From Candidatus Goldiibacteriota bacterium (GTDB lineage: Bacteria; Oederibacteriota; PGYV01; DSYL01): a stretch of 64,000 nucleotides of DNA. Of this stretch, positions 1-64,000 are shown one piece after another. The stretch's first letter is position 1, and each line of letters starts with the position of its first letter. The translations under genes were made by a program, and so were the position numbers. The stretch spans positions 1 through 64,000 of the forward strand of contig JAGNJD010000007.1 of NCBI GenBank assembly GCA_018000835.1. The letters run 5' to 3'. The notes beneath the pieces were generated by a model. That model was not told the DNA's origin. It saw only the letters and a program-made list of their open reading frames with translations, and made no database searches.

Positions 1-273
1 TGTTCAAAATTTCGCTCTACGTTTCGTTTAAACGAGAGATCTTGTCCCGGGTAGATATCTATCTACCCCCGATTTTTAGATTCCACTCTTTTCCCTATCT
101 TTTGTTTTTAATATTTTATTAAGAGCACCCAGCCTATCTTTATTCATTATTTTCAACCTTGCTATGTGTATACCATGTCTATCCTTATTCCCACCTTTTA
201 TATTTTAACCTCTTGTTTTTTAATTTTTTTAAGGGTATAATCAAAAAATAAACATGGTATAAAGGTTAAAAAC
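1..273. other. Leading non-coding region with a palindrome
   Basis: I see no gene here. A perfect inverted repeat (GGGTAGATA, two-base loop, TATCTACCC) spans 49-68, with a smaller palindrome TCGTTTAAACGA just upstream. These may belong to the 3' end of a gene outside the window, but no T-tract follows closely, so a terminator call is not secure. The right end holds the promoter of the DUF502 gene. Confidence 0.4.
213..241 (+). promoter_or_regulatory. Putative sigma-70 promoter of the DUF502-PilZ unit
   Basis: TTGTTT at 213-218 is separated by 17 bases from a perfect TATAAT at 236-241, 32 bases before the ATG at 274. The spacing and -10 box are consensus-like. A weak AAGGTT ribosome site follows. 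Confidence 0.55.
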
Positions 274-921
274 ATGAAAAACAAAACATTGAAATTTATA
301 AAAAAAATAACCACAAAAGTAACGTCTCAGTTTATAGCTGGTCTTGTTGTAGTCCTGCCGCTTGTAATTTCCATTGTAATCATAATATTTTTACTTGAAA
401 AACTTGATGGTATTTTAAGACCTTTTGTTGCCCAATATCTTGGCATAAACGTACCAGGCCTTGGCCTTATTACCCTCCTTGTTGCAATATGGTTGATTGG
501 TTTACTGGCAACTAATTTTGTAGGTAAAAAAATAATATCTTTATACGAATCAATGCTTCATAAAATACCCATTATAAATACCATCTTTGGAAGTTTAAAA
601 CAAATAAGCGACACTATTTTTTCAGATAAGAACAAGGCGTTTAGACAGGTTGTTGCAATTAACTTTCCTCTTTATGGAGTTTATACCATTGGTTTTGTAA
701 CAAGTTCCAAAAAAATAAACGCCCGGATAAAAGGAAAAGAAAAAGTAATGCACGTTTTCGTTCCGACTGCTCCAAATCCGACTTCTGGTTTTTTAATACT
801 TGTTCCCATGAAAAACATTATTCCATTAAAAATTTCTGTTGAAGAGGCTTTAAAAATAGTTGTTTCAATGGGCGTCGTTCAGCCGGGAGAATACGAAAAA
901 ACAAAAATAAGGCTAAAATAA
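274..921 (+). CDS. DUF502 family membrane protein
   Basis: This 215-residue protein matches the DUF502 family, whose function is unknown. There is a basic N-terminus, a hydrophobic helix at about residues 18-42, a second at about 60-82, and then a soluble part. Family-typical segments include 'LYESMLHKIPIINTIFGSLKQ' shortened to its core IPIINTIFGSLKQ, and VFVPTAPNPTSGFLILVP near residues 160-178. It is probably an inner-membrane protein. The next gene begins two bases after its stop, so it is likely co-transcribed with the PilZ protein. Length is usual for the family. Confidence 0.85.
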   Translation: MKNKTLKFIKKITTKVTSQFIAGLVVVLPLVISIVIIIFLLEKLDGILRPFVAQYLGINVPGLGLITLLVAIWLIGLLATNFVGKKIISLYESMLHKIPIINTIFGSLKQISDTIFSDKNKAFRQVVAINFPLYGVYTIGFVTSSKKINARIKGKEKVMHVFVPTAPNPTSGFLILVPMKNIIPLKISVEEALKIVVSMGVVQPGEYEKTKIRLK

Positions 922-923
922 TC

Positions 924-1364
924 ATGGAAATGCAAAAGGGATATCTTTATAAAAGACAGTATGAGAGAGTTCCGGACGTATTAAAAATAGTATACTATCC
1001 CGTATATGGATCTGCGTCAAAAGTTCTAAATTCCGATGATTATAAAGATACCACAATAGAAAAACTGAAAAGTAAAAATGGAGCAAGTTCTTTTATTCAG
1101 GCAATGACGGAAGACATAAGCAAAGGCGGCATGTCAATAGCAACTGACGTTCCATTATCAATAGGCATGCACATCATTATTGACTTATTTCTGCCAAGAG
1201 TGTCAAAACCAGTTAAAATCCTCGCGGAAGTCCGTAACGTTGAAAAATCGATCAAAAGTTCGTCGTCGTATAAAGCTGGATTAAAAATAATTTCCATAAG
1301 CAAATCGGATTTAAAAAGAATAGAAGCAAGAATAATGGAATTAAAAGGGTTCGGTAACAAATAA
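924..1364 (+). CDS. PilZ domain protein (probable c-di-GMP receptor)
   Basis: A 146-residue protein with a PilZ domain. Both halves of the c-di-GMP binding signature are visible: RQYER (the RxxxR motif, near residue 11) and DISKGG (the DxSxxG motif, near residue 64). A beta-barrel-like stretch and a C-terminal helix follow. An insertion of about 30 residues lies between the two motifs. It sits two bases after the DUF502 gene and 29 bases before a small gene with its own strong ribosome site. It probably reads c-di-GMP and acts on an unknown partner, perhaps one of its neighbours. A second in-frame ATG lies at 930. Confidence 0.85.
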   Translation: MEMQKGYLYKRQYERVPDVLKIVYYPVYGSASKVLNSDDYKDTTIEKLKSKNGASSFIQAMTEDISKGGMSIATDVPLSIGMHIIIDLFLPRVSKPVKILAEVRNVEKSIKSSSSYKAGLKIISISKSDLKRIEARIMELKGFGNK

Positions 1365-1393
1365 AAAAATAATAATATTTAAGGAGGTATAAC

Positions 1394-1702
1394 ATGGCAG
1401 AAAGATATGTAAAATTGCAAAACAATCTTTATTTTGACACCAAAGACAGAGTCATAGTAAAAAACATGGGGGACCGTTTTGTTTTCGTTCGTCATGACAG
1501 GCGCAGAAAAAACATCAGCATTCCGGATGAAAAAAGGGCACAGGAAAAAATAAAAAAAGGGATGAAGCAAATAGGCAACAATCTTTATTTTGACCCGGCC
1601 ACAAAGCAGATTTACAAACAAATAGGCGACAAACTTGTTTTGTACTCCAGAGACCGGAGAAAAGAAAATAAACCGGTAGCAATGGAAAGAAGGAAAGAAT
1701 AA
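1394..1702 (+). CDS. Small protein with a duplicated NLYFD motif unit, function unknown
   Basis: I do not recognise this 102-residue, highly basic protein. It consists of two similar units of about 40 residues: one around residues 6-45 and one around 58-97. Each carries NNLYFD, then a GDRFVFV or GDKLVLY strand, then a basic R/D-rich end (HDRRRK and SRDRRK). This looks like internal duplication of a small beta module. A near-ideal AAGGAGGT ribosome site at 1381-1388 supports the start and suggests strong translation. It is the third gene in line after DUF502 and PilZ, so it may belong to the same c-di-GMP-responsive unit. No signal peptide or membrane segment is visible. Confidence 0.75.
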   Translation: MAERYVKLQNNLYFDTKDRVIVKNMGDRFVFVRHDRRRKNISIPDEKRAQEKIKKGMKQIGNNLYFDPATKQIYKQIGDKLVLYSRDRRKENKPVAMERRKE

Positions 1703-1786
1703 TTTATACATTGCCGGCTGCTGATTGTGGTTTGACAAAGTTCCATGCGTTCCATATACTTTAATAGTAAAATATTGTTGGAACAG

Positions 1787-1956
1787 CATTAAAAATGTTT
1801 TATTTACTTTGCCAGGAGGGTTCCAGGGGTGCTGTGGAATATCACTGGTATTCCTCGTCCCCTGGTCAATCAACTAAATCCCGTAAAGATAATTTCCACG
1901 GGACAAATTGATTGAATTTTTTGTGGTAGCCTCGGGCTTTAGCCCGAGGGTGTCCA
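1787..1956 (+). repeat. Structured dispersed repeat R1, copy 1
   Basis: About 168 bp that recur in inverted orientation at 46237-46405 with roughly ten differences by eye. The element is made of nested inverted repeats. Arm 1 is CCAGGGG (1823-1829) with CCCCTGG (1859-1865), enclosing GGAATA (1836-1841) with TATTCC (1849-1854). Arm 2 is TCAATCA (1866-1872) with TGATTGA (1909-1915), enclosing CCCGT (1880-1884) with ACGGG (1898-1902). Arm 3 is CCTCGGGCT with AGCCCGAGG (1930-1949). It fills most of the gap between the small protein gene and the convergent PorV gene. No coding function is apparent. Confidence 0.8.
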
Positions 1957-2036
1957 ACTAATAGATAATTAATTCACCGGTATTCTATATTTGTTTCAAT
2001 TTTCCGCTTTTTTATATCGGCAATCTGCAATTGCTT

Positions 2037-3263
2037 TTATTCCCCCAGTATCGGTATGTTATATTTATCCGTTGATGATATTTTTATTTTTATCGTATCC
2101 GACGAGTTTGAAACGTCGTTTTCATCCACTACCGTTAAAACCGCCCTGTATTCCCCTTCATCCATGGGCATGCCATCGGACTTTAATCCATCCCATATCA
2201 ATACTTCGTCAGGATTACCAGACCCAAACCATGACTTAACCACGTTCCCCTTCCAGTCTGTAATATCAATTTTCCATTTATATATTTCAAATTTTGCTTT
2301 TGCGTAAACCCTTATATATGTCTTTTTTATGCCGCCTATTGGTGAAAATATTTCCGGTTCAGCCTTTAATTTCAGTTCATAACCGCCAAATCTATATGAC
2401 AGGGCTATTTTATGAGACATTACAAGTTCATTAAAAGACACCCCATAATCAAAGGAAATGTCCTGATATAAAACGCCAAATCCGGTCGTAACGTTTCCTG
2501 TCGTATTATATCCCCCGCGGAGATACAAAAGATTAAATAAGCCGTATTCTATTCCTGCGTAAACAGCCGGGTCCGATTCTATAAAATATTTTTCTGCATC
2601 AACGGCAATTCTTAACTGCTTATCCAGCAATTTCATGCCTAGTCCGGCACGAACCGATGTTACTAATTTTTCTTCGTCATCTTCAAATTTTACGCTTAAA
2701 GGAACGATATTTTTAAAAATTAATCCTGCATCCCATACGTCGCCAAAAGCCCTGTAAACAGAAACATCCGAATTAAATCCCATATAACTTTTATCTTCAA
2801 TGCTTTTAATTGCAAACTTAACGGATAACCCGGCACGGATGCCTGCAAATAAAAGTTTACCATAACTTAAACTTCCAAAAACATCCCTTACAACGCCTTC
2901 TTCCGTTCCAGGATTGCCTTCCGTATCAAATTTTTCATAAGTACCATAATTCATCAAACCGGCAAAGACACCAAGTCCCCCGCTCGTTCCCATTGGAGTC
3001 ACGATCGAAATCTGTTCGTAATTTGCACCTTCAAAAAAAGTTTCAACGGACATGTAAACTTCATTTTTATTTAATGCGTCGAGATATGCAGGATTAAAAA
3101 AAATAGCAGACGAATCAAAACAATTTGCAACTCCAGCACCGCCCATTGACATGGTTCTGATGCCGGTCTCCTTGCTTAAAATCTCAAAAGGTATTCCGCC
3201 AAGTTCTGCAAAAATTACGTTTGCAATAAAAAAAGCAATTATCACAAATAACGTTTTTTTCAT
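2037..3263 (-). CDS. PorV/PorQ family outer-membrane protein with C-terminal FlgD-like domain
   Basis: A 408-residue protein with a signal peptide (about 1-19), then the PorV/PorQ N-terminal hallmark near residues 35-60 (GIRTMSMGGAGVA, followed by AIFFNPAYLD). A beta-barrel runs to about residue 290, with alternating hydrophobic strands. The final ~100 residues form a FlgD-type Ig-like module: IDITDWKGNVVKSW, then IWDGLKSDG, then GEYRAVLTVVD. In Bacteroidetes, PorV is an outer-membrane component of type IX secretion, but the wider family occurs in many didermic candidate phyla without that pathway shown. It lies two bases after the trpB-like gene, so the two may share a transcript. Confidence 0.85.
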   Translation of the reverse strand: MKKTLFVIIAFFIANVIFAELGGIPFEILSKETGIRTMSMGGAGVANCFDSSAIFFNPAYLDALNKNEVYMSVETFFEGANYEQISIVTPMGTSGGLGVFAGLMNYGTYEKFDTEGNPGTEEGVVRDVFGSLSYGKLLFAGIRAGLSVKFAIKSIEDKSYMGFNSDVSVYRAFGDVWDAGLIFKNIVPLSVKFEDDEEKLVTSVRAGLGMKLLDKQLRIAVDAEKYFIESDPAVYAGIEYGLFNLLYLRGGYNTTGNVTTGFGVLYQDISFDYGVSFNELVMSHKIALSYRFGGYELKLKAEPEIFSPIGGIKKTYIRVYAKAKFEIYKWKIDITDWKGNVVKSWFGSGNPDEVLIWDGLKSDGMPMDEGEYRAVLTVVDENDVSNSSDTIKIKISSTDKYNIPILGE

Positions 3264-3265
3264 TT

Positions 3266-4705
3266 TTACACCTTTGGCAGTCCGGACAATCCCTGTTTTA
3301 AACTTTCTTCAGAAAGCGGGACGTCCTTCATTTGTTTTGAAAGATATTGTTCGTATGCGGTTAAATCAAAGTTACCATGCCCGCTGCAATTAAATAATAT
3401 CACTCTTTTTTCTCCTTTATTTTTGGCATCAATTGCCTCATCAATTGCACACTTTATTGCATGAGCGGTTTCAGGAGCAGGTATTATGCCTTCAGTTTTG
3501 GAAAAAAGTATTGCCGCATCAAAAACAGGTATCTGATCATAAGCAACTGCTTCTATAACTTTTTCCTTTGCAAGTTGCGATAAAATAGGGGAAGCACCGT
3601 GATAACGTAATCCGCCGGCATGAATTCCGTCCGGAACAAATTTATGTCCCAGAGTAAACATTTTCATCAACGGAGTCATCTCTCCTGTGTCGCCAAAATC
3701 ATACGCATAAATACCTCTTGTAAGAGATGGACATGCAGTTGGTTCTACTGCCACGGCTCTCAATTTCTTTTTGTTGCCTTTTAATTTATCATATAAAAAC
3801 GGGAATACTATTCCCCCGAAATTAGAACCGCCGCCACAGCATGCTATCACTACGTCCGGATAATCTCCTGCCATTTCCATTTGTTTTTTTGCTTCAAGTC
3901 CTATTACCGTCTGATGTAATAAAACATGATTTAAAACGCTTCCCAGACTGTATTTTGTATCCGGACTTTTAACAGCCATTTCAACTGCTTCTGAAATTGC
4001 AATTCCAAGAGCACCGGGTGTTTCCGGATTTTCGGCAAGTATTTTTCTACCAACGTCGGTCAGATTTGTCGGTGATGAATGAACGGTGGCACCCCAGGTT
4101 TCCATCATAAGCCGTCTGTATGGTTTATGATTATAACTAACCTTTACCATAAAAACTTCGACTTCCAGACCGATCATTTTCCCTGCAAAAGCGAGAGCAG
4201 AGCCCCATTGACCTGCACCAGTTTCTGTCGTTAATTTTTTTACCCCTTCTTTTTTATTGTAATACGCCTGGGCAACTGCAGTATTTGGTTTATGACTGCC
4301 TGCCGGTGAAACGCCTTCGTATTTATAATAAATTTTTGCAGGGGTTCCAAGTGCTTTTTCAAGATTTAAAGCCCTGTAAAGCGGAGACGGCCTCCACAAT
4401 TTATAAATGTCAATTACCTCCCCTGGAATATCAATCCATCTTTGCGGGGAAAGTTCCTGCATTATAAGCCCCTTTGGGAAAATCGGGGCAAGGTCATCGG
4501 GAGTTACAAACATTCTGTTGGCTGGATTTATGTATTGGTCAAATGGTTTTGGTAAATCAGCCAGTATGTTATACCATACGGATGGTATGTCTTTTTCATC
4601 AAGTAAAAATTTTCTCTGGTTTCTTTTCAAAACGTTAACAGATTTAACTGATTTTTGTTTTACAACTTTCTTTTTAACGTTTTTACTTTGTTTTTTCTTT
4701 TTCAC
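3266..4705 (-). CDS. trpB: TrpB2-type tryptophan synthase beta chain (PLP-dependent)
   Basis: A 479-residue member of the TrpB2 branch, which joins indole and serine to make tryptophan. The PLP-lysine segment GSHKPNTA lies near residue 135, the ETGAGQWG loop near 161, and the phosphate-binding [10 protein letters not shown] near 285. The gene begins at a GTG codon supported by GGAGGG eight bases upstream. That start adds about 30 very Lys-rich residues before the family's usual beginning (FLLDEKDIP). No trpA, trpC, trpD or trpF is nearby; trpE and trpG lie 3 kb downstream in a different unit. TrpB2 enzymes often stand alone, so the indole may be salvaged or supplied by a TrpA encoded elsewhere. 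Confidence 0.92.
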
Positions 4706-4999
4706 GTAAACCCTCCTATGTGAAATTATGTTATTAATATAACACTTTGAAACCGTTTCGTCTACTATTTTTTACGTTCCGGTGCAGGCGTCATTGCAGT
4801 TACGTAAATTTAATGTGCAAAAGTAAAAATAAGAATGAAAAATTTTTAACCGTTGAACATAAAATTATTTTATGTTATCATCTTTTTCAATAATTTTATA
4901 ACGGCATAATTAAAAGAGTATGTAAAACATGTCAATGTAATCTTATTAAAGATTTTGAAAATATGAGGCGTCATTGCATCGTCAATTACAGGAGAAAGC
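4706..4999. other. Divergent intergenic region between trpB and the CvpA gene
   Basis: No gene is visible. The region must hold the promoters of two divergent genes. A 13-base direct repeat, AGGCGTCATTGCA, occurs near 4787 and near 4968, the second copy just before the CvpA ribosome site. I see no clear paired -35/-10 boxes. Confidence 0.35.
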
Positions 5000-5518
5000 A
5001 TGAATTTCGTAGACGTTTTATTAATTTTAATAATTTTTGCTTTTTTTGCCATTGGATGGAAAATGCGCGGCATTTATATTCTTTTTCTTATAGTTGCTTT
5101 TTTTGCCGGAATCATAATGTCAAACATAGCATATCCTTTTTTTTTACACGTGTTCTTTAAATCGTCCATAAAAGAATCAAAATCAATAATACTATCTTAC
5201 GTTATTTCTTTTATTATTTTTGCATCAATCGTAGTTATAATCGGCATTTTAATATCCAAATTCTTTGACGTCATGAATTTAACCGTTTTTGACAGATTGC
5301 TGGGGGCTTTATTTTTATCGGCAATAAGCATAATCCCGGTTTATTTTATTTTCAGTTCTTTCGCGCAGATGAATCTTTTTGGTTTTAAAAATGCAACAAA
5401 AACGTCCCTTTTATTTCCTCTGCTGGAAAACTACATTCTTTTTATAATTAAAATCCCCATTTTTAAGACAATCAAAATTCATTTTATGTCTCTTTTTTCA
5501 AAAAAAGTAGTAATTTAA
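5000..5518 (+). CDS. CvpA family membrane protein
   Basis: A 172-residue protein of the CvpA (colicin V production) family. Four hydrophobic helices are visible at about 5-22, 24-48, 62-88 and 97-122. The family-typical FDRLLGALF segment sits before the fourth helix. The start is set by AGGAG eight bases upstream of the ATG. CvpA-like proteins sit in the inner membrane and contribute to envelope homeostasis, but the molecular activity is not settled. It is transcribed away from trpB and converges on the next gene. Confidence 0.8.
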   Translation: MNFVDVLLILIIFAFFAIGWKMRGIYILFLIVAFFAGIIMSNIAYPFFLHVFFKSSIKESKSIILSYVISFIIFASIVVIIGILISKFFDVMNLTVFDRLLGALFLSAISIIPVYFIFSSFAQMNLFGFKNATKTSLLFPLLENYILFIIKIPIFKTIKIHFMSLFSKKVVI

Positions 5519-5579
5519 AATTATTGACCGGTTAGATGTCTATAGTAATCAAAACATGGAATCCCTGTAAAAATTCACG

Positions 5580-6332
5580 TCAGACGTCTTTGCCTTGTTT
5601 GTCTGAATTTTGTCCTAATATGTCGGATAAATCGATTTTTTCTTTTTTCTTTTTATTAATCTGTGAAATCCTCTGAAAAAGGACGATGACAAATATGATG
5701 AACAAAAAAAACAACAAAAAAGAAAAAATTATAAAAGGATTTAAATGCAGGAATACGCTTGACAATATACCCGCGATTAAAAGAACGACGACAAAACCAA
5801 GAACGACGTTTAGCAGTACATATTTTTTCATGGAAGTCAGGAAATCCTTAAAAATATTTTCACGTTTTTCTTTTATTCCAAAATCTTTTTTTGCTGAAAA
5901 ACTTTTCGTATTGTCTATAATACCAATATATTTATCAATAAAATCTTCCCTGTATTTGCCCCTATTTTTTTCATACCAAATTTTTAAATCATCCAGTTTG
6001 TTAAATCTGGAATATAGCGTTATCAGCATGTTATGAACGTATTCGTTATAAAAATTAAATTGCAATGCCTTAAAATACACGTTCACTGCTTTTTTATCGC
6101 TCTTCTTAAAATATAAATTCCCGAGTTTTACGTATATTTGCTCGTTGCCCTCTGAATAGGTCAATGCCTTGTTATAATTTAATATTGCTTTATCAACGTC
6201 GTCCATTTCTGCTGCATTGTCCCCCTTTTGGGCGAAACTGATAAATGCCTGTTCCCGGTTAAGTTCTTTCCCGCACAAAGGGCATAGAGTAATTGCATTA
6301 CCCGTCTCTGCACCACAATGTGGACAAATCAT
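5580..6332 (-). CDS. Zinc-ribbon / TPR membrane protein
   Basis: A 250-residue protein with an N-terminal zinc ribbon (CPHCG at 3-7 and CPLCGKEL at 17-24). TPR-like helical repeats follow at about 30-120, including AILNYNKALTYSEG and VNVYFKALQFN. Two adjacent transmembrane helices lie at about 172-196 and 198-220, and the tail is a short basic cytoplasmic stretch. A good AAGGAG ribosome site precedes the ATG. It is probably an inner-membrane scaffold with its TPR and zinc ribbon in the cytoplasm. I do not recognise a specific function. It stands alone on the minus strand, facing the CvpA gene. Confidence 0.7.
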   Translation of the reverse strand: MICPHCGAETGNAITLCPLCGKELNREQAFISFAQKGDNAAEMDDVDKAILNYNKALTYSEGNEQIYVKLGNLYFKKSDKKAVNVYFKALQFNFYNEYVHNMLITLYSRFNKLDDLKIWYEKNRGKYREDFIDKYIGIIDNTKSFSAKKDFGIKEKRENIFKDFLTSMKKYVLLNVVLGFVVVLLIAGILSSVFLHLNPFIIFSFLLFFLFIIFVIVLFQRISQINKKKKEKIDLSDILGQNSDKQGKDV

Positions 6333-6450
6333 GTTTCAATACTCCTTAAAAAAGCTTTTTATTTTTACAACTGCTGTTTATTAATACAAACGTTTTCCAT
6401 TTTATGTTATGAATTACTTACCGGCATCGGTCCAAGAGCAATTCAATGCG

Positions 6451-7908
6451 TTATTTATAGGGATTCGGATATATCGTAAATCTGAAACTCACGTAACCCA
6501 GCCAGTTATAGCCTCCGGGAAAATGAAAATATCCTATGTTAAAATTAATGAACCTGTCTATATACGTATTGATTAAATAATAATCCGGCAAAAACGGTTT
6601 GCTGTTTGATTGCCATGGAACCACATATTCTATCCTGAATGGTAATTTTTCGAAAAATGGTATTCTTCTGTCCATGCCGACATAATATGAAAAAACCGAT
6701 GGCTTGACGTAATTCTGTCCCGTCGGTTCCATGCTTATATACGGGGAAAGCCATCCCATAAAAGATGTTTGTTCATGACCATTTGGCGAAAGCATTGCAC
6801 CGAGATGAAAAGTAATCCCCAAAAACGTTTTTATGCTTGACGATAAATATCCGCCATACAGTTGAACCAAAGGCGTATCTTTTGTAAACGTTTTATTTAT
6901 TCCAGTTGCACTGGTTGCTCCAAGCGAATCTTTAAACAGCAAGGTATACGTTCCACCAATTCCAAACGAAACTGGAAAATCAAAATCGTTTAAAAACGTC
7001 CATTTAACGTCTGCCGTTAACAAAGAAACGCCTATTTTTTCAATGCCGTCGGATTTCTTTACGTATTCGTCCATGTGCTCGCCATTTATTGAACCTATGA
7101 TATAAGTAAACAACACGTCGGCATTCAATCCAAAATTGTTAAAAATATTGTTCCTGTAACCGGTTGGCATGAGTATCAGCCCTGTTCTTTGGTTTGGAAA
7201 AGGGACGACGTCCTGGATTTCTGTTTTTTCAGATTCATACCCTTTTACGTCAACCGTTGATATTGCATAAAAATACCTTATCGCAGGTTCTACTTCCTCA
7301 TCGTCATATTTTAAATTTTCTTTGACAAATTTATAAAACTGCAGATTTTCAGCCGTCTTTCCCCTGTATATGTTATATCCCGCGATGTCAAACGAGCCTT
7401 TAAATGGCATGTCCCATATCAAAGATGCCTTTTCTATGTCCTGCCTGACTTTAAAATTATTTGGTTTATATGGCGGTATCAATAGCGGCGACGTAACTGC
7501 CACCGGGGTTGATAATATTTTTTTATCCTGCTGGTCAACTGCCTCTATCTGATAAAAATACGTCGTATTTGACGTAATCCCGGCATCAACGTATAAATTT
7601 TCTTTTACGTTCTCTGTATTTATTTTTACGAAATCGGATGGTTGTGCGACGTTTGAGACCTTTCTGTAAATGTTATAATACAGGTCTTCTTCCGCGGGTT
7701 TCTGCCACTGTAATTTTATCCTGTCAATTTCAGAAGTATCAAAAGTAACGTTAAACTGAAAAACGTTTTGTGGTTGTACGGTAACCTGGGATGGTGTGGA
7801 AATGCCTGCTGTGTCGGTTAACGGCACAGGGAGATTTACTTCGTTTCCCGGGTAAGCAAAAATAGTCATGCAAAAAAACAAAATTAAATAAAAATTTTTT
7901 TTAATCAT
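6451..7908 (-). CDS. Fibronectin type III surface protein with predicted C-terminal beta-barrel
   Basis: A 485-residue protein with a signal peptide (about 1-19), then two FN3 modules at about 50-140 and 150-235. Each has the YNIYR pattern (YYNIYRKVS and GYNIYRGKT) and a YFY(Q/A)I strand. The remaining ~250 residues alternate like beta-barrel strands, as in GFGIGGTYTLLFKDS, and end in FRFTIYPNPYK. It is probably anchored in the outer membrane. Its ATG overlaps the stop of trpG (ATGA), so translation may be coupled to the anthranilate synthase genes despite no obvious metabolic link. The natural ligand is unknown. Confidence 0.75.
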   Translation of the reverse strand: MIKKNFYLILFFCMTIFAYPGNEVNLPVPLTDTAGISTPSQVTVQPQNVFQFNVTFDTSEIDRIKLQWQKPAEEDLYYNIYRKVSNVAQPSDFVKINTENVKENLYVDAGITSNTTYFYQIEAVDQQDKKILSTPVAVTSPLLIPPYKPNNFKVRQDIEKASLIWDMPFKGSFDIAGYNIYRGKTAENLQFYKFVKENLKYDDEEVEPAIRYFYAISTVDVKGYESEKTEIQDVVPFPNQRTGLILMPTGYRNNIFNNFGLNADVLFTYIIGSINGEHMDEYVKKSDGIEKIGVSLLTADVKWTFLNDFDFPVSFGIGGTYTLLFKDSLGATSATGINKTFTKDTPLVQLYGGYLSSSIKTFLGITFHLGAMLSPNGHEQTSFMGWLSPYISMEPTGQNYVKPSVFSYYVGMDRRIPFFEKLPFRIEYVVPWQSNSKPFLPDYYLINTYIDRFINFNIGYFHFPGGYNWLGYVSFRFTIYPNPYK

Positions 7909-8468
7909 AATTTTATAAAATTCCTTATTATTTTTTTCCCCTCTTCAGTTAATATTGATTCAGGATGAAACTGCACTCCAAAAAGAGGATATTTTTTATG
8001 TTTTAAACCCATTATCTCACCCTGCCTGGTCCATGCATTTATTACAAGTTCGTGCGGAAGCGTTTTTTTATCAACAACGAGAGAATGATAACGCGTGGCA
8101 TTAAAAGGATTTTTTACGTTCCTATAGATATCCATACCGTTATGATAAATCGCAGAAACTTTACCATGCATAATCCGGAAGTTACGCTTTATCTTTCCGC
8201 CAAGGGCTTCCGCTATGCACTGATGTCCGAGACAGACGCCGAGTATGGGAACATCTTTCATAAATTCCAAAATGACTGATTTTGATATGCCTGCATTTTC
8301 AGGCCATGAAGGTCCTGGAGAAATTACTATTTTGGACGGCCTTATTTTTTTTATTTCATCAATCGTTATTTTGTCGTTTTTAAACACGAGCACCTTTTTC
8401 TCTGTTTCTCCGATATACTGAACCAGATTATACGTGAACGAATCATAATTATCAATTACAACCAGCAT
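7905..8468 (-). CDS. trpG: Anthranilate/aminodeoxychorismate synthase glutamine amidotransferase
   Basis: A 187-residue class I glutamine amidotransferase that releases ammonia from glutamine for TrpE. The catalytic Cys lies in GVCLGHQCIAEALGG (near 79), and His/Glu in VQFHPESI (near 170). The N-terminus LVVIDNYDSFTYNLVQYIG is typical of TrpG/PabA. It is 14 bases downstream of trpE, which makes the anthranilate role likely. In organisms with one copy, the same subunit often also serves p-aminobenzoate synthesis (PabA). Its stop overlaps the following FN3 gene by four bases. Confidence 0.93.
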   Translation of the reverse strand: MLVVIDNYDSFTYNLVQYIGETEKKVLVFKNDKITIDEIKKIRPSKIVISPGPSWPENAGISKSVILEFMKDVPILGVCLGHQCIAEALGGKIKRNFRIMHGKVSAIYHNGMDIYRNVKNPFNATRYHSLVVDKKTLPHELVINAWTRQGEIMGLKHKKYPLFGVQFHPESILTEEGKKIIRNFIKL

Positions 8469-8482
8469 TCCCTGCTATCTCC

Positions 8483-9970
8483 TTATATTAAATTAAAATC
8501 CCTGCATTTTTCCATTGCTTCAAACATTGCCTTTGCTTTATTTAAAGTTTCCGTATATTCAAAATCAGGCCTGGAGTCCGCAACAATTCCTGCACCCGTC
8601 TGCATGGTTATTTTTCCTTTATTGTAATATATAGAACGCAAAGAAATGCACGTCTCCATGTCTTTATTAAAACTTATGATGCCGACTGCTCCCGCATAAG
8701 GTCCGCGTTTATACTGCTCAAAATCGTCTATTATCTGCATTGCCCTTACCTTTGGTGCTCCGGATACGGTTCCTGCCGGAAAAGTTGCCACAAAGGCATC
8801 AAAGCAATCTTTTCCCTTTTTCAGTTTTCCGGTAACTCTTGAAACGATATGCATTACGTGGGAATATTTTTCAACGTACATCAAATCTTTTACCTGCACG
8901 CTTCCGGTTTCACAAACCTTCCCAAGGTCGTTTCTACCGAGGTCAACCAGCATTATGTGTTCTGCCCTTTCCTTTTCACTGGACAGTAATTCCTTTTCAA
9001 GAGTCATGTCCCGTTCTGCCGTTTTGCCCCTTGGCCGGGTTCCTGCAATTGGTCTTACTTCTGCATTACCGGCGGTAACCCTTACCATAAGTTCCGGAGA
9101 TGCGCCGATTATTATTCTGTCACCCATCCTTAAAAAATGCATATACGGAGACGGATTTATCGCTCGTAAACTTCTGTATATCAGGACAGGGTCGCCATAA
9201 AAATCGTTTTCAAACCTCTGCGACAGGACGACCTGTATTGCCTCGCCATTTTTTATGAGATTTACGATTTTTCTGACGTTTTCCTTAAAATTCTCCGGGC
9301 TTGTGAGAGATTTCATTTTACCTGTTTTTACCTTTAAATTAAATTCAAATTTACGGGGCTTTTTTAAATCCTTTATAATGAATTTTATTTTCTTTTCTGC
9401 ATCTTCAAATTTCGTTTTTTTTATTTTATAGTTATCCTTTTCATTGATAAAAACGTTCTGGACTATTAATATTTTATGATATACGTGGTCAAATATCATA
9501 AAAAGGTCAAAAAGCATAAGATAAATATCATCCCAGTTTAAAGTATCTTTTTTGTCATTATGCGGGACAGGTTCATATAGTTTTATGATGTCATAACCAA
9601 CGTATCCGACCGCGCCGCCGGAAAAAGCAGGTATTTCATTCACCGGAGCGCATTTATAATTTTTAAAAACATTTTTTAATTCCATAAACGGGTCGTCTGA
9701 TTTTATGGAAAACGACTTGTTTTTTCTCTTTCTCGTTATTACGCCGTCTTTAAATGAAAAAATTTCGTAAGGATTCCGTCCCAGGAAAGAATATCGGGCT
9801 ATCTGTTCCCCGCCTTCTATTGATTCAAACAAAAAAGAATGCTCAGGATTATCTATTTTCATATACGCAGAAAGAGGCGTATCCATGTCTGCGAGCATTT
9901 GTCCATAAACAGGAATTACGTTGTATTTTTCTGATAAATCCAGAAATTGTTTAAAATCAATGTTTAACAT
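8483..9970 (-). CDS. trpE: Anthranilate synthase component I
   Basis: A 495-residue chorismate-utilising enzyme that converts chorismate and ammonia to anthranilate. Family motifs are present: [10 protein letters not shown] near 310, [22 protein letters not shown] near 330 (shortened core [18 protein letters not shown]), and [15 protein letters not shown] near 400. The N-terminal half carries the usual regulatory domain. It overlaps the end of hisI by 14 bases and is followed by trpG, so hisI-trpE-trpG form one unit. A PabB assignment is possible, but the length and companion favour TrpE. No leader peptide or attenuator is visible upstream of hisI. Confidence 0.93.
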
Positions 9971-10376
9971 GAATCACTTCTTTCCTTTTATACACTTTTT
10001 GCGGGTCAAAGCATTTTTTCCCGCCAACGTTTTTTAAAATCATGTTTTTCCCCAGTTTCCTGTAAAAGCAACTTTTATAGCCGGTATGACATGCTGCTTT
10101 TCCTATCTGTTCCACTTTCATCAAAATTGCGTCCATGTCACAGTCAACGTAAATTTCCATTACTTTCTGGACGTTACCGGATTCTTCGCCTTTCATCCAT
10201 AATTTACCCCGGGAACGCGACCAGTAGTGCGCTTTTTTTGTTTCAAGCGTTTTTATCAAAGCCTCTTTGTTCATCCATGCGATCATTAAAACGTCTTTCG
10301 TCTTATAGTCCTGTGCTATTGCCGCTATCAAACCATCAGAATTAAATTTTATCTTTTTGACGTCAAATTTTTCCAT
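9957..10376 (-). CDS. hisI: Phosphoribosyl-AMP cyclohydrolase
   Basis: A 139-residue HisI that opens the purine ring of phosphoribosyl-AMP in histidine synthesis. The zinc and magnesium ligands are visible: [11 protein letters not shown] near 50, then [12 protein letters not shown] near 81 and [12 protein letters not shown] near 99. No HisE (phosphoribosyl-ATP pyrophosphatase) domain is fused. AAGGAG upstream of the ATG fixes the start. The gene is separated from hisF by about 640 bp of repeats and leads the trpEG unit instead, overlapping trpE by 14 bases. Confidence 0.94.
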
Positions 10377-10622
10377 GCACTTTCTCCTTTATGCCTTTAA
10401 ATCTTTTAATTATATTAAACTAAAAAAAACAAAAAATCAAAGATAAAATTTTTTGTTTGCAGGTTGCCGTTTGATGATTACATTGCAGATTACGGATTTT
10501 TTTTAAATAATTATCAAGTTTTTCAATTAAAATTTTTATTCGTCATTACTGGACAATTGGGAACCAGTTCTTGTTTTTAATGGAACGTATTTACTTACCA
10601 ACCTCAACGTGCAATAATGAGA

Positions 10623-10653
10623 CGTAGAGACGGGTTTATAACCCGTCTCTACG
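10623..10653. repeat. Perfect palindrome (14-bp arms)
   Basis: CGTAGAGACGGGTT (10623-10636) pairs perfectly with AACCCGTCTCTACG (10640-10653) across a three-base loop. The AGAGACG...CGTCTCT arms resemble those of the palindrome at 39587-39624. This is a REP-like element common in environmental bacteria; a terminator role is possible but no T-run follows on either strand. Confidence 0.7.
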
Positions 10654-10690
10654 AAAGAAAATAATATATCTTTCCGTTGTCATCTTCTTT

Positions 10691-10870
10691 TCCCCCTTTG
10701 AAAAAAAAAGGGAAAAAGGGGGATTTGAAATAAATCAAATCTCCCCTATCCCCTCTTTTCCAAAGAGGGGATATTACTTGTCTTATCATCCCCCTTTGAA
10801 AAAGGGGGACAAAGGGGGATTGGGTAAAATAAAACCCGGATTGCTTCGCTAACGCTCGCAATGACACAGT
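10691..10870. repeat. Cluster of CCCCCTTTGAAAAAGGGGG-type dispersed repeats
   Basis: Several imperfect palindromic units with C5 and G5 blocks are packed here. They include a perfect 12-bp stem, TATCCCCTCTTT with AAAGAGGGGATA (10747-10773), and a unit near 10790-10820. The right end has the ATTGCTTCGCT...CGCAATGAC motif seen in many environmental genomes. A minus-strand reading frame across this cluster is an artefact of the repeats. Confidence 0.7.
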
Positions 10871-11020
10871 AAGCCCCATAAATAGTTGAGAAAAAAAATG
10901 CAACGTTCCTTACATTATCTTTACTTCACTGTTAAGCAAATCCGGTAGTTATCCAATTTTTCCATTAAATTTACCGGATCGGCAATGGGTTGACCGCTTC
11001 TCTGGTTTAAAATAAACGTT

Positions 11021-11779
11021 TTATTTTCTTACCGGTATTCCGTGTTTTGCGAGATATTCTTTTACCGATTTTATTGAATATTCCTTATAATGAAAAATAG
11101 ATGCGGCGAGAACTGCGTCTGCTTTGCCATCCCTTAATACTTTTAGCATGTGTTCAGGACTGCCCGCTCCTCCTGATGCGATAACAGGAACTCTTACTGC
11201 ATCAGATACTGTCCTGTTTAATTCTATGTCGTATCCCTGTTTTGTCCCGTCTGCATCCATTGACGTAAGCAGTATTTCTCCGGCCCCAAGCCGGACTGCT
11301 TTTTTTACCCACGATATGACGTCTATGCCCGTTGGGGTTCTGCCGCCATGCGTATATACTTCCCATTTGCTTTTTCCCGCCCTTTTTGCATCAACTGCAA
11401 GAACTATGCACTGACTTCCAAATTTCTTTGCCCCTTTTTCAATCAGCGACGGATTATAAACCGCCGCAGTATTTATGGAAACCTTGTCCGCACCGTTAAA
11501 AAGCAATTCAGCCATGTCTTTTACGTCTCTTATGCCGCCGCCAACCGTTAATGGGATGAATACCTTTTCTGCCGTTTTGCGCACGACGTTAACTATCGTT
11601 TTTCTTTTTTCATGCGACGCAGTTATGTCCAGGAAAACAAGTTCATCAGCCCCGTTTTTGTTGTATCTGTATGCTGCCTCAACCGGGTTGCCTGCATCCC
11701 TTAAATTTAAAAATTTTATCCCTTTTACGACTCTACCTTTGTTTACGTCAAGACAGGGAATAATTCTTTTTGCCAGCAT
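11021..11779 (-). CDS. hisF: Imidazole glycerol phosphate synthase, cyclase subunit
   Basis: A 252-residue TIM-barrel protein that uses ammonia from HisH to form IGP and AICAR from PRFAR. It starts with the canonical [19 protein letters not shown], whose Asp near residue 11 is catalytic. Further motifs are VGGGIRD near 80 and [13 protein letters not shown] near 220. I chose the ATG at 11779 rather than an upstream one at 11818, because the longer form overlaps hisA and precedes the conserved N-terminus. It begins ten bases after hisA stops. It is the last gene of the hisDCBHAF run. Confidence 0.95.
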
Positions 11780-11789
11780 AAAAATTCTC

Positions 11790-12524
11790 TTAATACTGCT
11801 TTGCGATTTTAATCGCATCTTTTAAATCTATTTTTCCGGTATATAACGCCTTACCTATTATTATGCCTTCCAGATTTTCAAACCTTTTTTGTATCTGCAT
11901 TAAACTTTCTATGTTTTTTAATCTGGAGATGCCGCCTGAAACTATCACTTTCATATTCGTATGTTTTAATACGTCAAGAAGTCCTTTTGTGTTCGGGCCT
12001 TTTAAAACGCCATCCCTTTGTATATCCGTATAAATTATTCTTTTTACGCCGAGGTCTTCTATTTCTCTGATAAAATCAATCAGTCTGACGTTCGTAACGT
12101 TTTTCCATCCCCTCACTGCGAGTTTGTTATTTTTCACATCAATACCAACGACGATTTTTTCCTTATATTTTTTAAGAATTTCCTTTAAAAATTTTTCGTT
12201 TGTTACCGCAAGAGTTGACAGGATAATTCTTCCTGCTCCTGCCCTTAAATATTTTTTTATGTGCTCTTCTTTTCTTAATCCCCCGCCTACTTGAATCTTT
12301 ATTTTTAACGATTTTATTATTTTCAGGATTAAATCCATGTTTTTTGGATGCCCTGTCATTGCCCCGTCTATGTCAACGATATGAATTATCTTTGCTCCTT
12401 TAATCTGCCATAATTTTGCGACCTCAGCAGGTTCTTTTGAATAAACGGTTTCGTCTCTTACGTCCCCCTGTATCAGACGTATGCATTTGCCGTTTCTTAT
12501 GTCAATTGCCGGTATTATCTGCAT
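11790..12524 (-). CDS. hisA: ProFAR isomerase
   Basis: A 244-residue (beta/alpha)8 isomerase that opens the ribose ring of ProFAR. The N-terminus [20 protein letters not shown] contains the catalytic Asp near residue 8. The second acidic residue lies in YTDIQRDG near 172, and the phosphate loop in [10 protein letters not shown] near 198. It sits 17 bases after hisH and 10 bases before hisF, so the order H-A-F is the classical one. Confidence 0.95.
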
Positions 12525-12541
12525 TTGCCACCTTTTATGTT

Positions 12542-13162
12542 TTATTTTTTACACATTGAAAAAAAATTTTTATAAATTTTTAATGCCCGTTCCGTACTCT
12601 TTTCTGGATGAAACTGAAAGCCAAAAACGTTTTTACATTCAACTCCGGAGGTAAAAATAATATTACCATATCTGGTTTTTGTCAATATGACTTTACTGTC
12701 TTCCGGAACGCAATAATATGAATGAACAAAATAAAAATAATCCCCGTTTTTTATTCCGGATAACAACGAACTTTTTTTATTAATTTCAATGCCGTTCCAC
12801 CCGATGTGCGGAATTTTTAAATCCGTTTTAAACTTTATCACTTCACCCTTTATAAGGTCAAGACCTCCATGTCTGCCAAATTCATAACTCCTGGAAAATA
12901 AAAGCTGCATTCCAAGACAGATGCCTATTATGGGTTTTCCGTCTGCTACCTGTTTTTTTATAAAATTTACCAGATTTCTTTTTCCCAATTCATTCATGGC
13001 ATCACGGAAAGCGCCGACGCCCGGCAGGATTATGCCGCAACTGTTTTCTATGTCTGTTTTTCTGTCCGTTATTTTGACCGGGACGTCCACGTATTGCACT
13101 GATTTTACCACGCTGTGTAAATTGCCCATTCCGTAATTAATTATTGACAAATATTTTTTCAA
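12542..13162 (-). CDS. hisH: Imidazole glycerol phosphate synthase, glutaminase subunit
   Basis: A 206-residue class I glutaminase that feeds ammonia to HisF. The start SIINYGMGNLHSV is typical. The catalytic Cys is in GICLGMQLLF (near 82), and the His/Glu pair is in FGFQFHPEKS (near 186). It lies between hisB and hisA with gaps of 25 and 17 bases. No unusual features. Confidence 0.95.
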   Translation of the reverse strand: MKKYLSIINYGMGNLHSVVKSVQYVDVPVKITDRKTDIENSCGIILPGVGAFRDAMNELGKRNLVNFIKKQVADGKPIIGICLGMQLLFSRSYEFGRHGGLDLIKGEVIKFKTDLKIPHIGWNGIEINKKSSLLSGIKNGDYFYFVHSYYCVPEDSKVILTKTRYGNIIFTSGVECKNVFGFQFHPEKSTERALKIYKNFFSMCKK

Positions 13163-13187
13163 CGCTGCTCCTTATCCCCGTAAAAAA

Positions 13188-13766
13188 CTATATTTTATTT
13201 TTTGTGCTTGGTATTTCGCTGCCGCAAACGGATATTGCATCTTTTAAGGCAATCGCAAATCCTTTGAATACCGATTCTATGATATGATGGGAATTTTTCC
13301 CTTTTATCTGGTCTATGTGGAGCGTTACGCGCGCTCCTCTCACAAATCCGTTAAAAAATTCCTCCACGAGTTCGGTATCAAAAGTTCCTATCTTTTTTGT
13401 CTTTAAGTCTACGTTATAATTTAAATAAGGCCTGCCTGAAATGTCAAGGGCAACTCTGCAAAGAGATTCATCCATTACACCAAAAGAGCCAAACCTTTTT
13501 ATTCCCCTTTTTTTTCCAAGCGCCTTTGATAACGCCTCTCCCAGCACAATTCCAACGTCCTCTACCAGATGATGAGAATCAACGTCAACGTCTCCAACCG
13601 CATTTACGGTCATGTCAATTCTGCCGTGTTTTGAAAGTTGTTCAAGCATGTGCGTTAAAAATGGCTCGTTAGTTTTTATTTTATGTTTTCCTTTTCCGTC
13701 CAGATTTATTTTCATGCTTATTTTTGTCTCTGTCGTCTGTCTTTTAACGAATGCTCCTCTTTTCAT
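13188..13766 (-). CDS. hisB: Imidazoleglycerol-phosphate dehydratase (monofunctional HisB)
   Basis: A 192-residue dehydratase that makes imidazole acetol phosphate. Metal-binding motifs are DSHHLVEDVG near 65 and KNSHHIIESVFK near 160. No histidinol-phosphatase domain is fused, so that step must be encoded elsewhere. It starts one base after hisC ends, so translation is probably coupled. Its sequence shows clearly the local habit of GAC before Val codons and GAT before others. Confidence 0.95.
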   Translation of the reverse strand: MKRGAFVKRQTTETKISMKINLDGKGKHKIKTNEPFLTHMLEQLSKHGRIDMTVNAVGDVDVDSHHLVEDVGIVLGEALSKALGKKRGIKRFGSFGVMDESLCRVALDISGRPYLNYNVDLKTKKIGTFDTELVEEFFNGFVRGARVTLHIDQIKGKNSHHIIESVFKGFAIALKDAISVCGSEIPSTKNKI

Positions 13767-13767
13767 G

Positions 13768-14820
13768 TTAAAATCCTTTCTTTAAAATGTCCGTAACGAT
13801 TTTATTTTCTTTTCGTCTGCCTACCGTTATTCTTACAAAATTTTTTAATCTGCTATCTTTAAAAAATCTAACACAAATTCCGTTTTTAATAAATTCTTTT
13901 TTTAACAATCCGGGATTTCTGATTTTAAGAAAAATAAAATTCGAATCGCTGTCTGGAAAATAATACAAGCCTTTTAGTTCTTCCTTCATCGTTTCTCTCT
14001 CTTTTATCGTCATTTCTACGTTTTTTTTGAACTGCTTTTCGCATTTTAAAGCATAGTATGCAGCAGTTTGTGAAAATGAATTAACGTTATACGGTAATTT
14101 TACCTTTTTTACAACGTTAATTACCGATTCGTCTGCCATCATGTATCCTATCCTTAATCCTGCAAGAGAAAATGCTTTTGAAAAAGTCCTTAAAATTATA
14201 AGATTTTCGTATTTATTTAATTCCTTTAAAAACGTTTTACCGGAAAATTCAAAATATGCTTCATCAATCACTACGAAAGTTTCCTTTTCCTTTAAAATTC
14301 TTTTTATGGCATCCGCTGAAAAACAATTTCCGGTAGGATTGTTGGGATATGCAATAAAAACGAATTTTGTCTTTTTTCCCTTTATTACGTTTATCATTTT
14401 TTCCATGTCAAGGTCAAAATTCCTCTTCCTGCTAAGCGGGACTTCAGTTACGTTTGCACCACAAATTTTACTTAATATTTTATACATTTCAAACGTGGGA
14501 TACGGGACAAGCACATTGTCGTTTCTTTCAATGAAAGATAATAAAAGATAGTAAATTAGTTCGTCGGAGCCGTTGCCAATAAGCATGTTGCGGGGACTGA
14601 CGTTTAACCTTTTAGAAAGAGCATTGCATAATTTGTCTGCAAACGGATCCGGATATCTGTTAAATTCCATTTCTTTTGCTTCTTTCAAAATTTTTATTTT
14701 TACGTTTACCGGTACGTCGTATGAATTTTCATTTGCATCAAGTTTGTATTTTCCTTTAAAAAGACCGGGGGCGTAAGATTTCAGATATTTTATTGCTTTA
14801 CTTGTTTTTGCTGACAGCAT
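13768..14820 (-). CDS. hisC: Histidinol-phosphate aminotransferase
   Basis: A 350-residue fold-type I PLP aminotransferase. The substrate-binding KLDANENSYDVP lies near residue 22, IGNGSDELI near 81, and the aspartate that contacts PLP in VVIDEAYFEF near 182. The Schiff-base lysine is in RTFSKAFSLAGLRIGY near 213. The start overlaps the end of hisD by 31 bases and the next gene starts one base after its stop. The size is normal for HisC. Confidence 0.94.
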   Translation of the reverse strand: MLSAKTSKAIKYLKSYAPGLFKGKYKLDANENSYDVPVNVKIKILKEAKEMEFNRYPDPFADKLCNALSKRLNVSPRNMLIGNGSDELIYYLLLSFIERNDNVLVPYPTFEMYKILSKICGANVTEVPLSRKRNFDLDMEKMINVIKGKKTKFVFIAYPNNPTGNCFSADAIKRILKEKETFVVIDEAYFEFSGKTFLKELNKYENLIILRTFSKAFSLAGLRIGYMMADESVINVVKKVKLPYNVNSFSQTAAYYALKCEKQFKKNVEMTIKERETMKEELKGLYYFPDSDSNFIFLKIRNPGLLKKEFIKNGICVRFFKDSRLKNFVRITVGRRKENKIVTDILKKGF

Positions 14821-16079
14821 GCTTTTATTTCTCTCCTTATCTCTATACTTCTGGAATGGTTGTATAGTTTTTCTTTTTCAGCCATTATTTTTACATAAGG
14901 TCCAAATTTATCAATTGCTTTTTTCGTGCAGCTTACAACGTGGCTGTGTTTTAAAAAATCGAGAACTGAAAGGCCTGAAAAAAATCTCGAAGTCCCGTTC
15001 GTAGGAAGTATGTGGTTTGCGCCTGCTATGTAATCTCCAAAGGCAACAGGCGTAAAATTTCCGACAAAAACTGCCGGTGCATTTTTTATTTCTTTTAAAA
15101 CGGTTTCCGGATTTTTCGTTATTATCAAAAGATGCTCCGGGGCCTTATAGTTTGCGAGCATTACGGCGTCTTTGATTTTTTTGACGTAAATTATCATAAT
15201 GTTTATCTCATTTTGTTTAAAATGCTCTTTTAATTTTTTTTCAATAAAAATTGATAATTGTTCAGACGTCGTAATGAGCAGGGAATGACCGTTTGAATGT
15301 TCCGACTGGGCAAGCAAATCGTAAAAAACAAAATCAGGATTTGCGGTTTCGTCTGCAATTATCGTAATTTCGGATGGTCCGTTTATAGCATCTATGCCAA
15401 TGGTTCCAAACAAATATTTCTTTGCCATTGTTGAATAAACGTTTCCAGGTCCTGCAACCTTGTCAACCTTTGGAATTGATTCCGTCCCAAATGCAAGTGC
15501 AGCAATTGCCTGTGCTCCTCCAATCCTGTAAACGTCTTTTATTCCGGTCATGTCTGCTGCAACGAGTATGTAGGGATTTATTTCTCCATTGTATCTTGGC
15601 GGAGAAACCAGAACTATTTTCCTGACACCTGCAATTTTTGCAGGAATGACAGCCATAAAAACCGTGGAAAAAAGTGGAGCCTGTCCGCCGGGGACGTAAA
15701 TCCCGGCGGTATCAACGGGAACGTATTTTTGCATTATTGTATACCCTATATTTTTAAAAACAAAATTTTTCACGTTTTCTCTCTGCTGTTTATGAAATTT
15801 TTCAACGTTTTTAATTGCGACCTTCATGGAAGGCAATACGTCTTTATCAATTAAATCGTATGCTTTTTTAACGACCGCCGGCGGAACCTTAAAATCCGTT
15901 ATTTCAGCCCCGTCAAATTTCTTTTCGTATTTTCTAAGTGCCTTATCACCGTTTTTACCAACGTCTTTTATTATCTGTATTACGGCATCAGAAACCTGCA
16001 TTTCGGTTTTATTAATTTCGTCCATGTTTTTCATAACGTATTTTTCCGATGCGTTGCCATAATTTATCCTTTTTATCAT
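14790..16079 (-). CDS. hisD: Histidinol dehydrogenase
   Basis: A 429-residue zinc enzyme that oxidises histidinol to histidine in two steps. The VDTAGIYVPGG segment is near 117, DAINGPSEITIIADE near 230, and the catalytic/zinc region AQSEHSNGHSLL near 257. It is 11 bases after a SpoIIE-type phosphatase gene and overlaps hisC, so the his operon has no separate promoter space here. hisG and hisE are not in the window. Confidence 0.95.
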   Translation of the reverse strand: MIKRINYGNASEKYVMKNMDEINKTEMQVSDAVIQIIKDVGKNGDKALRKYEKKFDGAEITDFKVPPAVVKKAYDLIDKDVLPSMKVAIKNVEKFHKQQRENVKNFVFKNIGYTIMQKYVPVDTAGIYVPGGQAPLFSTVFMAVIPAKIAGVRKIVLVSPPRYNGEINPYILVAADMTGIKDVYRIGGAQAIAALAFGTESIPKVDKVAGPGNVYSTMAKKYLFGTIGIDAINGPSEITIIADETANPDFVFYDLLAQSEHSNGHSLLITTSEQLSIFIEKKLKEHFKQNEINIMIIYVKKIKDAVMLANYKAPEHLLIITKNPETVLKEIKNAPAVFVGNFTPVAFGDYIAGANHILPTNGTSRFFSGLSVLDFLKHSHVVSCTKKAIDKFGPYVKIMAEKEKLYNHSRSIEIRREIKACCQQKQVKQ

Positions 16080-16090
16080 TGCTTCCTCCG

Positions 16091-18418
16091 TTATTTTGTT
16101 TTTCTTTCGTTTGAATATTTTTTTCTCTTTTCAACGGTAAGTAAATTAACCCTTTTTAATTCGTTGTTTATCAGTTTTCTTGTAACGGCAATGCCAAATT
16201 TTAGTTGCATTGCTTTTTCATAATTTGACGTTCCCCATTCAGGATGTTCTATGACCATTTGCATGAGTTCCTTTTTCTGTTCAACGGTTAAAAATCTTAA
16301 TTTTTCAACCGGTTTCTCACGTTTTTCTTTTTTTAACTCTTTTAACGTTTTTAAATCAACGCCAAGTTTCTTTTGTATTTCCTTTGCAGAAATTCTTTTT
16401 TTCCTTAATTTTTCTATTTCGCGTTGAACCTTGTTTAACATTGCAGTATCCGTCTTTTTTTCCTTTATCGCAACGATGGTTATGTCGTCATTTTGCGGAT
16501 AACCCATGGTAAAATCCTTTAATTCCCTGTCCAGATTGTCAATAAATTCCTTTGAGGTAAGTTTTCCGTATTTTTTTATGCATTCCACGAATCTTTGTTC
16601 TCCGAATAATTCCCTTTTTCCGTTCATTGCCTCGGTAATTCCGTCGGTATATATTACGATCATGTCGTCTTTTTGTAATTTTAGTTCTTCTTCCACCATG
16701 ACTTTTTTAAATAAATTTTCGTCGTTTAATGAAATGCCGAGCGGAAATCCCTTGGGTTTTATGTAATAAACTTTGTTTTCTTTTGCTCTGAAAAGGATGA
16801 GTGGATTATGTCCGGCGCATGCAAAATTAATTCTTCTCGTTATTGAATCAAGAACCATGTAAAAGCAAGTTACGAACATGCCCTTTTTCATGTCTTCTTT
16901 TACGAAATTGTTGACCTTTGTAAGAACGCTTTTTGCCGATTTGTTTTGCGTAGCTATCAATCGCACGACCGTTCGTGTAATGGTCATAACAAGAGAACCC
17001 GGAACTCCTTTACCTGAAACGTCAGCAACAATAACACCTATAAGGTTAGGACCTACTTTTATGATGTCAAAATAATCTCCTCCAACCTCTTTTGCAGACC
17101 TGTAAAGAGGGAAAATGTCAAAACCTTCCGTCGTTGGGATTGCTTCGTCTTTGGGCAGAAGTGTCTGCTGAATGTCTTTTGCAACCTGAATTTCTTTTTG
17201 TATTTTCTCCTGTTCTATCAAAGATTCCTGTGCGCCCTTGAATTTTACGGCCATGTCATTAAATGCTTTTGCTATCTCGGAAAATTCATCTTCACCCTCT
17301 ATTTCTATTCTACGATCAAGATTCCCATCGCCTATCGCAAGAACCCCTTCATGTAAAACCTGTAATGGTTTAATGATAAGCCCGAGAAGATAATATATCC
17401 CTATGGCAACAAGGATAAAAATTAATATTGAAATTATTACTATATTAATTTGTTTTGATGCCATAACTTTATTAATGTTATTCTGGGATATGACAAGACG
17501 GACTTCGCCAAGTTCGTTATTCTGAAACGTTACTGGTTCAACAAGTTCATATCTGTCTTTATATTTAATAACGAGGGTATCGTTGATGCGATACTCTTTT
17601 TCAATTTTCCCATGCGATTCAAATTCAGTATAAAGATACTGCGGATTGTCATGCGCAATTATTCTGCCTTCTGAATTTAAAAGCATGATTGAATCAATAT
17701 TTTCGTTGTTTTTCTTTATTTCCTTGAACATTTTTATAAGAGAAAGATAATTTGCCCTGATTATTCTTTCTTTTGACGACTGGGCAATGCTTTTTACTAT
17801 CTCTGTATTATAAGTGATGAACTTTTCCTTTAAGGTTTCTCGCTGATTAAATACAAAATACAAATAAATGGCGATGAATAATACGACTATAAACGCGGTA
17901 GTGGCAAAAACAAATTTTTCCCTGACGCTTTTTGCTCTTGTTGCAAATTTTAATATTCTCTCCGTAACGGTAGGTGCAGAATGATATTTTACCAGCGTAA
18001 GTTCGTTTCCTCTGGGCGTTACTTTATACGAACTTTTATCCGTAAGTTTTCTTATTATCCATAAACCAAGTCCGCCTTTTTTCCCGATGGAAACGTAATA
18101 GTTTAAATCCGGCGTCCTGAATTTATTCCAGTCAAAACTCTTGCCTTTATCAACGAGCGTAATGTAAATGCCGCGATTTGTGACTTTTGTCTCAATCAGA
18201 ATGTCCCCTGTTGGCATATCTTTATAAGCATGTTTGATTACGTTTGAACACGCTTCGTCTATAACGATGATGACGTTGTTTAAATCTTTGTATGAAAAAC
18301 CATTTCTTTTGCATATATCGGTAATTTTTTGTTTTATTTCAAGTATTGAATCTATGGTTGCAGAATACGTAAAAGATTCTTTTTCTATTTCTTTCTCTTT
18401 ACTAAAAAACCACGGCAT
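16091..18418 (-). CDS. Membrane RsbW/RsbU-like fusion: HATPase, sensor, HAMP, SpoIIE phosphatase and HTH-like tail
   Basis: A 775-residue multidomain protein. Residues 15-150 are an anti-sigma-kinase-type HATPase with an N box (IDEACSNVIKHAYKD) and a G box (GGLGLWIIRKL). A membrane helix follows at about 172-192, a sensor region to about 325, a second helix at about 326-348 and a HAMP domain to about 400. The PP2C/SpoIIE phosphatase at about 425-645 has GGDYFD, VADVSGKG, YTDGITEA and NDDITIVAI. The last ~120 residues are basic and helical, with KEIQKKLGVDLKTLKELKK and then EQKKELMQMVIEHPEWG, which resembles a transposase-like helix-turn-helix. It probably switches an anti-anti-sigma factor. 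Its ATG shares one base with the previous stop (TAATG). Confidence 0.85.
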   Translation of the reverse strand: MPWFFSKEKEIEKESFTYSATIDSILEIKQKITDICKRNGFSYKDLNNVIIVIDEACSNVIKHAYKDMPTGDILIETKVTNRGIYITLVDKGKSFDWNKFRTPDLNYYVSIGKKGGLGLWIIRKLTDKSSYKVTPRGNELTLVKYHSAPTVTERILKFATRAKSVREKFVFATTAFIVVLFIAIYLYFVFNQRETLKEKFITYNTEIVKSIAQSSKERIIRANYLSLIKMFKEIKKNNENIDSIMLLNSEGRIIAHDNPQYLYTEFESHGKIEKEYRINDTLVIKYKDRYELVEPVTFQNNELGEVRLVISQNNINKVMASKQINIVIISILIFILVAIGIYYLLGLIIKPLQVLHEGVLAIGDGNLDRRIEIEGEDEFSEIAKAFNDMAVKFKGAQESLIEQEKIQKEIQVAKDIQQTLLPKDEAIPTTEGFDIFPLYRSAKEVGGDYFDIIKVGPNLIGVIVADVSGKGVPGSLVMTITRTVVRLIATQNKSAKSVLTKVNNFVKEDMKKGMFVTCFYMVLDSITRRINFACAGHNPLILFRAKENKVYYIKPKGFPLGISLNDENLFKKVMVEEELKLQKDDMIVIYTDGITEAMNGKRELFGEQRFVECIKKYGKLTSKEFIDNLDRELKDFTMGYPQNDDITIVAIKEKKTDTAMLNKVQREIEKLRKKRISAKEIQKKLGVDLKTLKELKKEKREKPVEKLRFLTVEQKKELMQMVIEHPEWGTSNYEKAMQLKFGIAVTRKLINNELKRVNLLTVEKRKKYSNERKTK

Positions 18419-19818
18419 TATTTTTCCTCATTTTCCTCAAGGTTCCTTAAAATGGCATTAACTTCCCGTAAATTTTCAATTGCAAGGCGATTATAAGGGT
18501 CGAGTTCCAGTATTTTTTCCCATTCCCGTTTTGCCCCCTTATAATCTTCCTTTACGTATTTTTCCACGCCGCTTCTGTATAATTTTATTATTTCTTCGTT
18601 ATATAAAGCATCGCGACTCTGCCCTATTATGTTTTTTATCAAAGAAATGTAATATCTGGTATTCATGTAATTCTGGTCCGCCTGAAAAACGGTTTCAAAT
18701 TCAATTAAAGACATTTTCAAATTGCCATCGTAATAATTTTCAAGGCCTCTCGTATAATGAATTGCCTTGAAATATTCCTTTTGCCTTGATTCACCTGCAA
18801 TTTGGTCTATTTTTTCACGCATGTTTTTAAGTTCTTCCGCCGCAAGAAGACGCGCCCGTTTTTCTACCTTCTGCGTCTCCACTTTTTCCTTGTTTAATCG
18901 TTTTTCTATGATGCTTTCGCCAAAAGCGAACCTTAAAGACATCCTGTGCTGCGTTCCGATTTCAGTAACAAAAAAACCGTAGTCCACAAATGCCGTATTA
19001 AAAAGTTCTATGCCTGCACCAAAAGAATATATGCCATAAGAATCATAACCCAGCCGCAAAGAAAACATTTTATATAATGAAACTTCAAGTCCCGTTTTAA
19101 CGACAAAATCAATGTTAAAAGGCGCATAAAAATCAATTAATAACTGTCCGGAAAAATCGTCGTTAAAAATCCTCGTATAATTCATTCCCAGTATGCATTG
19201 TCTTGGAATGTAATCGTTATGCAGATAAATTTTTATCTGCGGTTCTATCAGATTTCTTAACACAAGCCCAAAATTTAATCTGTCATTTCCGGTTATTTCC
19301 ATTAGATACAAAAAACCAAGGTCTGCCCCAAAGCCCGTGTCACTATTTTCATAAAACGACTGAAAATCAAATTTTAAATTCAAACCAAACTGTAATTCCT
19401 TAAAATAAACGCTTCCTCCCCACCCTGCAATTATTTCCATCAACGATTGAGTGGTAACGTCTATAGGTGTGCCTGAAAAATCCCTTAAAGTAATTTCATC
19501 GGTATTAAACGTCGCAAAAGAAAATCCAAACGTCCCAAAATTTAGCGTCGGGACTCCGACAACGACGTAACCATAATTCGTATCATAAAAAAGAGGATTA
19601 TAAGCGGCTAAAACTTCCGTCCTTTTCAGGGTATTTAACCCGGAAGGGTTATGATAAATGCTGCTTGAATCGTCGGTTGATGCAACGTATGCTCCGCCAA
19701 GCGACTGCGAACGCACGCCAAGCCCGACGTCAAAAACTGACGTCACTCCGGCTGCGCCATACAGTAATTGAATTGAAATCATGAAAAGTAAAATTAAAAC
19801 AAAAAATTTTTTCGTCAT
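18418..19818 (-). CDS. PorV/PorQ family outer-membrane protein with C-terminal TPR
   Basis: A 466-residue protein with a signal peptide (about 1-21) and the PorV hallmark GVRSQSLGGAYVASTDDSSS near 32. A barrel follows to about residue 300. After a charged linker rich in Lys/Glu (about 305-345) come TPR repeats at about 350-460, such as FKAIHYTRGLENYYDG and GAKREWEKILELDPYN. The TPR tail would lie in the periplasm. The start overlaps the stop of rnr (ATGA), and its own stop overlaps the phosphatase gene, so the three genes are tightly coupled. Function is unknown; the link to an environmental-signal phosphatase may be meaningful. Confidence 0.8.
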   Translation of the reverse strand: MTKKFFVLILLFMISIQLLYGAAGVTSVFDVGLGVRSQSLGGAYVASTDDSSSIYHNPSGLNTLKRTEVLAAYNPLFYDTNYGYVVVGVPTLNFGTFGFSFATFNTDEITLRDFSGTPIDVTTQSLMEIIAGWGGSVYFKELQFGLNLKFDFQSFYENSDTGFGADLGFLYLMEITGNDRLNFGLVLRNLIEPQIKIYLHNDYIPRQCILGMNYTRIFNDDFSGQLLIDFYAPFNIDFVVKTGLEVSLYKMFSLRLGYDSYGIYSFGAGIELFNTAFVDYGFFVTEIGTQHRMSLRFAFGESIIEKRLNKEKVETQKVEKRARLLAAEELKNMREKIDQIAGESRQKEYFKAIHYTRGLENYYDGNLKMSLIEFETVFQADQNYMNTRYYISLIKNIIGQSRDALYNEEIIKLYRSGVEKYVKEDYKGAKREWEKILELDPYNRLAIENLREVNAILRNLEENEEK

Positions 19819-21875
19819 TCTATCTCCAGCAACATTTTTTGCGAATCCATATCTATTCTCACCATTATAACAGAAATCCTGCTTCCCAGACGATAAATTT
19901 TTCCGGTTCTCTTACCAAATGCCGTCATATTTCTGGAATCATAAACGTAATAATCGTCGTCCATTGTATCAAAATCAATAAAACCATCCACCGGATATTC
20001 GTCAAGTTCTGCAACAATTCCGTTTTTGGTTATTTTCGTTATCGTTGCAGGAAACGAGTCGCCTATTCTTTTCTTCAAAAAATCCAGTAAATATATCCTG
20101 AAAATTTCGTTTTCTGCCTTTTCTGTTTTTTCTTCCCTGTCCGATATGAACTCAGCAAGAAATTTTAGCCTGCTTTTGTCGGGCAAATCAGATTGATGAA
20201 ATTTAATTGATTTTTTTACCATACGATGCACGAGCAAATCGGCATATCTACGTATTGGTGAAGTAAAATGGGTGTATTTATCAAGGCCCAGTCCAAAATG
20301 TCCGGTATTTTTTTCGGAATATTTCGCAAGAGGCATTGCCTTTAAAAGATTTTTTTCAATTAAATAACGCAAATTTGATTTTGATGCCACGTCAAGGATT
20401 TTCTGAAATTCCTTATTCGTGCCTTTTTTTAATTTTGCATTTAAACCAAGTATTTTTAAAAACGCGTTAAATTCCATGACGTCTTTGTTAAATGGCCTGG
20501 GATGGACGCGAAAAATTCCATATTTGCGATTTTTCAGAATAAAATCGGCAGCACAGATGTTTGCAGATATCATGAAATATTCTATTATTTTATGCGACTC
20601 AAGGAGTTCTTTCCTTTTAACGTCAATTATTTTTTTATTTCGGTCGTATTTAAACTCCGGTTCACCAAGAGAAAAATCCACGTTGCCATTTTGCCTGAAT
20701 TTTTTCCTTAATTTTTCCTTTAACTCATTCATAAGAAACAAAACATTCTTTATGTCGTCATCTTTTACATGGCTTTTATCTTTTAAAATATTTTCTACTT
20801 CTTCATAGGTAAACCTTTTTTTATTTTTTATCATCGTTTCTTTTATGTCATAGGATTTAATCCCGGCATTTTCGTCAAACCTGATGAATATTGAAAAAGT
20901 TAACCTGTCCTCGTTTTCGCGCAAAGAACAGACGTCGGCAGATAGTTTTTCCGGAAGCATGGGATAAACTTCTTCCGGAAGATAAACTGAAAAAGCCCGC
21001 TTCCGTGCCTCGTTATCAAGATGCGTTCCTTCTTTTACGTAATCTGAAACGTCTGCTATGTGAACGCCAAGGACGTATCCATCGTCCTGTCTGGTCAAAG
21101 ATACTGCATCGTCAAAATCTTTTGCATCAGCAGGGTCTATTGTAATGACAACCTCATCCCTTAAATCAACTCTTCCTGACGTATTTTTATGGTCTGTATT
21201 TTTTATGTTATCCGCTTCTTTTACTACGTCAGCAGGAAAAATCCGCTCTATTTCGTATTTATTTAAAATAAATTCCTTATATTGGCTAATGTCATTCGTA
21301 TCGTAAAGTTTTGAAATAATATTTCCTGTTAATTTTCCTCCTGTTTCAATAACTCTTGCCAGTATTACGTCTCCTTCCCTGATTTCCCCATCCTGCTTTA
21401 TCCTGATAAAAGGGCTCTCTCTGTTTAAAGGCACTGCAAAATAATTTCCGTATTTTACGATTCTGCAAATGACCGGATTTTGCGTCCTGCTGATGACTCT
21501 TTTTAAAACGCCTTCTTTACCGCCTCTTTCGGATTTTTTTACGTATGCTTCAATTTCGTCACCGGATAACAAATTTTCAATCGTTCTTTTGTTTAAAAAA
21601 ACGTCTTCCCCGTCATTAACCAGCAAAAATCCAAAATCCTTTTTTAAATCCACTTTTCCGGTAATAACGATATCCTGCTTTGCTTCTTTTGAAACATACG
21701 TGTTTTTATATTTACTTATTAAATTATCCCTTACTAAATCCCTTAAAACCCTTTTTACGCCTGGCCTGTATTTTCTGTCAATCTTTAACCTGTCGACAAT
21801 GGCATTTAATTTCAATGGTTTTTTTGAATTGTTTATCAGGTCAACTATTTCTTTCTGGTTTGGTTTTTTTTCCAT
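19815..21875 (-). CDS. rnr: Ribonuclease R
   Basis: A 686-residue 3'-to-5' exoribonuclease of the RNB family that degrades structured RNA. Domains in order are a winged helix (about 1-60), cold-shock/OB folds (about 65-220), the RNB catalytic domain (about 235-560) and an S1 domain at the C-terminus. The metal-binding Asp cluster is in TIDPADAKDFDDAVSL near 249, and the HFTSPIRRYADLLVHR motif is near 555. I chose the ATG at 21875; an in-frame GTG at 21881 would add two residues. It leads the rnr-PorV-phosphatase-his unit. Confidence 0.93.
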   Translation of the reverse strand: MEKKPNQKEIVDLINNSKKPLKLNAIVDRLKIDRKYRPGVKRVLRDLVRDNLISKYKNTYVSKEAKQDIVITGKVDLKKDFGFLLVNDGEDVFLNKRTIENLLSGDEIEAYVKKSERGGKEGVLKRVISRTQNPVICRIVKYGNYFAVPLNRESPFIRIKQDGEIREGDVILARVIETGGKLTGNIISKLYDTNDISQYKEFILNKYEIERIFPADVVKEADNIKNTDHKNTSGRVDLRDEVVITIDPADAKDFDDAVSLTRQDDGYVLGVHIADVSDYVKEGTHLDNEARKRAFSVYLPEEVYPMLPEKLSADVCSLRENEDRLTFSIFIRFDENAGIKSYDIKETMIKNKKRFTYEEVENILKDKSHVKDDDIKNVLFLMNELKEKLRKKFRQNGNVDFSLGEPEFKYDRNKKIIDVKRKELLESHKIIEYFMISANICAADFILKNRKYGIFRVHPRPFNKDVMEFNAFLKILGLNAKLKKGTNKEFQKILDVASKSNLRYLIEKNLLKAMPLAKYSEKNTGHFGLGLDKYTHFTSPIRRYADLLVHRMVKKSIKFHQSDLPDKSRLKFLAEFISDREEKTEKAENEIFRIYLLDFLKKRIGDSFPATITKITKNGIVAELDEYPVDGFIDFDTMDDDYYVYDSRNMTAFGKRTGKIYRLGSRISVIMVRIDMDSQKMLLEIE

Positions 21876-21987
21876 AAACACCGTTGGTTACAGATTTAAA
21901 ATTTTCTTTCTTACATTTTAACAAATAACGGAATTTTTGCAATATTTCACTGCATTTCCACGTCTGTCTGGGAAAAGATATAAATTT

Positions 21988-22012
21988 CATATAATTCTTT
22001 TCAAATTATATG
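21988..22012. repeat. AT-rich hairpin upstream of rnr
   Basis: CATATAATT and AATTATATG form a perfect 9-bp stem around a seven-base loop. A similar AT-rich tract followed by TATGTTTTTA occurs near 30745-30760, so this may be the left end of a dispersed repeat. It is in the rnr leader region on the minus strand. Confidence 0.5.
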
Positions 22013-22047
22013 TTTTTACAAAATTTTTAATTGTGTTGACATCTAAG

Positions 22048-22249
22048 AATGGAAGGATTGATTGCATTTTTTGAGAAATTCATTGCAATAGGTTATAGGA
22101 AGCAGGATAAGCAAATGTATTACTGTGAGACAAGGATAGAATATAAAACAAAGGATGGAAAGCGTCGCCACACAAAACAGGTAAACGAAAACCTGATTGA
22201 AGTAAGCAAACAATTTATTACGAAAAAAAAATATACCAATCCTTCCATT
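22048..22249. mobile_element. Small inverted-repeat-bounded element, possible MITE or IS remnant
   Basis: A 13-bp perfect inverted repeat, AATGGAAGGATTG at 22048-22060 and CAATCCTTCCATT at 22237-22249, bounds about 200 bp. The element contains most of an 80-codon reading frame and no ACGT tetranucleotide, unlike surrounding host DNA. I could not find a target-site duplication by eye. This could also be a degraded insertion-sequence end. Confidence 0.4.
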
Positions 22250-22291
22250 ATATTTAGCGGACAGCAATGGATTGCTATGGATTTTTCATAA
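22049..22291 (+). CDS. Hypothetical 80-residue protein, possibly mobile-element derived
   Basis: I do not recognise this protein. It is basic, with a coherent composition: IEYKTKDGKRRHTKQVNEN in the middle and SGQQWIAMDF at the end. Its ATG falls inside the left inverted repeat of the small element, and no good ribosome site is visible. Codon choice (AGG, CGT, CGC) and absence of ACGT differ from neighbours. It may be a fragment of a transposase-like or passenger gene, or not expressed at all. Confidence 0.35.
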   Translation: MEGLIAFFEKFIAIGYRKQDKQMYYCETRIEYKTKDGKRRHTKQVNENLIEVSKQFITKKKYTNPSIIFSGQQWIAMDFS

Positions 22292-22334
22292 AATCCACCA
22301 TTTACAAAGGATGGGACAAACATATTTTTTGGAG

Positions 22335-25064
22335 TTACATGACACCGGCTTTTAATATTTTTCTTTCCTGATACCCATCTGCCGTTTTTGCATCAAGGAC
22401 AATGATATAAATGCCCGGCGAAACCATGTTGTTATTATTTGTCTTTAAATCCCATATTACGTATCCGGAATTTAAAGAAGAGTTAATCGTCCTTATAAGT
22501 TCTCCTAAAACGTTAAAAATTTTAAGGTTTACCTGGCCGGATATGCCATAACTCGGATTTGCCTGCCATGGTTTGTATCCAAAATCCCATCTTATTTTAA
22601 GAGTTTGATTGCTATTCATATAATAAGGGTTCGGAACAATGATTACGTCACCAAGAAAAGTTTTTTTCAATCTTAAAATTTCAATCGTTTTTGTAAGCAT
22701 GATGTAACCCGTGCTTAAATCTTTAATGACAACCTGAACTTCATAAACCCCGGGAGATATGATGTTTCCATTATTATTGGTAAAATCCCATCTGATAAAA
22801 TCCAGCGGTGACTCTGAATATTTGATAATAAGCGTGCTTTTTTCGTCGGTTATGCCTGCTATATCCGGTAAATCAATGGAAGCATAAGTCCAGTTTAAAC
22901 TTTGTCCATAAGTCGTACTTGAAAATACAATTTCGCCGGCAGAATTAAAGACGGTTAATCTGACGTATTCCATGTTATTAATAACGCTTACGTCTCTTAT
23001 CGTCGTTTCTTCATGTCCGTATGGGTCCTTTTCGGCTATCTTTAAATAATACACCCCGGATGATACATATTGTCCCTGATTATTTTTTCCATTCCAGGTA
23101 AAAGTTGTTGACCTTTCGTCAAAATTATTATCCGTAATAATGCCGGATAATATTATTTCGAGGACGTCGTTATTTCCTTCGTTAAGTATAATATTTGAAT
23201 TAGCAGTTCCATTTACTTTCATTATTACGTTTTCAAGTGCACCCGTAAACATTTGTTCTGCAATGTTTTTAACGACTTCTCCTGCTTCATTATATAAAGT
23301 TACAATTAATAGATTATAGTAAATAATGGTCGGAGTGCGCGTCAACGTTATTGTCCCTGTTAATGTTATGGTCCACGTTGGCGTGCTTGTCCATGTTGAT
23401 GTGAACGTCCGCGTTGCAGTGAACGTCGGCGTTGCGGTACATGTTGGTGTTGCGGTCCGCGTTGATGTAAACGTCCGCGTTGCAGTGAACGTCGGCGTTG
23501 CGGTCCATGTTGACGTTGCGGTCCGCGTTGATGTGAACGTCCGCGTTGCAGTGAACGTCGGCGTTGCGGTACATGTTGACGTTGCGGTCCGCGTTGATGT
23601 AAACGTCCGCGTTGCAGTGAACGTCGGCGTTGTGGTCCATGTTGATGTGAACGTCCGCGTTGATGTAAACGTCGGCGTTGCAGTCCATGTTGGCGTTGCG
23701 GTTCGCGTTGATGTGAACGTCGGCGTTGCAGTGAACGTTGACGTTGATGTGAACGTCGGCGTTGCAGTGAACGTTGGCGTTGCGGTCCGCGTTGATGTAA
23801 ACGTCGGTGTTGCGGTCCATGTTGGCGTTGCTGTCCGCGTTGATGTGAACGTCGGCGTTGCAGTGAACGTTGGCGTTGCGGTCCGCGTTGATGTAAAGGT
23901 TGGCGTTGCAGTGAACGTTGGCGTTGCAGTTCGCGTTGATGTAAAAGTTGGCGTTGCAGTGAACGTTGGCGTTGCGGTTCGCGTTGATGTAAAAGTTGGC
24001 GTTGACGTCCTTGTTGGAGTACTTGTCCGCGTCGATGTTATCGTCCATGTTGAAGTGAACGTCGGCGTTGTAGTCCCTGTCTGCGTGTTTGTCCGCGTTG
24101 ACGTAAAGGTCGGCGTTGCAGTGAACGTCGGTGTTGCAGTTCGTGTTGCCGTCGGTGTAGGTGTATTTGTTCTTGTTGGCGTATTCGTTGGCGTTGCCGT
24201 CATTGTTGAAGTAAGGGTTAACGTCGGCGTGTTAGTTCTTGTTATTGTTCGTGTCCTCGTTAGCGTTGCCGTCATTGTCCTTGTTAAAGTAAAAGTTCTT
24301 GTAGGAGTTCTTGTTATGGTAAACGTTAAAGTTGGAGAGCATGGAATAAATCTGACGTTGTCAAGATATGCATAAGAAAAATGTAAACGTTCCGCGCATT
24401 TATTTGCCGTAAAAGCAATTGTAACCGACCGTCCAACAAACTGGGTAACGTCAATTAAAATTCTTGTCCATGGCAAAAATTTAAAAGGTCCTCCTGTATC
24501 TACACCTCTTATTGGGTCGCCGTCAATCAGTAAAGGTGCCAACGCAGGATCGCCAAAACTAAATATTTGAGAAAATAGAACCTGGTTGTTATTCGTCATT
24601 ACGTCAAATTCAACGTTTGCATCTATTTGCGGTTCATGACCTTCGGTATGATAACCACTTACAACAAGTGCAAGATATGCTTCCAGGAAACAGGCATCAC
24701 TTGGAATGGTTACTGTTTGTTGTATTCTTGCCCAGTCAACGCGTCCATTTTCACCATAACCAGAAAATAATTTTGCAGAGTAATTGCCTGCATATACCAT
24801 GTTTAAAAAATTTCCGGTATTTGGATTATAAGAATACGGAGCAGTTCCCTGCGTGGTTGCAATGGCATAAGGTAAAGTATCGCCAACACTATTTGTTTGT
24901 AAGTTATTTATATTTACATAATTAATTATAACAGTCCAGCCGTTTAATCCATTTTCAAAATCCCCATTTACAATTCCTGCAGCATTGATTATGGAATTGA
25001 CAAAAACAGCTGTAATAAAGAAAGGTAAAAATTTTGCTCTTTGAAAATTAATGCCTTTGCTCAT
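22335..25064 (-). CDS. Large Thr-rich repeat surface protein with three FlgD-like C-terminal modules
   Basis: A 909-residue secreted protein. After a signal segment (about 10-28) comes a carbohydrate-binding-like module opening with [14 protein letters not shown] (about 30-240). A stalk of about 340 residues follows, made of Thr-rich units such as [16 protein letters not shown] (16 residues), probably extended and O-glycosylated. Three FlgD-like Ig modules follow, each with a 'xNxxGE' strand and GVYYLKI- or SPGIYIIVL-type end: about 590-690, 695-790 and 800-905. The chain ends in [12 protein letters not shown]. The start is supported by GAGGGG upstream. It is probably a cell-surface adhesin or sheath component. 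Confidence 0.85.
23330..24340. repeat. Tandem repeat array encoding the Thr-rich stalk
   Basis: About 1 kb of DNA built from imperfect units with a 6-base sub-period and larger 24- and 48-base periods (for example GTTGCGGTCCGCGTTGATGT on the plus strand). Units at 23410-23640 are nearly identical, which suggests recent slippage or recombination. Because all periods are multiples of three, other frames on both strands stay open without being genes. Confidence 0.85.
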
Positions 25065-25544
25065 AAAAACCCCTCAGAGCATTAAATAAAAATACATTCG
25101 TCAGGCATAATAATTAGTATTATTTTTTAAATGTTTTTAACCCACATAACCACGTTTATTTTTCCCTGTTTTTGTTTGTTTCAACGTTAAATATACATGA
25201 TTTTTTCAATTTTGTCAAGTACTTTTTATACGTTTAATTAAATCGTTTTAAAAGCGATGTTAGAAAAATAGATTTAATACTAATACATTTTTATTACGTT
25301 TCCGAAGTATATATTTTATAAAATTTACTGGATAATTAAACATTAATCAGGATAGAAGGATTGATATTGAAAAGCGGCGCTTTTCAATTGCAGGTTACTT
25401 ATCGGTGTCTGGATAAAACCATTACAGATTTTATTTTTTACTTTCTATATTCAACTATTTCATATGGCATTGTGCATTTGTAATCTTTCATTAAGTTTAC
25501 CGGATGGTAATGACCAAGCCATCTCAATTATATGATTGCAAATT
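25065..25544. other. Gene-free region upstream of the surface protein
   Basis: No gene is visible. The left part is AT-rich leader for the 909-residue protein. The right part (from about 25355) is a copy of dispersed repeat R2. ACGT remains frequent here (four copies in 480 bases). Confidence 0.5.
25355..25520 (+). repeat. Dispersed repeat R2, copy A
   Basis: This stretch aligns with 30800-30978: shared landmarks are AAxGATTGAT, then AAGCGGCxCTTTTCAATTGC, GATAAAACCATT, CTATATTC, ATATGGCA and CATTGTG. It contains a 9-bp hairpin, TTGAAAAGC with GCTTTTCAA (25367-25387). Identity is moderate, about 70% with gaps by eye. It ends just before the stop of the following minus-strand gene. Confidence 0.55.
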
Positions 25545-26498
25545 TTATTCGCCGGCAGGTTCTTCCATTTCCTTCCACGAGTTAGGTATCATTTCATCGT
25601 CAACGCCCTCAATCTGCCACCATTTCTTTTTCTCAAATTTTACTTTTTCTTCTTCTTTTTTCTCTTCTTCTTTTTCTTTATTGCCGTTCATTACGTAATT
25701 TAATTTAAAAACATACTGAGGCTTGTCATACTCATTTATAAAAACATTTTCTGCATATAAATAAAATTCTACACCTGCAATAAAATAAAAACCGTTATAA
25801 AAATTTATTTTTACATATGGTGTAAAATAATAAACGCAACTCTCCAGATTATCAAAAGTATTTATCCTGAAATCATTTTCAAAATACAATCCGGCTTTTT
25901 GCAGTTCATTTGTAATAAAATCCACTCCGGCCGTAAGTATTACGTCTTTTGTGCCAACGTAATTATCCGTGAGCAGATTCTCTTCGTTAAAAAACGCAAA
26001 AGAAAATTTCAGCCGGTTAAAATCCAGTTCGGCGGACAAACCGGTTAAAAAATCCAAACGCTCTCTCTTGTCTATCAGACAGGGATTTGCTTCCATGTCA
26101 AACCATATCGGCACTTTAAATCCTGCCATAACGTTGACAAAATTGATTTTTTTTTCAATCATAAAATCTATCGCCTGTAAATTGTTGTAATTCAAAGTTC
26201 CGGTTTTCTGAAAAATTAAATCAAAACCGGCATTTATTACATAATCATCCGGTAATCCAAGTCTTAACAGTAAATTATATTCAAGTCCTCTTAGTGTTCC
26301 GGTGTATGAGTTATCAACGTATGAATAAGCGTCAAGAATATTATATTTAACGTAATATGTTGAATTTTCAAAATATTTTTCCTTATATATGATCTGAAAT
26401 GCCCATTGCGGTATTGAAGGATTGTCGTAAATGAAAAGCGAATCGGCATAACAGGCGCTACAAAAAAGAAACATAAAAATAAAAATGTTTTTTTTCAT
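25545..26498 (-). CDS. Predicted outer-membrane beta-barrel protein, function unknown
   Basis: A 317-residue protein with a signal peptide (about 1-18, cleaved after CYA). Alternating aromatic strands typical of a beta-barrel follow, such as YVINAGFDLIFQKTG and GFYFIAGVEFYLYAEN. A short Lys/Glu-rich stretch (about 275-292) and the acidic tail follow the last strand. I cannot name a family. It starts four bases inside the end of mltG, so it is coupled to the alaS-ruvX-mltG unit. Confidence 0.6.
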   Translation of the reverse strand: MKKNIFIFMFLFCSACYADSLFIYDNPSIPQWAFQIIYKEKYFENSTYYVKYNILDAYSYVDNSYTGTLRGLEYNLLLRLGLPDDYVINAGFDLIFQKTGTLNYNNLQAIDFMIEKKINFVNVMAGFKVPIWFDMEANPCLIDKRERLDFLTGLSAELDFNRLKFSFAFFNEENLLTDNYVGTKDVILTAGVDFITNELQKAGLYFENDFRINTFDNLESCVYYFTPYVKINFYNGFYFIAGVEFYLYAENVFINEYDKPQYVFKLNYVMNGNKEKEEEKKEEEKVKFEKKKWWQIEGVDDEMIPNSWKEMEEPAGE

Positions 26499-27538
26499 TT
26501 TTTCGTCCTTCTTATTATTTTATTTTTATATTTTGCCGCATTATGTTCTTCCATCGTTTCTGAAAAAGTATGCTCTCCATTTTCACGTAAAACGAAATAT
26601 CTGTAGTTCGTATTCTCGGGATAAAGTGCCGCCTGTATCGATTTAACTCCGGGATTGCAGATGGGGGTAGGCGGCAATCCTATTATAACATATGTATTAT
26701 AGTCCGATTCCACTTTTAAATCCTGATACGTAAGAACACCGGTTTTTTTATGCAATGCATATCTCACGGTTGCACAGGATTCCAGTCTTCTCATGTATGG
26801 TTCGCTTGATTTTAATCTGTTATAAAAAACGGAGGCGATTTTTGCCCTTTCTGAATCAAGTTTTGATTCCTTTTCTATTATTGAAGCCATTATCAATACT
26901 TTATATCCCGTCAGATTTAATCCTGAAACGTTATAGGTTTTTTCAGGCGTTATTCCTGATTTTTCGACAAACCTTTCATGCATGATTTTAATTATCGTTC
27001 CTTCGTTGATTCCTTTAATAAAATTATATGTGTCCGGGAATAAAAATCCCTCTGCATTTTTATATTTTATACCTATGGAATTCAAAAATGTTTTATCCGT
27101 TGCCAGATTTATGAAACATTCCCTGCTTACTATTTTATTTTGTTCCAGAATGTCTGCTACGTCATAAACGTCTGAGCCCTCCGGAATTACTATCTTATGG
27201 GAAATCACGTCTCCTTTTATCATTTTATTCGTTATGGAAAATATGCTTGCCCTGGAATCAAATTCATATTCGCCTGCTTTTAGTTTTTTGTGATTGCCGG
27301 TAAGGATGACGTATAATTCAAAAATTTTCCTGTTCCTTATAAGTTTATTTTCGTATAAATCTCTCGATATTTTCTTTAATCCTGAGCCATATACTACGTA
27401 AATCCTTTCTTTTTTGTTCAATAAAAAATTACCGGGAATAAATATAGAAATTGCCACGGAAAACAACAGTCCTATAAATAGAATGAAAAATATGATAAAA
27501 ATGTTTTTTTTATCAAAAAATTTTTGTTTTTCTTCCAT
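26495..27538 (-). CDS. mltG: Endolytic murein transglycosylase
   Basis: A 347-residue YceG/MltG protein that cleaves nascent glycan strands in peptidoglycan. A single N-terminal membrane helix lies at about 13-33. Two LysM-like/YceG subdomains follow, and the catalytic Glu is in ASIIEKESK near residue 217. The ICNPGVKSIQAALYP motif is near 290. It overlaps ruvX by one base upstream and the barrel gene by four bases downstream. The ruvX-mltG pairing is common in bacteria. Confidence 0.93.
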   Translation of the reverse strand: MEEKQKFFDKKNIFIIFFILFIGLLFSVAISIFIPGNFLLNKKERIYVVYGSGLKKISRDLYENKLIRNRKIFELYVILTGNHKKLKAGEYEFDSRASIFSITNKMIKGDVISHKIVIPEGSDVYDVADILEQNKIVSRECFINLATDKTFLNSIGIKYKNAEGFLFPDTYNFIKGINEGTIIKIMHERFVEKSGITPEKTYNVSGLNLTGYKVLIMASIIEKESKLDSERAKIASVFYNRLKSSEPYMRRLESCATVRYALHKKTGVLTYQDLKVESDYNTYVIIGLPPTPICNPGVKSIQAALYPENTNYRYFVLRENGEHTFSETMEEHNAAKYKNKIIRRTKK

Positions 27539-27954
27539 TATTTATTCCCTTTCAAATTATCAAGATAACTGCGTAAAATTAATGCAGCAGCCACCATATC
27601 TATTTTATTTTTTCTCTTTTTCCTTGAAACGTCAAATTTTATCATCGTTTCCTCTGCATCTTTACTTGTAAGCCTTTCATCCCAGAACGTTATTTCTATG
27701 GCAGGAAATAATTTTCTTATCTTATCTGCAAATTTCTCCACAAAATCAGTATCGGGATTTTTTGAACCATCCATATTAACCGGATTGCCTATGAGAACTT
27801 TATCCGGTTTATATTCATTAAATAATTTTTTTAATTCTCTGTCCAGAGTATTGTTATTAAGTAAAACTTTTAACGGCGATGCGATCGTCTGATTTTTGTC
27901 ACAAACGGCAGTTCCTATTCTTTTAATGCCGACGTCAAAAGAAATTATTACCAT
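27538..27954 (-). CDS. ruvX: Putative Holliday junction resolvase / pre-16S rRNA nuclease
   Basis: A 138-residue RNase H-fold protein of the YqgF family. The first catalytic Asp is in ISFDVGIKRIGTAV near 6, LIGNPVNMDGS is near 55, and the FWDERLTS block carrying further acidic residues is near 95. It begins immediately after the alaS stop and its own stop shares a base with the mltG start. The family trims 16S rRNA precursors in some bacteria and resembles RuvC resolvases. Confidence 0.92.
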   Translation of the reverse strand: MVIISFDVGIKRIGTAVCDKNQTIASPLKVLLNNNTLDRELKKLFNEYKPDKVLIGNPVNMDGSKNPDTDFVEKFADKIRKLFPAIEITFWDERLTSKDAEETMIKFDVSRKKRKNKIDMVAAALILRSYLDNLKGNK

Positions 27955-30579
27955 CTATTTACCGGCAACGATGTCCTCAGCCAATTTCAGCGCTTCGTCA
28001 ATCCTGGTTATGTCTTTGCCGCCGGCTTCTGCCATGTCCTTTCTGCCACCCCCACTACCACCACATAATGATGCAATTTCTTTGATTATCTTTGATGCAT
28101 CAAACCGGTCTGTTAGATCGTCGGTTAACGTGACCAGAAACGAAACCCTGCCATTTATAACGTTTGCAATGACGATGATCGTTTTTTTTGATTTATGTTT
28201 AAGAACGTCGCCGAGTTCCCTTATTACGTTTTTTTCAACACCCTCAAATTTAACGGTTACTATTTTTATCCCGTTTTTCTGTTTTGCACGTTCAATGTAA
28301 GTATCCACGTTTTTCAGAACATCGGTTTTTATCGTTTTCTGAATTTGTTTTTCCATTTCTTTTTTTTCGTCCATCAACCTGTAAATCTTTTCGTCCAGTT
28401 CTTTTAAGTCGGAAGCCCTGAACTTTTCTTTTAATTTTTCGACAAAATCATTCATGGACGTAAGTAAATCAAGAACTTTGCTTCCGGTTATTGCTTCAAT
28501 TCTCCGGACGCCGGCTGAAACGGAATATGATGACGTTATTTTAAAAATTCCTATTTCTCCTGCATTATCAACGTGCGTGCCTCCGCAAAGTTCCATTGAT
28601 ATTTCTCCAACGGAAACAGTTCTTACCGTTTCTCCATACTTTTCCTCAAACAAAGCCATGGCACCTTTTTCTTTTGCCTCCTTAAAACTCATTTCTTTTT
28701 TATGCACAGGCTTGTTTTCAAGTATCCATTTATTTACAAGGCGTTCTACTTTTTTTATTTCCTCATCTCTTAATTGTGCAAAATGCGTAAAGTCAAAACG
28801 CAATCTGTCGTCGCCAACGTATGAACCGGTTTGTTCCACATGAGTTCCAAGGATGGACCTTAAAGCAGCCTGAAGCAGATGCGTAGCAGTATGATTTCTC
28901 ATTATTGACTTTCTTCTTTCACAATCAACATGCGCCTTTACCCTGTCTCCTTCACATATTTTTCCCTTTAAAACCTTTACTTTATGGATAAATAACGAAT
29001 CAATTTTATAAGTATTCAGGACCTCGAGTAACGATGCATCTGAAACTATTTCTCCCGTGTCCCCTATCTGACCGCCTGATTCCGCATAAAAAGGCGTGAC
29101 GTCGAGTATCAGGTCAACTTCTTCGCCGCTGTCTGCCTGTTTTCTCGTTTTGCCGTCAGATATTATTGCGAGAACTTTTGCATTTTCTTCAACAAGGGTT
29201 TCGTATCCCTTGAACGTGGTGTTTGAAAATTTTTCCAGGACTTCTTTTGGTATTTTTGATGCAAGTTCATAATTAAAACCTTTCCATGATTTCTTTGCCA
29301 TTTCTTTCTGCTTTTCCATAAGAGAATTAAATTCTTCCCTGTCAACTGAAATATCATGTTCCATAAGTATTTCTTCTGTTATTTCCAGCGGGAATCCAAA
29401 CGTATCATAAAGTTTAAACGCGACGTCCCCTTTTAACCGTTTTTCGTTTCTATCCTTTATTTTCTTTATCTCTTCTTCCAGTATCTGCAGCCCGTTATCC
29501 ATCGTGTTTTCAAATTTTTCTTCCTCCATTTTTATCATCTGGGAAATGTAATCCTTTCTTTCTGCAAGTTCAGGATATGGTTCTTTCATCATGTTTACTA
29601 TGATCGGAACCGTTTTATGTAAAAAAGCGTCTTTTAATCCAAGAGTTCTGCCATGTCTTACGGCTCTTCTGATAAGACGTCTTAAAACGTAACCTCTGCC
29701 CTCATTTGAAGGGATCACTCCGTCACAGATTAAAAAACAAATCCCTCGTGCATGGTCTGCGACAACCCTTAGCGAAACGTCTGTTTTTTTGTCTGCACCA
29801 TATTGCACGTTGCTTTTTTCTGAAATAAAATTTATTATTGGCATGAATAAATCCGTTTCAAAATTTGAATAAACGCCCTGTGATATCGCTGCCAGTCTTT
29901 CAAGCCCCATGCCTGTATCTATGTTCTTCTGCTTTAACTCCGTTAACGAACCGTCTTCCATTTTATTAAACTGCGTAAAAACGAGGTTCCAGACCTCCAG
30001 GAATCTGTCTTCGTTTTTTTCTATGTCTTCTATCGTTACTTTTTCGTTATGTCCGCCTTCCAGATCAAAATAAATTTCACTGCAATAGCCGCATGGGCCT
30101 ACGTGTCCCATCTCCCAGAAATTGGTTTCATCGCCCATCCTGAATATCCTGTCTTCCGGTATTTTTACTTTACTATTCCATATCTTAAATGCCTCATCAT
30201 CCTTTTTATATATGGAAATATACATCCTTGATTTTGGTAGTTTAACTACTTCCGTCAGAAATTCCCATGCCCAGGTAATTGCTTCTTCCTTAAAATAGTC
30301 GCCGATTGAAAAATTACCAAGCATTTCAAAAAAAGTGTGATGGCGTCTCGTTTTTCCTACGTTTTCTATGTCGTTCGTTCTTATGCATTTTTGCACGGAC
30401 GCAGCCCTCGTAAACGTGATAGGCACCTTACCAAGAAAATAATCCTTAAAAGGAACCATCCCTGCAACCGTAAAAAGTATCGTTCTGTCGTTTGGTATGA
30501 GAGACGAACTTGGTTTTATTACGTGACCTTTCTGTGCAAAAAAATCAAGAAATAACTTTCTCAGTTCGTTGCTGTTCAA
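27955..30579 (-). CDS. alaS: Alanyl-tRNA synthetase
   Basis: An 874-residue class II synthetase. The catalytic core occupies about 1-350, with RRHHTFFEMLGNFSIGDYF near 79. The editing domain has HTATHLLQAAL near 566 and CGGTHVDNAGEIG near 663. The C-terminal DHHA1-like domain has CGGSGGGRKDMAEAGG near 845. The gene starts at a TTG codon, supported by AGGAGG about five bases upstream; this may temper translation. It opens the alaS-ruvX-mltG unit. Confidence 0.95.
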   Translation of the reverse strand: MNSNELRKLFLDFFAQKGHVIKPSSSLIPNDRTILFTVAGMVPFKDYFLGKVPITFTRAASVQKCIRTNDIENVGKTRRHHTFFEMLGNFSIGDYFKEEAITWAWEFLTEVVKLPKSRMYISIYKKDDEAFKIWNSKVKIPEDRIFRMGDETNFWEMGHVGPCGYCSEIYFDLEGGHNEKVTIEDIEKNEDRFLEVWNLVFTQFNKMEDGSLTELKQKNIDTGMGLERLAAISQGVYSNFETDLFMPIINFISEKSNVQYGADKKTDVSLRVVADHARGICFLICDGVIPSNEGRGYVLRRLIRRAVRHGRTLGLKDAFLHKTVPIIVNMMKEPYPELAERKDYISQMIKMEEEKFENTMDNGLQILEEEIKKIKDRNEKRLKGDVAFKLYDTFGFPLEITEEILMEHDISVDREEFNSLMEKQKEMAKKSWKGFNYELASKIPKEVLEKFSNTTFKGYETLVEENAKVLAIISDGKTRKQADSGEEVDLILDVTPFYAESGGQIGDTGEIVSDASLLEVLNTYKIDSLFIHKVKVLKGKICEGDRVKAHVDCERRKSIMRNHTATHLLQAALRSILGTHVEQTGSYVGDDRLRFDFTHFAQLRDEEIKKVERLVNKWILENKPVHKKEMSFKEAKEKGAMALFEEKYGETVRTVSVGEISMELCGGTHVDNAGEIGIFKITSSYSVSAGVRRIEAITGSKVLDLLTSMNDFVEKLKEKFRASDLKELDEKIYRLMDEKKEMEKQIQKTIKTDVLKNVDTYIERAKQKNGIKIVTVKFEGVEKNVIRELGDVLKHKSKKTIIVIANVINGRVSFLVTLTDDLTDRFDASKIIKEIASLCGGSGGGRKDMAEAGGKDITRIDEALKLAEDIVAGK

Positions 30580-30981
30580 ATATTCCTCCTGTGATTTTTT
30601 ATCAGATAATTTTTAATATTATATTATAAAAACAATCACTGTCAACTTTTTAATCCTGAAAACATGGAAATAAGTATGGGAATATTTTTATCCACGCTCA
30701 TATCCGGTAAAAAAAACATAAATTCCGGATATTTCCTTTCAAAATATATGTTTTTATTAAATTTGTGACTGAGGGAGTGCGTAAGTAAATTATAATAAAA
30801 AGATTGATGTTAAAAAGCGGCACTTTTCAATTGCTGTTTATTGTTGATTGATAAAACCATTTCAAATTTTGTTTTTCTGCTTTCTTCCTTCACCGTTCTA
30901 TTTTCTACTCTATATTCTCTAATATGGCACCCGGCATTGTGATTTCGTAATTTTCCATTACTTTTCCCCGGCATAAACGGT
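30580..30981. other. Gene-free region upstream of alaS containing repeat R2
   Basis: I see no gene and no T-box or other aminoacyl-tRNA sensor. The left 200 bases should contain the alaS promoter on the minus strand. The rest is the R2 repeat copy. Confidence 0.45.
30790..30978 (+). repeat. Dispersed repeat R2, copy B
   Basis: Aligns with 25355-25520 by shared landmarks (AAGCGGCACTTTTCAATTGC, GATAAAACCATT, CTATATTC, ATATGGCA, CATTGTG). The hairpin of copy A is partly degraded here (TTAAAAAGC against GTGCCGC...). It contains about 20 extra bases in the middle. It abuts the stop of the DUF1848 gene, as copy A abuts the stop of a barrel gene. Confidence 0.55.
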
Positions 30982-31887
30982 TTAATACCTGTTTGCGTAG
31001 CAGTAAACGCATCCGTGCCGGCAGGTATCATACGCGCCTATGTCCTTGCTTTTTATGCAGCCGCAGTCCTTTCGCTGGCCGCTGTCTTTTAAATTCTTCT
31101 GCTTTAAAAAATCCATCAAAATCCCGTCATCAGGAAATATCTTTTTCATAAGTTCGTCGTCAATGCACTTATTGTGATTTATTCCAAATTTTAAAAGGTC
31201 AAACGGTTCGGAACACGTTGTAATATTAAGCCCCCAGTTCTTGTTTATATTCTGCAACCCTTCTGCAATTTCTTCCATTTCTTCCTTATTTAATTCCCTG
31301 TAAAAATCATTTCCCGTCTTTTTCAGATTCATCCGCACTTTTTTGTATTTTTCAATGTCAACGAATCCGATTATAAGTTTCTCGGTATAAACGCGTATTT
31401 TATCCCCTATTGTTTTTATCCTTTTTAACGTTTCGCCAATGCTTAAATTCCCGCCGGTCAAAATCGGGTCATAACGCCACAAAACTTTTTCCCTTCCGAT
31501 TAATTCTGATAATTTTATGAACGTCCCTATTCTTTCGTTTATTTCAGGAACGCCGGGCTCAAGTCCTTCTTTTTCATAATCATTTAAGGTAACCAGAAAA
31601 TAGTAATTTATTCCAACTTCATCAAGATATTTTATCTTATCAATTATCGGTTCCGGATGTTTGCTCCAGAAAACCACGACGCGTGTATTTTTAAAAGACA
31701 CGAACATTTCTTCCCCGTTAAAAGGATTTTTCCATCTTACAAAACCCTTTTTTAAATTGTCAAAAAACCGGTCGGAATAAAATGCAGGAATATCGGTTGC
31801 CCTGCTTGCGGATACGATTTCAGGGTATATTACTTTTGTATTTTTTTCATTTATTAAAACGTAATCTTCTTTCCATTTGATAGACAT
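30982..31887 (-). CDS. DUF1848 family protein with C-terminal cysteine cluster
   Basis: A 301-residue protein of the DUF1848 family. The N-terminus VSASRATDIPAFYSDRF is a family hallmark, as are VVFWSKHP near 78 and WRYDPI near 138. The C-terminus carries CGC near 278 and CRHGCVYCYANRY, a CxxxCxxC arrangement that resembles a radical SAM cluster site in an unusual terminal position. The biochemical role is unknown; iron-sulfur binding is an inference. It stands alone between a repeat and htrA. Confidence 0.85.
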   Translation of the reverse strand: MSIKWKEDYVLINEKNTKVIYPEIVSASRATDIPAFYSDRFFDNLKKGFVRWKNPFNGEEMFVSFKNTRVVVFWSKHPEPIIDKIKYLDEVGINYYFLVTLNDYEKEGLEPGVPEINERIGTFIKLSELIGREKVLWRYDPILTGGNLSIGETLKRIKTIGDKIRVYTEKLIIGFVDIEKYKKVRMNLKKTGNDFYRELNKEEMEEIAEGLQNINKNWGLNITTCSEPFDLLKFGINHNKCIDDELMKKIFPDDGILMDFLKQKNLKDSGQRKDCGCIKSKDIGAYDTCRHGCVYCYANRY

Positions 31888-31967
31888 TTTTATTTTTTAA
31901 AACTTCCGTCATTTTTCCATTAACCGGAAAATCTTCACGTTCATTTTTGTATCTGCACGGCACACCA

Positions 31968-33341
31968 TTATCTCACGTTAAACGCAAGATACAGCATTGA
32001 ATTACCACGTTCTATTAAAATAACAACCTGTTCATTTTTCCTGGCCGTTTTGACTGCGTTGTTAAAATCTTCTACGTTTTTTATGTGCTTTCCGTTTATT
32101 TCATGAATTATATCCCCCCTCATTATGCCTGCATCTTCTGCCGCCGTACCAGAACCAACGGATATTACAACTACGCCCTCTCCCTTTGATATTCCATACT
32201 GGGAAGCAACATCTTCCGTAATGTCGCTTACTATTATTCCAAGGTTGTTCTCATTCTGGGATATCTCTGGTTTTTCCGGCTCCAGAACCGCATCAGGGTT
32301 TCTTTCTCCGACTTTTATTTTACAACTTATCTCTTTGCCTTTTCTTATGACTTTTACTTCAACCGTTTTATTAACCGGAGTTGCTGCAACTATTGACTGC
32401 AATTCCCTGTATTTTTTTATTTTCTTTCCGTCAAATTCGACTATCACGTCACCACGTTGTAATCCTGCCTTTTTAGCCGGTCCGTTTGCAAATACCTCTG
32501 AAATCAGGACGCCTTCGTTTACCTTAAAATATTTTGCAAGTTCAGGAGTCAGGTCCTGTATGGCAACCCCGAGCCATCCCCTTACGACTTTTCCCTTTTG
32601 AATTATGTCGTCGTATACCTTTTTTGCCATATTTATCGGTATTGAAAAACCAATGCCTTCATACCCGCCGGAGCGTGAAGTAATTGCAGTGTTTATGCCT
32701 ATGACTTCACCATCAAGATTAATCAGAGGGCCGCCTGAATTTCCCGGATTTATTGCAGCATCCGTCTGCAAAAAATCATCGTAAGGTCCTGCACCTATTA
32801 TCCTTCCTTTTGCACTTATTATTCCCTGGGTTACCGTCTGCTCAAGTCCAAAAGGGCTTCCAACCGCTATTACCCAGTCGCCTACTTCTATTTTATCTGA
32901 ATCGCCTATTTTTGCCGGTTTTAATCCTTTGGCATTTATTTTAATTACGGCTATGTCTGTCTCTTTGTCTTTACCGACCACTTTTGCCTTGTATTCCTTT
33001 TGATTGTAAAGTTTTACCGTAATTTCGTCGGCTGATTCTACAACGTGGTTGTTTGTTAAAATGTATCCATCGGGAGATATTATGACTCCGGTTCCAAGAC
33101 TTCTCGTTTTAAAAGTTCCCCGCGGGATTCCAAAAAATCTATACAAAAAATCGTCGTCAAAAAACGGATCGCTATAAAAAGGGTTGGTTTGTTTTATGAC
33201 CGTAATTGTTGAAATGTTCACCACTGATTCTTTTATTGCGTCCGCAACATCCTTAAACGACGCTGGTATCATCTTTGTTTCTGCAAACGAAAAATTTATT
33301 AAAAACAAAAGCATAATAAAACAATTAATCAAACGTTTCAT
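31968..33341 (-). CDS. htrA: HtrA/DegP-type periplasmic serine protease
   Basis: A 457-residue envelope protease. A signal peptide (about 1-20) precedes a trypsin-like domain with all three catalytic residues: His in TNNHVVESAD near 98, Asp in TDIAVIKI near 128, and Ser in GNSGGPLINLDG near 202. Two PDZ domains follow at about 255-340 and 360-455. It degrades or refolds damaged envelope proteins. It lies 62 bases downstream of the DUF4340 gene and may be read through from the ABC cassette. Confidence 0.94.
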   Translation of the reverse strand: MKRLINCFIMLLFLINFSFAETKMIPASFKDVADAIKESVVNISTITVIKQTNPFYSDPFFDDDFLYRFFGIPRGTFKTRSLGTGVIISPDGYILTNNHVVESADEITVKLYNQKEYKAKVVGKDKETDIAVIKINAKGLKPAKIGDSDKIEVGDWVIAVGSPFGLEQTVTQGIISAKGRIIGAGPYDDFLQTDAAINPGNSGGPLINLDGEVIGINTAITSRSGGYEGIGFSIPINMAKKVYDDIIQKGKVVRGWLGVAIQDLTPELAKYFKVNEGVLISEVFANGPAKKAGLQRGDVIVEFDGKKIKKYRELQSIVAATPVNKTVEVKVIRKGKEISCKIKVGERNPDAVLEPEKPEISQNENNLGIIVSDITEDVASQYGISKGEGVVVISVGSGTAAEDAGIMRGDIIHEINGKHIKNVEDFNNAVKTARKNEQVVILIERGNSMLYLAFNVR

Positions 33342-33403
33342 AAACGGGACCTCCTGTGTTTCGGCCTTTTTCCCTCCATTGCATGGGCAAAAGGCGGTAT
33401 TTT

Positions 33404-34765
33404 TTATTTTATTTCAAGGTCGGGCAAGCCTATGTTTTTTACATAATTTGCATCAATCGTATAAATCATATTTTTTTCCGGAACCTTGACATAAATTTCT
33501 TCCTTCCCTTCAACCTTTCCACCGAGTATAACGGTACCAAATAATTCGTCATTTTTTCCGTATAATTTTATTTCAGCCAGCCCCGGAATCAGACCGTATT
33601 TTTCCGCCTCGTCTTTCTGGTCAAATTTTTCAATTACGCTTTTATATTCAAGCCAGTAAAGATTGCTTGCAACGCCAAAAATGTAAATGGATTCCTTCTT
33701 TTTATTATCTATGTTTTTAAACTCGGAATATTCCCATTTTTCCGTGCCACTTTTGTCATGGTGCTTTACGGCTACGATTGATTTATCGCCATATTTTACG
33801 GAAATTTTTTCTACTTTATCCTGCATAAACAGGAATAACTGTTTGTTCGTTATTTCGTCAATTTTTTCAATGCCGTTATAAACGTAATCCGGAATTTCAA
33901 GTAAATTTTTATGTATGGTTGACTTTGCATACCTTGAATTTTTTGATTTATTTTCTTTCCCAAAATAAGCCCTTTGCACGTCTTTTCCCTCATATACTTC
34001 AATATATTCCAATGGATTTGAAAGTCCGTAACGCTCTGCATCTTTTACGTCCATGAAATCCTTTATTCCGGTATTTTTCATGTAACTCAAATAAGTCATT
34101 ATTCTTTCGTTCTTAGCCGTTTTTGAAACCGGAGAAACTATGTGCCACCACCCGTCTTGTTTTTTTAACCTGTATTTTTTGTCCCTGTCATTTAGATTAA
34201 TGACCATCTCCGTAACTGCATCGTCGGTAAATTTCATCAGCCCTTTATATCTTAAATCCTTTAATTCCTTGTCGCAGTCAAGCCGCAGATTTTTGGGGAC
34301 AAGATATACGGTTGTCGTATTTCCAGGGATTGCGGCATAGGCAGAATCGCCTATGGGGTTATAACCGGCCATGTTTAATCTATACGTCTTGTCTTTTGTA
34401 ACGAATTCTATGTAAACCTCCGGTTTGTCCAGATTATAATCGGCAAGATTTACCTGCTCTATTATTCTTTCTGATTTTGCAGCCGCGTGCCTTTCAAGAA
34501 TGGAGCCAACGGTACTTTCATCGGCATAGGATTGTATTGGTTCTATAATCATCCAGTCATTACTTATTTTTTTTATTATGATTTTATTTTCAATAGTTTG
34601 AATGACTATTTCTGATACGTCTTCTTTTTTTAAATCCTGATATATCGTTTCCTTTTTGTTTTTTTCGGTTTCCTTGTTTTGTCTTTTTTTTATTTCACCA
34701 AAATAAAGATAAACGGAAAGCAAAACAAGAACGACCAATGCAGTTATTATCTGTTTCCCTTTCAT
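33404..34765 (-). CDS. DUF4340 domain-containing protein
   Basis: A 453-residue protein with one N-terminal membrane helix (about 6-22) and a large extracytoplasmic part. Repeated DUF4340-type units are visible, each with a strand pattern like DVSEIVIQTIENKIIIKK, then WMIIEP or WWHIVSP, and later YGLSNPLEYIEV or YGLIPGLAEIKL. It is two bases downstream of the GldG-like gene. This arrangement (ATPase, permease, GldG-like, DUF4340) is recurrent in many bacteria, and the DUF4340 protein is probably an extracytoplasmic component of that exporter. Confidence 0.85.
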   Translation of the reverse strand: MKGKQIITALVVLVLLSVYLYFGEIKKRQNKETEKNKKETIYQDLKKEDVSEIVIQTIENKIIIKKISNDWMIIEPIQSYADESTVGSILERHAAAKSERIIEQVNLADYNLDKPEVYIEFVTKDKTYRLNMAGYNPIGDSAYAAIPGNTTTVYLVPKNLRLDCDKELKDLRYKGLMKFTDDAVTEMVINLNDRDKKYRLKKQDGWWHIVSPVSKTAKNERIMTYLSYMKNTGIKDFMDVKDAERYGLSNPLEYIEVYEGKDVQRAYFGKENKSKNSRYAKSTIHKNLLEIPDYVYNGIEKIDEITNKQLFLFMQDKVEKISVKYGDKSIVAVKHHDKSGTEKWEYSEFKNIDNKKKESIYIFGVASNLYWLEYKSVIEKFDQKDEAEKYGLIPGLAEIKLYGKNDELFGTVILGGKVEGKEEIYVKVPEKNMIYTIDANYVKNIGLPDLEIK

Positions 34766-34767
34766 AT

Positions 34768-36336
34768 CTACGACATCCTCCTTTTAATAAATACCATAAC
34801 TCCGATTCCAAGTATAATCAGGGGAACTATAATTGTTGGAATTATGAATAACATCCTTCCCGTAATTTTTGAAAGAAAAACCGGCTCAAATGCCATGTCC
34901 TTTGGTCTTATTGAAATCATGTCCCCTTCTTCTGCAAGATAACTTATAGTGTTTAAAATAAAATCCTTGTTTCCTGAAGCACTTAAAAAAGTATTATTGG
35001 CAAATTCGGTGCTACCTAAAAGGGCTATTTTTGTCTGCGTGAGTTTTGTAGTTGCATCCCAGTCAGGTTTGAACGTTTCGTTATTTACATTTAAAATGCC
35101 TGCAACGGCCAGGGGGGACTGCAGGTCTTTACCTGCATCAAATTTAACCGTTCCTTTTCTGACGCCTGCCATGTCAACTTCACCCCAGGAAGTCGTATTA
35201 GTCTTTGCAAGGATATTGGACGAAACGCCTTCTATATTTTCTTTAAATTCAAAGGTTCTGCACATGGGGAAAAACAATGCCGTCCTGAAACCCTTCGTTA
35301 TTTCATGCTGTTCAAACGTGGATATTATGGGCATCAGGACGTCTCCGCCAAACATTGTTCCGAGTTTATCAACGACTATGTCGTTATGAATGATTGCACC
35401 CATGCTTTTTAACAAATTGTCCAGGTTTGGAGTTGCAACCATCGGGACGTAAGAAATTATTATTTTCCCTCCGCGTTTTATGTATTCCTGCAATATCTTG
35501 ATTTCCCTGTCAAAAACGTCCGTCTGGGGACCTGAAATGAACAGGATAGAACAGTCGTCAGGAACTTTTCCTGCATTAAATAGTTCTATGTCTTTTGCCT
35601 CATAATTATACGACTCAAGTTCTTCCTTTAATGCACTGTAACCATTTTTTTCATTTTTTGGTGCGTCAAGCGAAGGTTCGCCATGTCCTTTTGTAAAATA
35701 TACTTTTTTCTTGGTTCCTTTTATTACTCTTATCAGACCATTCGTTATGCCTTCTTCCGTCAATTGGTCCACTTTTTCAAACGTCCCTTTGTCTTTCCTG
35801 TTTAAAACAATTATTCCGTATCTATCAACGTTAAATCTTTTTGCGATGGAAGGATTTTTATCTGCATCAACGGATATGTATTTAAATTTGTTGCTCTTTT
35901 TTTCGTACATTTTTAGCATATCTTCTACCTGGGTATTATGTGCTTTTACGGAATAGAAATAATATGCCTCTATCGTTTCTTTTAAACTGCTTAATGCCTT
36001 TTCCGTCTGGTCCGACAAAGAATATTTCTTTTGTTTGGTTAAATCAACCTGGACTGAATTTAACGAAAAAATTACCTGAACGATCACAAGGATGGCAATC
36101 ACGAGCAGGGTATAAATAATTGCGTTTATTCCATATCTCGTTGATTTGCTCGTAAAAAATGTCTTTACGTTTGTCCGGTCAGAAACGACGTAAACGCAGG
36201 TTAATGCCAATCCGGCAATCATGCCAATCATAGTCCATGTTGCAAATGCGCCCATTATAAGGGCAACAATTCCTGATAAAAGTATTAAAGACAGACCTGA
36301 AACAAACAATACTGTGTTTAATTTTTCTTTTTTCAT
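34768..36336 (-). CDS. GldG-like ABC transporter auxiliary membrane protein
   Basis: A 522-residue protein with three N-terminal membrane helices within about 8-100 and one near the C-terminus (about 492-515). Between them lies the GldG/ABC_transp_aux domain, with the SLSDQTEKALSSLKE start near 105, YFTKGHGEP near 210 and SILFISGPQTDVFD near 262. In Bacteroidetes GldG works with GldA and GldF in gliding; outside that group its cargo is unknown. The stop is two bases before the DUF4340 gene, and the start follows the permease by one base. Confidence 0.87.
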   Translation of the reverse strand: MKKEKLNTVLFVSGLSLILLSGIVALIMGAFATWTMIGMIAGLALTCVYVVSDRTNVKTFFTSKSTRYGINAIIYTLLVIAILVIVQVIFSLNSVQVDLTKQKKYSLSDQTEKALSSLKETIEAYYFYSVKAHNTQVEDMLKMYEKKSNKFKYISVDADKNPSIAKRFNVDRYGIIVLNRKDKGTFEKVDQLTEEGITNGLIRVIKGTKKKVYFTKGHGEPSLDAPKNEKNGYSALKEELESYNYEAKDIELFNAGKVPDDCSILFISGPQTDVFDREIKILQEYIKRGGKIIISYVPMVATPNLDNLLKSMGAIIHNDIVVDKLGTMFGGDVLMPIISTFEQHEITKGFRTALFFPMCRTFEFKENIEGVSSNILAKTNTTSWGEVDMAGVRKGTVKFDAGKDLQSPLAVAGILNVNNETFKPDWDATTKLTQTKIALLGSTEFANNTFLSASGNKDFILNTISYLAEEGDMISIRPKDMAFEPVFLSKITGRMLFIIPTIIVPLIILGIGVMVFIKRRMS

Positions 36337-36337
36337 G

Positions 36338-37123
36338 TTAACTCCTCCACTGCTTTGTTTCCAAAACTCTTAAAGTCAAAAATAAAAACAGGATTATGAA
36401 AACCAGATAATAAACTATGTCCGCCGTATCGAGCAGCCCTTTTGCCAGATTGTCAAAATGTTCGGTTATTGACAATTCCATGATAATTTTTCCTGCTTCC
36501 GGTCCCACCGTCTGTGAAAGCCACGGTAGAAGGAGCAATAAAAGAAGGGCGCCAAAAGAAATTACGGCAGCAACTATCTGGCTGTCGGTTAAACTTGAAA
36601 TGAAAAGTCCGAGTGCAAGAAACGAAGCACCCACGAGCAGCAAGCCGAGGAAACCCGCAAGAACTGGTAAAATTTCATACTGGGAAGTCGTCCTTAAAAT
36701 CAGAAACGAAATCATGCTGCAGACGAGCATTGCTACAAAAACGGTTAATGCTGCAAAAAATTTTGAAAGGACTATTACCATGTCGCTTACAGGATAAGTA
36801 AACAACAGTTCAGCCGTGCCTTCTCTTTTTTCTTCCGAAAACAACCTCATCGTTATCAACGGAAACATTATTATCATGACCACGACCACGTTGTGAAAAT
36901 ATGGTCTGAATATTCCGTCTATCATGGACAAATCCCACATCATCCGCTGATACTGGTTCATTGACCGCAGCGAAACCATGGCATAATAGTTTGCTATGGT
37001 TGCAAAAAAATAACCTGATAAAACGGCAAATACCGATATAACCGCATAAGCAACCGGCATCGCAAATATTATCGCAATTTCTTTTTTATAAAGTGCCGTG
37101 AATTTATTCCACATGTTATGCAT
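36338..37123 (-). CDS. ABC transporter permease (GldF-like)
   Basis: A 261-residue ABC-2 type permease with six hydrophobic segments at about 17-40, 75-95, 110-130, 145-168, 177-198 and 235-255. The motif LFSEEKREGTAELLFTYPVSD near 92-112 (core EKREGTAELLFTYP) is typical of GldF/NosY-like permeases. The start overlaps the ATPase gene by eight bases. It probably pairs with the ATPase and the GldG-like protein. Confidence 0.88.
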   Translation of the reverse strand: MHNMWNKFTALYKKEIAIIFAMPVAYAVISVFAVLSGYFFATIANYYAMVSLRSMNQYQRMMWDLSMIDGIFRPYFHNVVVVMIIMFPLITMRLFSEEKREGTAELLFTYPVSDMVIVLSKFFAALTVFVAMLVCSMISFLILRTTSQYEILPVLAGFLGLLLVGASFLALGLFISSLTDSQIVAAVISFGALLLLLLLPWLSQTVGPEAGKIIMELSITEHFDNLAKGLLDTADIVYYLVFIILFLFLTLRVLETKQWRS

Positions 37124-38057
37124 CCTCCTTCGTCACAAGTTTCAGGAAAACATCTTCGAGAGTTACCTGTGGCCTTTTCAATTCAATCAATTCCCAGTCG
37201 TTTTTTACAATCCTGCCGACTATGTCTTTCGTTACTTTTTTGCCTTCTTCAATGTCTATGTTATACGTATACGTGCCTGCCGTGGTTTTATCAATTTCAA
37301 CGACGTCTGTAACGCCTTTTATCTTTTTTATTTCCGGTATAAATTCGGTTTCCGGTACGTCAACTTCCACGTACATTCTCGAAGCACTTCCTGACTTTTC
37401 AATCAGCGTTTTGACGTCGCCCTGAGCCACTATTTTACCTTCATTAATTACTATGACTTTATCGCAGGTCATACTTACTTCCGGAAGTATGTGGGTTGAA
37501 AGAATTATTGTCCTTTCTCCCTTCATGGCTTTAATGAGATTTCTTATTTCAATTATCTGCTTCGGGTCAAGTCCGACCGTCGGTTCGTCAAGGATAAGGA
37601 CTTCCGGGTCGTTTATGATTGCCTGGGCAAGACCTACTCTTTGCCTGAAACCTTTTGATAATTTTCCTATTATCCTGTTTTTAACGTCGGTTATTCCTGC
37701 TTCTTCCATTGCTTTTACAACGCAGGAATCTATTCTGCCCTTTGGCACTCCTTTAACCTCGGCAATAAAACGTAAATACGACAAGACGTCAAGTTCCTTA
37801 TAAAGCGGCACGTTCTCCGGCATGTATCCTATTTTTTCTTTTACTTTTATTGGTTCTTCCAAAACATCAATGCCTGCTACTTTTACTTCACCTTCGCTCG
37901 GCGGGAAAAAACCGGTTATGATTCTCATCGTAGTCGTTTTACCTGCACCATTTGGGCCAAGGAAACCTACGATCTCCCCCTTTTGAACTTCAAACGAAAT
38001 TGAATCAACGGCAATGCGATTTCCAAAACGTTTGGTAACATTTTTCAATTCTATCAT
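37116..38057 (-). CDS. ABC transporter ATP-binding protein (GldA-like)
   Basis: A 313-residue ATPase. Walker A is GPNGAGKTTTMR near 34, the signature motif is LSKGFRQRVGLAQAI near 133, Walker B is VLILDEPTVGLDP near 153, and the switch His is in STHILPE near 190. A C-terminal region of about 95 residues follows, as in GldA and other ABC-2 exporters. It leads a four-gene set: ATPase, permease, GldG-like, DUF4340. The exported or moved substrate is unknown. Confidence 0.92.
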   Translation of the reverse strand: MIELKNVTKRFGNRIAVDSISFEVQKGEIVGFLGPNGAGKTTTMRIITGFFPPSEGEVKVAGIDVLEEPIKVKEKIGYMPENVPLYKELDVLSYLRFIAEVKGVPKGRIDSCVVKAMEEAGITDVKNRIIGKLSKGFRQRVGLAQAIINDPEVLILDEPTVGLDPKQIIEIRNLIKAMKGERTIILSTHILPEVSMTCDKVIVINEGKIVAQGDVKTLIEKSGSASRMYVEVDVPETEFIPEIKKIKGVTDVVEIDKTTAGTYTYNIDIEEGKKVTKDIVGRIVKNDWELIELKRPQVTLEDVFLKLVTKEDA

Positions 38058-38143
38058 AAATTCCTCCGGATTTAAAAATGCGAACGTTCATTCATCAAAC
38101 ATATCTATCATAGATACCTTTATTAAAAAATTGTTCCACTAAA

Positions 38144-39292
38144 TTAATAATACATATTTTTTAATCTGGCAAATTTTTCAATTAACTCTTTTTCTTCTTT
38201 TGTTTCTGCTTTTGGAATTTCAACCTCTATTTCTACAAAAAAGTCTCCTTTTTTTCCAGTCTTTATGTTTTTTGCCCCGTAGCCCTTTACTTTCAGCACG
38301 GTTCCGCTTTTTACGCCTTCCGGAACTTTTACTACGACCGTTCCTTCCGGCGTAGGAACGTTAATTTTTGAGCCAAATATCGCCTGTGCCATATTAATTT
38401 TTTGTTTGAAATATATGTCGTCGCCTTCTCTTCTGTATATAGGACTTTCTTTCACGGCAAAAAGAACGTATAAATCACCACGTTTTCTATTTGAGGAGTT
38501 CATGTTGCCCTGTTCTTTTATTTTTATTTTATCCCCGTCTTTCACTCCCGCCGGGATTTTTATCCTTATCTGCTTTATTTCTTCCACCGTCCCTGCACCC
38601 TTGCATTGCGAGCAGTACTGTTTGGGCTGTTTGCCTTTTCCACTGCAACGCGGGCAGACCTTATTTACTATAAAACCGCCCTGGGAATATTGTAAAGTTC
38701 CAGTCCCGCCACATGTCGGGCATGCAACGATGGGAGAACCAGGTTCAACGCCGGTTGCATTGCATCTGTTGCAATCCACGGTCCGTGGGACTTTTATTAT
38801 CGTTTCGCCGCCTTCAAGAGCGAGTGCAAAAGGGATTTCAAGCCGTGCGGTAATGTCCGTTCCCTTTTCCCCGTATGAATCCTCATCGGACGAAGTAGCA
38901 AATCCCCTGTCTCTTCTGGAAAAGAACATGTCAAAAATGTTTTCAAAACCGGTGCCTGACCTTTTTTGTCTACCTGAAAAAAGGTCGGAAAAAACGTCCG
39001 TAAAATCAAATCCTCCGCCAAAAGAGGAAAAATCAGTATTATTGCCGGCCTGTGAAAAATCAAAACCTCTTGACTGGGCATTTTTTAACTGCTCATATTG
39101 GCTGCGTTTTTGTTTGTTTGACAAAACCTCGTAAGCTTCGTTTATTTCCTTAAATTTTTCCTCTGCCTGTTTATTGCCAGGATTCGCATCAGGATGATAT
39201 TGTTTGGCAAGATTACGAAACGCTTTTTTTATTTCATCATCTGACGCATCTTCTCTTACACCTAAAATTTTATAATAATCTTTTACAGGCAT
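38144..39292 (-). CDS. dnaJ: Chaperone DnaJ
   Basis: A 382-residue type I Hsp40. The J domain begins at KDYYKILGV and has HPD in QYHPDANPG near 34. A Gly/Phe-rich linker follows (about 75-130), then four CxxCxGxG zinc motifs at about 160-225 ([32 protein letters not shown]), and then the substrate-binding beta domains. The ATG at 39292 with AAGGTGA upstream is the right start; an earlier in-frame ATG at 39346 would add 18 non-conserved residues. It follows groEL by 400 bases rather than dnaK. Confidence 0.95.
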
Positions 39293-39691
39293 AAAAATCA
39301 CCTTTATTTTTTCACGGATTGCCCGACCTATCAAACGGCGCTGCAAAGATGATATTTAGTCAGACATTGCAATTCTGTTTTTTCCACAAATACGTAATTG
39401 GTTAGTCGCTTTTATGCAGATATGCATAAAGTAATTTTTTCAGCAACCCGTTAGATTTAAAACTCCGATATAATATAATAATATATAATTGCAAATTTTT
39501 AAAGAACAATTTTTCAATAAACGTAAAAAATAATCGTCTACTTTTACATTGTTTTTAAAAATTAACCGCATATTTTAATTTTTTATGATAAAGAGACGCA
39601 CATTAGAAACGGCGTCTCTTTATCAATGTTTTTATCTTTCAATTGTATGATGTAAATCCCAGTATCATACAGGAACTAAGTCATACCTGCT
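39293..39691. other. Gene-free region between groEL and dnaJ
   Basis: No gene is visible. It contains a strong palindrome (39587-39624) just after groEL and an AT-rich stretch near 39465-39495 that could hold the dnaJ promoter on the minus strand. No CIRCE element is present. Confidence 0.5.
39587..39624. terminator. Palindrome after groEL, possible terminator or REP-like element
   Basis: GATAAAGAGACGC pairs perfectly with GCGTCTCTTTATC (13-bp arms, 12-base loop) about 70 bases after the groEL stop. The run after the stem on the minus strand is A/T-rich but not a clear T-tract. The AGAGACG arm resembles the palindrome at 10623-10653, so this may be a REP-like unit used as a terminator. Confidence 0.5.
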
Positions 39692-41344
<1,653 letters not shown>

Positions 41345-41359
41345 TCATCTCCTTTCTTA

Positions 41360-41647
41360 TTATTCAATTACTGCAAGTATGTCTTCTTCTGATAAAATAA
41401 GATGCTCTACGTCATCTATTTTAATTTCAGTTCCTCCATATTTCTGATACAAAACCTTGTCTCCTGCTTTTACTTCCATTACCTTTCTCTTACCATCATC
41501 CATTACTTTGCCTGGGCCTACTGCTATCACTTCACCCTTTGACGGTTTTTCCTTTGCAGTATCAGGAATGATTATACCGCCTTTTTTTACTTCTTCTTCC
41601 TCCATTGGTTTTACTAATACATGATCACCTAATGGTTTAATCTTCAT
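41360..41647 (-). CDS. groES: Co-chaperonin GroES
   Basis: A 95-residue Hsp10 that caps the GroEL ring. It opens with [17 protein letters not shown], contains the mobile loop [14 protein letters not shown] (near 24-37), and continues with [15 protein letters not shown] and [22 protein letters not shown] precedes the ATG. No CIRCE repeat is visible upstream, so HrcA-type control is not supported. Confidence 0.97.
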
Positions 41648-41696
41648 ACCGTATTTCCTCCTTTCATTTAAATAAATCTGGATTTTTTTCCAATTT

Positions 41697-41727
41697 TTAC
41701 AATACTTTTACTTTACTCATCACCTCC
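41697..41727 (-). promoter_or_regulatory. Extra ribosome site and seven-codon reading frame in the groES leader
   Basis: On the minus strand, GGAGGTGATG (a long match to the 16S anti-SD complement) is followed by ATG AGT AAA GTA AAA GTA TTG TAA, about 50 bases upstream of groES. The spacing of SD to ATG is very short, so it may be a standby ribosome site rather than a translated peptide. It could influence groES translation. Confidence 0.35.
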
Positions 41728-41786
41728 GTTCAATGTTCTAATTTTATTGGAATTGTTTTTATATTTTTTATATGTGATTGAAAAAT

Positions 41787-43718
41787 TTATTTTTTCTTTT
41801 TATCGTCATCTATGACTTCGTATTCTGCATCAACTACTCCATCGTCTTTTTTACTTTGTTCACTCTGCTGGTTCTGGGGCTGCTGACCCGCAGGACCTGC
41901 CTGACCAGCACCTGCGCCGGTTGCCTGATACATTTTCGTTGCAATTGCATGCCATTTTGAAGTAAGACTTTCCATTTCTGGTTTTATTTCCGATGCAGGA
42001 GCGTTTCTGCTTAACATATCTTTTAATTTTTTTACTCCTTCTTCCAGATCTTTTTTTTCTGCTTCTGAAACTTTGTCCCCGACTTCTTTTAACGTCTTTT
42101 CTGCATTATATACCATGGAGTCAGCCTGGTTTCTTATGTCAATTTCTTCCTTGTTTTTTCTGTCTTCTTCTGCGTGTTTTTCTGCTTCCTTTGTGATTCT
42201 TTCTATTTCTTCCTTACTTAAACCGGAAGATGCAGTTATGGTTATTTTTTGTTCCCTGTTGGTTGCAAGGTCCTTTGCACCTACGTGCAGAATTCCGTTT
42301 GCATCTATGTCAAAAGTAACTTCTATCTGCGGCACACCACGGGGCGCCGGTGGTATTCCATCAAGATGAAATCTTCCTATAGTTTTATTATATGCGGCCA
42401 TTTCACGTTCTCCCTGCAGCACGTGAATTTCAACGCTTGTCTGATTATCAGCAGCAGTTGAAAAAATTTCCGACTTTCTCGTTGGTATCGTTGTATTTCT
42501 CGGAATAAGCCGCGTAAATACACCGCCCAGCGTTTCTATGCCGAGGGAAAGCGGCGTCACGTCAAGCAGCAGAACGTCTTTTACCTCTCCCTGCAGAACG
42601 CCTGCCTGAATTGCAGCACCAATGGCAACTACTTCGTCAGGGTTAACGCCTTTGTGCGGTTCTTTGTTAAAAAACTTATGAACGATGTCTATGACTGCCG
42701 GCATTCTCGTCATTCCACCGACAAGGACGACTTCGTCAATGTCCTTGGTTTCGAGATTTGCATCGGCAAGTGCTTTTTTGCACGGCTCAATCGTTCTTTC
42801 TATCAAATCAGAACACAACTGCTCAAGTTTTGCCCTCGTTAAAGTCATTACTAAATGTTTTGGGCCCGTTGCATCTGCCGTTATAAAAGGCAGATTAATT
42901 TCCGTCTGTGTGGTTGAAGATAATTCTATTTTTGCTTTTTCTGCCGCTTCTTTTAACCTCTGTAAAACTATTTTATCTTTTCTTAAATCAATGCCCTCCT
43001 GTTTTTTAAATTCGTCGGCAATCCATTCCATTATTCTCTGGTCAAAATCGTCTCCGCCAAGGTGGGTATCGCCGTTTGTTGATTTTACCTCAAAAACGCC
43101 GTCACCAATTTCGAGTATAGAGATGTCAAAAGTTCCTCCTCCTAAATCATAAACCGCTATTTTTTCATTTTTCTTTTTGTCAAGGCCGTAAGCAAGCGAT
43201 GCAGCAGTAGGTTCATTTACTATTCTCAGAACCTCAAGTCCTGCAATTTTACCGGCATCCTTCGTGGCCTGTCTCTGGGAATCGTTAAAATACGCAGGAA
43301 CGGTTATTACTGCCTGCGTTATTTTTTCACCGAGATAACTTTCTGCATCTGCTTTTAATTTTGCAAGTATCATTGCAGAAATTTCAGGCGGGCTGTATCT
43401 TTTTCCGAAAATTTCAACGTGAGCATCACCGTTTGATGCTTCTACGACTTTATAAGGAACCTTTTTTATCTCTTCCGTCACTTCTGAATATTTTCTCCCC
43501 ATAAAACGCTTGATTGAATATACAGTATTTTCAGGATTTGCAATTGCCTGACGTTTCCCTGGAGTGCCTACAAGTCTTTCCCCTGACTTTGTAAAACCAA
43601 CGACGGAAGGAGTCGTCCTGTTGCCTTCTGCATTTACGATAACTTTTGCCTCTTTACCTTCCATAACTGCCACACAGGAATTTGTTGTTCCAAGGTCAAT
43701 TCCTATTACTTTTCCCAT
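41787..43718 (-). CDS. dnaK: Chaperone DnaK
   Basis: A 643-residue Hsp70. The nucleotide-binding domain starts [16 protein letters not shown] and has [17 protein letters not shown] near 195 and [12 protein letters not shown] near 333. The substrate-binding domain starts near 385 ([17 protein letters not shown]), and the lid ends in a Gln/Gly-rich linker and the charged tail [14 protein letters not shown]. It has an AAAAGGAG ribosome site. grpE and hrcA, common partners, are not adjacent. groES follows after 139 bases, so the four chaperone genes are collinear but spaced. Confidence 0.97.
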
Positions 43719-43738
43719 ATTCGTTCTCCTTTTAATTT

Positions 43739-43765
43739 GCCTTTTTCCGTATTATTAGGAAAGGC
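43739..43765 (-). promoter_or_regulatory. Hairpin in the dnaK leader
   Basis: In the minus-strand leader, GCCTTTCC and GGAAAAAGGC pair around a nine-base loop, with a two-base bulge, ending about ten bases before the AAAAGGAG ribosome site. It could modulate dnaK translation or stability. No CIRCE or other named heat-shock operator is seen. Confidence 0.35.
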
Positions 43766-43966
43766 AGATTGTTATTTATATATAATTTTCATTGTTAAAT
43801 ACTAAGCAATTCTCATACCATTATGAAAAACGTTGAAAATAAAGGGTTTTATAAAAATCACGGTTCCAAAATGAAACAAAATCAGACATATAAATAGTTT
43901 TAAAATGAAATAACAGTTATTTTATTATAAACTATATCTTTTATAAATTAACCGGACTGTTTGATC

Positions 43967-44251
43967 TTACACTCCTGCGCCGGATTTCAGGACGGAATCA
44001 AGGCTTTTACCAGTGACTTTTGCATAAAGCACATCCGGGCAAAGGTCTATCCCACCCGGCCATGTAACCGTATTGTTTTCTTTATTAATAAAAATAATAA
44101 AAACGGCGTTAAATGTCTTTTCATCGTTCCATGAAGAAAATACGCATTTGCCTTTTAGGTCGGATAAATCAATTTTTCCTTCTGCACCGTCTGAAATTTT
44201 AACTTTAATTTTATATCCTTTTATCGGTGAGATACGTGTAATTTTATGCAT
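43967..44251 (-). CDS. DUF2442 domain protein
   Basis: A 94-residue protein of the DUF2442 family. The family end is visible: VTWPGGIDLCPDVLYAKVTG near 64-83. Such proteins are small, often lie beside DUF4160 toxin-like genes, and have no firm function. Here no DUF4160 partner is seen. It is next to an AbiE pair and, like it, shows few ACGT tetranucleotides and uses GAT before a Val codon, so it is likely part of an imported segment. Confidence 0.8.
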   Translation of the reverse strand: MHKITRISPIKGYKIKVKISDGAEGKIDLSDLKGKCVFSSWNDEKTFNAVFIIFINKENNTVTWPGGIDLCPDVLYAKVTGKSLDSVLKSGAGV

Positions 44252-44328
44252 ACTTTAATCCTCCTAATATTACTGATTATACCCGGTATTTTTTTCAGTC
44301 AACACAAACTTGGGGTAGAATCTTTTTT

Positions 44329-44352
44329 GGCAAATTGCAAGTTTTATTGCAC
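44329..44352 (+). repeat. 24-bp exact repeat, copy 1
   Basis: The sequence beginning GGCAAATTGCAAGTTTTATT and ending GCAC recurs identically and in the same orientation at 50979-51002, with unrelated flanks. It lies in the 243-base gap between DUF2442 and the AbiEii gene. Chance identity of 24 bases in 64 kb is improbable, so these are likely traces of one mobile sequence. Confidence 0.6.
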
Positions 44353-44494
44353 CACACCCAAAACTTCGCATGCATTTCTTGTAAAAAAACGACTTGTAAT
44401 ATTATTAGATGTGGAACTTTATTAACGATAAATGTATTTTTATAGTTGACAAACACTTAAATGGGTGACACCAATTATCATTTTTTGGATAATC

Positions 44495-45268
44495 TTATTT
44501 CCACTGGGCTACAAAATCACCGAATTTCAAGACACGATTTATGTCCCTTTCCGAGAACAAAAATGGCGCAACATCCCTTGAAATAGCCTTCATATCAAGG
44601 TTTTTTGCCTTGGCTATAAGCTTTGCCCTGAGTTCATCCATATCTTTGATGTCTGCTTTTGCCTTTAAAAACTTAAAATCGGGCTTTGAAAATCCGGCTA
44701 GGAACATGACATCATAAAAATCCCTTCCTTTTGCGCGTTTCCTGCCCAGTAAAGCAGTAATTTTCATTGAAAGGAGTGTTGGCAGGGGCGGGACAAGCAT
44801 AGGCGCAAAAACGCCAAGTCTGTTCAATATTTTTTCCTGTGGTTCATACGCGTATTCCTGCGGCTCGTAATCTATCTGTATTATGAGCCTTTCATCCGGA
44901 TGCTGCGAAAGCCCGTATCTGTAATAAACGCCCGGAAACCTCAAAAAACACCTATATGCCGTTTTAAACGACATGTCCACTTTCACATCATATCCTTCCA
45001 GTTTCAGTTTCCTTTCCAGTTCCATGCCCAAACCGCCAAACGATTCTTTGGTTACACCCTTTCCGTCAAAATCCAGATCCTCGGAAAACCTTTCGCTTTC
45101 CCAGCCAAGCCTGACCGCAGTTCCGCCTATGAATCGTAGGTTAAGCCCACGTTTCAGAGGGAATATATACGACAGTATTAGGCACTGCAAATACTCGGAA
45201 AGGATGAGCCGCTTAAAGCCCCGCAGCCTTTCAGGATATTGTGCAAGCAAGCTTTCCATGGGTATCAT
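44495..45268 (-). CDS. AbiEii/AbiGii-family nucleotidyltransferase toxin
   Basis: A 257-residue member of the AbiEii toxin family (nucleotidyltransferase fold). The active-site signature is visible: FIGGTAVRLGW near 46 and FSEDLDFDGKG near 61, giving GG-T and the D-x-D pair. The later segment SMKITALLGRKRAKGRDFYDV near 166-186 (core KRAKGRDFYDV) is also typical. It overlaps its antitoxin gene by four bases. In known AbiE systems the toxin blocks growth on phage infection. GC content and codon use are clearly higher than the host: all three Asp-Val pairs use GAT, against the local rule. Confidence 0.88.
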   Translation of the reverse strand: MIPMESLLAQYPERLRGFKRLILSEYLQCLILSYIFPLKRGLNLRFIGGTAVRLGWESERFSEDLDFDGKGVTKESFGGLGMELERKLKLEGYDVKVDMSFKTAYRCFLRFPGVYYRYGLSQHPDERLIIQIDYEPQEYAYEPQEKILNRLGVFAPMLVPPLPTLLSMKITALLGRKRAKGRDFYDVMFLAGFSKPDFKFLKAKADIKDMDELRAKLIAKAKNLDMKAISRDVAPFLFSERDINRVLKFGDFVAQWK

Positions 45269-45885
45269 AACATCCTCCGGATAATCCCAGCCCCGATGCC
45301 GGGCGCATCGCGCTTGAATACTTTTGCCATCGCAGAAATCTTTTGAGGGTCTATGATTTCCCTTAATACTTTCCTATTCAGGCGGAGGCTTTCTATCGCG
45401 TCATCAATACCTCTGGCATTGATAAAATAAAAATAGTCCAACAATGCCTTTTCAGGCGAGGCAATAAGGAAAGACATATCATTCATTGTTTTGATATCAT
45501 ATCCAAAATAATATGACGGAAGCACCTTCCTATACGCAAACCTGCCGGCAGGCGTCGCAAATACCGCCGTCTTTCTTGTAGTTACGGATGTTATGGAAAG
45601 CGACTTTTCAGGGATAATGTCATAATACGAAAGGGCGCTTTCAAGGGATATGTAGGACGGCCGGTAAACCACGTTTGCCAACATAAAAAGCTTCTGTTCA
45701 TCTAAATTTACCCCGCTGAAATAATAATACCTCCGAAGGAGCCTCTTTATGTAGCCCTTCTTCATCCACTCGTATAGCCGCGACTTGTCAAAGCCCGGCT
45801 CGACCTGCCTGATGTCATCGAGGGAAAATAAAAGCCTTTCCCCGAATCCTGCCTGCAGCTCCTGATATCTCATATAATTCTCCAA
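45265..45885 (-). CDS. AbiEi-family antitoxin (type IV toxin-antitoxin)
   Basis: A 206-residue antitoxin-like protein. The N-terminal winged-helix region has DKSRLYEWMKKGYIKRLLRRYY near 33-54 (core YEWMKKGYIKRLLRR), as in AbiEi. The C-terminal part includes YISLESALSYYDIIPE near 78 and ASPEKALLDYFYF near 141. The start codon could be at residue 5. AbiEi proteins bind inverted repeats near their promoter to repress transcription; I did not find a clear pair here. It is first in the operon, with the toxin overlapping by ATGA. Base composition matches the toxin and not the host. Confidence 0.85.
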   Translation of the reverse strand: MENYMRYQELQAGFGERLLFSLDDIRQVEPGFDKSRLYEWMKKGYIKRLLRRYYYFSGVNLDEQKLFMLANVVYRPSYISLESALSYYDIIPEKSLSITSVTTRKTAVFATPAGRFAYRKVLPSYYFGYDIKTMNDMSFLIASPEKALLDYFYFINARGIDDAIESLRLNRKVLREIIDPQKISAMAKVFKRDAPGIGAGIIRRML

Positions 45886-46624
45886 AATACGTTTTTACGT
45901 GTCTTTTAGAATTATACTAAAATAATCTGATTCTGTCAAGAGATAATATTTTGCGAGTATCCCTAATCCATATATTATATAAGAAGCAAAATTGTTGCTT
46001 ATCTATCCAATCTTGGTCATGGACTATACGCTTATAGATGGGTATATTTAAAGAAAGAAGGTTATAAAGGAATAGGTGTCAGACCTTAAAAATTGACTTT
46101 TTCATTTTTCACCAGCATACTTTTTCCTTCAATTAATTTCAACGCCTTTGCCCTGCTTCCGTCTTTTCCTGCTATACGCGTAACCTCATCATCAAACACA
46201 TCGCACAGCCGTTTCACGAATACAGGTAGTAAAGTGGGACCCCCTCTGGCTAAAGCCCGAGGCTCCCACAAAAAATTCAATCAATTTGTCCCGTGGAAAT
46301 TATCTTTACGGGATTTTGTTGATTGACCAGGGGACGAGGAATACCGGTGATATTCCGCAGCGACCCTGGAACCCTCCTGGCAAAGTAGATAAAACATTTT
46401 TAATGTGTGCATCCTGTGTGCCCCTTATGGCACAAGCAGCATCCCAGTGAAATGACTAAAGTGGCTTATCCCCTATGTTATTATTTTTAACGCCTTCTTT
46501 TAATTTTTTTTGATGTCTTTTTTATAATTTTACGTTTAGGCATTAAAATTTCCTTGTTTTTTTAGTAAAATTAATTAACTAAAATTTATTTTAACAAAAA
46601 AAATAAAATATTTTTTTTAATTTT
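45886..46624. other. Gene-poor flank of the AbiE segment with repeat R1 copy 2
   Basis: No intact gene is visible. The stretch 46086-46230 has a minus-strand open frame (with RLCDVFDDEVTRIAGKDGSR and ending KNEKVNF) that looks like the tail of a degraded protein, possibly from a transposase; its apparent start lies inside repeat R1. GGTGTCAGACC near 46075 is a motif often seen at mobile-element ends. The right end is AT-rich. Confidence 0.45.
46237..46405 (-). repeat. Structured dispersed repeat R1, copy 2
   Basis: Reverse complement of 1787-1956 with roughly ten differences by eye over about 168 bp. The nested arms survive: CCAGGG with CCCTGG enclosing GGAATA with TATTCC, then TCAATCA with TGATTGA enclosing CCCGT with ACGGG. 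The third arm has one mismatch in this copy. It lies on the side of the AbiE segment away from DUF2442. Confidence 0.8.
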
Positions 46625-47794
46625 CTAAACATCCATTATTTCTTCTATATTTAACACATCCTGACCTGATTTTATGACATCCTGCAGTTTCTGATATTGT
46701 GATGCGTTGCCAATCAAAATTGCGCCGATGAGTTTGTTATCCCTTAAAAACATTCTCTTAAAAATCCCACCATCCTGTTTTGTCCGTATTTCCACTCCTT
46801 CCGCATGTTCAACGTTGCCGATTGAGGCAAGTTCAATGCCTGCAACTTTTAATTTCGTTGACTGAACGCTTCCCCTGTATTCCGTTTTCTCACCGGCGGC
46901 ATTTAAACCTGCTGCAGTTCCCTGTTCTTTTGCCGCAGGCCAGATGCCATATATAATACCTTTATGTTCAGCAATATCACCGGCAGCATAAATATCAGGA
47001 ATATTTGTCTGTAGATAATCGTTTACCTTTATGCCCCTGTCAAATTCAATCCCGGTATTTTCAACTATTTTTAAATTACTCCTTATCCCTGCTGAAAATA
47101 GTATGACGTCGCTTTTAAGCAGAGTTCCGTCCTTAAAATTTATTTTTAACAAATCACCGTCTTTTACTATTGACGAAGTTTGTTTTGAAAGCAAAAAATT
47201 CATGCCCTTTTCTTCGAGCATTTTTTGCAGGACGTCTGCCCCGTCTCTGTCAAGTTGCCTCGGGAGAAGCCGTTCAGACATTTCAACTATCGTTACGTCG
47301 GGACCCAATTCCTTTAAACTCATTGCCGACTCTATGCCCAGCAGACCACCGCCGATAACGGCTGCCTTTTTCTTACCTTTTGCATAAAAAATTATTTTGT
47401 CTGCATCGTCTATGGTTCTTAACGTAAAAACGCCTTCTGCATCAGAACCAGAAACCGGCGGTAAAAAAGAACTTGCGCCTGCTGCAATTATTAGTTTATC
47501 AAATTTTTCTTCTTTACCGTCAGAAAGCGTTATTTTTTTGTCCCCTGGATTTATTTTTATGACTTTTGAATTCAAATTCAATTTAATGTCGTTTTGCTTA
47601 TAAAAATTTTCTTTTTTTATCGTTATCCTGTCCGCGTCAACCCTGCCGGACAGATATTCTATTATACGAGGTCTTGAATAATGGTAATATTTTTCGTCGC
47701 TGTAAATGACAATTTCCGCGTTTTTATCCCTGTTTCTTATTGCCTCTGCGGCAGAAATGCCTGCAACTCCGTTTCCGATTATTATTATTTTCAT
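46625..47794 (-). CDS. FAD-dependent pyridine nucleotide-disulfide family oxidoreductase
   Basis: A 389-residue flavoprotein. The FAD-binding GNGVAGISAAEAIR is near 7, an internal LIIAAGASSFLPP near 100, the NAD(P)H-binding GGGLLGIESAMSLKE near 149, and IYAAGDIAEHKG near 268. It resembles the N-terminal part of NirB and rubredoxin/NADH oxidoreductases, and lacks the redox disulfide of glutathione-reductase-like enzymes. No rubredoxin gene is adjacent, so its electron acceptor cannot be stated. It stands alone. Confidence 0.85.
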   Translation of the reverse strand: MKIIIIGNGVAGISAAEAIRNRDKNAEIVIYSDEKYYHYSRPRIIEYLSGRVDADRITIKKENFYKQNDIKLNLNSKVIKINPGDKKITLSDGKEEKFDKLIIAAGASSFLPPVSGSDAEGVFTLRTIDDADKIIFYAKGKKKAAVIGGGLLGIESAMSLKELGPDVTIVEMSERLLPRQLDRDGADVLQKMLEEKGMNFLLSKQTSSIVKDGDLLKINFKDGTLLKSDVILFSAGIRSNLKIVENTGIEFDRGIKVNDYLQTNIPDIYAAGDIAEHKGIIYGIWPAAKEQGTAAGLNAAGEKTEYRGSVQSTKLKVAGIELASIGNVEHAEGVEIRTKQDGGIFKRMFLRDNKLIGAILIGNASQYQKLQDVIKSGQDVLNIEEIMDV

Positions 47795-47832
47795 TCAAAC
47801 TCCCTGTTTTATGTAAGGCGTAATTTACGTCA

Positions 47833-48825
47833 TTAAAATTTAAAAACCATGGATACCGCGTTCGTTGAATCCGGTGAATTAAACCAGTTCCACATAAATA
47901 ATCTGTAAACGTAATTTATTTCGCACGTCACCGGGACCGGAACTTTTGTCATAACGGAGATTCCTACTCCCGCCGAAAACGTAGAAGGGTTCCTCGTATC
48001 CGTATACATGTTATAACCAAGCCGTAAAAATAAGACGTTTATAATGCTGTGCTCTATTCCAAATGCAAACTGGGATGCCTCATAAAAATTCTGCACGTAA
48101 TCAAATTCAAAATTTGTCGTATTATCCTTGTCAATTTTTAATGCGTATGAACCGCCAAGCCGCAGCGTAAGTGGAAGCGGAGAAGCCCCGTAATCAACGT
48201 CTCCTTCCTCTGCATTACTTCTGAGCGTTTTTATCGGTGCCCCTGCATTTAAAAGTGAAAAACCAATCCTGTAATTTGAATTATCGGGAGAAAAAATGCA
48301 TCCAAAATCAAAAGCAAAAGTTGACCCGACGTTATCTCCTATCTGTTCCTGTATGAATTTTATGCTTAATCCCGCATTGATGGATTTTAAGAAATCATTT
48401 TTTATAAAATGATAAAGATTGTTTGCAAACGTTGCAGTTAACAATATGTCGTAAAAATTTACGGGGGCATCGGTTGCATCAACGTTTGCAATTTCCGGGA
48501 TGGATCTGTATATAAAAGAAATTCCGCCAATGCCTTCAAGGAAAAAAATTTCAATCGGCTGGGCATAAGCTGCATTTATTATGGACGTCTGAAAAGATTT
48601 CCAGAGATACGCACCGGCAATTTCACGAGATTTTATAAAACCCACGGTTGCAGGATTATAAGGAATGCCCTCAATGTCGTTTGCAGACGAAGTATATGCC
48701 TCACCAAGCGCAAGCGGCCTCGCACCGGTTTTTTCCTTTAAAATGTCTGCCCCGGTTTCTTCGGCAGAAAAAATCATAAAAGGAACGAAAAATATGAGAC
48801 AAAAGCAAATTAATTTTTTCCCCAT
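47833..48825 (-). CDS. PorV/PorQ family outer-membrane protein
   Basis: A 330-residue protein with a signal peptide (about 1-20), the hallmark GARPLALGEAYTSSANDIEGI near 34 (core ARPLALGEAYTSSAND), and NPATVGF near 57. Barrel-like strands continue to the C-terminal Phe (SMVFKF), which fits an outer-membrane barrel. It lacks the FlgD-like or TPR tails of the two other paralogs in the window. It overlaps the glycosyltransferase gene by 16 bases. Confidence 0.83.
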   Translation of the reverse strand: MGKKLICFCLIFFVPFMIFSAEETGADILKEKTGARPLALGEAYTSSANDIEGIPYNPATVGFIKSREIAGAYLWKSFQTSIINAAYAQPIEIFFLEGIGGISFIYRSIPEIANVDATDAPVNFYDILLTATFANNLYHFIKNDFLKSINAGLSIKFIQEQIGDNVGSTFAFDFGCIFSPDNSNYRIGFSLLNAGAPIKTLRSNAEEGDVDYGASPLPLTLRLGGSYALKIDKDNTTNFEFDYVQNFYEASQFAFGIEHSIINVLFLRLGYNMYTDTRNPSTFSAGVGISVMTKVPVPVTCEINYVYRLFMWNWFNSPDSTNAVSMVFKF

Positions 48826-49517
48826 GTTTTCATCTTCCCATAAAATTTAAAAAGTTCCACAAATGCTTTTACAATTACTTTTATTTTTGCGCCCGTCTGG
48901 GTGCCTGCTTTTCTCGGATAATGATGAACCCCGGTTTCCATAATTTTATATCCCATGCGTGTGGCTTTTGCAAGCAGTTCCGTAGAAATCAATGCACCGT
49001 CGGATTCGAGTTTTGCCTTATCAATTATTTCTTTTCTTACCAGTTTAAATGCACAATCAACGTCTTTTACCCTGAAACCAAATAGTAATTTTACGAGAGT
49101 CCCCCATGCAAATGCATTTAATTTTCTTATAAAAGGGTCCTGTCTTTTTATCCTGTAGCCGGTTATCAGATCAGCCCTGTCCGTATATTTTACAAGTTCC
49201 TTTATTTCATTTACATCAAACTGTCCATCGCCGTCAGTAAAAAAAATCCATTCAAAACGGGAATTATAAAAACCGGTCCTTAACGCAGCCCCGTATCCTT
49301 TGTTTGTCTCATGGGACAACACCCTTATGTGCCTGTCCTCCCTTGCCAGGTTTTCTGCAATCTCCTTTGTCCTGTCAGTTGAGCCGTCGTTTACTATTAT
49401 TACTTCGTAATCATCGCATATTTCAGACAAAACGCGTAACATTTTTCTGGTTAATTCCTCTACGTTTGCTTCCTCGTTATGTGCCGGGAAAAATGCCGAT
49501 ATTTTCATTTTATCCAT
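48810..49517 (-). CDS. Family 2 glycosyltransferase (dolichyl-phosphate-mannose-synthase-like)
   Basis: A 235-residue GT-A fold transferase without a membrane-anchor domain. Motifs are FPAHNEEANVEELT near 9, VIIVNDGSTDRTKE near 39, FFTDGDGQFDVNEI near 92 (the DxD-type metal site) and DVDCAFKLVRKEII near 153. It probably transfers a sugar to a polyprenyl-phosphate or envelope acceptor. It sits between an FAD amine-oxidase-like gene and a PorV gene, overlapping the latter. Confidence 0.87.
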   Translation of the reverse strand: MDKMKISAFFPAHNEEANVEELTRKMLRVLSEICDDYEVIIVNDGSTDRTKEIAENLAREDRHIRVLSHETNKGYGAALRTGFYNSRFEWIFFTDGDGQFDVNEIKELVKYTDRADLITGYRIKRQDPFIRKLNAFAWGTLVKLLFGFRVKDVDCAFKLVRKEIIDKAKLESDGALISTELLAKATRMGYKIMETGVHHYPRKAGTQTGAKIKVIVKAFVELFKFYGKMKTWGKN

Positions 49518-49538
49518 TCTCCATCAATGATTTGCAAA

Positions 49539-50840
49539 TCAACCATTGCTATTCATCATTTCTGCCACTTCGTTACCGATTTTTACGCTATAACTCATGC
49601 CTCTGTCTTCCGGGTAAATCATGGACATGTTTGCAAAATACAGTCCTGATATTTTGCATTTATAATCCATCTTTATCTCCGAATAATTCGTGGGAATAAT
49701 CGGCTGCGTTAAAGGTTCTTTTATAACAACCCATTCCATTACGTCTTTTTCATCAAACAACGGATTTATTTTTTTTAAATAGGCAAAGAATCTGCTTTTT
49801 ATTTCCACGTCAGGCAGTTTATACGTCTCGCTTTCAACAGGCAGATATTTTCCAAGATAAATAATGACGTTGCCGTTATAATTCTTTTTTGGAATAAAAT
49901 TCGTGTGCTCAATCACCGCGACAAACGGACTTTGTTTGTCTGCTACGTTTAACCAGTAAATGTCTCCGAGCGATTTTTTCGTGCTTAATGCGATGGCAAT
50001 AGCCCCGTGGTAATCAATGGAATTAACCTGTTTTTCTATGCCTGCTGCCGCAACGTCTAAAATATTTTTAACGATAGGAGGAGCGCAGGTAAGCAGGACC
50101 CTGTCAAAATCAAAATTTTTTCCTGACGCGTAAACCCCCTTTACCCTGCCATTTTCAACGTTTATTTTTTCTGCTGCCATCCCGTTATATATTATTCCGC
50201 CGCCTTCTTTTATCCTATTTTCCAGTGCGTCTATCAATTTCTGAAAACTGCCGTTTAAATATCCGAGAACCTCCTTTATGCCGCCAGCACCTCTTGACGT
50301 AAATCTTGCTGCTATTCTGCCATATAACCACGTCATTGAAATTTTATCCGCTTTTTCTGCAAATTTTTGTTCAAGAAGAGGTCCCCATACTACTTCATAA
50401 ATCTTGTTTCCAAAATTTTTTATTATCCATTCCTTTGCCGTAATCGTTTCAAATTTTTTCCAGTCCTTTACGCCTTTTAAAGCAAGCGATATGAGGCCGA
50501 GTTTTATCCTGTCCAAAAAAGGCAAAGGAGAAAATAAAAGAAGGTCAATGGGAGTCGTAAAATTATACGATTTGCCGCCATAATAAAATCCCATTTTTGC
50601 CTGCTTCCACGTCAAATCACCGGTTAGGTTTAGTTCGTCTATCAATTTAATTATGTCCGTGTCACTTTTAAATATGTGCCTGTAAAAACAATCAAGTTTG
50701 TTGCCTGAAAAATCAAAACTTCCCGCAAGTCCGCCGGTCCGTTTATCTTTTTCAAATATGGTAACTTTGTGTCCTGCATTAACCAGCCTGTAACCGGCAG
50801 TTAATCCTGTGATTCCTGCTCCAACAATGCCCACCTGCAT
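49539..50840 (-). CDS. NAD(P)/FAD-dependent oxidoreductase (amine oxidase / protoporphyrinogen oxidase-like)
   Basis: A 433-residue flavoprotein with an N-terminal dinucleotide fold (VGIVGAGITGLTAGYRL), then TIFEKDKRTGGLAGSF near 29 and a C-terminal FAD-contact segment near 400-425 (GLYFANMSMIYPEDRGMSY). It belongs to the amino-oxidase superfamily that also holds UDP-galactopyranose mutase-like and desaturase proteins. The next gene is a glycosyltransferase, so a role in polysaccharide or glycolipid modification is plausible. AAGGAG precedes the ATG. Confidence 0.8.
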   Translation of the reverse strand: MQVGIVGAGITGLTAGYRLVNAGHKVTIFEKDKRTGGLAGSFDFSGNKLDCFYRHIFKSDTDIIKLIDELNLTGDLTWKQAKMGFYYGGKSYNFTTPIDLLLFSPLPFLDRIKLGLISLALKGVKDWKKFETITAKEWIIKNFGNKIYEVVWGPLLEQKFAEKADKISMTWLYGRIAARFTSRGAGGIKEVLGYLNGSFQKLIDALENRIKEGGGIIYNGMAAEKINVENGRVKGVYASGKNFDFDRVLLTCAPPIVKNILDVAAAGIEKQVNSIDYHGAIAIALSTKKSLGDIYWLNVADKQSPFVAVIEHTNFIPKKNYNGNVIIYLGKYLPVESETYKLPDVEIKSRFFAYLKKINPLFDEKDVMEWVVIKEPLTQPIIPTNYSEIKMDYKCKISGLYFANMSMIYPEDRGMSYSVKIGNEVAEMMNSNG

Positions 50841-50978
50841 AAATTCTCCTTATAAAATTTTCGCAGATTAAAATTTGCTACGTTAATTTTGTTTTAAATG
50901 TCAAACGATATTATTGATAAAAAAGTATATCATACAAAACAAGAAATTTATAGAAAAATTTACGACAAACCTGGAATA

Positions 50979-51002
50979 GGCAAATTGCAAGTTTTATTGC
51001 AC
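50979..51002 (+). repeat. 24-bp exact repeat, copy 2
   Basis: Identical to 44329-44352 and in the same orientation. Flanks differ on both sides. It may be the residue of an insertion or a conserved recombination target. Confidence 0.6.
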
Positions 51003-51112
51003 AGCATATACATCTTTAACTCTTTGTCTTCCTTTATCTTTAGACGATGGGGCTTCTACTTGATGCACTTCATTTTACAACATTTACGGTTATCTCCCAT
51101 GCAATAATGTAT

Positions 51113-51141
51113 TTGACTTAACTTTTACGTTATCATACAAT
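51113..51141 (+). promoter_or_regulatory. Sigma-70 promoter of the CBS-GGDEF gene
   Basis: TTGACT at 51113-51118 and TACAAT at 51136-51141, with exactly 17 bases between, about 75 bases before the chosen ATG. Confidence 0.6.
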
Positions 51142-51216
51142 TTAATAAATAAAATGTCATATTCCTTTTCAAAACAAGGAATAAATTTTTGTTTCAAAAA
51201 TATATCAGGAGAAAAA

Positions 51217-52146
51217 ATGCAGGTAACAAAAGTTGAACAAATAATGTTAAAAGACGTTTTAAAAGCAAACAAAAACGATACGATTTTATATGTCTGTGAA
51301 TTGATGGACAAGCATCACCTGGGTGCCGTTGTCATAGTTGATAGTAATGATTCTCCTATTGGCATTGTTACCGAAAGTGACATAATAAAATCTTTGATTG
51401 CATATAAGGAAAAAACTCATTTATTACCTGCAGGCGACATAATGTCTGCACCGCTTGTGACGCTGTCCCCGGAAGATGACATTGAATTTGCGTTCATTCA
51501 ACTTGCATTAAACAGAATAAGAAGGCTCCCGGTAGTAAAAGACAACAAACTCGTGGGGCTTATATCATACATGGACATTTCAAATGCTTTAAGAAAAAAT
51601 TTGTATAGATTGCAGGAAAAAACGGAAGTGCTTGAAATAAAGGCAATAACAGACCCATTAACCGGATTATACAATAAAAATTACATAAACGAACAGTTAA
51701 AATCTTTTTTTTCATTGTCCAAACGCACAAATCAGCCGATGGCAATCATAATGATAGACGTTGACCATTTTAAAAGCATAAACGACAAATACGGACATTT
51801 ATGCGGCGATGAAGTTTTGAAAAAAATATCCGGAATATTAAAGGAAAAAACCAGGGAAATAAACGTAATCGGACGTTACGGCGGCGATGAATTTATTATT
51901 CTGGGACCGATATCCGACTACAAATCAGCCTTTTATATGACGGAAAGATTAAGGAACATAATAGAAAATACCCCATTTTATTACGATGATAACAAGAGAA
52001 AATTTAACGTAACAATAAGTGCCGGAATTGCAATCTGGAATTATAAAATAAAAAACTGCAAGGAATTGCTAAAACTTGCGGATATGGCATTGTATCTGGC
52101 AAAAAACAGCGGGAGAAACCAGGTTCGTATGTCAGACGAGTTATAG
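51217..52146 (+). CDS. Diguanylate cyclase with N-terminal CBS pair
   Basis: A 309-residue protein. Two CBS motifs occupy about 1-60 and 70-125 (GAVVIVDSNDSPIGIVTESD and then RRLPVVKDNKLVGLISYMD). A helix leads to a GGDEF domain at about 150-305, with DPLTGLYNKNY, MIDVDHFKSIND and the intact catalytic RYGGDEFIILG. CBS pairs commonly sense adenine nucleotides, so c-di-GMP synthesis may follow energy state. I chose the ATG at 51217 because AGGAG lies just before it; an earlier in-frame ATG at 51154 lies too close to the promoter and lacks an SD. Product could feed the PilZ proteins at 924 and 60220. Confidence 0.9.
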   Translation: MQVTKVEQIMLKDVLKANKNDTILYVCELMDKHHLGAVVIVDSNDSPIGIVTESDIIKSLIAYKEKTHLLPAGDIMSAPLVTLSPEDDIEFAFIQLALNRIRRLPVVKDNKLVGLISYMDISNALRKNLYRLQEKTEVLEIKAITDPLTGLYNKNYINEQLKSFFSLSKRTNQPMAIIMIDVDHFKSINDKYGHLCGDEVLKKISGILKEKTREINVIGRYGGDEFIILGPISDYKSAFYMTERLRNIIENTPFYYDDNKRKFNVTISAGIAIWNYKIKNCKELLKLADMALYLAKNSGRNQVRMSDEL

Positions 52147-52241
52147 ATAATTCCCGCTCCTGTCCGGTAAACATGAGTTTCAGAATATAGGCATCTATTT
52201 TTCATATCTCAATCACGTTTTTTACGATTTTGCCGGTCTTT

Positions 52242-52766
52242 TCACACGACGTTTTTATATTCCTCATACGATGCTCCAATGTAGCCACTGATTAATGGAA
52301 ACGTAATGAAGATGCCGAGTCCGAAAGGCAATAATCCAATCAAAAAAACGATGATTAAAATTACGGCGGTTACGAGATGTTTAAAAAACCCGTTTTTCAC
52401 TACTATTTCAATGCTGCGTTGCATCGCCTTTAAAACGCCTGAGTTTTCATTTGCAACGACATAAGGGCTGTACATAAAAAAAGTTATCACGAAAACAGGT
52501 ATGAATATTCCTGCAATAGTAATTATAAAAATTAGTATCAATATTAAATATAAAAACAGCAGGACATGCGTCTTTTTGATAAACTTAAAAATATCCTTGT
52601 AATAAACAGACTCCCCTTTTTTTAATTTCGTAAAAACGTATCCAAATCCGCACTGAAAACCCGGCAAAAGAATGCCCAAAGACAATATGCCAAGAGGGAC
52701 CGATAAAAAAGAAAGTTTTAAAATAAACCGGAAATTCTGGATAAAGATTTTTATTATCTTGTCCAT
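52242..52766 (-). CDS. Polytopic membrane protein, function unknown
   Basis: A 174-residue inner-membrane protein with about four helices at 12-40, 68-95, 97-115 and 130-160. The segment SPYVVANENSGVLKAMQRSIEIVVKNG near 104-130 (core VLKAMQRSIEIV) resembles DUF975/YciC-like membrane families, which is only a weak match. It is six bases downstream of ribF and may end the translation operon. Function cannot be assigned. Confidence 0.65.
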   Translation of the reverse strand: MDKIIKIFIQNFRFILKLSFLSVPLGILSLGILLPGFQCGFGYVFTKLKKGESVYYKDIFKFIKKTHVLLFLYLILILIFIITIAGIFIPVFVITFFMYSPYVVANENSGVLKAMQRSIEIVVKNGFFKHLVTAVILIIVFLIGLLPFGLGIFITFPLISGYIGASYEEYKNVV

Positions 52767-52772
52767 AAAAAA

Positions 52773-53690
52773 CTATCTGCCTCTGTATTTTTCTTTTATC
52801 AATCTTATGTCTTTATCCACTCTTTTTACCAGATTTTCATAACTTCTGAACTTCATTTCGTCCCTTATCTTTTCAATAAATACGACCCTTAATTTTTTTC
52901 CGTATATGTTTTTGTTAAAATTAAATATGTATACCTCTAATAAAGATTTTTTGTCATTTTTCAGCGTCGGTGCAACGCCGATGTTTGCAGCACCTAAATA
53001 TTTTTTTCCTTTGTATAAAACCCATACTGCCCAGACCCCGTTTGCAGGTATGTCCTCGTATTTTAATTTTATGTTTGCGGTGGGATACTTAAAACCGAGT
53101 TGCCTGCCATGCACCACCTTACCCGTTATTGAATATCGTCTTCCGAGCATTTTTTCTGCTAATTTTATGTTTCCTTCCTTTAAACACTTTCTGATAAGCG
53201 TGGAACTTACTTTTCTGCCGTTTATTTTTACGTCAGGGACTATGATAGTTTTAAAATTTAATTCTTTACCCATTTTTTTTAACAATCTGACGTCTCCGGA
53301 CTGATTTTTACCGAAAACAAAATCCTCTCCGGCTACAATGCAATGTAAATTTATGTTCTTTAAAACGTATTTTCTTATAAAATCATCCGCGGATAGTGAT
53401 TTTATTCTGCCGAACTTTTCCATAAGAACGACGTCAACGCCTAAAATTTTCAATCTGTTGATTTTTGCTTCGGTATCTTTTATTGTCTTTATTTCGCTTT
53501 TTTCCAGAAATTTTTCCGGATGGACGTCAAAAGTCAAAACCGCACTTATTCCATGTATTTTTCTGGCTGTGTTTATGACTTTTTTTATAAGACGCCGATG
53601 ACCTACGTGCATGCCATCAAAAACACCAATGGTTAAAACAACTTTTTTTTTTACGTTTTTAAAAGAATGAATTGAAGTGAAAATTTTCAT
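52773..53690 (-). CDS. ribF: Bifunctional riboflavin kinase / FAD synthetase
   Basis: A 305-residue enzyme making FMN and FAD. The N-terminal nucleotidyltransferase has TIGVFDGMHVGHRRLI near 20 and SSTLIRKCLKEGNI near 162. The C-terminal riboflavin kinase has GKVVHGRQLGFKYPTANI near 187 and GVWAVWVLYKGK near 213. It follows the nrnA gene by seven bases. In many bacteria truB lies between them; here it does not. Confidence 0.94.
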   Translation of the reverse strand: MKIFTSIHSFKNVKKKVVLTIGVFDGMHVGHRRLIKKVINTARKIHGISAVLTFDVHPEKFLEKSEIKTIKDTEAKINRLKILGVDVVLMEKFGRIKSLSADDFIRKYVLKNINLHCIVAGEDFVFGKNQSGDVRLLKKMGKELNFKTIIVPDVKINGRKVSSTLIRKCLKEGNIKLAEKMLGRRYSITGKVVHGRQLGFKYPTANIKLKYEDIPANGVWAVWVLYKGKKYLGAANIGVAPTLKNDKKSLLEVYIFNFNKNIYGKKLRVVFIEKIRDEMKFRSYENLVKRVDKDIRLIKEKYRGR

Positions 53691-53697
53691 TTATTTA

Positions 53698-54663
53698 TCA
53701 TATTAACCTTTGCTTTTTTTTTATTGCAGATAATACAATACGGATAGCTTCGTTTAAACTCTTATGAATAACGCAGCCCGATGCGTATTTATGTCCGCCT
53801 CCGCTAAACAAGGTCGCAATGCTGTTAACGTCAAAACCGGATTTAGCCCTGAAACTTACTTTTATCAGGTTTTTCCCGTATTCTTTAAAAAGAACCGCGA
53901 TTTGAACGTCTTTGATGTTTCTTATCAGATTAATAAAAGTGTCGGTCTCGTTGTCATGTGCTTTTGTTTCTGCAAACATTTTTTTTGTTAGAACGCTCCA
54001 CCCAATGCCATTTTCTATTTTTATCTTTGACAGCATCTGAGACATAAGTTTCGTGCTTTCAGGTGAAGTTGCATATACGTTTGAAGAAATAAAAGATGGT
54101 TTTGCACCTTTTTTAATGAGCGTTGCAGTCGTATTATGAACTTCCGGCGTTGAATTTGAAAAATTAAAAGAACCCGTATCCGTTATTATGGCCGTATACA
54201 GTGCCGTTGCAACGTCAGAATCTATCTTCCATCCGGCTTTATTAAAAAAATCAAAAAGCTGCATTCCGACGGCAGAAGCATTTGAATCTATTATGTTTAT
54301 ATCCGCATATTTTGTATTACCGAGATGATGGTCTATGTTAACGCTTATCTTTGCATTTCTTTTAAAATCAATAATCCCACCGCTTCTTTCTTTATCGGAA
54401 CACTCAAGCAATACAAGAACGTCATATTTTTTGTCAACCGAACTAACTTTTTTTATTTTGTCAATGTAAGGTAAAAAATTATATATCAAAGGTATGGTAT
54501 CTCTGGTTACGAAATCCACTTTTTTACCTGCTTTAAGCAAAATGCTCATAAGGCCAATACCCGAACCGATTCCATCCCCATCAGGATTGATATGTGTTGT
54601 TATAAGAATCGTTTTTGCGTCTTTAAAAACTTTTTTTAGTAATGCAACTTCTTTTTTTTTCAT
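53698..54663 (-). CDS. nrnA: DHH/DHHA1 phosphoesterase, NrnA-type nanoRNase / pAp phosphatase
   Basis: A 321-residue bifunctional phosphoesterase. The metal motif HINPDGDGIGSGIGL is near 24, the DHH block NIDHHLGNTKYAD near 110, and the DHHA1 GGGHKYASGC near 289. The family degrades short RNA oligonucleotides and dephosphorylates pAp. It overlaps rbfA by four bases, as in the standard operon. Confidence 0.92.
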   Translation of the reverse strand: MKKKEVALLKKVFKDAKTILITTHINPDGDGIGSGIGLMSILLKAGKKVDFVTRDTIPLIYNFLPYIDKIKKVSSVDKKYDVLVLLECSDKERSGGIIDFKRNAKISVNIDHHLGNTKYADINIIDSNASAVGMQLFDFFNKAGWKIDSDVATALYTAIITDTGSFNFSNSTPEVHNTTATLIKKGAKPSFISSNVYATSPESTKLMSQMLSKIKIENGIGWSVLTKKMFAETKAHDNETDTFINLIRNIKDVQIAVLFKEYGKNLIKVSFRAKSGFDVNSIATLFSGGGHKYASGCVIHKSLNEAIRIVLSAIKKKQRLI

Positions 54664-55013
54664 TTTGTTTTGTTATCCTCAATTTTTTTTAAAATTTTGA
54701 ATATTTTGTCCTGCTTATCGTAAGAATCGTCAATTTTAAATATCAATTCCGGATTATATCTTATTTTTATTGACTCTCCGACTAATTTTCTGATAAATCC
54801 CGTTGCATTTTTTAATCCATCATAATTGGAATTTTTCTCCTTGTCGTCTCCCATTATGCTCACGTAAACGTGTGCTATTCTGTAATCGTTAGTTAAGCTT
54901 ACGTTCGTTACCGTAACGAAATGGATTCTCGGGTCTTTTATCTTTTGCATTATTATCAGACTGATTTCCCTTTTTAACAGACTTTCGAGACGTTTTTTAC
55001 GTATGTTATTCAT
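54660..55013 (-). CDS. rbfA: Ribosome-binding factor A
   Basis: A 117-residue KH-fold factor that assists 16S rRNA 5' end maturation and cold adaptation. Typical segments are LLKREISLIIMQKIKDPRIHFVT near 13 (core MQKIKDPRIHFVTVTNV) and RIAHVYVSIMGDD. It lies nine bases after the YlxP gene, and its end overlaps the nrnA start. Confidence 0.93.
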   Translation of the reverse strand: MNNIRKKRLESLLKREISLIIMQKIKDPRIHFVTVTNVSLTNDYRIAHVYVSIMGDDKEKNSNYDGLKNATGFIRKLVGESIKIRYNPELIFKIDDSYDKQDKIFKILKKIEDNKTK

Positions 55014-55022
55014 GTTTTCTCC

Positions 55023-55307
55023 TCATAAAATCTCTATCTGACTGTTCAGAATCTCAAAGCCCTTTTTCTCACGTTCAATAAAATTCAGTATCTGATTAAA
55101 AGTGGACGATAATATTTTTTCATCGTTACTTATGCAGGCAATTGCTATTACCGCTCTTTGCCATTTGTCCTGGTATGCCGCCTCAATTATTGAGACGTTA
55201 AATTTATTTCTTAACCTGCTTTTTAATCCTGATAATGCAAATCTTTTTTGTTTTAATGAACCGCATTGGCTTAGATATAACTCCGCCTGAAGCAGACCTA
55301 TTTTCAT
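55023..55307 (-). CDS. ylxP: DUF503 (YlxP-like) protein
   Basis: A 94-residue DUF503 protein found in the infB-rbfA operons of many bacteria. It begins MKIGLLQAELYLSQCGSLKQKR and has RLRNKFNVSIIEAAYQDKWQ near 31. Its family is linked to ribosome biogenesis by neighbourhood and, in some cases, by depletion phenotypes; the precise role is not established. Confidence 0.9.
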   Translation of the reverse strand: MKIGLLQAELYLSQCGSLKQKRFALSGLKSRLRNKFNVSIIEAAYQDKWQRAVIAIACISNDEKILSSTFNQILNFIEREKKGFEILNSQIEIL

Positions 55308-55317
55308 GTTTATATCA

Positions 55318-57414
55318 TCAGATTTTTTTTACTTTTTGTATTTCATGATAAAATACAAGAACGTCGCCCGGCTGGATATCCTTATATCCGTCAATAATTA
55401 CTCCAAATTCAAATTTTTCCTTTACTTCTTTTACGTTATCCTTAAACCTTTTCAAAGATTCAACGCGGCCTTTTAATATTTCCTTGTTGCCTCTGAAAAC
55501 GCTGACCGTGGAGTCGTGATATGCTTTGCCAAATTTCAGATAACTTCCGGCTATGAATTTGTTTTCACTTTCAACAAAAAATTGCTGTCTTACTTCTGCT
55601 TCACCTATTTTTACGGTTTCGTATTCCGGTTCAAGCATACCGGACAGCGATGCTTTTATTGCATCAACAACCTCATAAATAATGTGATAAATTTTTATTT
55701 CAACGCCTTCTTTTACAGCAAGTTCCTTTGCAGCCGGCAACGTTGATACAAAAAATCCGATGATAATGGCATCCGATGCATCGGCCAGAAGCACGTCGTT
55801 TTCCGTAATATCTCCAACGTCTTTGTGTATTATCTGTATGTTGACGTCCGTTTCAGCAGAAATTCTTATTATTGCGTCGGATATGGCTTCAATGGACCCC
55901 ATCGTATCACCCTTTAAAATCAGATATAATTTTTTTTCTGCGCCAAGTTTTATTTTTTTATGAAAATCTTCCAGCGTCATTTTTTTCTTTTTCTTTTCCT
56001 CTGATATCCTTCTTAGTTCAATGGATCTCTTCGTGGCAATTTCCTTTACCTGCTTTTCACTCTCTAATACCCGAAATTTATCGCCGGAATTAGGGACATC
56101 TTCAAATCCGAGAATTTCTACGGGGGCTACTGCCATCGCCTCTTTTACTTTCTCTCCTTTATCGTTGAAAATGGCACGAACCTTACCATACGTCCAGTTG
56201 GTTATAAAAGGGTCTCCAACTTTTAACGTTCCTCTTTGTACGAGGACGGTTCCAACTGGTCCACGGCCTTTATCAAGTCGTCCCTCTATTATTATTCCAT
56301 CAGCCATGGTTTTAACGTTTGTCTTTAATTCGAGCATTTCTGCTTCAAGAATTATTTTTTCAAGAAGTTCCTGTATGCCAATTCTTTTTTTTGCAGAAAT
56401 CAGGACGAACTGGGTTTTACCACCCCATTCTTCCGGAACCAGATTATATTTTGTAAGTTCCTGTTTTATTCTTTCGGGTTGGACTCCTTCTTTGTCTATT
56501 TTATTTATCGCAACTATTATCGGGACGTCGGCCGCTTTGGCGTGATTTATTGCCTCAACCGTCTGCGGCATAACGCCATCGTCTGCCGCAACTATCAGGA
56601 CGACGATGTCGGCGCCTTTGGCTCCCCGAGCCCTCATTGCCGTAAAAGCAGCATGCCCCGGAGTGTCAAGAAATACTATGCCGCCGTGCGGAGTTTCAAC
56701 TTTATATGCCCCTATCTTCTGGGTTATTCCGCCCGTTTCCTTTGAAACCAGATTTGACTCCCGTATTGCATCAAGCAGCGACGTCTTGCCATGGTCAACG
56801 TGTCCCATTATTGTAACTATCGGATCTCTTTTCGTTAAATCCCCTGCTTTATCTTCTGCTTCCGTTATAAATAAATCGTCGCCGGTAACGTCTTTAAATC
56901 TTACTTCTTTGCCGAATTCAGAAGATACAATCTGTATTTCCTCTTCGGTTAACGTCTGGTTTATGGTTACTATCAGGCCAAGCGAAAAAAACTTTTTTAT
57001 GAGTTCAGTAGATTTTATTTCAAATTGTTTTGCAAGTTCGCCAACGGTTATCGACCTGCTTATTTCAATTACGTTTTTATTTTCCTTTTTCCCATGCAAA
57101 GCAACCTGCGGAATTGACTGCTTTTCATCTGTCTTCTGGGTTGCCTGTTCAACCTTTATTTCCTTTACCGGTCTTACTTCCTTTACTTCCTTTACTTCCT
57201 GCTCTTCCTGTTCTTTTATGACTTTCTCGTCTTTTTTCGTATCTGTAACCTTTGCCTCGCCTTTGCTTTTATTTAATTTATCATTTATTATTTTTATTTC
57301 TTCTTCAGTAATCGTGTTCATGTGGCTTTTTACGCTATGACCCTCTTTGTTCAGCAATTCCATTATCTGTTTTGAATCTATGTTTAATTTTTTTGCAATT
57401 TCATATATTCTCAT
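55318..57414 (-). CDS. infB: Translation initiation factor IF-2
   Basis: A 698-residue GTPase that brings initiator tRNA to the 30S subunit. The N-terminal IF2-N domain starts [20 protein letters not shown], then a charged Glu/Lys/Val-rich linker follows (about 60-115). The GTP-binding domain has G1 [12 protein letters not shown] near 207, [20 protein letters not shown] near 253 and INKIDK near 306. I chose the ATG at 57414, which lies within the end of nusA (a 14-base overlap); an upstream ATG at 57444 adds only a basic stretch. Confidence 0.95.
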
Positions 57415-58699
57415 TTTGCCCTTCTTCTTCCTGTATCTTCTCATGTTCTATTATTTCAATTGCCCTGTCTTTTAATTTTTTTATGTGCTCTTCGTCCTGT
57501 CCCAGTATTTCTGACAGCAGAGAATTTCTTGCAGCCATAAAATCCTTTAAATTTTTTATGCCTTCCTGTTTTAATTTTTTTAATAAAATTACGGGAATGT
57601 CGCTTAACTTAAACAAATCATATTCCAGTTGTTCTTCAAAATTCTTTTTCATTTCATTTAATTTATCTTCCATAAATTCACTTTCTCTCAATACAGAAAC
57701 TTTCCATTTTGTAATTTTGGCCACAAGACGCATATTGACGCCGTTTTTACCAATAACCTGTGAAAATTGCTCGTCAGGAACGGCAATTATTGCATATTTA
57801 TTTGGTTCGTCTATATAAATATTTTTGATGGCTATAGGCGCTATTGCACTTTCCAGATATTTTTTTATGTCGTTGCTGAATAATACCACGTCCACTTTTT
57901 CGCCCTGCAATTCTCTTATTATCGTCTGTATCCTGCTTCCTTTTACTCCAATGCAGGCACCTACCGGGTCTATATGAGCGTCTTTTGACGCAACGACGAT
58001 TTTTGTTTTTATTCCAGGTTCTCTTGCAACGTATACAACCTCAACTACTCCCTGGTCAATTTCTGTTATTTCCATTGCAAATATTTTTTTGATAAACCCA
58101 GGGTGCGTCCTTGAAAGTTCAAGAAAAGGATTTTCTCTTCCCCTTTTTACTTTTAAAATATAAGTACGGATTCTGTCGCCAACCTTAAACTCTTCCCTGC
58201 CAACCTGCTCTTTTTTTTTCAGGATGCCTTCTGCCGTCCCAAAATCAATTATAAAATTACCGTTTTCTTCAATTGTATGCACAACACCGGTTATTATTTC
58301 ACCTTCTTTATTTTTATACTCCTGAAACAACTGTTCCTTTTCTATTTCTCTTATTTTCTGTGATATAACCTGCTTTGTCGTCTGGGCTGCTATTCTTCCA
58401 AACTCCTTTGGATAAAATAAAACCTCTATTTCATCGCCAATCTTTACATCGGGTTTCGTTTTCTGCGCCTCATCAAAAGAAATTTCGGTATATTCGTTCT
58501 GGGCATTTTCAACGACCGTTTTTGCCCAGAAAAATTTTATGTCATTTTCGTCAAATTCTACTCTTATTTTTGTTTTTACCCCATAGACCTTTCTTGCAGC
58601 AGACGTTATGCCACGCTCAAATGCTTTAATTAATTCCACTCTGTCTATGTTTTTTATTTTTTCAACCTGTTGCAAAAATATCTGTATTTCGTTTGACAT
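57401..58699 (-). CDS. nusA: Transcription termination/antitermination factor NusA
   Basis: A 432-residue RNA polymerase-binding factor. The N-terminal domain covers about 1-125, the S1 domain about 135-200 (GEIITGVVHTIEENGNFIIDFG) and KH1/KH2 about 230-345 with DPVGACIGVKGSRIQTI near 240 and VIGKNGVNMRLV near 320. The C-terminal part is short, with an HhH-like segment near 385-420, and lacks the acidic repeats of enterobacterial NusA. It is 13 bases after rimP. Confidence 0.95.
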   Translation of the reverse strand: MSNEIQIFLQQVEKIKNIDRVELIKAFERGITSAARKVYGVKTKIRVEFDENDIKFFWAKTVVENAQNEYTEISFDEAQKTKPDVKIGDEIEVLFYPKEFGRIAAQTTKQVISQKIREIEKEQLFQEYKNKEGEIITGVVHTIEENGNFIIDFGTAEGILKKKEQVGREEFKVGDRIRTYILKVKRGRENPFLELSRTHPGFIKKIFAMEITEIDQGVVEVVYVAREPGIKTKIVVASKDAHIDPVGACIGVKGSRIQTIIRELQGEKVDVVLFSNDIKKYLESAIAPIAIKNIYIDEPNKYAIIAVPDEQFSQVIGKNGVNMRLVAKITKWKVSVLRESEFMEDKLNEMKKNFEEQLEYDLFKLSDIPVILLKKLKQEGIKNLKDFMAARNSLLSEILGQDEEHIKKLKDRAIEIIEHEKIQEEEGQNENI

Positions 58700-58712
58700 A
58701 AAAATGCCTCTT

Positions 58713-59162
58713 TTAAATTTTTATTTCACCAGCAAGATTCGCCTTTTTAACGTTGTTAAAATCAACTTCAACAATTCCGGCATTTGTATCAATTGCTATT
58801 GTATCATTTAATATTTTATCTATATTACCTTCCAGAAAATTCATGCTGTTTACCGGTTCGTTGGTAACTATTTTTACCTTTTTTCCAATAAATTTTTTAA
58901 AGTCTTCAATCTTTTTTAACGGTCTGTCTATACCCGGTGACGATACTTCCAGGGAAAAATTATATCCTGAAGCACCAAGTAAAATATTTACCGATTTACT
59001 AATAAAAGTGCAATCGTCCAGGGATACGCCACCCTGCTTATCTATTATTATTCTTAAATAATCCGTATTAATTAGATCTATGTCTACGAGTTCCATAAAA
59101 TTATCCTTTATTATTGGCTCAATTAAACCAATAATACGTTGCTTTAAGTCCTGATTTGTCAT
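58713..59162 (-). CDS. rimP: Ribosome maturation factor RimP
   Basis: A 149-residue protein needed for 30S maturation. Typical segments are LRIIIDKQGGVSLDDC near 41 and LEVSSPGIDRPLKKIEDFKKFIGK near 78 (core SPGIDRPLKKIEDFKKFIG). The ATG at 59162 has GAGGT eight bases upstream; a longer reading from 59225 adds 21 non-conserved residues. It opens the rimP-nusA-infB operon. Confidence 0.92.
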   Translation of the reverse strand: MTNQDLKQRIIGLIEPIIKDNFMELVDIDLINTDYLRIIIDKQGGVSLDDCTFISKSVNILLGASGYNFSLEVSSPGIDRPLKKIEDFKKFIGKKVKIVTNEPVNSMNFLEGNIDKILNDTIAIDTNAGIVEVDFNNVKKANLAGEIKI

Positions 59163-59432
59163 AAATACCTCAATAAAATCAAAAAGTGGGGTCATACAAT
59201 TTCCCCACTTCCGTGGATTTATCAATAAAATCTATACTATATTCTTTTTACTATACATACAGGCATTACTATATGAATAAATATAGCATAAGTTTCATCA
59301 TAAGGCAAGATAGTTTTATGTTTAGTTTCGTAAATAATCAGCGAATTTCATTGGTTGAAATAATAATTTTCAATTGAAGCCTTTTGGGTAAAAAATTTAG
59401 TGTTTTGTAGACGCATTTCAGTAATTAATTTT

Positions 59433-59960
59433 TTAAATATTTCTAAAAATCTCTTCAAAATCATTAAATGCCTTTTTCGTAAATAAATAGAATACCACTC
59501 TGTTTAAATATACCGGATTTTCAGCGTCAAACTTTTTTGTTTCGTCAAACATTATTCTTGCACAATCAGGTATCGGGAACCTGCCCACGCCCGTTCCCAA
59601 TGCAGGAAAAGAAATTGACTGTAGTTTTAGTTTTTCTGCAAGTAATAAAGAATTTCTGGTTGCTTCACGAATGTATTTTTCGTTCGTTTCAAAATTCATT
59701 CCCATAACTGCTGCATGAATTACGTATTTCGCATTTAACCTGCCTGCTCCAGTTTCAATTGCACCGCCAATTTGTATGGGACCTTTCTTAATTGCTTCTT
59801 TTTCAATCTGAATTCCGCCATGTGCTTTTAGTGCACCCGCCACGCCTGCTCCCATGTATAAATTATTATTAGCAGCATTTACAATTGCATCGGTTTTTGC
59901 AGTGGCAATATCTCCCATGTATATTTCCAAAACTATATTTTTTAATTTTTTTGCCTGCAT
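59433..59960 (-). CDS. Macrodomain protein (ADP-ribose binding / deacetylase-like)
   Basis: A 175-residue macrodomain. The ligand-binding motifs are DAIVNAANNNLYMGAGVAGALKAHGG near 22-47 (core IVNAANNNLYMGAGVAGAL) and SFPALGTGVGRFPIPDCA near 115. The family binds ADP-ribose and can hydrolyse O-acetyl-ADP-ribose. The start at 59960 has GGAGGT five bases upstream; the in-frame ATG at 59978 is less likely. It is isolated, so its substrate cannot be guessed from neighbours. Confidence 0.92.
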   Translation of the reverse strand: MQAKKLKNIVLEIYMGDIATAKTDAIVNAANNNLYMGAGVAGALKAHGGIQIEKEAIKKGPIQIGGAIETGAGRLNAKYVIHAAVMGMNFETNEKYIREATRNSLLLAEKLKLQSISFPALGTGVGRFPIPDCARIMFDETKKFDAENPVYLNRVVFYLFTKKAFNDFEEIFRNI

Positions 59961-60072
59961 GTTAAACCTCCGGAACAAAAATTGATTATAATTATTAATA
60001 TATTATATCACTTCCATACAGTAAAAAATACAAATTTCATGTAATAAATTTAATCAAAAACGTAATTTTTAT

Positions 60073-60100
60073 TTGACTTTTATCTTAAATAAATTATAAT
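60073..60100 (+). promoter_or_regulatory. Sigma-70 promoter of the tRNA-Leu / PilZ unit
   Basis: TTGACT at 60073-60078, a 16-base spacer, and TATAAT at 60095-60100, ten bases upstream of the tRNA gene. This is one of the strongest promoter matches in the window. Confidence 0.75.
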
Positions 60101-60109
60101 ACAAAAGAG

Positions 60110-60196
60110 GCCGGAGTGGTGAAACTGGCAGACACAGGGGACTCAAAATCCCCCGCCCTTAAAAGCGTGTCGGTTCAAATCCGACCTCCGGCACCA
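60110..60196 (+). tRNA. tRNA-Leu (anticodon CAA)
   Basis: An 87-nt type II tRNA. The acceptor arm GCCGGAG pairs with CTCCGGC. The anticodon stem GGGGA/TCCCC encloses loop CTCAAAA, giving CAA, which reads UUG. A long variable arm (CGCCCTT AAAAGCGTG) and a T-arm with GGTTCAAATCC are present. CCA is encoded at 60194-60196. A PilZ gene begins 23 bases later. Confidence 0.96.
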
Positions 60197-60219
60197 AAAA
60201 ACAAAAAAACAGGTGGAAC

Positions 60220-60606
60220 ATGAAAAAACAATATAAAGAATCTAGAAAATTTCCGAGATATACAAAAATAATTCAAGTTGAATGCACGGTTAAAAACTTT
60301 CCGGAGGACCTGATTGATAAAAAAGCAAAAGTAAAAGAAGGAGAAACTTTCAGGGCAACGACGATAAACGTAAGTCAAAGCGGGATACTAATCAATTATG
60401 ATTACATATTGCCGGAAAGAACGATTCTTGAACTTATCGTAACAGACGAAACATTTGTTTCCAAAAATCATCCAATAAAATTTGATGTTAGAATTGCCTG
60501 GACAAAAAGGAATGCATACAAAATATTCGGTAGATTTTCAGCAGGACTGCATATTTTAAAAGGCAATAAAGAAGACATAGACAGATTAGTAGAACATTTT
60601 AATTAA
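60220..60606 (+). CDS. PilZ domain protein (probable c-di-GMP receptor)
   Basis: A 128-residue PilZ domain protein. RKFPR gives the RxxxR motif near residue 9, and NVSQSG the (D/N)xSxxG motif near 50. An insertion of about 25 residues (KNFPEDLIDKKAKVKEGET) precedes the second motif. The domain ends with FSAGLHILKG. AGGTGG precedes the ATG. It is transcribed with the tRNA-Leu promoter or from read-through, and the next gene starts two bases after its stop. It may regulate that glycosyltransferase-like protein. Confidence 0.87.
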   Translation: MKKQYKESRKFPRYTKIIQVECTVKNFPEDLIDKKAKVKEGETFRATTINVSQSGILINYDYILPERTILELIVTDETFVSKNHPIKFDVRIAWTKRNAYKIFGRFSAGLHILKGNKEDIDRLVEHFN

Positions 60607-60608
60607 AA

Positions 60609-62648
60609 ATGTTTTTAACGGGGAAACAGCAATCCTTATTATTGTCAATTTCGGTTTTATTCCTTTTTTTTATTTTTATATCAATGGTCCCTCCATCTGT
60701 TTATTCTGGGGACTGCGGTGAAACAATCACTGCATCTTATACTCTTGGAATACAACATCCACCCGGTTATCCATCGTTTTCATTACTGGCAAAATTATTC
60801 ACTTTTATTAATATCGGCGATGTTTCTTACAGAATTTATTTATTTAGCATTACGTTGTCTCTTTTATGTTTTATTTTGATTTTTATCTTTTTTAAAAAGT
60901 TACTAAGGTTACTAAACGTTTCTGATTCTAATTTTTTATCATTTATCCCTTCATTTTTATTCATCAGCGGTTTTACCATTTTGCAACAGTCAATAATCGC
61001 CAAGGGCGGTATCTACATTTTAAATCTTGCTTTTTTGATTCTACTTTCAATTTTTTTATTAAATATTTACGTTCAAAAAAACGTTAAAAAAAATATTTTT
61101 CTATTCTGTCTGTTTTTCGGGCTTTCCCTGGGTAATCATCTTATGCTGCAAATAGTTTTACTGCCGGCGTATGTTTTCCTGTTGCTTAAATCCGGCATAA
61201 TCAAAAATTTTAAAATCCGCGACTGGATTTTCTCGTTTATTTTTTTTACGCTGGGAATTTCAATATACGTCTATATGCCAATAAGAGCACAAACGGCAAT
61301 ATTAAACTGGGGCGACCCTTCAACTCTTCCTAATTTTATAGAAGTAATAACCCGCTATCAATACGTCAGGTCTGAAATAACGCGGTCCATTTCAAACACT
61401 TTTTTTCAGGCGATAAAATTCTTTTCTGCTTCCATGTTTGAAAATCTCTTCGTTGGTTACGTTTTTATTGCCATTGGATGTTTCATGCTATACAAAAAAA
61501 ATAAAATTTTGCTCTGGTATTTTTTATTAGTTCCAGTATTTTTTCTTCTGGTAACTTCTTTTTATTTAAATTTAAAAAAGGAACATCTTTACATAATGGA
61601 AACTTACATTACACCAGTTTATTTTCCTATTTCGGTCTTTATGGGGCTTGGATTGTACTTCATTTCAGATAAAATTAAAAACAGTTTCGTTCCGTTTGTC
61701 GTTTTCTTTGCATTATTTTTAACTCAATTGATTATATTTTACAACATTCTGAATAAAAGCAGATATTTTTCTCCCTACGACTTCAACAGAAACGTCATGT
61801 CTTCCGTTGAAAAAGATTCCATTCTTTTTATGGCAGGAGACGGCGTTGTTTTTCCATGCTGGTATCTGAAATACGTTAAAAAGTACAGGCCTGACGTAAT
61901 AATAATAGGGACCCCGGTTTTACCCATGAAATGGGTAAGGGACAACGTATCAAAACAGAATCCGGACGTAAAACTACCAATAATAACAAAAAAGGTAGGA
62001 ACGGAGTCCATCGGATACATCATCAATGCCATAATAAAAATGAATCTTGCAAAATTTAACATTTATTTTTCGTATAACAAACCGGAAGAAAATGCCATTG
62101 ATAATACCATAAAAATTATGCCCAAAGGGCTTGTTCAGAAAGTGCTGCCGGCAGAATATGCGTTCATAAATGACAAATATATCCTTGCAAACATGAACAT
62201 GTGGAAACTCTATAATTTACGTGGGATTTATAACATACAAAAAAATTTTTATCCCGAAAAATATCAGGACCTTTATGCAAAAGACATGTCGGTTGCTGCA
62301 AATTCTTCCGGAACTTTTTTTGAAGACAACCTTTTTTACGACTGGTCGCTTTATTATTTTAAACTTGCAAATAAATTATTTCCATCAGATCATGAATACG
62401 TTTATAACATAGGAAATGCCTATTATAATCTAAAAAAATACGAACTGGCAATCCTTCAATATAAAAAATGCGTTGAAATGAATCCAGAATATGAAAACGC
62501 ATGGTATAATCTCGGGGTTACCTATTACGCCTTAAAAGATTACAAACAATCCCTTTTTTCGTTTGAAATGGTCAAAAAAATAAATCCCGGAAGAACGGAC
62601 GTTGATTCAAACATAAGAGCATTAAAATTGTTTTCTGAAAAAAATTAA
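60609..62648 (+). CDS. DUF2723 family membrane protein (PMT-like) with C-terminal TPR
   Basis: A 679-residue protein. The N-terminal ~400 residues form a polytopic domain of about ten helices with the DUF2723 signature SGDCGETITASYTLGIQHPPGYP near 34-56 (core DCGETITASYTLGIQHPPG), in which an acidic pair follows the first helix. The domain resembles protein O-mannosyltransferases. A soluble part follows, then TPR repeats near 600-670 (YNIGNAYYNLKKYELAILQY and NLGVTYYALKDYKQSLFSF). It probably glycosylates envelope proteins, possibly the Thr-rich surface protein, but this is inference. It is two bases after the PilZ gene. Confidence 0.86.
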   Translation: MFLTGKQQSLLLSISVLFLFFIFISMVPPSVYSGDCGETITASYTLGIQHPPGYPSFSLLAKLFTFINIGDVSYRIYLFSITLSLLCFILIFIFFKKLLRLLNVSDSNFLSFIPSFLFISGFTILQQSIIAKGGIYILNLAFLILLSIFLLNIYVQKNVKKNIFLFCLFFGLSLGNHLMLQIVLLPAYVFLLLKSGIIKNFKIRDWIFSFIFFTLGISIYVYMPIRAQTAILNWGDPSTLPNFIEVITRYQYVRSEITRSISNTFFQAIKFFSASMFENLFVGYVFIAIGCFMLYKKNKILLWYFLLVPVFFLLVTSFYLNLKKEHLYIMETYITPVYFPISVFMGLGLYFISDKIKNSFVPFVVFFALFLTQLIIFYNILNKSRYFSPYDFNRNVMSSVEKDSILFMAGDGVVFPCWYLKYVKKYRPDVIIIGTPVLPMKWVRDNVSKQNPDVKLPIITKKVGTESIGYIINAIIKMNLAKFNIYFSYNKPEENAIDNTIKIMPKGLVQKVLPAEYAFINDKYILANMNMWKLYNLRGIYNIQKNFYPEKYQDLYAKDMSVAANSSGTFFEDNLFYDWSLYYFKLANKLFPSDHEYVYNIGNAYYNLKKYELAILQYKKCVEMNPEYENAWYNLGVTYYALKDYKQSLFSFEMVKKINPGRTDVDSNIRALKLFSEKN

Positions 62649-62754
62649 AATGCTTGGTTCCGGCCACACTGTGGTATCTCTGCATTTCAGGGTGCACGCC
62701 TAAAATGTCCAGACAGGCACACTGAGGAAAGCCGATTTTAGAATTAGTTCTTTA

Positions 62755-63627
62755 TTACGTTGTTCTTCTATCAAATACAAATTCACTTTTTGGAAATTTC
62801 TGTGCATATTGTTTCAATTCGCTTGCAATATCTTCAACCTGTGCAAAATGCATTAATTTCCTGTTCAAATTTGATACGACACTGATTGACAGAGTCATAA
62901 GCGGGGTTCTTACTTCTTCCCCACGCCTTGTATGCGTTACTATGTATCCTTTTTCCCTGTCTTCTTTTTCATAATGTTGTTCAATCAATAAATCAAACGA
63001 TTTTATCAATTCCGTACATAATTTTGCATGCCTTTCGGGATTGGTTAAAATTACAAAATTGTCCCCTCCCAGATGACTAACAAAATCCTTTTGGTCCCCA
63101 TTTTCTTTAACAACGTCATAAATCAAATTAGACAAAAATTTTAAAACAATATCTCCTTTTTCATATCCATATTTTTTATTATAGTATTTAAAATCTTTCA
63201 TGTCTACGTAACATATTGCAATTTTTTCATCTCCTTCAATTTTTCTCATTAGTTCCTGCTGAAAAAACAGGGAATCGGGCAAACCAGAAATCGGATTAAT
63301 CCTGCCAGTTTTTTTTGCATGACCATAAATTTCAGAATCATATGTCATATAAAGGTCAAAAACGTCAGGCGATGAAATCTTTTCTTTTAATAAATCATCT
63401 TCCAGAAATTTGGAAGAAGTAATAAGGTCGTTTATTCTCAGGTTATATTTTTCAAGAATGTCTTTTATTGCAATAATTTTTTTAATCATGGTTTTGCTGA
63501 ATTTTCTATGACCGGATGGAAGGCGTAACGGCTTTATAAGTCCAAGACTTTCCCAATATCTTAAAGTTCTTTCTGATAATCCGCTTAATTTTGCGGCTGC
63601 TCCTATTCCTATTAACGTTTCCTTCAT
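62755..63627 (-). CDS. MerR-type regulator fused to a degenerate GGDEF domain
   Basis: A 290-residue protein. The MerR-type winged helix (GIGAAAKLSGLSERTLRYWESLGLI) is at about 6-60, then a linker, then a GGDEF-like domain at about 105-275. The catalytic motif reads LGGDNFVILT, with Asn in place of the usual Glu, so cyclase activity is doubtful. Upstream motifs NPISGLPDS and CYVDMKDFKYYNKKYG are in the expected places. It may bind GTP or c-di-GMP to control DNA binding. AAGGAGATG precedes the ATG, and a strong promoter lies at 63718-63746. Confidence 0.8.
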   Translation of the reverse strand: MKETLIGIGAAAKLSGLSERTLRYWESLGLIKPLRLPSGHRKFSKTMIKKIIAIKDILEKYNLRINDLITSSKFLEDDLLKEKISSPDVFDLYMTYDSEIYGHAKKTGRINPISGLPDSLFFQQELMRKIEGDEKIAICYVDMKDFKYYNKKYGYEKGDIVLKFLSNLIYDVVKENGDQKDFVSHLGGDNFVILTNPERHAKLCTELIKSFDLLIEQHYEKEDREKGYIVTHTRRGEEVRTPLMTLSISVVSNLNRKLMHFAQVEDIASELKQYAQKFPKSEFVFDRRTT

Positions 63628-63717
63628 AAGATTACATCTCCTTGATTAATTACATAAAAACTCTTATGTCCCCATTTTTATTTCGCCTCATTTTATTTTA
63701 ATAATATATATATCTAA

Positions 63718-63746
63718 TATATAACAAATAATAACTATTTTGTCAA
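63718..63746 (-). promoter_or_regulatory. Sigma-70 promoter of the MerR-GGDEF gene
   Basis: On the minus strand, a perfect TTGACA (63741-63746) and TATATA (63718-63723) are separated by 17 bases. The surrounding AT-rich, partly palindromic region could hold the MerR operator, but I cannot define it. Confidence 0.6.
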
Positions 63747-63864
63747 GTAAAAAGAATTTTTCTAATATATTTTACCAAATAAAATATTTATAAACTTTAA
63801 ATAAACAATGAAATCATGTTATTTAAGTCAAAATAATTGTTTCTTTCAATTGTATTTTAAATAC

Positions 63865-63893
63865 TTGACTTTAATTTGTAAAAGTAATATATT
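63865..63893 (+). promoter_or_regulatory. Sigma-70 promoter of the last, partial gene
   Basis: TTGACT at 63865-63870 and TATATT at 63888-63893, spacer 17 bases, ahead of the ATG at 63918. Confidence 0.55.
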
Positions 63894-63917
63894 TGTTTTC
63901 ATAAATAGAGGTTTTTC

Positions 63918-64000
63918 ATGGAAAAAAATGTTAAAATAAAACAAACACAGAGCAATCATTCAAAAATAATTATTCCGTTTTTAATTATCGTAATTCTTGT
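63918..64000 (+). CDS. Partial gene start, membrane-anchored protein
   Basis: Only 27 codons are visible before the window ends. A GAGGT ribosome site lies seven bases before the ATG. The encoded start is a short basic region and then a hydrophobic helix (IIIPFLIIVIL from about residue 17), as in sensors or anchored enzymes. It is divergent from the MerR-GGDEF gene, so it may be its target. The family cannot be called. Confidence 0.6.
   Translation, partial: MEKNVKIKQTQSNHSKIIIPFLIIVIL

Follow-up and report, generated by a model that had tools for sequence, protein, structure and literature searches.

The window analyzed here, a stretch of 64,000 nucleotides from a Candidatus Goldiibacteriota contig (JAGNJD010000007.1), contains two copies of a repeat that we call R1. 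A preliminary description of this DNA had reported two nearly identical inverted copies built from three nested arms. Both observations hold: positions 1787-1959 on the + strand and 46233-46405 on the - strand match over 173 nt with 94% identity, and the three nested arms are present in a sequence that folds far more strongly than its shuffled versions (z-scores of -4.6 and -5.2 for the two strands folded as RNA, and of -5.2 for a full copy folded as DNA). The earlier boundaries needed a slight correction, to 1779-1959 (+) and 46233 to about 46412 (-).

Copy 1 (1779-1959, + strand, 181 bp) is preceded by the tetranucleotide TTGT (1775-1778, +; TTGTTGGAACAGCATTAAA at 1775-1793), a variant of the family consensus TTAT on the target side, so that its left junction reads TTGT followed by TGGAACAG. 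Hairpin D (1823-1865, +) has the arms CCAGGGG...CCCCTGG and an inner arm GGAATA/TATTCC and is indicated by sequence, folds and covariation. The same kinds of evidence (sequence, fold, covariation) define hairpin E (1866-1915, +; TCAATCAA...TTGATTGA), which encloses an optional inner hairpin (1880-1902, +; CCCGT/ACGGG). The 3' hairpin F (1930-1949, +; CCTCGGGC TTTA GCCCGAGG) has GTAG just before it, and the element ends with ACT (1957-1959, +).

Copy 2 (46233-46412, - strand) has an intact right end (CCCACT); its homology stops past 46412, where the left end and the 5' module have been lost or replaced. Both window copies are thus incomplete, as most complete family members have an extra 5' hairpin module. 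In copy 1 this A/B module was deleted via a join at CATT, fusing TGGAACAGCATT straight to AAAAATGTTTTA, and one other copy (contig C28, L012) carries the identical deletion. Separately, about 90 bp of the window (100-190) recur nearly identically upstream of a 5'-deleted R1 copy at the start of contig C28 (L012). The reported proximity to an AbiE segment appears incidental: R1 copies are found on dozens of contigs, and copy 2 is about 350 bp away from the nearest gene of the AbiE operon. The AbiE neighbor (AbiEii at 44495-45268) appears unrelated to R1.

R1 is a modular repeat family with about 60 copies in the host genome

The count of two is right for the window, and the host genome (2.3 Mb, 74 contigs) holds about 60 copies in total. 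Similarity search yielded at least 42 matches, the covariance model 59, and blast 60 clusters across the 0.82 Mb of host sequence examined; the core motif, with up to 3 mismatches, was found at 57 sites compared to 0 in the reversed control. Contig ends fall inside several copies, as expected for repeats in a short-read assembly. Both ends are preserved in 38 copies, which measure 181-255 bp except for one 76-bp deletion form; complete copies thus span about 180-255 bp.

A complete copy begins after TTAT with TGGAACA, followed by stem A (GCATTCA/TGAATGC), which surrounds hairpin B (CCCCAAAC/GTTTGGGG), another hairpin (ATAAAATATCTCA/TGAGATATTTTAT) or both. A linker that contains TTTATCTACTTTGCCARGAGGGTT leads to hairpin D (CCARGG.. 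/ ..CCYTGG), hairpin E (TCAATCAAC/GTTGATTGA) and a T-rich spacer, and the 3' part consists of hairpin F (GTGGGAG CCTCGGGC TTTA GCCCGAGG GGGTCCCAC) and the terminal CACT. The stem A/hairpin B module starts 6-8 nt from the left end, and hairpin F is at most about 10-12 nt away from the right end. Not every copy has hairpins B', D-inner and E-inner; roughly half of the copies in the genome are without E-inner. The tag before hairpin F is GGAG in most copies, GTAG being restricted to copy 1 of the window.

At 181 nt including the target, L054 is the shortest full form of the host, and its layout is identical to that of copies in G009, a genome from another family within the host's order that contains at least four R1-like copies of the full plan. 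At one G009 locus (contig C51, L071), hairpin F is enlarged by several near-tandem copies of CCTCGGGCTCCATGA.

Compensatory changes maintain the hairpins

Covariation, which the preliminary description had proposed as a check, is present. We evaluated 46 named pairs in 11 copies from two genomes and found 89% of the cells paired. Ten pairs had changed on both sides, compared to 6.0 in shuffles (6 of 500 shuffles reached this value), and 20 double-change cells were counted, compared to 7.5 ± 2.1 (0 of 500) and clearly above slid controls; these shuffles are uncorrected for relatedness. The 5' module alone accounted for 9 double-change cells (3.5 expected from shuffles).

Between lineages, the sequence of stem A differs widely (GCATTCA, GTGTTCA, CGGTTTT, TCCGCC, TGCCGGA, ATGCCA), and its arms pair at 100% within a lineage versus 38% when partners are swapped between lineages. 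For G021, the arms were taken from a sister copy (L216), as the stem in locus L173 has an extra T. The between-lineage comparison is stronger evidence for covariation than the shuffle test. Covariation is equally compatible with a fold in RNA and with one in a single-stranded DNA intermediate, and does not choose between the two.

In the left module, a symmetric internal loop, GAAAA/ATGAA, is kept while both flanking helices change (e.g., L172:1501-1557, L174:1501-1557, L200:915-971). The loop resembles a motif that is bound by a protein or that adopts a non-canonical structure.

Other families of the phylum and Patescibacteria carry relatives of R1

Further copies were also found outside the host. 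The covariance model matched 10 of 45 genomes of the phylum, with 6 copies in G015 (best E-value 1e-13) and weaker matches in G021, G029, G038, G041, G042, G037 and G018. The relatives share a common plan: a TTAT start, stem A, a 5x5 internal loop, hairpin B and the end TCACT or TTTCAT. The internal loop is GAAAA/ATGAA in most lineages and GAATA/ATGA in Buchananbacteria. Hairpin D (GAGGATTCCAAAGGAGGATACTCC) is almost invariant in most lineages, across two phyla; the copies in G029 are without hairpins D and E. Neither a GTAG nor a GGAG tag was present in the relatives from G015, G029 and Buchananbacteria.

Scanning 84,980 genomes for the core pattern of hairpin D returned 25 places, mostly in Candidatus Buchananbacteria RIFCSPHIGHO2_02_FULL_39_17, and also in other Patescibacteria, in G009 and in Firestonebacteria KR_bin-0439, which belongs to the same GTDB phylum as the host. 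The 1.1-Mb Buchananbacteria genome contains 13 copies of the core and G015 contains 7. No R1 core was found in G001 and G002, the two genomes that belong to the same genus as the window. A pattern match in Acidobacteriaceae (L218) is not surrounded by the R1 layout and was attributed to chance. R1 had no match in Rfam at the gathering or a relaxed threshold, and none was found in phage, plasmid and viral collections. The patchy spread of the relatives may reflect horizontal transfer, and their occurrence in two phyla points to either horizontal spread or great age.

R1 inserts precisely downstream of TTAT

Among 47 left junctions, positions -4 to -1 were T in 44, T in 44, A in 44 and T in 46; further upstream, the sequence is only A+T-rich. 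At the right junction, bias was confined to the first base (T in 48 of 54), with no preference beyond it. Empty sites were sought by fusing the two flanks of every copy and looking for sequences that match the fusion, which yielded unoccupied counterparts. The copy at C72:37460 sits in another repeat, R2, of which more than five distinct unoccupied copies read exactly CTTAT followed by TGCAATG across the junction (AACTTAT followed by TGCAATGAATT in longer context), with no base gained or lost. A second unoccupied paralogue, for the copy at C74:1530, likewise revealed no target-site duplication and no loss. Empty and filled sites each have a single TTAT, which therefore belongs to the target and is not duplicated. 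Because one T is shared at the junction, either TTAT^T or TTATT^ could be the target.

The target-site duplications that the preliminary description had suggested looking for are thus lacking at R1 junctions, unoccupied sites matching base for base. No conserved terminal inverted repeats (TIRs) were found when ends were compared by eye across lineages; a weak likeness of the ends in G000 (TGGAAC/GTCCCA) is not kept in G015 or G029. We conclude that R1 is a mobile element that inserts exactly 3' of TTAT (or TTATT) and leaves the target otherwise unchanged, without duplication. Terminator-specific targeting, as known for group IIC introns, was hinted at by a few sites but was rejected, as a terminator-like hairpin precedes 2 of 48 R1 sites versus 35 of 600 control TTATT sites.

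Repeat R2 occurs in the window (22049-22291) and at about ten other places of the host (e.g., L003, L005, L013, L015, L039, L042 and L044). It comprises about 190-210 bp between the inverted ends ATGGAAGGATTGATTGCAT and AATCCTTCCAT, and forms an 80-aa frame (MEGLIAFFEKF...) in the window that is broken elsewhere. R1 copies are inserted in R2 at two different TTAT sites. A long degenerate tandem repeat with 12/18/30-base spacing (23269-24375) was also observed in the window, within a 909-aa frame (22335-25064, -). In G009, a 319-bp repeat with the ends GTAATAGTTCAGCC and GGCYAAACTATTAC interrupts an R1-like copy (contig C81, L065) and is bordered by an 8-bp duplication (ACTTTACC); several copies of it are present in this genome (also L063, L059 and L126).

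Orientation of R1 copies

Of the 55 testable copies, 47 have R1 on the locally G-rich strand (47:8, P = 8e-8), compared to 43% of intergenic TTATT control sites. As 89% of coding bases are on the G-rich strand, the bias is confounded with gene direction and may partly reflect it; within convergent or divergent gaps only, the ratio is 11:5 for the G-rich strand. For IS200/IS605 elements, insertion into the lagging-strand template and copies oriented with replication have been described (PMC5371812; PMC6006769). The orientation bias of R1 agrees with such replication-linked insertion, without proving it.

Search for a transposase

A transposase with matching ends, which had been proposed as a further check, was not found. 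Matches to Y1_Tnp (PF01797) in the host were limited to two fragments, one of them with a stop (assembly 94.5% complete), and G009 had no match (assembly 84% complete). Y1 genes are present in carriers of the phylum and in most Patescibacteria; the patescibacterium G066 carries the R1 core without Y1_Tnp. TnpB (PF07282) was represented by a fragment in G009 and a sub-threshold match in G029 only. The covariance model detected no R1-like ends at 37 Y1 loci and 2 TnpB loci, an absence that is no proof in draft genomes, and a left-module scan, which recovers 5 of 8 positive controls, detected none at the Y1 flanks of the carriers.

Lone 5' ends considered as candidates for an autonomous copy were a truncated fragment (C21) or chance or degenerate matches. 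In G001, from which R1 is absent, a 163-aa RAYT-like Y1 gene lies amid GTAG-tagged REPs (GTAGCCGCAAACTTTAGTTTGCGG; contig C119, L104, 1200-2370), and the matches near this gene were identified as REPs of the RAYT locus and not as R1 ends. The 4 nt 5' of the left hairpin foot, the site of known guide sequences, vary between lineages, and TTAT is constant; an alternative guide pairing 3' of stem A was not significant (P = 0.06). A missing partner has precedent, because insertions of palindrome-associated transposable elements (PATEs) took place in Haloquadratum even though one strain has only pseudogenes of the IS200 type (PMC3119063).

Discussion

The preliminary description had left open whether R1 is a structured RNA, a miniature inverted-repeat element (MITE) or a non-autonomous element. 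About 60 dispersed copies with sharp boundaries and precise empty sites argue for the last. We propose that R1 is a non-autonomous, non-coding, PATE-like element that is mobilized in trans by an IS200/IS605-type Y1 (HUH) transposase, and give this reading a probability of roughly 0.62. We infer the single-stranded DNA intermediate, the Y1 chemistry and the roles of the individual hairpins. The strand shown would transpose as single-stranded DNA, with the hairpins forming when exposed on the lagging-strand template. The transposase would bind the left module (stem A, the GAAAA/ATGAA internal loop and hairpin B) and the right hairpin, cut 3' of TTAT and at the terminal ...CAC(T), and paste the excised strand behind another TTAT. 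Gain and loss of hairpins nested in loops may have produced the length classes. The main point that this proposal leaves unexplained is the invariance of hairpin D and the internal loop, which would seem to exceed the apparent need of Y1 ends.

R1 could instead represent an undescribed class of gene-less mobile elements in Firestonebacteria-related bacteria and Patescibacteria, whose conserved folded core (the GAAAA/ATGAA loop and the invariant GAGGATTCCAAAGGAGGATACTCC hairpin) would be recognized by another recombinase or a host factor and not by a dedicated Y1 enzyme, possibly with a role at the RNA level. We consider this alternative rather improbable.

It is unlikely that R1 is mainly a structured RNA, i.e., a 3'-UTR or small RNA element spread via RNA, for instance by reverse transcription, with a fold kept for its RNA function. 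The strong fold and the covariation would suit such an element, as would the location of most copies downstream of genes and in the same orientation, and the loop motif and near-invariant hairpin D go beyond the usual needs of transposon ends. However, with TTAT, no duplication and an exact empty site, the junctions are of the kind made by single-strand DNA transposition, and neither an Rfam family nor a conserved neighboring gene was seen.

We also regard it as doubtful that R1 belongs to a GTAG-REP/RAYT system, in which the 3' hairpin would be the REP and a RAYT (TnpA_REP) would move it. Hairpin F is indeed REP-like (GTAG or GGAG before CCTCGGGCTTTAGCCCGAGG, CT at the end), and the REPs flanking the RAYT gene of G001, in the same genus, have an identical TTTA loop. 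But this RAYT-bearing genome contains no R1, most R1 copies carry GGAG and not the GTAG or GTGG expected immediately in front of a REP hairpin, the relatives in three lineages carry neither tag, RAYT loci elsewhere have other flanking repeats, and R1 measures 180-255 bp with a TTAT target compared to REPs of 20-40 bp or REPIN pairs.

A classical MITE of a DDE insertion sequence would likewise be short, multicopy, non-coding and intergenic, but is highly improbable given the lack of target-site duplications and of TIRs common to the lineages and a strict TTAT on one side only; the repeat inserted in R1 on contig C81 of G009, with true TIRs and an 8-bp duplication, provides the contrast. A single recent segmental duplication without wider meaning, to which the 94% identity of the window copies might point, is for practical purposes excluded by some 60 genomic copies with unrelated flanks.

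Returning to the PATE-like element, PATEs are defined by the lack of TIRs, near-terminal palindromes, no target duplication, a length too short for a transposase and a 4-5 bp 5' targeting sequence (PMC3119063). R1 lacks TIRs, has palindromes near both ends and a short fixed 5' target, and makes no duplication. Ends related to an IS605-type transposon, a further PATE criterion, were not found for R1; since no IS605-type locus with R1-like ends was detected, we refer to R1 as PATE-like and not as a PATE. Like the PATEs of Haloquadratum walsbyi (PMC3119063) and a PATE-like element of Halanaerobium (PMC7290912), R1 is non-coding, lacks TIRs and duplications and has palindromes near its ends, and it shares with them the 4-5 nt 5' target, many copies, insertion in other repeats and deletion derivatives. 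Unlike those elements, it has at least four hairpins in a set order that show compensatory changes, an internal loop with a conserved motif and an internal hairpin almost invariant between phyla, and an IS605-type element sharing its ends was not found.

R1 resembles IS200/IS605 elements (IS608, ISDra2) in that it inserts 3' of a constant tetra- or pentanucleotide, has subterminal hairpins and makes no duplication, and possibly also in an orientation bias relative to replication; in contrast to IS608 and ISDra2, R1 has no transposase gene and no recognizable 4-nt guide 5' of the left hairpin, and consists entirely of hairpins. With REP, BIME and REPIN sequences and their RAYT, R1 shares the GTAG or GGAG before the 3' hairpin, the intergenic location and the high copy number, but R1 is longer and asymmetric, with a defined TTAT junction and a distinct left module. 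BOX, ERIC and bcr1 are modular multi-hairpin intergenic repeats with optional inner parts, as is R1, but their reported insertion features differ (TA or TTTAT duplications).

If our reading is right, R1 represents a widespread family of mobile elements of the single-strand type that is, to the extent of our searches, undescribed and that resides in uncultivated bacteria that have received little study. With its ends, target and conserved core delimited, the family is ready for a transposase hunt and a test in a laboratory strain. R1 would also exemplify a repeat whose compensatory changes signal a mobile DNA hairpin and not a functional RNA, which calls for caution in covariation-based RNA discovery.
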